Virus record (IMG/VR): IMGVR_UViG_3300021364_000111
Coordinates: 1-30,969 of that record
From: a virus
Length of the DNA: 30,969 nt
Direction: 5' to 3' (one strand)
The position numbers and the translations under genes were made by a program. Each line of letters opens with the position of its first letter. The first letter of the stretch is position 1. Below are positions 1-30,969 of this stretch, in pieces. The notes beneath the pieces are model-generated. The model made no database searches, had not been told where the DNA came from, and saw only the letters and a program-made list of their open reading frames with translations.

Positions 1-34
1 CATAGCTTTTATATTTTTCTTCAGCACTTAACAT
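1..34 (-). CDS. 5' part of the end-spanning gene (joins 30686-30969)
   Basis: Reading minus from the ATG at 34-32, the codons give MLSAEEKYKSY. They then run off position 1 and continue in frame through 30969 into the reading frame that ends at 30686. The full product would be 105 residues. The ATG overlaps the portal stop as TAATG. This in-frame crossing shows that the two ends of the window are adjacent in the molecule. An alternative start is the internal ATG at 30964. Confidence 0.65.
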   Translation of the reverse strand, partial: MLSAEEKYKSY

Positions 35-2055
35 TAACCTATACCAGTTATATATGAAGGTATGCCAGCAGTATCAATAGTCTGATATTCACTAGAAGGA
101 GATTGAGGAACTACTGGCTGATTAAGTCCTAAAGATTCAGTTATAGTATTAATTGCAGATGCTTGTTGCTCTACAGGAAGAACAGATATCAATTCAACAA
201 TATCTTTTAAAGACATATTTACGTTTTTAATATAATTATTAAAATCAGGCTCAGGTATTGGAACCTGCATTGCTTCGTCTCTTTGTTCTTTCTGTTTATT
301 AATAATTGCTCTGTAATTTGGATAATCTAATGTGCGAAGTATTAGCTCTTTAACGTCAGGGTCATTAATGTCCCCAAAAATACCTTGATTGGCCAACTGT
401 AATGTTGTTGCTGCCAATGCAGACTGAGATTGTGGTAGTGACGAACCAGCAGTTATTTCTACTTCGTATTCACCTAGTGTTAAGTCACTTTTTATTGTGT
501 CGATAGCTAATAACTCATTAGTAATCATATCTCTGTCATATATATTTATTTGCATTTGGCCCATTTCATCTGGCTGCATAGATGCAAATTGACTGCCACT
601 TGCCATACGTATAATTCTAGGCTGGTTGTAGTATAATTGTATTAATGTAACGGCTTTATTGCTAATACCAGTTAAAAACATTTTAAAGTTACGTTGTATC
701 TCTCTAATTGATGACATTGGCGACTCAATAAGGTCTCTAACCATTTGTCCACTATTAACACCAACTGGACGCTCACCTGAAAGCATAATTTCATTAATGC
801 GAGCAATCTTGTATGCATCTTGTTTTAAATCTTGAATATGCTGTCTTACAATCTGTATATCTTGTGTGAGTTTATTAGTTACCAAAATAGGTGGCGTACC
901 AGCACTACCAGGAACACTGTAAACAATATCAAAGTTTTTCTCTAATGTATTACGAGGTATAGACTCTTCTTGCACTACTAAAAAAGATTTGTATTTCATT
1001 AATAGTTGCTGCAACTTATAGTATGCATCAATAATTTTATCTTGCGTGCTACAAAGGTCCTCTACATCGCCAAATCCTACTAAGCTATCTGATTGCGTAG
1101 GGCTAAATGTTTCAAATGGAAATCCAAAAGGATAATCAATTGGTTTATCATCTAAAATTTCTTTTTCAGAATATATAATTAATCGACCGTTAGGATACTT
1201 AAAACGCTCTTCTGTTTTCATTTGCTTTTCTTGACCAGAATCTTTATCTAATGGCACAAGAACAGTGTCGTCTTTAAGATAACACTCCCATAAAACAATG
1301 TTTTCTGTCGTATTGGAGGGAACTAAAGACCCTTCATTCATATAGCCTTGAGCATTGTTTTTTGTGCTACCTTCTTCATTTTCCATACTTACAACTAAGT
1401 CAGTACGCTTTTCAGCAGCGTCAGTAATTTTTGTAGACTCTGAAGTTAATTTATCAATTTTTTTAAGTACATCGGGTCTATTTTTATATTCATTGATTAA
1501 GTCAAATCGACTAATATAGCGTTTAATAAAAATATAATTACAGTTTTCTATTGTGGTTGCGTTTGGCTCTGGGTAAAAATCAACTGGATTAACTCGTTCT
1601 ATACGAACATCACCTAGCCCATTATCAACTGACTGATTCCAAAACACTTTAGCAATGCCGATTCCGTTTATGAGCCCATCACGTATAACTTTCTGTGAAA
1701 TGTTGTCCATTCCAGTATTTTTTTTCACGTTTTCCCAACAGTCGTTTAAGATATCAGCAATTGATTCTAATTGTTTTAAATTATCAAATGTCTGATGCGA
1801 TAAGTTAGCAGGTTTTACATTTGTTGTGATCATAGCATCTAGCGCAGTTGTTGCTTTAGTTTCTATGATTGGCTTAATAATATTGTAATAAGAAGCATCA
1901 TTACCTTTAACTGGCATACCATCTCTGCCATAACCAATAGTAGGAGCAACATTGCCTTTGTAATATCTATCAAATTTTGCAAATTTTTTGTGGGTAGGGA
2001 CACCGGTGGCCTTACTTTTTAGCTTGTTTAAGTATTCCAAAAAAGGATTATCCAT
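34..2055 (-). CDS. portal protein (P22-like podovirus portal)
   Basis: A 673-residue protein of the P22-type portal family. The portal is the dodecameric ring at the capsid vertex through which the terminase packages DNA and to which tail proteins attach. Seen: an N-terminal segment with YYKGN near residue 32, a NPVDFYPEP motif at 156-164 typical of these portals, a long middle helical region, and a Gln-rich C-terminus. Its length is close to that of P22 portal. The stop codon overlaps the next start as TAATG, so the following minus-strand gene is probably translationally coupled. The start has no Shine-Dalgarno; a TAAAAT box lies exactly six bases upstream, suggesting a leaderless transcript. 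It is oriented against all other virion genes although it sits in the expected order between terminase and scaffold. Identity is by sequence feel, not search. Confidence 0.88.
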   Translation of the reverse strand: MDNPFLEYLNKLKSKATGVPTHKKFAKFDRYYKGNVAPTIGYGRDGMPVKGNDASYYNIIKPIIETKATTALDAMITTNVKPANLSHQTFDNLKQLESIADILNDCWENVKKNTGMDNISQKVIRDGLINGIGIAKVFWNQSVDNGLGDVRIERVNPVDFYPEPNATTIENCNYIFIKRYISRFDLINEYKNRPDVLKKIDKLTSESTKITDAAEKRTDLVVSMENEEGSTKNNAQGYMNEGSLVPSNTTENIVLWECYLKDDTVLVPLDKDSGQEKQMKTEERFKYPNGRLIIYSEKEILDDKPIDYPFGFPFETFSPTQSDSLVGFGDVEDLCSTQDKIIDAYYKLQQLLMKYKSFLVVQEESIPRNTLEKNFDIVYSVPGSAGTPPILVTNKLTQDIQIVRQHIQDLKQDAYKIARINEIMLSGERPVGVNSGQMVRDLIESPMSSIREIQRNFKMFLTGISNKAVTLIQLYYNQPRIIRMASGSQFASMQPDEMGQMQINIYDRDMITNELLAIDTIKSDLTLGEYEVEITAGSSLPQSQSALAATTLQLANQGIFGDINDPDVKELILRTLDYPNYRAIINKQKEQRDEAMQVPIPEPDFNNYIKNVNMSLKDIVELISVLPVEQQASAINTITESLGLNQPVVPQSPSSEYQTIDTAGIPSYITGIG

Positions 2056-2061
2056 ATATAT

Positions 2062-2091
2062 ATTTTAGTTCACTATTAAGTACAAGACATT
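2062..2091 (-). promoter_or_regulatory. leaderless promoter candidate for portal
   Basis: On the minus strand, TAAAAT (2067-2062) lies six bases before the portal ATG, the distance expected when transcription starts at the A of ATG. No Shine-Dalgarno is present. The -35 match is poor. A CACTAT/ATAGTG inverted repeat lies just upstream (2094-2111). Confidence 0.4.
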
Positions 2092-2137
2092 TCACTATAA
2101 TTTATTCATAGTGCAATAAATTGATTTTTAGTTATAT

Positions 2138-2181
2138 ACAGTAAAATGACTGTAACGTATTTAAAAACTTAAAATTTAAGT
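2138..2181 (+). promoter_or_regulatory. leaderless promoter candidate and inverted repeats before the 115-aa gene
   Basis: TAAAAT (2170-2175) lies six bases before the ATG at 2182. ATGACT (2146-2151) can serve as -35 with an 18-base spacer. Two small inverted repeats overlap the promoter: ACAGT/ACTGT around 2139-2152 and ACTTAAA/TTTAAGT at 2167-2181. They may be operators. There is no ribosome site, again suggesting leaderless translation. Confidence 0.4.
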
Positions 2182-2529
2182 ATGAAATTTAAATATGGGC
2201 AGCCATTACAATTAAAAGACGATATTAAATTAAAGTTTTATGTAGATGCTTTATATCCAGCAGGACAATTAGGCTACCAAGAGCCCCATTATAAAATACT
2301 TTTCGACGATGCAAATTTAGTAATTGCTGAGTCACTTGCTTTAGTTCTTTTTGAAGAAAAGGTTGCAATTAATGATCGAGCTTTAAAGCCTGATGACACC
2401 TCTCAGGCTAGCAACCTAAAAAAAATGAATAAAGACGATTTAATTGCATTAGCAGCACAAATTGATTCAAGCGGTGATCTTACTAAATTAAGAAAAGATC
2501 AATTAATAGAAATTATTGAAGGAAAATAA
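2182..2529 (+). CDS. virion-region protein with C-terminal SAP/HeH-like domain
   Basis: A 115-residue protein, first gene of the plus structural run. Residues 1-65 look like a small beta-rich domain that I do not recognise. Residues 79-114 form two short helices with the pattern LKKMNKDDLIALA and LRKDQLIEII, resembling SAP, HeH/LEM or Rho-N helix-extension-helix modules. These often appear at the end of small phage head proteins and are thought to contact nucleic acid or protein. Between portal and scaffold in genome order, it may be a head-completion or capsid-associated protein. It has no Shine-Dalgarno; see the promoter just upstream. The function is not established. Confidence 0.72.
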   Translation: MKFKYGQPLQLKDDIKLKFYVDALYPAGQLGYQEPHYKILFDDANLVIAESLALVLFEEKVAINDRALKPDDTSQASNLKKMNKDDLIALAAQIDSSGDLTKLRKDQLIEIIEGK

Positions 2530-2566
2530 CTTCAAATCAGCAATTGATTACTTTGAAGACGAAATA

Positions 2567-2617
2567 ATGGCAGGAGGCTATCAAACACAATGGATAAAAA
2601 AAAAGAAGGATTTATGA
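2567..2617 (+). CDS. short overlapping ORF, possible frameshift partner of the 113-aa gene
   Basis: This frame encodes MAGGYQTQWIKKKKDL and ends with TGA at 2615-2617, overlapping an ATG at 2614 of the next frame as ATGA. The same frame is open back to 2510 (possible TTG start at 2516) and looks protein-like. A run of nine A (2596-2604) lies where this frame and the next gene's frame share lysines. It may be a tiny coupled gene, a slippage site, or a sequencing indel inside a homopolymer. Confidence 0.3.
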   Translation: MAGGYQTQWIKKKKDL

Positions 2618-2931
2618 TTATCGTAGGTAAAAAAGACGATAAAGGTGATGATTACGAAAAAGAAGAAGTGATGGAAAAACAAGAGGAAGTAGTTGAAGAA
2701 AAAAAAGGTAAACTACAGTTCACTCTTGAAGATTTTGGCGGATACACGCCTATGGAATTGGTTTCAAAACTAGAGGAAGCCAAGGACGCTATTAGTAAAG
2801 GTAACGCAAAAGAGGCGATGATGGCTCTTGATAGTTGTATTGTTCGAATCTCAGGTAAAAAACTTGATGAGGAAAAAGAATCAGCTGTTAATCGAGGGTA
2901 CGAATATCAACTTGATAAAGCGTTGTCTTAA
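2590..2931 (+). CDS. acidic/basic small protein upstream of scaffold
   Basis: A protein of 113 residues, or 105 if it starts at the ATG at 2614. I do not recognise the family. Residues 1-45 are a highly charged, low-complexity K/D/E stretch. Residues 46-110 look like a compact helical domain (TLEDFGGYTPMELVSKLEE and AMMALDSCIVRI). It lies directly before the scaffold and capsid genes, so a head-assembly role is possible by context. AGGAGG at 2572-2577 is 12 bases from the 2590 ATG, a long spacer. The 2614 start instead has GAAGGA close by and an ATGA overlap with the short upstream ORF. The start is therefore uncertain. Confidence 0.68.
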   Translation: MDKKKEGFMIIVGKKDDKGDDYEKEEVMEKQEEVVEEKKGKLQFTLEDFGGYTPMELVSKLEEAKDAISKGNAKEAMMALDSCIVRISGKKLDEEKESAVNRGYEYQLDKALS

Positions 2932-2951
2932 ATAAATCTTAGGAGGCACTA

Positions 2952-3737
2952 ATGGCAGAAGACATCCAAGAGGAAGTCACAGAGGAGCAAGTCGAACAAG
3001 AGGCCACCCAAATTAGCTTTGGGCAAGGTAATGATGTAGACACTTCAGGTGACGATGCTGGACAAGTTGAAAGCAGCAATAATTCATGGGAAGGCGATAA
3101 ACGATACGAAGAGCATTGGTCGAAAGACCCTAACAAAATGTACGAATCTTTACGTTACCACGAAAAACGGCAAGGTGACTTTGACAAGCAAATTAATGAT
3201 TATAAAAAGCAAGTCGAAGATCTTACTAAGTATCGTGACGACTATAACGCAGTTGAAGAACTGTTTAATCATGAACAGTTAGGAAACGAGTTATTAGGAG
3301 TCATAAACAAATATAATAATGTCGAACCAGAGCAAGCGGTTCAGCAAGAAGATCCAAATGCGCAGCGGTTAAATGAATTGCTAAGCTGGAAATCTAATAT
3401 TGAAGAGCAGGCATTAAACAGTTATTACAAGCAGCAAGAAGATACTCAGATTTCTGAGATAGATCAACTAGCAAGCAAGTATAACCTGAAATATGATAAA
3501 CAGCAGTTTATCGATCATATGAATAAGGGAAACATCCCTCGTGAATATTGGTCACGTTATTTTAAATCTGAAGCTTTGCCAACAATATTAGAAGCAAATT
3601 CTGCACTATCAGCAGAAAATGCACTTAAAAAATCAGCTAATGCACAAAGTTTAGCTACTGGCGCCAATAAGCAGAGACCTGCTGTTGGTGGTGATTCTAG
3701 CTACAAATCAGCTCTGGATAAGATTTTAAATCAATAA
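2952..3737 (+). CDS. capsid scaffolding protein
   Basis: A 261-residue, highly charged protein immediately before the major capsid gene, the classic place for a podovirus scaffold. It would direct procapsid assembly and leave the shell before or during packaging. Seen: an acidic N-terminus (about residues 1-45, rich in E, D and Q), a long predicted coiled-coil from about 75 to 190 with many Q/K/E residues, and a small C-terminal helix ending SALDKILNQ, as in other scaffold or head-assembly proteins that bind coat through a C-terminal helix. There is a strong AGGAGG ribosome site. The protein has almost no cysteine. The call rests on composition and position. Confidence 0.8.
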   Translation: MAEDIQEEVTEEQVEQEATQISFGQGNDVDTSGDDAGQVESSNNSWEGDKRYEEHWSKDPNKMYESLRYHEKRQGDFDKQINDYKKQVEDLTKYRDDYNAVEELFNHEQLGNELLGVINKYNNVEPEQAVQQEDPNAQRLNELLSWKSNIEEQALNSYYKQQEDTQISEIDQLASKYNLKYDKQQFIDHMNKGNIPREYWSRYFKSEALPTILEANSALSAENALKKSANAQSLATGANKQRPAVGGDSSYKSALDKILNQ

Positions 3738-3749
3738 AAGGAGAATAAA

Positions 3750-4766
3750 ATGGCTTTATCAGCAGATCAATTAAACGAAGCTTTATCGGTAGCACATGAC
3801 GCCATCCGCACGGAAATTCCAGACCAGTTCGGACAGGCAAACGCGCTTTTCAACAAGCTTTCTAAAAAACCAAACTTAGAGTATGTATCAGGAGGTACGC
3901 AAATTAAACAACCAGTTGAGATCGCAGAGAATCAATCTGAAGGTTTCTACGACGGTGGTTTTGGAGTTATCGACACTTCAGCTAACCAGCAATTAAGCTT
4001 TGCTACTTTCGATTTCAAATATTTTTACCACAACGTATCTTTCACTTTGGAAGACTTCACTAAGACTGACAACACAGCTAACGCTGTTAAGTCTTTAATC
4101 GTTGCTAAAATCGAAGGCGCTAAAAACAAGGCTACTCGCACATTATCATCAGCTATGTATGGTTCTGGTTCAGATTCTAACGGTAACGCATTAAACGGTT
4201 TTGAAGATATTTTCGCTGCTTCCGGTACAGCTTATGGTGGAATCACTAACACTGATTTAGATGACAGCAGCACTTGGTTAACTGAAATCGACACATCTAC
4301 AAACACAATCAACTACGCTAACTTAAACGAAGTTGTTCGTAAGTTAGTTGCTCGTGGTCAAAGATATGGAAACGAAATTGGTTCTTATGCGCCAGATATG
4401 ATGGTTTCTAACTCATTCGTACAAGCTAAGTTTTTAGCTTCTCAGCAATCAAATCAGCGTTTTATTGACAGTGAAGATTTAGCTGCTGGATTTGCAGGTT
4501 GTAAGTTTAATAACATCAACTGGTTCGTAGACGAATACAGCCCAGGTTCAGCTGACGGTTCTACTGCTGACAACGACTTGTATATCTTATCAACTCCAAC
4601 GTTGAAGATGTGCTACAAGTATGGCTTTGAAGGTAAAACTGCACCAATGGATTTCAACTCTAGAATTCCTAACCAAGCAATTCAAACTAACCAAACATTC
4701 TTAGTTGGTAACATGGTTTGTACAGCTCGTCGTTATAACGGTGTATTCAAGTCACTACAATCATAA
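3750..4766 (+). CDS. major capsid protein (HK97-fold)
   Basis: A 338-residue coat protein. Typical of this capsid family are an N-terminal helix, a GGTQIKQPVEIAEN strand near residue 48, an FKYFYHNVSF strand pair near 90, a spine helix followed by RTLSSAMYGSGS near 131-140, and a C-terminal NQTFLVGNMVCTARRYNG strand. It follows the scaffold with an AAGGAG ribosome site. Codon use shifts here towards C-ending codons (TTC, AAC, GAC, TAC) compared with the A/T-ending neighbours, as expected for the most highly translated gene. It forms the icosahedral shell. Confidence 0.92.
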   Translation: MALSADQLNEALSVAHDAIRTEIPDQFGQANALFNKLSKKPNLEYVSGGTQIKQPVEIAENQSEGFYDGGFGVIDTSANQQLSFATFDFKYFYHNVSFTLEDFTKTDNTANAVKSLIVAKIEGAKNKATRTLSSAMYGSGSDSNGNALNGFEDIFAASGTAYGGITNTDLDDSSTWLTEIDTSTNTINYANLNEVVRKLVARGQRYGNEIGSYAPDMMVSNSFVQAKFLASQQSNQRFIDSEDLAAGFAGCKFNNINWFVDEYSPGSADGSTADNDLYILSTPTLKMCYKYGFEGKTAPMDFNSRIPNQAIQTNQTFLVGNMVCTARRYNGVFKSLQS

Positions 4767-4789
4767 TTTATTAGAAAGGAGAAAAATCA

Positions 4790-5296
4790 ATGGCATTTAT
4801 TCAATCAATCGACACTGATGACTTAACAAATCCAAGCTCTACTCGTAAATACGATTTAGGGTCACAATATGTTGACGTATCTAGTTCAGATGCAATTAAA
4901 CCAGAATATGTGTATGTTAAGGCACACGGAGCGCTTACACAATATCAACCATACCAGCTTTCTACTTCCAACACGGCAGGTAGTGAAGTCATTTCAAAAG
5001 CACCAGCTACAACTGACTCAGGAGCAACTGTAGTTGCACCACAAGTTGCAGTAACTTCTGGTTATTATTGCTGGGCACCTTACAAAGGTAAAGTTACAGT
5101 ATTGACTACCGATACTTTTGCTGCTGGCGACTATGCTGAAGTTCTTAACGCTGGAACTGGCCTAAAATTAGACGGTGGAGCTTCTGGTTCTACTGCCGAA
5201 GGCGCACAATCTGTTGGGATTGCTTCTACTGCTACAAGCGGTGGATCAGCAACAATTGTACTTTCAGGAAACAAAGTTAAAATCGCTGCTTCTTAA
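4790..5296 (+). CDS. capsid decoration/head fibre-like protein
   Basis: A 168-residue Ser/Thr/Ala/Gly-rich beta protein directly after the coat gene, with a strong AAAGGAG ribosome site and the same high-expression codon use as the coat gene. Residues 40-165 follow the pattern of small beta-barrel decoration proteins (a GALTQYQPYQLS strand, then TFAAGDYAEVLNAG, then a C-terminal strand). Related modules recur inside the large fibre and in the protein at 17310. A head decoration or cement role is inferred from position and composition. A stable hairpin follows the stop, as often seen after capsid genes. Confidence 0.68.
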   Translation: MAFIQSIDTDDLTNPSSTRKYDLGSQYVDVSSSDAIKPEYVYVKAHGALTQYQPYQLSTSNTAGSEVISKAPATTDSGATVVAPQVAVTSGYYCWAPYKGKVTVLTTDTFAAGDYAEVLNAGTGLKLDGGASGSTAEGAQSVGIASTATSGGSATIVLSGNKVKIAAS

Positions 5297-5308
5297 TAGC
5301 ATCTAGGT

Positions 5309-5326
5309 GGGTGGCTACGGCCACCC
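5309..5326 (+). terminator. stable UNCG-type hairpin after the capsid genes
   Basis: GGGTGGC and GCCACCC form a perfect seven-pair stem closed by a TACG loop, a UNCG-class tetraloop. It follows the decoration gene stop by 12 bases. No real T-run follows, so partial termination or 3'-end protection of the abundant capsid message is more likely than full termination. Confidence 0.55.
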
Positions 5327-5340
5327 CCTAAATAAAGTTA

Positions 5341-5726
5341 TGGCTAATTTTCAAGATATAAAAGCACAAACAGGTATAAAGTTTTTTAAATCGTCCGGCA
5401 CAGGTACGGATGCAGATCCGTTTGTACCTGAAGTTTCTGGAATAACAACCGCAGATGAAGTAACTAGTATTACTAATTTTAATGTATCAGTAGGGTCTAG
5501 CAGTACGCAGGTTTTAGCCGCTAACAGTAGCAGAAAATTACTAATATTAGTTAATGACGATGATGAAGATATTTATATAGCATTAGGAGCAACCGCCACA
5601 TTAAATAGTGGAATTAGATTAAATAAAAAAGGTGGCTCCTTAACACTTGATGACCCAAAATACACAGGCGTTGTAAATGCAATTTGTTTAAGTGGTAGTA
5701 AAAATCTAGTGGGTATTGAAGCATGA
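5341..5726 (+). CDS. small beta-sandwich virion protein
   Basis: 128 residues starting at the ATG at 5341 (MANFQDIKAQTG). A GTG at 5307 would open the same frame, but it lies inside the hairpin and adds an unlikely leader. The middle (NFNVSVGSSSTQVLAANSSRKLLILVND to IALGATATLNSGIRL) resembles the small all-beta domains found in phage tail or head accessory proteins, of the kind that presents a scaled measurement-like sandwich. I do not recognise a named family. Its stop overlaps the start of the giant fibre gene (ATGA), so the two are probably made together and this protein may connect the fibre to the particle. Confidence 0.62.
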
Positions 5727-8700
5727 CACAAATATATAATCCTGATGGCGGTATAGAAAGCATTATAGAAGATACTACACCACAACTGGGTGGTAATTTA
5801 GACTTAAACAATAACGATATAACTGGTACTGGTAACATTGATATTGCTGGTGAAATAACAGCCACAACGCTGATTGGTAACATGCGAGGGGCAACCATAT
5901 TCCAAGCAAAAGCAGGTGAAGCCTTAACTAAAGGTGATCCAGTCTATATATCAGGTGATGATCTTGTAGGTAACAAGCCTATTGTTTCTATTGCCGATTC
6001 AGACGACGCAAATAAAATGCCTTGTTTTGGATTGGCAGCAGAAACAGTTAGCTCAAATGCAAATGTTAATGTAGTTACATTTGGAACGATTAGTGGATTA
6101 GATACATCATCCTTTAATCAGGGCGATATTTTGTATATAAGTACAACTGGAACATTATCAGCCACTAAACCTAGTGGGGAATCATCACTTATCCAAAATA
6201 TTGGCAAAGTTATGAGAAGTCATGCAAGTGTAGGATCAATTAAAGTCGGTGGTGCAGGACGTACCAATGATGTTCCTAATTTGGACGACGGAAATGTATT
6301 TATTGGCAATGCTTCAAATCAGGCTGAAACTAGAGGGTTAACACTTGATGATGTCTCAGAAACAGTAGATAAAAAAATATTTACAGCTACGGAACAAACA
6401 AAGTTATCAGGTATTGAAAACAATGCTACAGCAGACCAAACAGCAAGTGAAATAAAAACAGCTTATGAGTCTAATGCAGATACTAACGCATTTACAGATT
6501 CAGAAAAAACAAAACTCGCAGGGATAGCAACAGGTGCAGAAGTCAATGTAAATGCTGACTGGAACGCTGTTAGTGGGGATGCACAAATATTTAATAAACC
6601 AACTGATATTACAGATTTAAGCACACATAATGTTACTGAATTAGCTGATGTTACGAGTGCTGGTTCAGGAGCAATTATTACTAGTTCTGAACGTACAAAG
6701 CTTACTGGCATAGCAGCAGGCGCAGAAGTTAACGTGCAATCTGATTGGAATGAAACTGACACAGGAGCGGATTCTTTTATACAAAATAAGCCCACAACAA
6801 TAACTAGCGCAGAACAAACTAAGCTTGGCCATATAACTGTTACACAAGCAGTCGATTTAGACACAATGGAGTCAGATATAGCGACCAATAATTCTAAAGT
6901 TAGTAACGCAACTCACACAGGTGACGTTACAGGATCAGGGGCACTAACAATATCAACAAATGTTGTTGATAATACCAATTTATCGCAAATTGCTACAGGT
7001 ACAGTTAAGGGACGCACTACAGCAGGAACAGGAAATGTTGAAGATTTAGACATTGATACAACTTTCAAAACTGCATTAAACCTTGCTAAATCTGATGTAG
7101 GCTTATCAAATGTTGATAATACATCCGATGCAAACAAGCCAGTTTCAACAGCAACACAAACAGCACTAGACGCAAAAAAAGATACTTTTACTGAGAATAC
7201 GGCATTTAATAAAAACTTTGGGACTACAGCAGGAACAGTAGCACAAGGTAACGATTCAAGAATTACAGACTCTTTTCAAAAAAGTACAGACACATTAGAT
7301 AACATAACAACTGGCACAACAAACGTACATTTTACTACAACTGACGAAAGCAAGTTAGACGGAATTGCGTCTGGTGCCGAAGTAAATGTAAATGCCGATT
7401 GGAATGAAACTGACACAAATTCAGATGCATTTATTTTAAATAAGCCTACAACTATAACGAGTGCACAACAAACTAAACTAGGGCACATATCAGTTACACA
7501 AGCAGTTGACTTGGATACAATGGAATCTGACATTACGACTAACAATGCAAAAGTCACTAATGCAACTCACACGGGTGACGTTACAGGATCACAAGCACTA
7601 ACAATAGCAAATGAGGCTATTACTAATGCAAAATTAAGTCATATCGCTACATCGAAAGTAAAAGGTAGAACCTCTACAGGTACAGGTGATGTTGAAGATT
7701 TAGACATTGAAACAACTTTAAAAACCGCATTAAATTTAAGCAACACAGATGTTGGTTTGGGAAATGTGGCCAACGTGGATACTACTAATGCAAGTAATAT
7801 TAGCAGTGGCACTCTCAATGCAAGTAGGCTTCCAAGTAATATTGACGCAACTAAAATTGCTAATGGCACAATATCAAATACAGAGTTTCAATACTTAAAT
7901 GGCGTTACTAGTAACATTCAAACACAAATAGATAATGCAGGTGGAGGTATATCTAGTGTTGAAGATGATACAAGCCCAGTTTTAGGTGGAAATTTAGATG
8001 CTAACGACAAAAAAATAGAAGCAGTAGATTTATTAAATTTTACAAATTCACCAACTGCATCATTAACCAATATTGCAGATATTAATTATAACTCTACTTA
8101 TGACACCTTGGAGCTAAAAAACGATACGGGTGAAATTCTAGTAGGTCAAACTAATGAGATTTATGTAACGAATGGTACAGGTGGTGCTTTCTCAGCTTAT
8201 CAAGCAGTGTATAAAAGTTCAGTAAGCTCAGGTAAAATCGCAGTTGGTTATATGATTGCTGATGGAACTATTGATGCCACAAATTATTTAGGTATAACTA
8301 CAGAATTTATTGCAAAAGCTGGAGACGGAAAAGTTATAACTTTTGGTCGACTTGATGGAATAAATACAAGCAGTTATTCTGCAGGTGATATTCTATATGT
8401 AAGCTCTTCTAGCTATGGAGGCTTTACCTCAACTAAACCGTCAGGAAGTAATCTTGCAATTGCAACAGGCATTGTATTAACCAGTAGTAGTTCAGGTTCG
8501 ATTTGGGTCAATGCCAATAATATAGATTTGAATGTAAGTGGGTCAGGCGATACTAATGTACAATCAAATTGGACTGAAACTGATACTAATTCAGATGCAT
8601 TTATTTTGAACAAACCAACATTAGCATCTTCAGCAACTATTGACACCACCAATGCAAGCAATATCTCAAGTGGTACTCTTGCCGAAGCAAGATTACCAAG

Positions 8701-10774
8701 TAATATTGATGCAACTAAAATTGCAAATGGAACTATTACAAACACTGAATTTCAGACATTAAATGGTGTTTCAAGCGATATTCAAACACAGTTAAACGGA
8801 AAATTAACAGCTCTAGAAGATGATACAAACCCTTATTTAGGTGGGAACTTAAATTGTGACGGTAATGAAATAATAAATCCGGCAATGATTGACTGGGATA
8901 CTAATAACCCTAGCCCTATTGGTGCTTTAGGTGAAATGTCATATGACACCACTTATGACACATTAAGACTATATAATGACACTGGAAAAATTCATTATAT
9001 AGGGCAAAATCAAGATGTCGTTTTAAATTCTAGTACAGCGGTTACAGTAGGCCAATGTGTTTCTTTAAATGGAGTAACAGTATCAGGCATCGCGCAATAT
9101 GAAAAGTTTATTGCTGATGGTACTAAAAATGCAAAAGATTTTGTTGGGTTAGCCATTACTACTATAGGGTCTGGCAACGGAAAAATTCTAAGATATGGAT
9201 ATTTGAGTGGTGTTAATACAAGCTCTTTTTCAGTAGGTGATAAATTATATCCTTCTACTACTTCAGCAGGTAATTTAACAAATACACAACCAACAGGTTC
9301 AAATGTTGCTTTATGTGTTGCAACGGTTGTTACAAGTGCAACTAGTGGTACTATACTTGTACACGCCAATAATATAGACTTAAATGTAAGTGGTGGTGGG
9401 GAAACTAACGTACAATCTAATTGGAATGAGACAGATACAAATTCAGATGCATTTATCTTAAATAAGCCTACAACTATAACGAGCGCAGAGCAGACAAAGC
9501 TGTCAAATATAACAGTAAGTCAGGCGGTAGACCTTGACACGATGGAGTCAGATATAGCAACTAATAACGCAAAAGTTACAAATGCAACTCACACAGGTGA
9601 TGTTACTGGTAGTACTTCTTTAACTATTGCTGATGAAGCGGTAACAAATGCAAAGATGGCGCATATTGCAACAGGAACAGTTAAAGGAAGGACAACCGCT
9701 GGTACAGGTGATGTTGAGGACATTGATATTGATACAACACTTAAAACAGCATTAAATTTAGACAAAAGCGATGTAGGATTAGGAAATGTGGCCAACGTGG
9801 ATACTACCAATGCAAGTAACATTGCAAGTGGAACCTTGGCAGAAGCAAGATTGCCAAATAATATAGATGCAACCAAAATTGCGGATGGGACAATTACAAA
9901 TACAGAGTTTCAACGACTTAACGGGGTCACTGACAATATCCAATCACAAATTAACACAAAACAAGACACAATAACTGGAACAACTGATATAACATTGAAT
10001 CAACTTACAACAAATTCGAATATTATTGTAAAAGAAGATGAGGATATGTCAATAATATTAGGTAGATGCAGATTAGACGCACGTTTTTCTGATACCTGGA
10101 ATTTCAGCCATTATGACTTATCGGGACAACAACAATATCAATTTAGTGGTAATACGGACACTGTATTTTTAAATGGCCCGACTTATGTAAGATTGCAGTC
10201 TGCTGGAAACACTATCGCAAGTGTTATCAGTGATGGAATTGAATTTGAATCAGGAAATCGATACTACATGAAAAACAATGCGAATCTTTTTCATGCCCTT
10301 AACGATAACACTCAAACCCCAGGTGCTACACCAACTGTATATTATCCACTTTTTGCAAATAATGCAGTTACTAACACAGATATTTATTCTTATAGTAATC
10401 CGTCCTCTTCAAATAATACAGGGATTCGATTGTTGAAGGCAGGAAAATATAAGGTTTCATACACACTAAATTGGCTAAATGCGAGTTATAATAGCAGAAT
10501 TAATTTTTACACTCGCTTGGTAAAACACTCAAGCGCAATAACACCAACTGAAACAGAATTTCCAGGCACAAGAAGTTTTGCTTATGCGCGAGATGACAAT
10601 TTTGCGAAATACGCAACCACAACATGCGTAACTGTCATTGATGTTTCCGCTAATGAATACATTAAATGTAAAACCCAAATAGCAAAAAATGATAGTAGTT
10701 TTAACGACAATTTTAGTGGCGTTCAATTTCACCAAAATAGCTCAATAGTTGTCGAGTATTTAGGTGATATTTAA
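5723..10774 (+). CDS. giant repeat-built tail fibre / receptor-binding protein
   Basis: A 1683-residue fibre, the largest protein here. The N-terminus is short and mirrors the later joints (an EDDTSPVLGGNLDANDKKI-type joint recurs near 770 and 1065, matching TTPQLGGNLDLNNNDI near residue 20). Three copies of a beta module with GDxVYIS, GxxxGxDTSS and AGDILY elements lie at about 59-175, 816-938 and 1096-1220. Between them are collagen-like Asn/Thr/Asp-rich shaft repeats such as NADWNETDTNSDAFILNKP, VTNATHTGDVTGS and VGLGNVANVDTTNASN. The last 150 residues (YPLFANNAV to VVEYLGDI) look like a trimeric C1q/TNF-type jelly roll, a likely receptor head. Several shaft repeats are nearly identical in DNA. 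Known relatives are trimeric fibres; trimerisation here is inference. Confidence 0.85.
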   Translation: MTQIYNPDGGIESIIEDTTPQLGGNLDLNNNDITGTGNIDIAGEITATTLIGNMRGATIFQAKAGEALTKGDPVYISGDDLVGNKPIVSIADSDDANKMPCFGLAAETVSSNANVNVVTFGTISGLDTSSFNQGDILYISTTGTLSATKPSGESSLIQNIGKVMRSHASVGSIKVGGAGRTNDVPNLDDGNVFIGNASNQAETRGLTLDDVSETVDKKIFTATEQTKLSGIENNATADQTASEIKTAYESNADTNAFTDSEKTKLAGIATGAEVNVNADWNAVSGDAQIFNKPTDITDLSTHNVTELADVTSAGSGAIITSSERTKLTGIAAGAEVNVQSDWNETDTGADSFIQNKPTTITSAEQTKLGHITVTQAVDLDTMESDIATNNSKVSNATHTGDVTGSGALTISTNVVDNTNLSQIATGTVKGRTTAGTGNVEDLDIDTTFKTALNLAKSDVGLSNVDNTSDANKPVSTATQTALDAKKDTFTENTAFNKNFGTTAGTVAQGNDSRITDSFQKSTDTLDNITTGTTNVHFTTTDESKLDGIASGAEVNVNADWNETDTNSDAFILNKPTTITSAQQTKLGHISVTQAVDLDTMESDITTNNAKVTNATHTGDVTGSQALTIANEAITNAKLSHIATSKVKGRTSTGTGDVEDLDIETTLKTALNLSNTDVGLGNVANVDTTNASNISSGTLNASRLPSNIDATKIANGTISNTEFQYLNGVTSNIQTQIDNAGGGISSVEDDTSPVLGGNLDANDKKIEAVDLLNFTNSPTASLTNIADINYNSTYDTLELKNDTGEILVGQTNEIYVTNGTGGAFSAYQAVYKSSVSSGKIAVGYMIADGTIDATNYLGITTEFIAKAGDGKVITFGRLDGINTSSYSAGDILYVSSSSYGGFTSTKPSGSNLAIATGIVLTSSSSGSIWVNANNIDLNVSGSGDTNVQSNWTETDTNSDAFILNKPTLASSATIDTTNASNISSGTLAEARLPSNIDATKIANGTITNTEFQTLNGVSSDIQTQLNGKLTALEDDTNPYLGGNLNCDGNEIINPAMIDWDTNNPSPIGALGEMSYDTTYDTLRLYNDTGKIHYIGQNQDVVLNSSTAVTVGQCVSLNGVTVSGIAQYEKFIADGTKNAKDFVGLAITTIGSGNGKILRYGYLSGVNTSSFSVGDKLYPSTTSAGNLTNTQPTGSNVALCVATVVTSATSGTILVHANNIDLNVSGGGETNVQSNWNETDTNSDAFILNKPTTITSAEQTKLSNITVSQAVDLDTMESDIATNNAKVTNATHTGDVTGSTSLTIADEAVTNAKMAHIATGTVKGRTTAGTGDVEDIDIDTTLKTALNLDKSDVGLGNVANVDTTNASNIASGTLAEARLPNNIDATKIADGTITNTEFQRLNGVTDNIQSQINTKQDTITGTTDITLNQLTTNSNIIVKEDEDMSIILGRCRLDARFSDTWNFSHYDLSGQQQYQFSGNTDTVFLNGPTYVRLQSAGNTIASVISDGIEFESGNRYYMKNNANLFHALNDNTQTPGATPTVYYPLFANNAVTNTDIYSYSNPSSSNNTGIRLLKAGKYKVSYTLNWLNASYNSRINFYTRLVKHSSAITPTETEFPGTRSFAYARDDNFAKYATTTCVTVIDVSANEYIKCKTQIAKNDSSFNDNFSGVQFHQNSSIVVEYLGDI
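7760..7785 (+). repeat. 26-base direct repeat inside the fibre gene (copy 1)
   Basis: An identical 26-base copy lies at 9782-9807 in the same reading frame (codons for GNVANVDTT). Recombination between the copies would delete about 2 kb of shaft in frame. Confidence 0.85.
9782..9807 (+). repeat. 26-base direct repeat inside the fibre gene (copy 2)
   Basis: Partner of 7760-7785, base for base. Flanking sequence is also similar at the protein level but has drifted at third positions. Confidence 0.85.
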
Positions 10775-10792
10775 AAAAAAAGGAGTATAAAA

Positions 10793-11029
10793 ATGAGTCT
10801 AGAGGAAAATAAGTATAATGTTGAATTAAAGGAGTTATACTCTAATGTCTTAGAAACAGGAAATGATTATGACAACCTTTCCTTAACTTTTGATGAAATA
10901 ACGCAAAATACTAAACAAAAATTAAAAAGACGAATTGAAAATTTAAAAGAAAATATACAGTACGAATCACAATCGAGCGATGAAGAAAAAGTTAAAATAG
11001 ATGCTTGGTATGAGGCTTCAACTCAATAA
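10793..11029 (+). CDS. small helical protein between fibre and adaptor
   Basis: A 78-residue, highly charged and apparently all-helical protein with a KLKRRIENLKENI amphipathic stretch near residues 43-55. I do not recognise it. It starts after AAAGGAG and its stop overlaps the next ATG (TAATG), so it is coupled to the head-tail adaptor gene. A small tail-assembly or chaperone role is possible from context, but nothing in the sequence fixes it. Confidence 0.68.
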   Translation: MSLEENKYNVELKELYSNVLETGNDYDNLSLTFDEITQNTKQKLKRRIENLKENIQYESQSSDEEKVKIDAWYEASTQ

Positions 11030-11958
11030 TGTTAGTCAGTGAAGTTTTAGATCGAATTAATACAGCGTTAGGTATGCCTGACGATCTTACTGGTAAAAGT
11101 GCAAATGATCTATTTACAAATAAACGTATTGTTGAGCAGTTAAAAAATGCTTTAGATATTTATGCATCAACTGTAAAAGGAATTGAAGATATTTTTAGTA
11201 CAACTTTAGGGTTGGATACTAGAGTTGCTACGGCTCCAAGTGATGCAATTAGATCGCAGGCATATCGATTTACGTATATCTGGCGTGATGGTCGTAAGTA
11301 CCCACTTAACTATAAAGACTTAAATAAAGTTAATAGTGAGTTTCCTTATGGTACTTATGCTGGAATACCTAGGTTTTTTAGTGTATGGAATGACGAAATA
11401 ACTATTTACCCTGATAATAGCGGATCGCCTAATACAACAACATTAAGTGGAGCATTAAGTGATAGTGCAACAACAATTACAGTTGGCTCAACAAGTGGTT
11501 TTCCAGAATTGAATGGTCGCATAACGATTAACAATGAAAAAATAAGATACACACATAAATCATCAACAACGTTTACAGGTTGTACACGTGGCGTAGAAGG
11601 AACTACAGCAGCAGCGCATAGCGACACTGACACTGTAACAGAAAATAATTTAGTTATGTATTATAGAAAAAAGCATTTTGAGGTCACAGTTGATGCAAAT
11701 GATGATATTTCACAAGCTCAATTAGATAAAGAAATGGAAATACCTGATGAACATGTAGAACCAATTGTTGATATGGTTGCTTATCGTTTACTAAGTAAAA
11801 TTGATGCAGAAAGAGCGCAGCCATATAAAATTGACGCAGCAGCATTTTTTGCTCAAGCTAAACGTGATATACAGGCTGGTTATGGTCAGATTGTTAACGG
11901 AACAATGATTGGGCACGCTTATGACTGGGAACTAGACAATGTGGAGGTTAATCTTTGA
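11029..11958 (+). CDS. head-tail adaptor (gp4-like) with inserted beta domain
   Basis: 309 residues. The helical N-terminus (VSEVLDRINTALG) and C-terminus (EPIVDMVAYRLLSKIDAERAQPY and FFAQAKRDIQAGYGQI) match the adaptor proteins that sit under the portal ring in podoviruses. The centre carries the pattern IPRFFSVWNDEITIYP followed by an insertion at about 135-205 (TTITVGSTSGFP, CTRGVEGTTAAAH). This insertion is a small Ig-like or beta domain often spliced into phage virion proteins. It would seal the portal and dock the tail nozzle made by the next gene. The ribosome site is weak; coupling through TAATG probably supplies initiation. The stop overlaps the TTG start of the next gene. Confidence 0.75.
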   Translation: MLVSEVLDRINTALGMPDDLTGKSANDLFTNKRIVEQLKNALDIYASTVKGIEDIFSTTLGLDTRVATAPSDAIRSQAYRFTYIWRDGRKYPLNYKDLNKVNSEFPYGTYAGIPRFFSVWNDEITIYPDNSGSPNTTTLSGALSDSATTITVGSTSGFPELNGRITINNEKIRYTHKSSTTFTGCTRGVEGTTAAAHSDTDTVTENNLVMYYRKKHFEVTVDANDDISQAQLDKEMEIPDEHVEPIVDMVAYRLLSKIDAERAQPYKIDAAAFFAQAKRDIQAGYGQIVNGTMIGHAYDWELDNVEVNL

Positions 11959-13736
11959 CGTTTGTTATTGAGTCTTACCAGTCTAAAGGTTTAAGGGATG
12001 ACAAAGGACGTAAATTTGTTCCCGCTGACTATTTTTACAATATTGAAAACATGAACTATGACGGCATTACAGGATGTCAAAGAATTAAGGCACCAAGTGT
12101 AGAATATAATGTTGGTTCTAATCGTATTGATGGTATGACACAATTTAGATACATAGATAGCGTTGGACAATTCCAGACTGAAAACATCTGTATACAAAAT
12201 GGTTCTATAATAAAAGATTTTTTAAGTTCGCCAACTACTATATACACAGGACTGACCGCACAAAAAAAATGTACATTTGGAATATTAAATGACAAGCTAT
12301 TTATATCAAATGGATTTGATTATCCGTTAGTCTATGATGGTACATACATTAAAGAAATGGGTGCGCCAACAGCAAAAGATTTGCTAGTCGCAGGTAGTTT
12401 AACAGGAACTTACTATTATGCAATGACATACGTTATTGATAGTGTTGAGGTTGTTATAGGAACCGTAAGTAATACTGTTACTGTCAGCAGTAAAAGTATT
12501 GATTTAGATATTCCTGTAGGAGTTAGCAATTGTACAGAGCGTAAAATATACCGTACTGAAGCTGGAGGCTCAACACTAAAATTAGTAACAACGATAACTG
12601 ACAATACAACATTAACTTATCAAGATAATATTGCTGATGGTTCATTAGGTGTAACAATACCAAGTACAAACAGTTCATGTCCTACTCCACAGTTTATTAC
12701 TGTGAAAGACGAAAAATTAATTGGTGCAGTAAACCAAAATCGCCCAAATTATTTATATGTTTCTGAAATTGAAGTAGAAGTATTTTTTAATACGTCAGGT
12801 GTTTATGACGTATCTGGCGTTGGTAATGACAATACAGCTTTAACAGGTATGATCGAAGATTATGGTCAAATTGTAGTTTTTTCGGAAAGTCACATATACT
12901 TAGCAGACACTTCTGGCCTTGTAACAAATGTTCAACAAACAACAAGTAACGTTGGATGTGCAGATGGCTTTAGTATTGTTCGAGTACCAGAGAATGACAT
13001 ATTGCCTGGTGGTATTATGTTTGTATCAAATTTATACGACGTTCGTGTTTTTAGCGGTAACATTGCTACAAACTTAGCTACTTCATTTGATAACTTGCGA
13101 ACAAATAATTATTCTATTGCACTTAATAAAGATAGCTTTGCAAACCAGCTACGAGACAATGATTTACATGCCGCTTTTCACGATTATAAATATCACCTGA
13201 TCGCAGAAACATTTATGTATGTTTACGACATACGTATTGCTGGTTGGACTAAATATTTTATTAATACGACTTCATATAGCCCAGAGTATTGGGTTTTCGG
13301 AAAACTTAGTGGTGACCTTTATATATCGCAAAAAAACGCAGGTATAGTTGAGAAGATGTACAATGACACATCTTATAGAGGTGAAGAGCTTACTGCATTT
13401 TTTGAAACACCTGAAATAGCAGTAGACACAAACGATAAATATTTTTTACAGTTATATATCTACTACGATAAATCGGGAACAAATACTCTAACATTAGATG
13501 CGACTATAAACTCTACACAAAATGTTTCCGCAACAATTAATTATACTGGCGCGTTTTATGCTGATGATTACTATAACGAAACTTATTATTTGACTACTGA
13601 TGACGAGGAAGATTACAGCCTTGTTCATATAAATCGTTACGGTAAATGGATGCGATTTAAAATCACTACACAAACACAGGCAAGCATTAAGGGATGGAAG
13701 TTAGTAGGAAGGGCTATAAGTAACAAGGAATTATGA
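11955..13736 (+). CDS. tail nozzle / stabilisation protein (beta-propeller type)
   Basis: 593 residues. The N-terminus RDDKGRKFVPADYFYNIENMN and repeated blocks of the form LFISNGFDYPLVYDGT, GQIVVFSESHIYLAD and VWVFGKLSGDLYI-like strands are typical of propeller-shaped podovirus tail nozzle or hub proteins (P22 gp10-type role). The C-terminal 120 residues form a beta-sandwich (TLTLDATINSTQNVSATINY). The start is TTG at 11955, overlapping the previous stop, with GGAGG at 11942-11946 giving a good spacer; no ATG fits as well. It lies directly after the adaptor gene, matching the physical order in the particle. Assignment to nozzle is by family resemblance and context. Confidence 0.7.
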   Translation: MTFVIESYQSKGLRDDKGRKFVPADYFYNIENMNYDGITGCQRIKAPSVEYNVGSNRIDGMTQFRYIDSVGQFQTENICIQNGSIIKDFLSSPTTIYTGLTAQKKCTFGILNDKLFISNGFDYPLVYDGTYIKEMGAPTAKDLLVAGSLTGTYYYAMTYVIDSVEVVIGTVSNTVTVSSKSIDLDIPVGVSNCTERKIYRTEAGGSTLKLVTTITDNTTLTYQDNIADGSLGVTIPSTNSSCPTPQFITVKDEKLIGAVNQNRPNYLYVSEIEVEVFFNTSGVYDVSGVGNDNTALTGMIEDYGQIVVFSESHIYLADTSGLVTNVQQTTSNVGCADGFSIVRVPENDILPGGIMFVSNLYDVRVFSGNIATNLATSFDNLRTNNYSIALNKDSFANQLRDNDLHAAFHDYKYHLIAETFMYVYDIRIAGWTKYFINTTSYSPEYWVFGKLSGDLYISQKNAGIVEKMYNDTSYRGEELTAFFETPEIAVDTNDKYFLQLYIYYDKSGTNTLTLDATINSTQNVSATINYTGAFYADDYYNETYYLTTDDEEDYSLVHINRYGKWMRFKITTQTQASIKGWKLVGRAISNKEL

Positions 13737-14221
13737 CTAAATTACAAGAAGATATACATGAAATAATAGATAAGGCAGAAGCTATAATAGCAACTGGCGA
13801 GCCAGTAGTTATGCCTTTAACGCATCGTTTTACTGACGGCATGTACATTCGAGAAATATTTATGCCTGCAGGCACATTACTGACATCTAAAATACACAAA
13901 ACAAATCATCCTTTTGTAGTTACTAAAGGCAAATGTAAAGTTTTTGACGGCAATAAAATACAACATATTGAAGGCCCACACACAGGAATAACAGAGCCTA
14001 ATACAAGGCGACTTTTATATATCGAAGAAGACACAACATGGCTTACTTTTCATGTAACAGATAAAACTGATGTCGATGAAATAGAAAAAGAAATTATACA
14101 AGACAGACAAAATAATTTTATGGATAAAGAATTATTAAATCAATTTAATAAAATAAATCGTCAAAGCAATAAATATATTAATAAAAATAAGGAGGAATTA
14201 TTATGTCATGGGCAGCAATAG
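13733..14221 (+). CDS. cupin-domain phage protein
   Basis: 162 residues. Residues 25-110 form a cupin barrel: MYIREIFMPAG, then IHKTNHPFVVTKGKCKVF with His55 and His59 as likely metal ligands, then GPHTGITEPNTRRLLYIEEDTTW. Small cupins of this type are common among tail or internal virion gene clusters, and their biochemical role is unknown. After residue 115 comes a charged helical tail (VDEIEKEIIQDRQNNF) ending with Asn/Lys-rich sequence that overlaps the next gene by 19 bases. The start overlaps the previous stop as ATGA. Confidence 0.75.
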   Translation: MTKLQEDIHEIIDKAEAIIATGEPVVMPLTHRFTDGMYIREIFMPAGTLLTSKIHKTNHPFVVTKGKCKVFDGNKIQHIEGPHTGITEPNTRRLLYIEEDTTWLTFHVTDKTDVDEIEKEIIQDRQNNFMDKELLNQFNKINRQSNKYINKNKEELLCHGQQ

Positions 14222-14976
14222 GAGCAGCAGCAGCAGGTGCAGTAGTATCTGCATATTCGGCTTCTGAACAACAAAAAGCACAACAAAAAGCATTGGAACA
14301 ACAAACAGCAGCGCAAGTTGGGCTAAGTCAAGAACAGATGGCACAACAAAAAGAATTAGCTGAAAAACAGTTTGCACAAGAATTAGCAATATTAACTGGT
14401 ACACAAGCAGGTCAAGAAGAAGCTTTAGCGAGAGCGCAAAAAAGAGAATCCTCCGGTATAGCACAATTTTTAGCGGCTACCGAAGGTAAACCACAAGAAG
14501 TAGGTCGTTTGCAACAAATTATAAGAGAACAAGCCTTACCTGAACAACAACAAGCACTGCGTCGTGCTAAATTATCACAGACTCAAGCAGGCGTAAGAGG
14601 TCCAGAGGCCGCATTATTACAACAAATGCAGGCACGAGAACTTGGTAAACAATTAGGTTTAGAAGTCGAAAAAATAGGCTTAGAAGAAGCTTTAAGAAGA
14701 CAAAGGTCAAGAGAACAGTTTGCTGGTGCACAAGCGTTAGCTGCACAAGCTGCAACATTAAGACCAGTTCAAAAAGTTGATGAAACAAAAATACAAGAAA
14801 CAATACAGGCACAAAAAGGTAAGTTAGCAACAGAGGCCGAAAAAAAAGCTTTGCAAGGGTACTATTCAGTTGAAGGAACTTTAGGTGATAAAAATTTTAG
14901 TGGGGATTATTATTTAACGCCTGATGATGAAATACTTATAGATCAAATGAAGGAGATTGGTAAATATGGCCTCTAG
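14203..14976 (+). CDS. internal virion / DNA-ejection protein candidate
   Basis: 257 residues. The N-terminus SWAAIGAAAAGAVVSAYSA is a short Ala/Gly hydrophobic helix, followed by a long Gln/Ala/Glu-rich helical region to about residue 200 (QEQMAQQKELAEKQFAQELA, LARAQKRESSGIAQF). This composition is typical of podovirus internal or ejection proteins that insert into the host envelope when DNA enters. A good GGAGG ribosome site lies inside the end of the cupin gene. It forms a three-gene set with the next two proteins, parallel to the three ejection proteins of P22-like or T7-like phages. No enzymatic motif is seen. Confidence 0.65.
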   Translation: MSWAAIGAAAAGAVVSAYSASEQQKAQQKALEQQTAAQVGLSQEQMAQQKELAEKQFAQELAILTGTQAGQEEALARAQKRESSGIAQFLAATEGKPQEVGRLQQIIREQALPEQQQALRRAKLSQTQAGVRGPEAALLQQMQARELGKQLGLEVEKIGLEEALRRQRSREQFAGAQALAAQAATLRPVQKVDETKIQETIQAQKGKLATEAEKKALQGYYSVEGTLGDKNFSGDYYLTPDDEILIDQMKEIGKYGL

Positions 14977-15850
14977 AAATCAAGTAAATATACAACAACC
15001 ACTTGCGCAGCCTAGTCGTGATCAAATTACAGCAGACTTTGTTGCAAGCGGCCAACCTATAGAACAGCCTGGCCTAAACCCGTTATCACAAATTGCTGGT
15101 GGAATATCAGAAGCAGGTATGGGAATCTTAAAAGGTATTGGGGACTTCATTAACACACAAAAAGAAACACCTGAAGGCAGATATCTTCTTACTAACATGC
15201 TAGCGGGTATTACAGTTGGCTTGGGAGCTGATCCACAAATAGGTGCTAACGTAGTACAAGCAGGGCAACGACAATATCAAATTGGTGTACAAGAACAACA
15301 ACGAGGTATTGCTTTACAGCAAAAAGCACAAGCTGAACAACAAAAGGCAGAGCAAAAACAAATAGAGCGTGATCAAAAATTGTTAGACGAACAACGTAAA
15401 AGACAGGAAAAGATTGAAGACACATTATATTTAGATCGAATGAAAAAAGAGCAAGATCCTGAACAAGCTCGCTTTAATGCAAGAACTGAGGCTTCTCATA
15501 AAATTTTAAGTAAATTTGAAACTGAAAAAAATCCATACTATAAAGATACTAAAAAATTTGTTTTAGACACTAAAGTTCCATACTTGTTTAAGTCTGACAG
15601 ATTTAAGCAGATTGAACAGGCACAAAGAGATTTTATAAACGCAGCCTTAAGACGAGAGTCAGGTGCGGCTATTGCAGAATCTGAATTTGAAAATGCACGA
15701 TTACAATATTTTCCACAACCAGGTGACACGCCAGAAGTTGTAAAGCAAAAGCAAAAAAATAGAGAAATGCAATTTAAAAAAATAGAAGAGTTACAAAAAA
15801 AACCTACTCAGCGATTAGTTTTTGATCCAGCAACAGGAGAATTTAAATAA
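14966..15850 (+). CDS. second internal virion protein candidate
   Basis: 294 residues from the ATG at 14966 (MASRNQVNIQQP). A TTG at 14957 opens the frame but sits two bases from the AAGGAG site, whereas the ATG has a ten-base spacer. Residues 45-100 include a Gly-rich amphipathic stretch (GGISEAGMGILKGIGDFI and NMLAGITVGLGADPQIGANVV), then a strongly charged Gln/Lys/Glu coiled-coil (about 110-165) and a globular C-terminus with FINAALRRESGAAIAESEF. The RRESGAAI...E pattern is a frequent motif in phage internal and tail proteins. A role in DNA ejection is inferred from composition and cluster position. Confidence 0.65.
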   Translation: MASRNQVNIQQPLAQPSRDQITADFVASGQPIEQPGLNPLSQIAGGISEAGMGILKGIGDFINTQKETPEGRYLLTNMLAGITVGLGADPQIGANVVQAGQRQYQIGVQEQQRGIALQQKAQAEQQKAEQKQIERDQKLLDEQRKRQEKIEDTLYLDRMKKEQDPEQARFNARTEASHKILSKFETEKNPYYKDTKKFVLDTKVPYLFKSDRFKQIEQAQRDFINAALRRESGAAIAESEFENARLQYFPQPGDTPEVVKQKQKNREMQFKKIEELQKKPTQRLVFDPATGEFK

Positions 15851-17310
15851 TGGCAATAGAAGTACAAGTAGGTGATCAAGTACTAGAGTTTCCAGAAACT
15901 ATGACACAAGACGAAATAAAACAAGTCTTGCGTAAACAATTTCAAACACAGCCAGAACCAGTACAGCCAGTAGCACAAGAGCCAACATTAATGGAAAAGA
16001 TACGTGGCATATCACCATTAGAAGTTATAAAAGAAACGCCAAAACAAGTAGCTACAGACATAGCAAGATTGGCACCTATTGCAGCAGCCTTAACACCTTT
16101 AGGATTACCAGCGCAAGCAGGAATAACTGCGGTTAGTCGTGTAGGTAAAGGATTGTTAGAAGGTGAAGAAGCACCCGAAGCATTAAGAAAAGGAGCTATA
16201 AGCGGTACAGTTGAAGCAGGTATAGGTAAAGCATTAAAGTTTACTAAACCTGCATTAAAGCAGATAGCTAAATTTGCTACACGTGCAGAAAAAGGCGTTA
16301 TTGATGAAGCAATAAAAAAGCCAATATTAACTAATATTGAGCCTAAAACTAACCTAGACACTTCTGAGCAAATTAAAAATGCAATTACCATTTTAAATAG
16401 AAAGAAGTCTAGAGATTATGACAAAGCATTAACAAAAGTTAGTGAAGCAGCAAAAGGTAAAGTTGCTGACACAAAAAATGTTAATAAAATAATTAAAGAA
16501 GATAAATTAGATAGGCAAGGAATAAAAAGGCTTTTACTAGCTGGTAGATCAAAAGTTAAAAAGTTTGATCCAAATGCAGTTGATAAATTTATTGCAGGTA
16601 AAGAACTTACTTTTGATGAAGCTAAAAATGTAAATAGTGTACTTTCAGATGTGTTACGTAGTACTACTATAGAGGCAGTAGATAAACTTAAAATTGGTAA
16701 ACTTAAAGACAGTCTTTATAAGTCTATGGAAATTTACCCTGGGTTTAAAGAGCTTAATAAAAAATATGCTAAACAAGCAACATTAGTACAAGGTATAGAG
16801 AAAAACTTAGGTAAAGATATTAGTGAATCTAAAGTAAACACGCTAACAAACGATGTTATTAAGAGACTAAAAGATAAGCGACAAACTAAAAGCAGAGCTA
16901 TAGAGCTATTAAAAGACCTAGATAAAGAAATAAAAGCTAAGGGTAAGCGAAGTGTTGTAAATCAGATAGAGGCAAATGCAGTGCAAGACAGCATATCTCA
17001 AAGTATAGCTAAAAAACCTGGTCTGCAAGACGTGTTTTTGACTACAGCTGCAATCGGTGGTGCCGCTGCTGCTCCAGAATATGCTTTACCAATAGCTGCT
17101 GGAAAGGCTGCACAAATTGCTATACAACAAGAGCCAGTTGCTAGAGCTGCATTACGAGCTGCACAAGTAGGCGTAAAGGTACCAGCAGTATTACCGAGAA
17201 TTGCTGCTAAAGCTCCTGCTATAGGAGTTACACCAATACAACGACAAGAATCAGGATCTTTGCGACCACAATCTTTAGAAGAGATTAAACAAGAAAGGAG
17301 AATTAAATAA
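15850..17310 (+). CDS. third internal virion / ejection protein candidate
   Basis: 486 residues. The first 30 residues (IEVQVGDQVLEFPETMTQDEI) match the small N-terminal head found on many phage internal proteins. Residues 55-110 are a hydrophobic Ala/Leu/Pro-rich segment (IARLAPIAAALTPLGLPAQAG) that could insert in membrane. A long Lys-rich helical region follows, and then a second Ala-rich hydrophobic segment at about 395-465. No lytic transglycosylase motif is visible. It is coupled by TAATG overlaps on both sides. It probably helps form the channel for DNA entry; this is inferred, not shown. Confidence 0.65.
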   Translation: MAIEVQVGDQVLEFPETMTQDEIKQVLRKQFQTQPEPVQPVAQEPTLMEKIRGISPLEVIKETPKQVATDIARLAPIAAALTPLGLPAQAGITAVSRVGKGLLEGEEAPEALRKGAISGTVEAGIGKALKFTKPALKQIAKFATRAEKGVIDEAIKKPILTNIEPKTNLDTSEQIKNAITILNRKKSRDYDKALTKVSEAAKGKVADTKNVNKIIKEDKLDRQGIKRLLLAGRSKVKKFDPNAVDKFIAGKELTFDEAKNVNSVLSDVLRSTTIEAVDKLKIGKLKDSLYKSMEIYPGFKELNKKYAKQATLVQGIEKNLGKDISESKVNTLTNDVIKRLKDKRQTKSRAIELLKDLDKEIKAKGKRSVVNQIEANAVQDSISQSIAKKPGLQDVFLTTAAIGGAAAAPEYALPIAAGKAAQIAIQQEPVARAALRAAQVGVKVPAVLPRIAAKAPAIGVTPIQRQESGSLRPQSLEEIKQERRIK

Positions 17311-18278
17311 TGGGAGTACCAACAGCTGGCGATTTTAATAAATGGGATGGAACCAAATTTACGAATACTGACTGGGACGATAACGTAGATAAAACAGTTG
17401 AGATTTTAGCAGACGGCACATACGATTTGAATGTAAATCAAATAACGGCTTCTACATATGTAGGTATACCGTCAGATCAATTTTCTACTATAACTGCAGG
17501 TGAGAATTTAAGTGCCGGTGATGTGCTTAGGATAAGCAGTGGACAAGCATTTAAGGCCGACAACACTACTGAAGCTGGGGTTACTGCAGTCGTTGGGGTT
17601 TGTAACACAACCGCATCCAGCGGCGAAACAGTAAAAATTGATTATGGTTTTTATGACGGGTTTAGCTCATTGACTGCAGGTACACTTTACTATTTAGGTA
17701 CCAGCGGTGCAATTACAGCCACTAAACCAAGTACCTATATTGTTGAATTAGGCGTTGCTGTTTCAACTACTCGAATCAATTTTGATATTAAAAGTCCAAG
17801 ATATACTATACTAGATCGAAGAACATATTGGTCAACAGGAACTGGATTCAATTCTAATAGTACATGGATTGATGTGACTCCAGAAAGAGTTGCGGTTACA
17901 AGTCAAACATTGTGGCCAGCATCAAAAATAACAAGTGGTGAATTTGTAGCTTATTTAATGATTGAAATAAATGGTGGTGGTAGCAGCGGTGATGGTTACG
18001 AACTCCAAATAATTGATGATACAGGAACTACAATATGGCAATCTAATGGAATATCAATAAGCAATCCAGGTACAACTACAATAAGAACAGATAATTATAG
18101 ACTTGATACAGGAAACTCAACTGATTTAAATATTGGAAGTACACCTCTATATGATATAACGACTAGCAGTAGCGCAACTACAACTCGATGGACACTACAA
18201 GCTAAAAGAACTAGTGGTAGTACAAGTGCAGGAACTTATATAGTGCGTTCAGTACAATTTTTTCTTAAGGAGTATTAG
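17310..18278 (+). CDS. second fibre-like / tip protein
   Basis: 322 residues. Residues 50-165 repeat the same beta module as the giant fibre (GENLSAGDVLRISSGQAF, SLTAGTLYYLGTSGAITATKP). Residues 180-322 form a beta-sandwich with Thr/Ser-rich strands (YELQIIDDTGTTIWQSNG, RWTLQAKRTSGSTSAGTYIV), a likely carbohydrate-binding or receptor-contact domain. The N-terminus WDGTKFTNTDWDDNVDKTVEIL may anchor it to the tail. It is coupled to the previous gene by TAATG. An alternative role is head decoration. Confidence 0.68.
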   Translation: MGVPTAGDFNKWDGTKFTNTDWDDNVDKTVEILADGTYDLNVNQITASTYVGIPSDQFSTITAGENLSAGDVLRISSGQAFKADNTTEAGVTAVVGVCNTTASSGETVKIDYGFYDGFSSLTAGTLYYLGTSGAITATKPSTYIVELGVAVSTTRINFDIKSPRYTILDRRTYWSTGTGFNSNSTWIDVTPERVAVTSQTLWPASKITSGEFVAYLMIEINGGGSSGDGYELQIIDDTGTTIWQSNGISISNPGTTTIRTDNYRLDTGNSTDLNIGSTPLYDITTSSSATTTRWTLQAKRTSGSTSAGTYIVRSVQFFLKEY

Positions 18279-18280
18279 TA

Positions 18281-18649
18281 ATGATTAAAACTTATACAAA
18301 AAACGACATATTAGCCAATAAATATACAAATGTATCAGATATAAAAAACATTTTAGAGCCATATATTAAATATTATGTAGATGAAAATGATCAGCAAATT
18401 GATAATGAAAATTATGACGAGACTATTGCAAATAACTTTTTGTTAGAGCTTAAAAAACAAGCTCCACATGAAGAAAAAATTGATACAACACACGATAATT
18501 ATGATTATTCATATGCAAGATCTAACGCAATTGATGGTTATTTGTCATTAGGTCAACAGCTAGATTTGCAATACTGGGATTTAGTTAATAGTACAACTGC
18601 ATGGAAAGATCATATTGCAGACGTTAAAAATAGATATCCTAAGTCATAA
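18281..18649 (+). CDS. fibre-assembly or fibre-associated small protein
   Basis: 122 residues. The last 45 residues (AIDGYLSLGQQLDLQYWDLVNSTTAWKDHI) match a short domain common at the end of phage fibre-associated proteins, where the pattern is YPSxGDQLDxxYWDxxNGTxxWKDxI. The rest is an acidic helical domain with many Asn and Asp. It follows a fibre-like gene by two bases with an AAGGAG site, the usual place for a fibre chaperone or adhesin partner. The exact role is unknown. Confidence 0.65.
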   Translation: MIKTYTKNDILANKYTNVSDIKNILEPYIKYYVDENDQQIDNENYDETIANNFLLELKKQAPHEEKIDTTHDNYDYSYARSNAIDGYLSLGQQLDLQYWDLVNSTTAWKDHIADVKNRYPKS

Positions 18650-19008
18650 TGGAACTAATACCAATATTTAATGCCATTGTTGCTAATGAAATGTCAATGA
18701 ATGTATTATATTATCCTATATTGATTGCGACTTCTATTTATTTTTCAAGTAAATTTTTCGTTCGAATTGATAAGTATAATCTTAAAATACTGGAGTTGAA
18801 TAACAAATTGACTAATCTAGAAAATAAAACAACTGTAAGGGTGAATCGTGTTGAATCCCAAGTCGAAAAAATAGAGGCATTAGTTAAAGAAGTTGCGTCA
18901 ACCGTTAATAACCAGCATCAATTAATTAACGTTGCTTTGGAAAATATTCGAGTTGAATATAAGGAAATTAATACAAGATTAAGCCATATTGAAGGACGTT
19001 CACAATAG
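18649..19008 (+). CDS. membrane-anchored coiled-coil protein (holin/spanin-like candidate)
   Basis: 119 residues. One hydrophobic segment at about 17-37 (NVLYYPILIATSIYFSS) is followed by a long heptad-like coiled-coil (about 42-115: LKILELNNKLTNLENK, VESQVEKIEALVKEVA, NIRVEYKEINTRLSHIE). Such N-in proteins appear near the end of structural or lysis operons and can be holin- or i-spanin-like, but no partner lipoprotein is seen. It starts by TAATG overlap with the preceding gene and ends nine bases inside the convergent nuclease gene, marking the end of the late plus transcript. Confidence 0.62.
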   Translation: MELIPIFNAIVANEMSMNVLYYPILIATSIYFSSKFFVRIDKYNLKILELNNKLTNLENKTTVRVNRVESQVEKIEALVKEVASTVNNQHQLINVALENIRVEYKEINTRLSHIEGRSQ

Positions 19009-19353
19009 ATCATTACTATTTAACAAATCTACAAGGTCATTAGCTGTTCCGTAACCAATAACACAGCCATAATCTTGTGCATTTTTTATAAAGTTAGATT
19101 GCAATTGTGTTGGCTTTCTATTGTGTCTCTTTACTTCGAATCCAAAAAAACGACCATCATGTGTATAGCCGATAATATCTGACGAGCCTTTGTGACCGTA
19201 TCTTACAACCCTTGGCCCACGATTAGACTCGTATTTTGTCATACCCGTATTGTTACGCCAGGCATTAACCTTACAAGTACTTAAAATGCTCATGCATCGT
19301 TGAAGTTGTTGGGCTTCCGATAAATGCTTATTTAGATCTTCGTTAATCTTCAT
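19000..19353 (-). CDS. VRR-NUC domain nuclease
   Basis: 117 residues of the PD-(D/E)xK VRR-NUC family, small nucleases that cut branched or flap DNA and are common in phage replication operons. Catalytic pattern seen: GHKGSSDIIG (Asp59), FGFEVKR (Glu73, Lys75), then TQLQSNF (Gln83). RNNTG at 33-37 is also typical. It is the last gene of the minus early operon and would resolve recombination or replication intermediates before packaging. No strong ribosome site is visible. Its 3' end overlaps the convergent late gene. Confidence 0.85.
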   Translation of the reverse strand: MKINEDLNKHLSEAQQLQRCMSILSTCKVNAWRNNTGMTKYESNRGPRVVRYGHKGSSDIIGYTHDGRFFGFEVKRHNRKPTQLQSNFIKNAQDYGCVIGYGTANDLVDLLNSNDLL

Positions 19354-19356
19354 TTT

Positions 19357-19512
19357 TTAATTTTCAGCTATTTTTTTTAGTGTATATTTAACACACTGTG
19401 TATCATACTCACCCATTTCATCAATTAAAAACTTTGTCATCGTTAACATCCTTTTTATAATTTCTCTTCTATTTTTACCGCTAATCTGCATCTCTAGCAT
19501 CATCTTATCCAT
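19357..19512 (-). CDS. 51-residue basic early protein
   Basis: A short gene encoding MDKMMLEMQISGKNRREIIK and ending AENstop. It is Met/Lys-rich and amphipathic, with no recognised domain. Its ATG overlaps the stop of the upstream membrane peptide gene (TATGGATAA), and it ends just before the nuclease gene, so it fits the tightly coupled operon. Only weak ribosome-site bases (AGAAAG) are present. It may be a small regulator or host-takeover peptide; this is a guess from position. Confidence 0.5.
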   Translation of the reverse strand: MDKMMLEMQISGKNRREIIKRMLTMTKFLIDEMGEYDTQCVKYTLKKIAEN

Positions 19513-19603
19513 ACGTATTTTGCTTTCTGTTTAACAATTTTATCCCAACTAATGTAACTATAGCCACTAATAATAAATATTTAATTCTTAGTAAATAATA
19601 CAT
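19505..19603 (-). CDS. 32-residue membrane peptide with strong ribosome site
   Basis: This encodes MYYLLRIKYLLLVAIVTLVG followed by IKLLNRKQNTYG. Residues 8-24 form a single hydrophobic helix with positive flanks. The start is inside the end of the preceding gene, behind a near-perfect AAGGAGG nine bases upstream, and the stop overlaps the next start. A ribosome site this good inside another coding region argues that the peptide is truly made. The role is unknown; small early membrane peptides of phages often act on host envelope or exclusion. Confidence 0.58.
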   Translation of the reverse strand: MYYLLRIKYLLLVAIVTLVGIKLLNRKQNTYG

Positions 19604-19979
19604 CTAACTGATCCTCCTTAGCTCCATTAGCTAGAAACTCTTTAATTTTTTGAGTCATATCCAAATGAACTTGTTTCTTCTTTTGTTTTTCTTGTTTTGG
19701 CATAGCTAATGTAAATTCATCTGGTGTTATATATGCATCTGACTTTACAGCTTTTAGTGTCTCTTTGACCTCAGGTAGTATAGGCATCCTAGGGATGGTC
19801 TTGTTGTAATCTGAATAAAAATTACGATCGTAGAGCTTCTTAAACAGCCGTGACAAATTGTCGTTTGATTCGTCTTTTAGCTCAGACCAGAACGTCTGTG
19901 CCATATGCTCATTAAATTTTAAGTTCCTATCAGCAAACATTTTTTTTAGTGAAATATTAAATCGTTTTTCTTTATTCAT
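19581..19979 (-). CDS. helicase-loader candidate (lambda P / G39P-like position)
   Basis: 132 residues, immediately after the initiator gene as P follows O in lambda. The N-terminal helical part (KMFADRNLKFNEHMAQTFWSEL, then NLSRLFKKLYDRNFYSDYNK and RMPILPEVKETL) has the layout of the small helicase loader/inhibitor family: three helices, then a basic turn with a P-x-P segment. The C-terminal half is Lys/Gln-rich and probably flexible, ending with helix IKEFLANGAKEDQLDVLF. No phage helicase is present, so it would bring host DnaB to the origin. Identification is by pattern and position, not by a diagnostic motif. The ribosome site GGAAGG is good. Confidence 0.5.
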   Translation of the reverse strand: MNKEKRFNISLKKMFADRNLKFNEHMAQTFWSELKDESNDNLSRLFKKLYDRNFYSDYNKTIPRMPILPEVKETLKAVKSDAYITPDEFTLAMPKQEKQKKKQVHLDMTQKIKEFLANGAKEDQLDVLFTKN

Positions 19980-19994
19980 TTTTGTACCTTCCGA

Positions 19995-20756
19995 TTAAAA
20001 TGGCGTAAAATCATCAACATTTATTTTCCCATTGCCCTCGACTAAGGCTTTTTGCATGTCTTCTTTTAGCAGGCGCTGATTAAATTCTGTAGCTGTTTCG
20101 TATTTTGGCTTGCTAGTTTTATCGTCTTTTAATAGCCAGCTACGCAGTGCTTTATAGTGTGATTTGTATTTGCGTGGATGGTCTTCTAGGTAGCTATCTA
20201 GCTGCATTATCTGTGTTTGCACTGTCTGTGCGTTGTAGTCAGTAATTAGCTTGTCATATTCTTTTTGCTCAAGTTGGACATTGTCACAGTCTGTTATGCC
20301 AACAAGACTTAAATTTATAAAAGTTTTTTTTGTATTTATATTTTTTTTATATTCACTATTTATAGTATTAATACTACTTGTATTATTATACTGGTCATTT
20401 TTTACTATACCCCTATCGTAATTTTTTACTATACCCCTATCGTAATTTTTTACTATAGGTATAGTAATTTTTGACACTAGATAAAGCTTGCGTTCAATTA
20501 TTACATTGCTGTCATCTTTAATTAGTACACTTTCTAAAAATTCGTGCTTAACAAGATTGCTAACGGCTTTAGTGATACTACTAACAGATTTATTAAAAAC
20601 TTTTGCAAAGTATTTGTTTGAGGCATTACAGTAACCATTCTTATTAGTTAGCGATGCTATGTCGCTGTACAGTAGTTTCTCAAAGCAAGAAAGATCTTTG
20701 CTGTATCTAACATCTGCGGTAATTATGCTGTAGTAATTGGGATTTTCTTTAGTCAT
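19995..20756 (-). CDS. lambda-O-like replication initiator with winged helix
   Basis: 253 residues. Residues 10-95 form a winged HTH of the phage replisome-organiser type (YSIITADVRYSKDLSCFEKLLYSDI, then NASNKYFAKVFNKSVSSITKAVSNL as the recognition helices). Residues 101-120 contain the tandem peptide IVKNYDRG twice, encoded by DNA repeats that look like origin iterons. A flexible Asn/Ser linker and a C-terminal helical domain (QTQIMQLDSYLEDH, KSHYKALRSWLLKD) follow, the latter probably contacting the loader. It would bind its own internal iterons and melt the AT-rich DNA next to them. It is coupled to the annealing protein gene by ATGA. Confidence 0.8.
   Translation of the reverse strand: MTKENPNYYSIITADVRYSKDLSCFEKLLYSDIASLTNKNGYCNASNKYFAKVFNKSVSSITKAVSNLVKHEFLESVLIKDDSNVIIERKLYLVSKITIPIVKNYDRGIVKNYDRGIVKNDQYNNTSSINTINSEYKKNINTKKTFINLSLVGITDCDNVQLEQKEYDKLITDYNAQTVQTQIMQLDSYLEDHPRKYKSHYKALRSWLLKDDKTSKPKYETATEFNQRLLKEDMQKALVEGNGKINVDDFTPF
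20330..20467 (-). other. candidate replication origin: iterons plus AT-rich stretch
   Basis: Two perfect 24-base direct repeats at 20398-20421 and 20422-20445 share the core ACTATACCCCTATCGTAA. A third, divergent copy (20446-20467) contains the inverted repeat TTACTATA-GG-TATAGTAA. On the coding strand these are followed by about 70 bases of nearly pure A/T (20330-20397). Iterons then an AT-rich unwinding region inside the initiator gene is the lambda O arrangement, in the same order. Confidence 0.68.
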
Positions 20757-21367
20757 AGTGGATCACTTACAAACTCTGCAGCTGACTCATCAAGCATTGC
20801 TTCTTGCAGTTTTTTGTACCACACTCGCATTTGTGCGACACTTGGATCACGGCCTTTAACTGTTAGATTGTTAATGTCGTCACACCAGCTATCCATTTTC
20901 TCCCAATAGGTCGCTTTCTTTAAAAGATTTTTTTTCTGTTCTGCTGTATGGTTTTTTAATAAGTCGTGTATAGAATTTTTAGCTTTAATTACATCTTCGG
21001 CGTTATCTTTAGGCTTATCGGCTTTTTTGTATTCTGTTTTTTGTGGCTGATTCTTAACTGCATTCGCAACTTCTTCAGCACTAGCAATCTCTGTTCCTGC
21101 ATAACCAGCAGCAGCCATAGCTCTACCCCATGCAGAAGTCTCACAGTTTTCGACGTAAGATGTTTTATTTATATGCGAGTTTTGCTTTTCTTCATAGGCA
21201 AGCCCATTAAAAATACGATCGCCAAGTTTAAGAGTGGCACGTATGCAACAAGCCGTATTAGATAGCTCTATAACTTCACTCGTAAGCTCGTAATCTTTAT
21301 GTTCAGCAGCTATAAGATTTAATCTTTCTGCTACGGTCATGTAGTCTTTGCCGTGTATTTTAACCAT
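20753..21367 (-). CDS. single-strand annealing / ssDNA-binding protein candidate (ENCETSAxGRA family)
   Basis: 204 residues. The diagnostic block is NKTSYVENCETSAWGRAMAA (about 68-88) followed by AGTEIASAEEVANAV. It occurs in a broad phage family next to replication genes, often assigned as Erf/Rad52-type annealing or ssDNA-binding proteins. The N-terminal beta region (DYELTSEVIELSNTACCIRATL, GDRIFNGLAYEEK) fits the fold. The C-terminal half is a charged linker and helix (NSIHDLLKNHTAEQKKNLLK, SVAQMRVWYKKLQEAM). It would pair complementary strands during recombination-dependent replication. The precise biochemical class is not certain. Confidence 0.6.
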   Translation of the reverse strand: MVKIHGKDYMTVAERLNLIAAEHKDYELTSEVIELSNTACCIRATLKLGDRIFNGLAYEEKQNSHINKTSYVENCETSAWGRAMAAAGYAGTEIASAEEVANAVKNQPQKTEYKKADKPKDNAEDVIKAKNSIHDLLKNHTAEQKKNLLKKATYWEKMDSWCDDINNLTVKGRDPSVAQMRVWYKKLQEAMLDESAAEFVSDPL

Positions 21368-21659
21368 TTTCTACCTCGATTTTTATTTTATAATCCTCAT
21401 CGCAGTAATTTACATACATCTCAGGGTTTTCACGTTTAAATTTAGTTAGATTAAACTTTTCTTTTTTTTCTAATCTTAGTTTATGGCCGCTACTGTGCAT
21501 TTCATTATCGTATGTTTTAGATAGGTAGGGCACTAAAGTTTGTTTCTTATTTTTTATTTGTTCTTTGTAATAACTAACAGCGTTTAATACTTCTTTATAG
21601 CGTTCTTGTAACCCTATAAGCTGACGGGCTTCTTTCTCCCACATTCTTACAGGCACCAT
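21360..21659 (-). CDS. small charged early protein
   Basis: 99 residues, not recognised. The first half is a helical heptad-like stretch (MWEKEARQLIGLQERYKEVLNAV, YYKEQIKNKKQTLV). The second half has a HSSGHKLRLEKKEKFNLTKFK segment and ends YKIKIEVENG, suggesting a small alpha/beta domain. This helix-then-beta order, directly before the annealing protein, resembles small nuclease-inhibitor or recombination accessory proteins, but the match is vague. It starts by TAATG overlap with the SSB-tip peptide gene and overlaps the next gene by eight bases. Confidence 0.62.
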   Translation of the reverse strand: MVPVRMWEKEARQLIGLQERYKEVLNAVSYYKEQIKNKKQTLVPYLSKTYDNEMHSSGHKLRLEKKEKFNLTKFKRENPEMYVNYCDEDYKIKIEVENG

Positions 21660-21790
21660 TAGAACGGCACCTCGTCATTTATTTTTATATTTTGAGTTAC
21701 TATTTGGGGACTATAGACATAAGCTCGTCCGTCTTTGTCATATATGATATCTTCATAGCCCGTGTTAACGTGTGTATATTCTTGTTTCAT
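21659..21790 (-). CDS. 43-residue peptide with SSB-like acidic tip
   Basis: The product begins MKQEYTHVNTGYEDII and ends INDEVPF-stop. The final residues match the C-terminal tip of bacterial SSB (acidic residues, hydrophobic, Pro, Phe at the very end), the part that docks SSB partners such as primase, RecO, exonuclease I and RecQ. No OB fold is present: it is far too short. A GAAGGAG site precedes the ATG, the start overlaps the upstream stop (ATGA) and the stop overlaps the next start (TAATG), so it is a genuine operon member. It may be a degenerate SSB tail or a peptide that competes for SSB-binding host proteins. Confidence 0.62.
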   Translation of the reverse strand: MKQEYTHVNTGYEDIIYDKDGRAYVYSPQIVTQNIKINDEVPF

Positions 21791-21900
21791 TTTTTGTTTA
21801 CTCCTTCAATTGCTTCTAATAATGCAGTAATAGCAATGTCTATATCGCCTGGATCATCTACGTTTGGCACATTCCTAAAATGGCTTCTTAACATGTGCAT
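21787..21900 (-). CDS. 37-residue early peptide
   Basis: This encodes MHMLRSHFRNVPNVDDPGDI and continues to VNKKstop. A helix (IAITALLEAIEGVNK) fills the second half. It ends with an ATGA overlap into the SSB-tip gene and carries that gene's GAAGGAG site within its last codons. The start lies inside the end of the upstream Cys-rich peptide. No family is recognised. Support comes from the coupling pattern rather than from a ribosome site, which is only GGGG. Confidence 0.45.
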   Translation of the reverse strand: MHMLRSHFRNVPNVDDPGDIDIAITALLEAIEGVNKK

Positions 21901-21986
21901 TCGTATACCCCATCCCTACATTCAATGCACTCGTATTTGTTATTAAATTCATTGGTCATAAAATCTAAGTCCCTATCCCAATCCAT
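21888..21986 (-). CDS. 32-residue Cys-rich (zinc-knuckle-like) peptide
   Basis: This encodes MDWDRDLDFMTNEF followed by YECIECRDGVYECTC. The pairs CxxC and CxC, separated by six residues, are arranged as in a minimal metal-binding knuckle. TGGAG seven bases before the ATG is a good ribosome site. It overlaps the following peptide gene by 13 bases. Micro-zinc peptides of this size are frequent in phage early regions and usually have no known role. Confidence 0.48.
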   Translation of the reverse strand: MDWDRDLDFMTNEFNNKYECIECRDGVYECTC

Positions 21987-22047
21987 GTGTAAGCTCCACA
22001 AAGATGTTATAAGTGTGTTTGATTTTTTTTATTTTTGGGGTTAACAT
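21973..22047 (-). CDS. 24-residue leader-like peptide ORF
   Basis: This encodes MLTPKIKKIKHTYNIFVELT plus four residues. AAAGG lies nine bases before the ATG. It overlaps the next micro-gene and is the first open frame of the early stack after the Cro-like gene. It could be a leader peptide that only serves coupling. Evidence is weak because the ORF is short. Confidence 0.3.
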   Translation of the reverse strand: MLTPKIKKIKHTYNIFVELTHGLG

Positions 22048-22110
22048 TGTTATATACCTTTCGTTAATAAAAGCTTTGTGGTTGCGATTATTAACAATTT
22101 TTATTTTTAG

Positions 22111-22134
22111 AGTCGGGTGCTGTTACACTCGACT
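22111..22134 (+). terminator. hairpin between Cro-like gene and early micro-genes
   Basis: AGTCGGGTG pairs with CACTCGACT (one G-T pair) around a six-base loop and is followed by TTTTGCTTT on the plus strand. Read on plus it resembles a terminator. Read on minus it has no T-run and may be a leader structure that modulates the early operon. Confidence 0.5.
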
Positions 22135-22186
22135 TTTGCTTTATAAAGTCCCAACAATCCTTTCTTTTTTTTGTTTATTATAACTT

Positions 22187-22363
22187 TCAGATATCTTCTA
22201 CGCCATAATTTCTTAAGAGCGTTGCATATTGGCGAGTAGGTATTCTTTTCTTCGTACTCCAATTGTAAAAAGTCATATCCGATATATACGCATTTAATTT
22301 TCTCATGCTAATGTTGTTCATTGCAATTTTATGAATCGGGTCATTGATTTCTGATATTTTCAT
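22187..22363 (-). CDS. Cro-like HTH regulator
   Basis: 58 residues: MKISEINDPIHKIAMN, then an HTH-like region at 18-45 (SMRKLNAYISDMTFYNWSTK followed by RIPTRQYATLL). Length and layout fit a small Cro/YdaS-type DNA-binding protein of the early switch. A strong GAAGGAG site lies upstream, and a good promoter (TTGCGT, 17 bases, TATAAT) overlaps the end of the previous gene. The likely targets are the tandem TTATATAAC repeats in its own promoter or the palindrome at 23437-23451. Both points are inference. Confidence 0.62.
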   Translation of the reverse strand: MKISEINDPIHKIAMNNISMRKLNAYISDMTFYNWSTKKRIPTRQYATLLRNYGVEDI

Positions 22364-22389
22364 TTTTACTCCTTCAAGATACTTTATAT

Positions 22390-22418
22390 ATTATATAACC
22401 TTATATAACTTTACGCAA
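22390..22418 (-). promoter_or_regulatory. promoter of the Cro-like gene with tandem 9-base repeats
   Basis: On minus, TTGCGT (22418-22413), a 17-base spacer and a perfect TATAAT (22395-22390). The spacer contains the tandem repeat TTATATAAC at 22391-22399 and 22401-22409, spaced ten bases apart, about one helical turn, as expected for an operator. Confidence 0.55.
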
Positions 22419-22629
22419 CAAAAATATCAATAAAAAATAAAATTAATGCAAAAACATACCCGCCTATAATAATTATAATTAGAGGCCAGTAGCTAGTTGT
22501 CGTATTTAAGGTGCTGTTGTAGTTTTTCAAATATTTATTTGTCTCTTCGATTTTTTTTTGAATTTCTAATATTGTGTTGTCTAATTCGTCAATTGAAGTA
22601 TATTTTTTTTTATTATTTTCAGGTTTCAT
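22411..22629 (-). CDS. coiled-coil membrane peptide paired with the LRR protein
   Basis: 72 residues. Residues 12-40 form a charged coiled-coil (SIDELDNTILEIQKKIEETN). Residues 48-72 are one strongly hydrophobic helix (PLIIIIIGGYVFALILFFI) at the very C-terminus, so it would be tail-anchored with its N-terminus in the cytoplasm. The start overlaps the stop of the LRR gene as ATGA, so the two are made together and may form a membrane-bound complex. It could be holin-like, but it sits in the regulator region far from the endolysin. Confidence 0.65.
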   Translation of the reverse strand: MKPENNKKKYTSIDELDNTILEIQKKIEETNKYLKNYNSTLNTTTSYWPLIIIIIGGYVFALILFFIDIFVA

Positions 22630-23084
22630 TTTTTCTTTTTCTTTCTTAATTTTCTGTTTCTTTGCAACAAAATTTCAATTTTTAGCAATAAATTATTGCT
22701 GATTTTGTTATTATCAAAATACAATTGTTCTAAGGTCGTGTTGTGTTTAAGCGATTCTATTATTTTTTTAGCCCCAATGTTAGTAATTTGATTGCGATCT
22801 AAATCTATAACTTTTATAGTTTTATTATGTTCAAGTGCATAAGCAATAGAAGGTGCAGCTTTATCACAAATAATATTGTTATCTAAGTCAATATAGTCTA
22901 CTTTATTATTTTTAATTAACGCCTTAAACATAAAAATAGCATCACAAGAATTAATGCCATAACTACTTAACCTTAGATCTTTCAATTCAGGATTGTTTTG
23001 TTTAACTTTGTTATAATCAATAATAAAAAGTTTACTATCTGTAAGCATTAGTTCACTATCAGTGTTTTTGTTTTGGGGGTCCAT
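22626..23084 (-). CDS. leucine-rich-repeat protein (ribonuclease-inhibitor type)
   Basis: 152 residues made of four repeats of exactly 28 residues at 35-62, 63-90, 91-118 and 119-146, each of the form xxIDLxxNxIxxxxAxxIxxALxxNxTI. This is the RI-like LRR class known mainly from eukaryotes and from bacteria that live with them; the curved solenoid binds proteins. No secretion signal or catalytic domain is attached. The C-terminus is RKLRKKKKK. The gene is next to the switch region, where accessory genes expressed from a prophage usually sit, and is coupled to a membrane peptide. A function in exclusion of other phages or host interaction is possible but not shown. Confidence 0.78.
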   Translation of the reverse strand: MDPQNKNTDSELMLTDSKLFIIDYNKVKQNNPELKDLRLSSYGINSCDAIFMFKALIKNNKVDYIDLDNNIICDKAAPSIAYALEHNKTIKVIDLDRNQITNIGAKKIIESLKHNTTLEQLYFDNNKISNNLLLKIEILLQRNRKLRKKKKK

Positions 23085-23148
23085 TTTTTTTCCTTTTTTA
23101 TGTTATAATTTTATTTGAAACATGCTTAACAGTTATAGTTTCCTAAAC

Positions 23149-23174
23149 GGCCCACAATTTGTGGGTCATTTTTT
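23149..23174 (+). terminator. intrinsic terminator-like hairpin
   Basis: GGCCCACA and TGTGGGTC form an eight-pair stem with a three-base loop, followed by CATTTTTT on the plus strand. It lies between the small membrane peptide gene and the LRR gene, both on minus, so it would stop plus transcription. On minus it lacks a T-run. Confidence 0.55.
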
Positions 23175-23178
23175 AAAC

Positions 23179-23283
23179 TCATTCCACGATTATAAACATA
23201 ATTATTAAGGCGTTAATCATTATTAAATTAAATAATATAAATAAATAGGCTTGGTTTTTATTTTCTGTAATTGAATTTTTCAT
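23179..23283 (-). CDS. 34-residue hydrophobic membrane peptide
   Basis: It starts MKNSITENKNQAYLFILF, followed by a hydrophobic stretch rich in Ile, Leu, Met and Asn, and ends FIIVE. One transmembrane helix covers about residues 12-33. A clean AAAGGAG site nine bases upstream supports real translation. It follows the 37-residue gene, whose stop lies four bases before this start region. No family is recognised. Confidence 0.5.
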   Translation of the reverse strand: MKNSITENKNQAYLFILFNLIMINALIIMFIIVE

Positions 23284-23287
23284 TTTT

Positions 23288-23401
23288 TTAAACTCCTTTT
23301 TTTCTCACAAAAGTTATAATACCTTGTTTGATTTCGTGTATCTCATACACCTGTTCGCTTTTGTCTATTATCTCTGTATATATTGTGGTTGCTTGTTTCA
23401 T
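23288..23401 (-). CDS. 37-residue first gene of the minus control operon
   Basis: This encodes MKQATTIYTEIIDKSEQVYE, then IHEIKQGIITFVRKKGV. It looks like a small beta-hairpin domain, not recognised. AAGGAG lies seven bases before the ATG, and the promoter at 23432-23460 is directly upstream, so this is the first gene read from the repressible minus promoter. A regulator such as an anti-repressor is possible by position only. Confidence 0.52.
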   Translation of the reverse strand: MKQATTIYTEIIDKSEQVYEIHEIKQGIITFVRKKGV

Positions 23402-23431
23402 TTTTTTCTCCTTTTTTTTAAGCATGAATAT

Positions 23432-23460
23432 ATAATACGATTAATAATCGTGTAAATCAA
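23432..23460 (-). promoter_or_regulatory. main minus early promoter with embedded perfect palindrome
   Basis: On minus, TTGATT (23460-23455), a 17-base spacer and TATTAT (23437-23432). The perfect palindrome ACGATTA-A-TAATCGT (23437-23451) fills the spacer, so a bound dimer would block the polymerase. It drives the 37-residue gene and probably the whole leftward set. Confidence 0.68.
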
Positions 23461-23472
23461 GTATATATATAT

Positions 23473-23485
23473 TGAAATAATTTCA
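23473..23485. promoter_or_regulatory. second palindromic operator candidate
   Basis: TGAAAT-A-ATTTCA is a perfect 13-base palindrome. It lies between the minus promoter and the plus HTH gene, 36 bases from the first palindrome. Both have the same central A. Related half-sites are not obvious, so two different regulators may act here. Confidence 0.45.
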
Positions 23486-23497
23486 TACATACGAATA

Positions 23498-23528
23498 TTG
23501 CACGCATTATAATTATATGTAATAATAT
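23498..23528 (+). promoter_or_regulatory. promoter candidate for the plus HTH gene
   Basis: TTGCAC (23498-23503) can pair with TAATAA (23520-23525, 16-base spacer) or TAATAT (23523-23528). Either start point would put the first transcribed base within a few bases of the ATG at 23536, and there is no Shine-Dalgarno, so the message would be nearly leaderless. Confidence 0.42.
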
Positions 23529-23535
23529 AGATGCA

Positions 23536-23700
23536 ATGAAAAAATATGAACACAACATTGATCTGTATAAAAGACTAAGAAACAAAAATATGAGTTGGCG
23601 TGAAATCGCTAAACACTTAGATATTCCAGAGAGTACTTTGTTTGAGTTTATCAAAAGAAATTACGTCGAAGTAATTTTATACGATTATATAAAGAAGTAA
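23536..23700 (+). CDS. 54-residue HTH protein, divergent repressor candidate
   Basis: This encodes MKKYEHNIDLYKRLRNKN, then MSWREIAKHLDIPESTLFEF, a clear HTH at about 19-41 of the resolvase/homeodomain-like type. It is divergent from the minus early operon, with two palindromes between them, the classic place for a switch repressor. It is shorter than CI-type repressors and has no dimerisation or cleavage domain, so it would act more like Arc or Cro. An in-frame ATG five bases upstream is closed at once by TGA. No Shine-Dalgarno is present. Confidence 0.6.
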   Translation: MKKYEHNIDLYKRLRNKNMSWREIAKHLDIPESTLFEFIKRNYVEVILYDYIKK

Positions 23701-23769
23701 TTTATTGATTTAGATTTTTTTTTAGTTTAGATTATTAATAGAAGTGTTTGCGTACTTTTTTTAAATATT

Positions 23770-24357
23770 ATGAAAAAAAATATGCAAATATTAGCACGAA
23801 CTGAAAAATTAAATATAAAAGATTTACGTAATAATGTAGGCCAGCTAAAAGACAAGGGTGTACCTGCTAATCCTAGGCGTATAGATAAGCATGCATATAA
23901 TAAATTAAAAACAAGTTTATTTGAAAAAGACTTAAACGAAATTAAAGAACTGTTAGTTATACCACATAATGATACCTATGTTGTTTTGTCGGGTAATATG
24001 CGATTGAAAGCTTATAAAGAATTAGGCTACATGCATATTAAATGTAAAGTTATTGATCCCGAAGTAGATGCACAAACGTTACAAAAAATTATTGTCATAG
24101 AAAATACTAACTATGGGTCTTGGGATGAGGATATATTGGCTAATGAATGGGAGCCCGAGTTATTGGATTCTTGGGGTTATGATTTACCTGATTTGGATAT
24201 CAGTGAGCTAACTGAAGATAAAAGTCTTTATGAGAATACAGAACAACTTAAAAATAAGTTTGTTTTAAGGGTCAGTGGTAAAAATCAAGACGAGATTATG
24301 TCTTTGTTAAATGAACTACAAGATAGAGGCTTTGAGGTAGAAGTTCGTAATGAGTAA
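23770..24357 (+). CDS. ParB-like domain protein (ParB/sulfiredoxin fold)
   Basis: 195 residues. Residues 12-95 carry the ParB N-terminal pattern: LNIKDLRNN, NPRRID at 34-39, a helix KLKTSLFEKD, VIPHNDTYVVLSGNMRLKAY (the GNMRLKA block binds nucleotide or acts in nuclease members) and IKCKVID. The C-terminal part contains WDEDILANEWEPELLDSWGYD, a block common in phage ParB-like proteins located next to the terminase. A role in packaging or modification of DNA ends fits its position; chromosome-type partition is less likely because there is no ParA. No ribosome site is visible. The stop overlaps the next start. Confidence 0.75.
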   Translation: MKKNMQILARTEKLNIKDLRNNVGQLKDKGVPANPRRIDKHAYNKLKTSLFEKDLNEIKELLVIPHNDTYVVLSGNMRLKAYKELGYMHIKCKVIDPEVDAQTLQKIIVIENTNYGSWDEDILANEWEPELLDSWGYDLPDLDISELTEDKSLYENTEQLKNKFVLRVSGKNQDEIMSLLNELQDRGFEVEVRNE

Positions 24358-24715
24358 GAATCTCACAAAAACTAACGCAAATAAAAAAGCAATGATAGCA
24401 GCTCTAGAAGCTTGTTTAGGCTTAGTAACACATGCTTGTAAGAAAGTAGGTATTTCTAGATGGACACATTATCAATGGCTAAAAGAGGATGAGGAATATA
24501 GGCTTTCATGTGAACAAGTTGGAGAAATAGTTATTGATATGGCTGAGTCATCTTTATATAAGCAAATTACCCAAGGTAATGCAGCTGCCACTATTTTTTT
24601 TCTAAAAACTAGAGGTAAAAAGCGTGGTTATCAAGAAGACCAGCAACTAATGATACAACCTAAACATGAGATTGTGCTTACCTATGATGCTGAAGCAAAG
24701 GAGATAGAAAAATGA
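24350..24715 (+). CDS. terS: terminase small subunit
   Basis: 121 residues with an HTH at about 25-45 (VTHACKKVGISRWTHYQWLKED), then a helix MAESSLYKQITQGNAAATIFFLKTRGKKRGY. The last block is typical of a widespread small-terminase family, where the N-terminal HTH recognises the packaging start and the C-terminal part contacts the large subunit. It overlaps the ParB-like gene by eight bases and the next gene by four (ATGA), and the large subunit follows two genes later. Confidence 0.82.
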   Translation: MSKNLTKTNANKKAMIAALEACLGLVTHACKKVGISRWTHYQWLKEDEEYRLSCEQVGEIVIDMAESSLYKQITQGNAAATIFFLKTRGKKRGYQEDQQLMIQPKHEIVLTYDAEAKEIEK

Positions 24716-24948
24716 TTTTAGATTTAAGTGACCGTATTGTTTTTGATTTATGGAATGTTCTATACGTACTGTTATTGTGTGCAGTTATTACAGGCACGAT
24801 TATAATTAATACTCTACTTACATTACGAATGACGTTTTATTGGAAGTCTTTTAGAGACCCTATAAATGCATTAAAAAAAGAAGAAAACTTAAAAGATATA
24901 TATGACCGTGCACAAGAGCAAGAAGAGATTGCTGGGAATCGTTTATGA
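24712..24948 (+). CDS. single-pass membrane protein in the packaging operon
   Basis: 78 residues. Residues 14-39 are a hydrophobic helix (LWNVLYVLLLCAVITGTIIIN), followed by a charged cytoplasmic tail (INALKKEENLKDIYDRAQEQEE). Placement between the terminase subunits is unusual for a membrane protein. It could be a holin, an i-spanin or a host-membrane effector. No partner with a lipobox is seen nearby. It is coupled on both sides by ATGA. Confidence 0.6.
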   Translation: MILDLSDRIVFDLWNVLYVLLLCAVITGTIIINTLLTLRMTFYWKSFRDPINALKKEENLKDIYDRAQEQEEIAGNRL

Positions 24949-25139
24949 TTACATTCAATAAAGGTAAAAAATATAGGTTTGAAGATTCAATTATTGATTG
25001 GGTGTTTTTAGGCAAGTGTAGCAATGGACAAGCCTATGACACATACACGTTTTTTAGTCGAACTCTCCAAAAACGGAAACAATTTAAACGTGGGGAGCTA
25101 AAGGATTTAAACATATTTTTAAATGAAAATAAGGCTTAA
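24945..25139 (+). CDS. small protein between the terminase genes
   Basis: 64 residues, compact and probably beta-rich: FNKGKKYRFEDSIIDWVFLG, then a basic stretch SRTLQKRKQFKRGELKD. I do not recognise it. It overlaps the large terminase start by 17 bases and follows the membrane protein by ATGA, so all four genes are co-translated. The basic second half could bind DNA, which would fit packaging. Confidence 0.58.
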   Translation: MITFNKGKKYRFEDSIIDWVFLGKCSNGQAYDTYTFFSRTLQKRKQFKRGELKDLNIFLNENKA

Positions 25140-26409
25140 TCAAAATCAGAGTAAAATCTTTGCTAACGTTTTTAATAAAGAAATGTTTATGCGGGATGAC
25201 TGCCCGAGAGAGATTGCTTTCTGGGGAGGATACGGCTCAGGTAAAAGTTTTATTTCTATTATTATTGCCTATTATTTATGTTCACAGCATAAGGACGTGC
25301 AATTGCTTATGACACGTTTCAGTTATAGACAGCTTAAAGATACTTGTATTGTGCAGTTTAAAGAAGCGTTTCCGCCTGAAGAATATGGTTACTACCATAG
25401 CAAGTCAGATAACGAATTTCACTTTAAAAACAATAGCCGCATAATTTTTAGATCGTTTGATGACCCTAGAAAGATTCTATCTAGTTCATTTGATGCGGTT
25501 ATTATGTGTCAGGCTGAAGAACTTAAAGAAGAGCATTTCTTAGGTGCGTTAGGTCGGCTAAGAGGTACAGCATTACCAAAAAAGCTTATATTTACAGAAG
25601 GTAACCCACGTTTTGGTTGGTGTAAAAAGCGATATCATGATCAAGATCTCCCAGATGATTGTATGTATATTCGTGCATCTACTTATAGTAATAGAAAAAA
25701 TCTTCCTACCGATTATATAAAAAATATGGAAGAGAATTACCCACCAAGTTATATAAAGCAGTTTTTAGAAGGTAATTGGGATAGCGTACAAAATGCTGTA
25801 TATGACTGCTTGATGGACCATCACATAATACCTAAGCAACGTATACAAAAACATTGGTACAAGTGTATTGGTTTAGACCATGGTACACGCGTAGATACAT
25901 CTATTGTTTTTTTAGCTAAGGATGAGACAGGCAATATATATATCTATGACGAGTGGCATAAATCTAAGCCATTAGTTAGTGAGATTGTAGAAGCTTGCAA
26001 TAAATATGGGCCAATGCCAATCATTGCTGATTACTCGATGAAAGTGGCTGATCGTGATTATGGTTCATGGTGGAAAGATTTACAGGCTGAAGGTTTGAGA
26101 TTGATTGAGGCTAAAAAAGAAAAGTCTGGAAACATATTATTAATTAATAAATTGTTATGGCAAAACAAATTAATGTTTTTTGATCATCTTCCTTACGTTA
26201 TAGATCAGCATAAAAATTATAGATATGTAGACACGCTACATGCAAACAATGATGAGTTTAAAGTCGTTAAAAAAGACGACCACTCAGTGGACGCAGTCCA
26301 GTATGCAATAAGACATATCAAAGACATAAAAGTTAAGTCGCCAGCAGATGCATTTATAATGACTGATGACAGGTTGACATTACGTGATTACGTGGAAGGA
26401 CGAGCATAA
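25123..26409 (+). CDS. terL: terminase large subunit
   Basis: 428 residues, the packaging ATPase-nuclease. ATPase domain: Walker A GGYGSGKS at 35-42; Walker B-like AVIMCQAEEL at 125-134, with catalytic Glu132 or Glu133; motif III FTEGNP at 157-162. Nuclease domain (RNase H fold): IGLDHGTRVDTSIVFL with Asp252; MPIIADYS with Asp303; and DDHSVDAVQYA with Asp386 and Asp390. It cuts concatemers and pumps DNA through the portal. The ribosome site is weak, so translation is probably coupled to the gene before. The portal gene that normally follows lies in the right place but on the other strand. Confidence 0.93.
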   Translation: MKIRLNQNQSKIFANVFNKEMFMRDDCPREIAFWGGYGSGKSFISIIIAYYLCSQHKDVQLLMTRFSYRQLKDTCIVQFKEAFPPEEYGYYHSKSDNEFHFKNNSRIIFRSFDDPRKILSSSFDAVIMCQAEELKEEHFLGALGRLRGTALPKKLIFTEGNPRFGWCKKRYHDQDLPDDCMYIRASTYSNRKNLPTDYIKNMEENYPPSYIKQFLEGNWDSVQNAVYDCLMDHHIIPKQRIQKHWYKCIGLDHGTRVDTSIVFLAKDETGNIYIYDEWHKSKPLVSEIVEACNKYGPMPIIADYSMKVADRDYGSWWKDLQAEGLRLIEAKKEKSGNILLINKLLWQNKLMFFDHLPYVIDQHKNYRYVDTLHANNDEFKVVKKDDHSVDAVQYAIRHIKDIKVKSPADAFIMTDDRLTLRDYVEGRA

Positions 26410-26442
26410 ATGAATAAAAAGAAAAAACCAAAGAAATATTAA
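26410..26442 (+). CDS. ten-residue lysine-rich mini-ORF
   Basis: It starts directly after the terL stop (TAAATG) and encodes MNKKKKPKKY. Its stop overlaps the AAGGAG site of the next gene. It may be a real peptide or only a translational bridge that keeps ribosomes on the message. Confidence 0.25.
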   Translation: MNKKKKPKKY

Positions 26443-26452
26443 GGAGAAAAAA

Positions 26453-27040
26453 ATGAATGACCCAAATACAGCAGTAGCAATTAACAATTTAAGAGCAGAA
26501 GTAGGCGACATGTTCAAGTCTGTTAATAAATCTATTGATGCACGAATTAATAATGTTGTAGAGCAAGTTTTAAATAAGTCACTTGATTTTCATACAGCAA
26601 CTAAAAAAAAGGCGTTAGAAGATATAACAGTTAATGCTCCTCTTAGTGTTGATCAGCTAACACAGCTTTATAGACAATTATTTAACGATATAAATGACAT
26701 AAAAAGTAATACTACTAATTATGCACTTTACGATCAGATGCAAGTAATCGGTAAACAGTTTGATGAAATGCGTTCTGAATTTTCATGGGTAAAAAACACG
26801 CTAAACCAAATGGTAGCTGATAAATATATTGAAGCTGGTATTGATCCAGAAGAATTAGAAAGTTTATATCAAAAATCAGATTTAAGCCCTGACTTTGTTG
26901 CAAAACAGTTTAATATAAGTAAAGAGATGTTTTACAAGGTTATTAATGGTAAGGAAGTAAACCCAAACGAAAAGCGCAAACACGAAATGAAGCAGTTTTT
27001 TCTTAAAAAAATATATGAGGTACAAAATGCCTCTATATAG
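26453..27040 (+). CDS. helical protein with C-terminal HTH-like segment
   Basis: 195 residues, mainly helical. Residues 1-60 are an amphipathic region (INNLRAEVGDMFKSVNKSID), 65-125 a second coiled region (QLYRQLFNDINDIKSN, MRSEFSWVKNTLNQM). The last 55 residues (SDLSPDFVAKQFNISKEMFY) resemble an HTH with recognition helix FNISKEMFYKVING. It could be a DNA-binding accessory to packaging or a regulator of late genes, based on position and fold only. AAGGAG at the start is strong. Confidence 0.6.
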   Translation: MNDPNTAVAINNLRAEVGDMFKSVNKSIDARINNVVEQVLNKSLDFHTATKKKALEDITVNAPLSVDQLTQLYRQLFNDINDIKSNTTNYALYDQMQVIGKQFDEMRSEFSWVKNTLNQMVADKYIEAGIDPEELESLYQKSDLSPDFVAKQFNISKEMFYKVINGKEVNPNEKRKHEMKQFFLKKIYEVQNASI

Positions 27041-27395
27041 TTACAAGTGTTATTCATGTAATAACATACAAGACTTTTATTTTGGACTTACGGACTCACA
27101 TCATGTTAATTGTAGTAATTGTAAGTCAACTAACTGCAAACAGTATTTTGGAAATGCCAATATATCAGTTCATGGGTTTACTGAGTTTGTTGACCCTAGA
27201 GGCGGTTCAGAGCGATTAAGTATGGCGCAGATTAGAGATGTAGAAAGAAAAGAAGGACTTACTTACCTTTCGCATGAAGAACATGACAAGGAAATAGCTA
27301 AGAATAAAAAACATCGAGAAGCTATGGCCGCACAAAAAAACCGTGACATTGCTGAGAAGGCTACTAAAGAACTTATGAATAAATGGAATCACTAA
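27027..27395 (+). CDS. FmdB-type zinc-ribbon protein
   Basis: 122 residues from the ATG at 27027 (MPLYSYKCYSCNN). An upstream ATG at 27015 only adds four residues and would consume the GAGG ribosome site. Two CxxC pairs, Cys8/Cys11 and Cys29/Cys32, with Cys37 next to the second, form the zinc ribbon of the FmdB/CxxC family. The rest is a charged helix (EEHDKEIAKNKKHREAMAAQ). These proteins recur in phage packaging-lysis regions and their function is unknown, perhaps regulatory. Confidence 0.78.
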   Translation: MPLYSYKCYSCNNIQDFYFGLTDSHHVNCSNCKSTNCKQYFGNANISVHGFTEFVDPRGGSERLSMAQIRDVERKEGLTYLSHEEHDKEIAKNKKHREAMAAQKNRDIAEKATKELMNKWNH

Positions 27396-27404
27396 GGAGG
27401 AGTC

Positions 27405-27533
27405 ATGCCACTAGACTATGGAAAATCTAAAAAAGCTTTTGAAAAAAATATTAAAACAGAACTACAGGCAGGAAAACCAATAAAGCAGGCATTAGCTATT
27501 GCTTACTCTATAAAGAAAGGAAAGAAAAAATGA
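27405..27533 (+). CDS. 42-residue basic phage protein (MPLxxGKSKKAxxxNIKTEL type)
   Basis: The product starts MPLDYGKSKKAFEKNIKTEL, then GKPIKQALAIAYSIKKGKKK. This is a recurring tiny phage protein with a Lys-rich N-terminus and an amphipathic AIAYS helix. The very strong AAGGAGGAG ribosome site and the ATGA overlap with the next gene support it. The role is unknown. It often lies near packaging or lysis genes. Confidence 0.72.
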   Translation: MPLDYGKSKKAFEKNIKTELQAGKPIKQALAIAYSIKKGKKK

Positions 27534-27718
27534 ATTTAAATAATATTGCAGGGATTGTTATTGATCGTGTGTTTAATCAAGGCAAAAAAAAATCAATTGA
27601 AGCAACTGGTATATTGGTATTAATACTAAGTCATTGGTTACCAGAAGAAATAGCGAAAAACATTATAACTGGTCTTGGTGGTTTGTGGGCTGCTTACAAG
27701 CTATATGATAAAGACTAA
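27530..27718 (+). CDS. holin-like small membrane protein
   Basis: 62 residues. Residues 23-36 (IEATGILVLILSHW) and 44-58 (NIITGLGGLWAAYKLY) are moderately hydrophobic helices separated by a polar turn (LPEEIAK). This two-helix layout is seen in short holins. Two genes later comes the M15 endolysin, which needs a holin because it has no signal peptide. The start overlaps the previous stop. Without experimental or database support the assignment is tentative. Confidence 0.55.
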   Translation: MNLNNIAGIVIDRVFNQGKKKSIEATGILVLILSHWLPEEIAKNIITGLGGLWAAYKLYDKD

Positions 27719-27893
27719 AATAGACGACTTAGAATACTATGATTTAAGAAATATTAAAATTTGCTATGTAAGCCCATTAAATGGCAGCTATGACTTTTAC
27801 GCAAAGTCGGAAGATATATTAGACGAAGCAATAATAGAATTCGAAAATGGTAATCTAATTAGTTTAGATATGATATTCTTAAATGTGAACTAA
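27705..27893 (+). CDS. small protein before the endolysin
   Basis: 62 residues from the ATG at 27705 (MIKTKIDDLEYYDLRNI). A TTG at 27675 would add ten residues but lies deep inside the holin-like gene without a ribosome site. The product is acidic (DILDEAIIEFENG) and probably a small alpha/beta fold. It is not recognised. It overlaps the previous gene by 14 bases and the endolysin start by one (TAATG), so it belongs to the lysis unit. Confidence 0.58.
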   Translation: MIKTKIDDLEYYDLRNIKICYVSPLNGSYDFYAKSEDILDEAIIEFENGNLISLDMIFLNVN

Positions 27894-28312
27894 TGGAAAA
27901 CATAACAAAAAATTTTATACTGCCCGAATTTATTGCTAAAGAGACATGGGATAAATATGGCCATAGAGCACTATGGCAAATAGATAGCCGTATAATAGAA
28001 ACATGTCAAAAGCTAAGAGATAACTTAGGTATTCCGCTTACAATAAACAACTGGTACTACGGTGGGGATAGGCATGAGTCAGGATTACGTGTTGAGGGTA
28101 TGAAAAACTATAGCCCTACAAGTCAACATGCTTCAGGTCGAGCTGTTGATATTATTAGTAAAGATATGTCGGCTGAGGAGATGAGGCAGCATATATTTGA
28201 CAACAAGTATGAGTATCCCTACATAAAAGCAATTGAGCGTAATGTTTCGTGGTTACACATAGATTGCAGACATACAAATAGCAATAACTTTATGCTTTTT
28301 GACCCAAAATAA
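27893..28312 (+). CDS. M15-family peptidase endolysin
   Basis: 139 residues of the zinc D-Ala-D-Ala/L-Ala-D-Glu peptidase M15 type, which cuts peptidoglycan cross-links. Motifs: SQHASGRAVDI at 77-87 with His79 and Asp86, and ERNVSWLHID at 115-124 with Glu115 as base, His122 as metal ligand and Asp124. The N-terminus FILPEFIAKETWDKYG and WQIDSRIIETCQKLRDNLG match the phage small M15 proteins (Peptidase_M15_3). There is no signal sequence, so a holin is needed. It is the last gene before a hairpin and the non-coding region. Confidence 0.87.
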   Translation: MENITKNFILPEFIAKETWDKYGHRALWQIDSRIIETCQKLRDNLGIPLTINNWYYGGDRHESGLRVEGMKNYSPTSQHASGRAVDIISKDMSAEEMRQHIFDNKYEYPYIKAIERNVSWLHIDCRHTNSNNFMLFDPK

Positions 28313-28358
28313 ATTTGTAAATAATATTTTATTAGAATATATTTAAAGAGGAATTAGC

Positions 28359-28397
28359 GGCCCAGTGATAGTGATTGCGATTTAATTTGACTGGGCC
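28359..28397 (+). terminator. hairpin after the lysis operon
   Basis: GGCCCAGT pairs perfectly with ACTGGGCC across a 23-base loop. It lies 47 bases after the endolysin stop. The following bases (TTAAGAATTGTTGTT) are only partly T-rich, so termination may be weak. The interval 28398-28500 shows no supported gene. Confidence 0.5.
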
Positions 28398-28500
28398 TTA
28401 AGAATTGTTGTTAACACTTAAATAACATTTACATGCCAAGTTTTAACGTCAATTTACTGCATATTATTATAGATGCAAATTGCTTCTATTACAAAATATA

Positions 28501-28527
28501 TATAATGTTTTTTATTTTTTACAATAC
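28501..28527 (+). repeat. 27-base direct repeat, left copy flanking the secreted-protein gene
   Basis: TATAATG then TTTTTTATTTTTTACAATAC. The copy at 28963-28989 differs at one base only. The two copies bracket the gene at 28560-28796. Confidence 0.75.
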
Positions 28528-28529
28528 TA

Positions 28530-28578
28530 TTATTATTACAAATATTAAGCAGTTATTAATTAATAGCTGTAATAATAA
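28530..28578. repeat. 11-base perfect inverted repeat at the end of the secreted-protein gene
   Basis: TTATTATTACA (28530-28540) and TGTAATAATAA (28568-28578) enclose 27 bases that include the stop codon of the minus gene. No T-run follows on either strand, so this may be a stabilising 3' structure rather than a terminator. Confidence 0.55.
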
Positions 28579-28796
28579 CCGCTACTTTTATCGTTTTTAT
28601 ATTTATTTGTACCCTTTTTACCTGTATAAGGATTTGTATTTCCTTTGTAAGAGTAATTATCTCTAACAGTTCCGTTAGAATCAGACCTATAATAGCCATT
28701 AACATAAGTGCCGTCAGCTCTGTAATAGCCATTAACGTATGTAGAAGCATAAGTTAAAGATGTTACTGTTAACAAAAGAATAAGTAAAATTTTCAT
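28560..28796 (-). CDS. secreted small protein with YVNGYYR repeats
   Basis: 78 residues. Residues 1-17 are a signal peptide (MKILLILLLTVTSLTYA). The mature part has two 11-residue repeats, TYVNGYYRADG at 19-29 and TYVNGYYRSDS at 30-40, then DNYSYKGNTNPYTGKKGTNK. This pattern is widespread in small exported proteins of proteobacteria, of unknown role. AAGGA lies eight bases before the ATG, and GTATAC palindromes lie further upstream. The gene is alone on minus and set between direct repeats, so it looks like an added cargo gene (moron) acquired from a host. Confidence 0.75.
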   Translation of the reverse strand: MKILLILLLTVTSLTYASTYVNGYYRADGTYVNGYYRSDSNGTVRDNYSYKGNTNPYTGKKGTNKYKNDKSSGYYYSY

Positions 28797-29015
28797 AGTG
28801 TGAATCCTTTTTTTTATATTTTATAAAATAAAGTATACACCGTATTAACTATATTTTATACAACTTTAAGTATACTTATCGTTTTGCTAAACTCGGCAAT
28901 ACGTTTAAAACTGGATTATTTTACAAAAATTTAGTAATTTGACATGAATTTATACTAATGCTTATAATCTTTTTTATTTTTTACAATACCATAACTATTT
29001 AGTTTTAATTTGTTT
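28797..29015. other. non-coding stretch with GTATAC sites upstream of the secreted-protein gene
   Basis: No supported gene. ATTTTA-TAAAAT is a perfect palindrome near 28819-28830. GTATAC occurs at 28833-28838 and again inside the perfect palindrome AAGTATACTT at 28868-28877, about 36 bases apart, possible operators for the minus cargo gene. The rest is AT-rich. Confidence 0.4.
28963..28989 (+). repeat. 27-base direct repeat, right copy
   Basis: TATAATC then TTTTTTATTTTTTACAATAC. Same orientation as 28501-28527, with 26 of 27 bases equal, 462 bases apart. Confidence 0.75.
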
Positions 29016-29086
29016 GCCGCCACAGAACCCAATTAAAAAAACAATTCAGAACATGTATATGTTATAAAGAAAAAAATTGTGGCGGC
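29016..29086. repeat. stem-loop 1 of the non-coding array
   Basis: GCCGCCACA (29016-29024) and TGTGGCGGC (29078-29086) are a perfect nine-base inverted repeat. They are unusually GC-rich in this AT-rich genome and enclose a 53-base A-rich loop. No T-run follows on either strand. Confidence 0.6.
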
Positions 29087-29114
29087 TATTCTTTAATTAT
29101 AGCTACTTTCTTGC

Positions 29115-29158
29115 AATTTTCATTTTACCAAATTGTAACAACAGTTATAATGAAAATT
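29115..29158. repeat. stem-loop 2 of the non-coding array
   Basis: AATTTTCATT (29115-29124) and AATGAAAATT (29149-29158), ten perfect pairs around a 24-base loop that can itself pair through TTAC/GTAA. Confidence 0.5.
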
Positions 29159-29171
29159 CCTTCGTAAATTA

Positions 29172-29200
29172 GGGTTAGTAAATACATTTAATGCTAACCC
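29172..29200 (+). terminator. stem-loop 3, terminator-like
   Basis: GGGTTAG (29172-29178) and CTAACCC (29194-29200), followed by GTTTTTATAATT on plus. The T-run suits an intrinsic terminator for a plus transcript entering from the left. Confidence 0.6.
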
Positions 29201-29258
29201 GTTTTTATAATTGTAGTTTAACTAATTTACTTTTATAATTATGTTTAAAGCATATTTG

Positions 29259-29298
29259 AGGGCAATGTTTTTTCCTGTTTCATTTATATCATTGCCCT
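29259..29298 (+). terminator. stem-loop 4, terminator-like
   Basis: AGGGCAATG (29259-29267) and CATTGCCCT (29290-29298), nine perfect pairs with a T-rich 22-base loop, followed by TTACTTTG. It may act as a second plus terminator or as part of a structured RNA. Confidence 0.55.
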
Positions 29299-29414
29299 TT
29301 ACTTTGTTAGTTTTATAATTTATTATTTTAATAATGATAAAACCCATTAGCCATCACATCATCTGATATCACACGTTGTGAATAGTAGGATAGATGTCTT
29401 AAGTAGATCATTTT

Positions 29415-29459
29415 TCCTACTGGCTTATCAAGTCAGTAAACTAATCAAAGCCAGTAGGA
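29415..29459. repeat. stem-loop 5 of the non-coding array
   Basis: TCCTACTGGCTT (29415-29426) and AAGCCAGTAGGA (29448-29459), twelve perfect pairs. A third segment AGTAGGA at 29384-29390 could pair with the left arm instead. It is followed by A-rich sequence, so it is not an intrinsic terminator. Confidence 0.6.
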
Positions 29460-29519
29460 GTTTCAAAAAAATAATTAAACAATTAATCAATATAATTGTT
29501 AATGGCAAAAAAACATTTT

Positions 29520-29613
29520 CGTGACTCCAAGAATATGATAAGTGCTTGAGAGGTACTTACCAAACTTATATTAATAAGTGATTCACAGGTACTTATTAAT
29601 AAAAGGAGTCACG
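29520..29613 (+). ncRNA. three-way-junction structured element (ncRNA candidate)
   Basis: An outer stem CGTGACTCC (29520-29528) with GGAGTCACG (29605-29613) encloses two hairpins. Hairpin a is TAAGT/ACTTA at 29539-29559, extendable with wobble pairs to a three-base loop. Hairpin b is TATTAATAAGT/ACTTATTAATA at 29569-29601. The hairpins are a duplicated 20-base unit, AAGTGNTTNANAGGTACTTA, 36 bases apart. Junction lengths are 10, 9 and 3 bases. No gene is seen here. Strand is assigned from the neighbouring plus recombinase unit and could be wrong. Confidence 0.45.
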
Positions 29614-29672
29614 ATATTCATTACTGCAATTAAATATTAATTTTTTGTTTACATGTATCAATGTTTTTTGCG

Positions 29673-29843
29673 TTCTCATAAATTATAACTTTTAATAAAT
29701 AACAGAGAAAATACATATATATTTTTTTTATACGTAAATATCATTCTCATAAGCCATTATCATAAGTACATTCTCATAAGCCATAAAAAAGTGCCATTTA
29801 TGATAATAGAAGTTACAAAATACAAAAAAAGGCTTATCATAAA
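29673..29843 (+). promoter_or_regulatory. array of TTMTCATAAR motifs before the recombinase unit
   Basis: Copies at 29673 (nine of ten bases), 29744, 29757, 29771, 29797 (inverted) and 29834. The 16-base block CATTCTCATAAGCCAT occurs exactly twice, at 29742-29757 and 29769-29784. Steps between copies are 13, 14, 26 and 37 bases. They sit directly before the two-gene recombinase unit, as resolvase res subsites or autoregulatory operators would. Confidence 0.6.
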
Positions 29844-29861
29844 GGTAAGGAGTGATTGCAT

Positions 29862-30140
29862 ATGATAAAAATAATTTCCAACCTTGTTCCGGGTAAGGAT
29901 ACTGATTACATGGAACATAAAGAATTTGAAAATGAAATAAACAGGTACATTTACGAAAACCCTGGTTATGAATTAAGCGATATAAAAATAATAGGGGAGG
30001 AGTTAGTAGGTATTTTAGTTAAAGAAAAAAAACAATACCATGTTGGAAACATAAAGCAGCCGCAAGCTAGATATAATCATGTGAGTGAACTTATAAATAA
30101 AATGGAGTCTTTTATTTTAGATTTAAAGGAGAGTTTATGA
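29862..30140 (+). CDS. small protein coupled to the serine recombinase
   Basis: 92 residues from the ATG at 29862 (MIKIISNLVPGKDTDYM). A TTG at 29856 opens two codons earlier but is only four bases from the AAGGAG site, whereas the ATG has ten. The fold looks alpha/beta: EFENEINRYIYENPGYEL then DIKIIGEELVGILVKEKK, with a C-terminal helix ELINKMESFILDLKESL. I do not recognise it. ATGA coupling to the recombinase gene suggests an accessory or regulatory partner, perhaps acting on the motif array upstream. Confidence 0.65.
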   Translation: MIKIISNLVPGKDTDYMEHKEFENEINRYIYENPGYELSDIKIIGEELVGILVKEKKQYHVGNIKQPQARYNHVSELINKMESFILDLKESL

Positions 30141-30685
30141 TTTTAGGTTATGCCAGAGTGTCTACTACTGGACAAAGTTTAGACGGACAAAAAGAAGATT
30201 TATTAAAAAATGGGGCACAATATATTTACCAGGAAAAAAAATCAGGTAAAAATTTATCACGAGAAGCATTGCAGGACTGTTTAGAAAACTTGCGAGAACA
30301 CGATACATTGATGGTAACAAAGCTAGATCGGCTAGGGCGAAATACAAAAGATGCGCTGAATATATTAGATTACTTAAAACAAAATAAAGTTAATCTAAAA
30401 ATTTTAGATACAGGCATTGATACAAATACGCCAATGGGAAAATTTTTTTATCAATTGCAGGCTATGTTTTCAGAGCTTGAACGTAATTATATTTTAGAAA
30501 GAACCGCAAAAGGACGAGAAAAGGCAAAGCGTGAAGGCAAATTAACAGGTCGACCACTGAAAATAAGTAACGAAAGAGTAAAGCTTGTTATGCAAGACAT
30601 TGAAAGTGGTATTGATATACGTGAGGCATGCTCTTTTAGAGGTGTTTCAGTACCTACATTTTATAGACGTATGAAAAAGTTATAA
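30137..30685 (+). CDS. small serine recombinase (resolvase/invertase family)
   Basis: 182 residues, the full length of Tn3-resolvase/Gin-type enzymes. Catalytic domain: YARVSTTGQ at 5-13 with nucleophile Ser9 and Arg7; KLDRLGRN at 62-69 with Arg65 and Arg68; then the PMGKFFYQLQAMFSELERNY block and long E helix at about 100-135. TGRP at 137-140 links to the HTH (about 146-180: IREACSFRGVSVPTFYRRMK). It would cut and rejoin DNA at paired sites, giving inversion or resolution; it is too small to be a large serine integrase. It ends one base from the convergent, reversed portal segment. Confidence 0.9.
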   Translation: MILGYARVSTTGQSLDGQKEDLLKNGAQYIYQEKKSGKNLSREALQDCLENLREHDTLMVTKLDRLGRNTKDALNILDYLKQNKVNLKILDTGIDTNTPMGKFFYQLQAMFSELERNYILERTAKGREKAKREGKLTGRPLKISNERVKLVMQDIESGIDIREACSFRGVSVPTFYRRMKKL

Positions 30686-30969
30686 TTATTTTTTCTTATA
30701 TTTTTCTACGATATTTTGACCAATTTGTTTTAGTCGTCTAACGTCAGACATGTTTTTAGGCATTGGGGCATCCCAACGTTTAAACTGCATTGCACTAGGC
30801 GTTGGGCGACCTTGCTTATCTTTTAAAGGGGGCATACTTGAAAGGATTTGGGTGGCCTTTCTGAGTAGGAACTTACCTCTGGTAAATTTTCGTTGTGGAC
30901 TAGCTTTAGAAACATCCCTAACAGGCCGAGCAACATTACCGCCAGAACGATTATATTCAGCCATTTTTT
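30686..30969 (-). CDS. small basic protein coupled to portal (main part, spans window ends)
   Basis: This is the 3' portion of a 105-residue protein whose first eleven codons, plus one base, lie at 34 to 1; 92 residues follow the internal Met at 30964. I do not recognise the family. It is very basic, with KxxR clusters, a PMPKN stretch and a lysine-rich tail, consistent with a nucleic-acid-contacting or small structural protein. It is translationally coupled to the portal through TAATG, so a role in head assembly or completion is likely by context only. Its stop abuts, tail to tail, the end of the plus-strand serine recombinase at 30685, with no gap and no terminator between them. Confidence 0.7.
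   Translation of the reverse strand, partial: KMAEYNRSGGNVARPVRDVSKASPQRKFTRGKFLLRKATQILSSMPPLKDKQGRPTPSAMQFKRWDAPMPKNMSDVRRLKQIGQNIVEKYKKK

Follow-up and report, generated by a model that had tools for sequence, protein, structure and literature searches.

A ribonuclease-inhibitor-type LRR gene and a membrane peptide gene occupy a variable cargo slot near the head of a phage replication operon

We analyzed one entire IMG/VR virus record (the window; 30,969 nucleotides, 34% GC), which represents a small aquatic phage. Recognizable genes in the window encode a P22-like portal, a major head protein, tail fibers, terminase subunits, and an endolysin, in addition to a DnaD-like replication initiator, a ParB-like protein, and a small serine recombinase. 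The lysis genes, a holin-like ORF and the endolysin gene, form a separate rightward cassette (Table 1). Searches of the window against Rfam and for tRNAs returned no matches, and the roughly 1 kb that separates the recombinase from the lysis cassette, where no gene is evident, likewise had no Rfam match. Three further features of the window are recorded here in their own right. The only PHROG hit of a 1,683-aa ORF in the structural region was marginal (E = 0.002), and the family concerned has no known function. A 78-aa secreted-looking protein (TYVNGYYRADGTYVNGYYRSD...) resembles hypothetical proteins encoded by plasmids of Xanthomonas and Burkholderia. The DnaD-like initiator gene contains a tandem 24-bp repeat (encoding KNYDRGIV repeats) that varies among relatives and possibly represents replication origin iterons.

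From a divergent promoter region, the leftward operon carries in order a 45-aa ORF, a 34-aa micro-ORF, an LRR gene, a gene for a membrane peptide, and a 58-aa gene, beyond which it runs through recombination and replication genes to a resolvase-like endonuclease. This gene order indicates that the cargo genes head the early replication operon; the preliminary description had placed them beside the switch, where prophage-expressed cargo usually lies. We compared the locus with those of a sister phage, represented by three IMG/VR contigs (L003, L004, and L005), and of the close relative L019, whose terminase is 99% identical to that of the window over its 341 residues and whose recombination-type and ParB-like proteins are 91% and 86% identical, respectively. 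The divergent promoter region is conserved among the window, L005, and L019. A palindrome, ACGATTAATAATCGT, lies inside the leftward promoter-like site and is conserved in L005 and imperfect in L019. Because promoter-like motifs occur across the region at a frequency expected by chance, the promoter call rests on this conservation and on the palindrome. Two terminator-like sites were found, versus 0.4 expected. Hairpins of different sequence lie at the same place in L005 and L019, just upstream of the cargo, and these two share the stem AGCCCTA/TAGGGCT. The 58-aa gene that closes the slot looks HTH-like by eye and had no family match.

Table 1. Features of the window and of related phage records. 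Coordinates refer to the window unless a record is named.
Feature	Coordinates	Strand	Description
HTH protein	23536-23700	+	54 aa; divergent; followed by ParB-like gene and terminase genes
Divergent promoter region	23427-23535
Leftward promoter-like site	23427-23460	-	TTGATT-17-TATTAT and TTTACA-18-TATATT
Palindrome	23437-23451
First leftward-operon ORF	23288-23425	-	45 aa; start region and ORF at matching position in L005 and L019
Variable cargo slot, whole	22364-23287	-	Repeat proteins and small membrane-anchored proteins in relatives
Micro-ORF	23179-23283	-	34 aa; Shine-Dalgarno ahead; nearly all one hydrophobic segment
Terminator-like hairpin	23149-23167	+	GC-rich stem, then T run; between micro-ORF and LRR gene
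LRR gene	22626-23084	-	152 aa; four RI-type LRRs at residues 34-145
ATGA overlap	22626-22629		LRR and membrane peptide genes
Membrane peptide	22411-22629	-	72 aa; charged, coiled-coil-like N-terminal half; one C-terminal transmembrane helix
Slot-closing gene	22187-22363	-	58 aa; 97% identical in L005, 52% in L019
1,683-aa ORF	5723-10774	+	Structural region
Tandem 24-bp repeat	20397-20472		Within DnaD-like initiator gene
Holin-like ORF	27530-27718		Lysis cassette
Endolysin	27893-28312		Lysis cassette
78-aa secreted-looking protein	28560-28796	-
Stretch without evident gene	28800-29850
Small serine recombinase	30137-30685
Hairpins upstream of cargo	L005:8024-8050, L019:2239-2267
N-terminally membrane-anchored family	L015:2487-2831, L029:581-925, L031:5832-6197, L114:1550-1921, L030:2047-2415
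DUF4116 arrays	L031:6194-6556, L113:269-874, L114:812-1549, L131:1245-2803		120-295 aa; sometimes two in tandem
GNSKVxAxDNSxV repeat proteins	L104:106-531, L018:5404-5835, L015:2038-2490

The preliminary description had proposed a regular array of 28-residue ribonuclease-inhibitor (RI)-type LRRs, and the sequence, profile, and fold all agree with it. The four units are each exactly 28 aa (LKDLRL.., VDYIDL.., IKVIDL.., and LEQLYF..). At an offset of 28, the protein matches itself with a score of +47, compared with -39 ± 13 (maximum, 17) for 2,000 shuffled sequences, from each of which the best offset within 15 to 45 was taken. The score with the Pfam LRR_6 model was 20.9 bits, under the curated cutoff of 23.4, which is a threshold for detection and describes no structural property; single-repeat models are weak on short arrays, and we therefore base the family assignment on the profile and the fold. 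A two-sequence profile built from the window protein and its sister homolog matches RI-like LRR chains in the PDB (E = 2e-24), and the AlphaFold2 model consists of four strand-helix units at a pLDDT of ~90 (~82 to 95 across residues 31 to 150) that superpose on LRR structures at Z scores of 12 to 17. The protein thus has the features of RI-type LRRs, namely, tandem 28- to 29-aa units of the form LxxLxLxxNxI.. plus a helix, arranged in the AlphaFold2 model as a strand-helix horseshoe. Among the structures superposed, DRC5 and tropomodulin scored at a Z of ~16; we attribute the likeness to tropomodulin/leiomodin to common LRR architecture and do not claim a role involving actin. The viral proteins that matched the model structurally are nearly all LRR proteins of giant viruses, which we take as similarity of fold only. 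Outside the repeats, the hydrophilic N terminus (residues 1 to 19) was modeled with low confidence and the C-terminal tail is basic; no signal peptide or Sec signal was seen on the protein. The structural genes lie elsewhere, on the plus strand, whereas the LRR gene belongs to the early operon on the minus strand; this location argues against the LRR protein being a virion component.

The gene downstream had been described as encoding a tail-anchored peptide, a topology borne out by its single strong C-terminal hydrophobic segment. The hydrophobic micro-ORF lies directly upstream of the LRR gene.

Relatives of the LRR protein are few among phages. No relative was detected by tblastn against 50,697 phage records or by searching IMG/VR with the single sequence; a search of IMG/VR with two LRR sequences recovered the sister phage on its three contigs and nothing else, and a plasmid search gave one weak match, a Megaera plasmid. 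The LRR protein is 76% identical to its L003/L004/L005 homolog (dN/dS, 0.26) and the membrane peptide is 58% identical to its L005 homolog (dN/dS, 0.32), indicating that both are real proteins under purifying selection. Neighboring genes (those for terL, the ParB-like protein, the DnaD-like initiator, two small ORFs, and the HTH protein) compared with the same sister phage gave dN/dS values of 0.03 to 0.13. By this sequence comparison, the LRR and peptide genes appear to diverge in the manner of accessory or host-interaction genes, not of core machinery. Divergent sites of the LRR protein were not significantly concentrated on one face of the solenoid (permutation P = 0.08 to 0.15, with position choice allowed for).

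The window belongs to a group of small-genome phages that encode a portal, a terminase, a DnaD-like initiator, and an endolysin, and whose slot, judged by its gene content, carries variable accessory genes. Terminases of the more distant members are 68 to 86% identical to that of the window, and identity drops to ~21% in the next relatives. In each of these more distant members, a different stretch separates the recombination gene from the ParB-like gene. Pentapeptide-repeat proteins occupy the slot in L015, L029, L113, and L039/L130 (with E values of 1e-26 and 2e-33 among the matches), and DUF4116 arrays occupy it in L031, L113, and L114/L131 (E = 2.7e-39, 5e-94, and 6e-126). Ankyrin is represented by a 39-aa ORF only, in L032 and L109 (E = 4e-7), and a J-domain protein is found in L104/L112 (E = 1e-6); in L010, L013, L019, L020, and L030, the slot holds no recognized repeat. 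Counted over whole records, 13 of the 20 records from the group contain a match to an LRR, DUF4116, pentapeptide, or ankyrin family, versus 1 of 10 distant ones (Fisher P = 0.007); when the weakest match is left out, the group count is 12 of 20 (P = 0.017). These P values are indicative only, because the fragmentary records differ in length and are not phylogenetically independent, and because the families were picked after some of the slots had been seen. The DUF4116 protein has two relatives among 50,697 phage genomes.

A membrane-anchored neighbor lies beside the repeat protein in the window, L005, L015, L029, L031, and L114/L131. An N-terminally membrane-anchored family of ~115 to 123 aa, with no Pfam match, adjoins pentapeptide or DUF4116 proteins; its gene overlaps that of the repeat protein by 4 nt in L015, L029, and L031, and L030 carries a family member without a repeat protein. 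Two other observations concern related phages: further DUF4116 genes directly follow the terminase gene in L011, L016, L104, and L108, and proteins with a short GNSKVxAxDNSxV repeat, which lack a Pfam match and perhaps form a beta-solenoid, are encoded in the same operon of L104, L018, and L015.

We tentatively favor the view that the repeat-solenoid proteins carried as cargo in this variable early slot bind host proteins, in the service of host takeover or anti-defense. Under this model, the LRR protein would be made early in infection as a soluble cytoplasmic solenoid and would bind one protein of the host or of a competing phage, blocking or sequestering it. The membrane peptide would be a separate, fast-diverging inner-membrane factor that might tether the binder or act alone, and phages would swap the repeat scaffold because hosts present different targets. 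We count in favor of this reading the position at the head of the operon beside the divergent promoter region, the faster divergence, the presence or absence of the genes in close relatives, the other repeat families found in the slot and their frequency in group records, the membrane-anchored neighbors, and the lack of a visible signal peptide on the LRR protein; we count against it that repeat folds are generic binders which fit other roles equally well, that the slot holds nothing recognizable in some members, and that LRR divergence shows no significant concentration on one face. Neither slot protein of the window matches a known anti-defense family. Searching both against PADLOC gave no match at an E value of 0.1; PADLOC covers defense and not counter-defense systems, and this absence therefore says little about an anti-defense role. 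It is conceivable, though in our estimation unlikely, that a phage genus maintains this locus as an early "binder slot" and exchanges entire repeat scaffolds (LRR, pentapeptide, DUF4116, and ankyrin) there by horizontal transfer while often keeping the position of a membrane-anchored partner, making up a modular recognition-plus-membrane system.

The cargo might instead be directed at a eukaryote: a protist would harbor the bacterial host inside it or on its surface, and the repeat proteins supplied by the phage would alter how the bacterium copes with that protist. RI-type LRRs, ankyrins, and similar repeats are common in eukaryote-associated bacteria, and the nearest cellular matches found for the LRR protein (~33 to 43% identity at best) are mostly from Rickettsiaceae, Jidaibacter, Midichloriaceae, Odyssella, and Legionellaceae, bacteria of eukaryotic cells; one Rickettsiaceae metagenome-assembled genome contains 68 matching stretches. 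Precedents exist in ankyphages and phage WO (PMC7064744, PMC9203015). However, the query included the Megaera sequence, which biases the matches toward Rickettsiales; no terminase relative was detected among 217 Rickettsiales genomes, nor did two terminase peptide patterns find a relative across 84,980 genomes. DUF4116 is rare in Rickettsiales (5 of 105) and is present elsewhere in unrelated bacteria of many phyla. Given these host searches and the spread of DUF4116, we regard a Rickettsiales host as a lead only. Since the LRR protein also lacks a visible Sec signal and an early replication operon would be an odd location for such cargo, we consider a eukaryotic target improbable.

Less probable still is superinfection exclusion, in which the peptide would keep competing phages from entering or assembling, with specificity lent by the LRR protein. 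A small, fast-diverging membrane protein close to divergent promoters would suit this role, as would the pairing of repeat proteins with adjoining membrane-anchored proteins in several members; however, either partner is often missing in relatives.

The same separability bears on the proposal that the two genes form an obligate sensor-executor system, in which the LRR protein would sense a ligand and release or activate the peptide, as an abortive defense-like or toxin-antitoxin-like pair. The genes are adjacent and overlap by ATGA, and both are kept in the sole LRR-bearing sister phage, at the same position in all three of its contigs. The overlap noted in the preliminary description is real, but it carries little weight as evidence for a pair because such overlaps are common in this genome: 21 of 39 same-strand neighbor pairs overlap, 8 of them by exactly 4 nt. 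Both genes are retained only in the window and L003 to L005. L019 encodes a peptide homolog (31% identical) directly upstream of the 58-aa gene, with a gap of just a few tens of bases to a 37-aa ORF, and has no LRR gene; in the wider group, repeat proteins occur without an adjoining membrane peptide and membrane peptides occur without a repeat protein. The two genes thus occur separately, contrary to an obligate two-gene system, and with no PADLOC match for either protein, we judge a sensor-executor function quite unlikely. The accompanying statement that phages are not known to carry such an LRR-membrane peptide pair was borne out across the phage records and IMG/VR contigs searched, among which the sister phage was the sole match. 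Finally, the peptide weakly matches phrog_1193 (E = 7e-4), annotated "hemolysin" and presumably an XhlA-type family, and has a matching topology, but a role as an XhlA-like lysis accessory with the LRR protein as an unrelated passenger is very improbable, given no Pfam XhlA match at an E value of 0.1 and lysis genes that sit in their own rightward cassette.

Phage repeat proteins are scarce and have been studied mostly as ankyrins directed at animal hosts. Small, variable, nonhomologous genes head the early operon in phage takeover and anti-defense loci such as T7 0.3, and the slot described here resembles such loci in its small variable genes at the operon head; we know of no T7 0.3-type locus for which repeat-solenoid proteins recurring in one slot have been described as a hallmark. 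Salmonella SspH1 and GogB are prophage-borne effectors with bacterial LPX-type LRRs and are exported by type III secretion. The window likewise has a phage-carried LRR; unlike in those effectors, neither LPX-type repeats nor type III export is visible. The RI-type LRRs of intracellular bacteria (Rickettsiales and Legionellales) share the 28-residue LRR_6-type unit and its motif with the window protein. They form chromosomal or plasmid multigene families and are often longer, whereas the window LRR is encoded by a phage gene, is 152 aa long, and has a conserved N-terminal extension.

Ankyrin repeat proteins are carried as phage cargo by sponge ankyphages and by Wolbachia phage WO, in its eukaryotic association module (PMC7064744, PMC9203015), and one phage WO ankyrin protein has a membrane helix at its C terminus (PMC9203015). 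The window resembles these phages in having a eukaryotic-type repeat protein as accessory cargo and differs in that its repeat is a short RI-type LRR encoded in an early replication operon, and in that its phage group alternates several unrelated repeat folds in one slot. We rejected an ankyphage-like secreted ankyrin protein as an identity for the window protein, which is an LRR protein with a hydrophilic N terminus and no visible signal peptide. An LRR ORF that varies between close phages has been proposed in the Vibrio mediterranei phage P. lipares (PMC10945359). That ORF lies in the tail module and was assigned with 10% HHpred probability (PMC10945359), whereas the window LRR has a clear fold and is an early gene. 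Our literature search for a phage RI-type LRR returned nothing, and in the literature searched we did not find a description of a small phage that carries an unambiguous RI-type LRR within a slot alternating several unrelated repeat folds.

A phage group that swaps unrelated folds in an early slot would offer a ready set of natural binders whose targets could be isolated and compared. If those targets are bacterial defense or takeover proteins, the slot would represent a new kind of counter-defense locus; if they are eukaryotic, the ankyphage idea would extend to aquatic protist symbionts.
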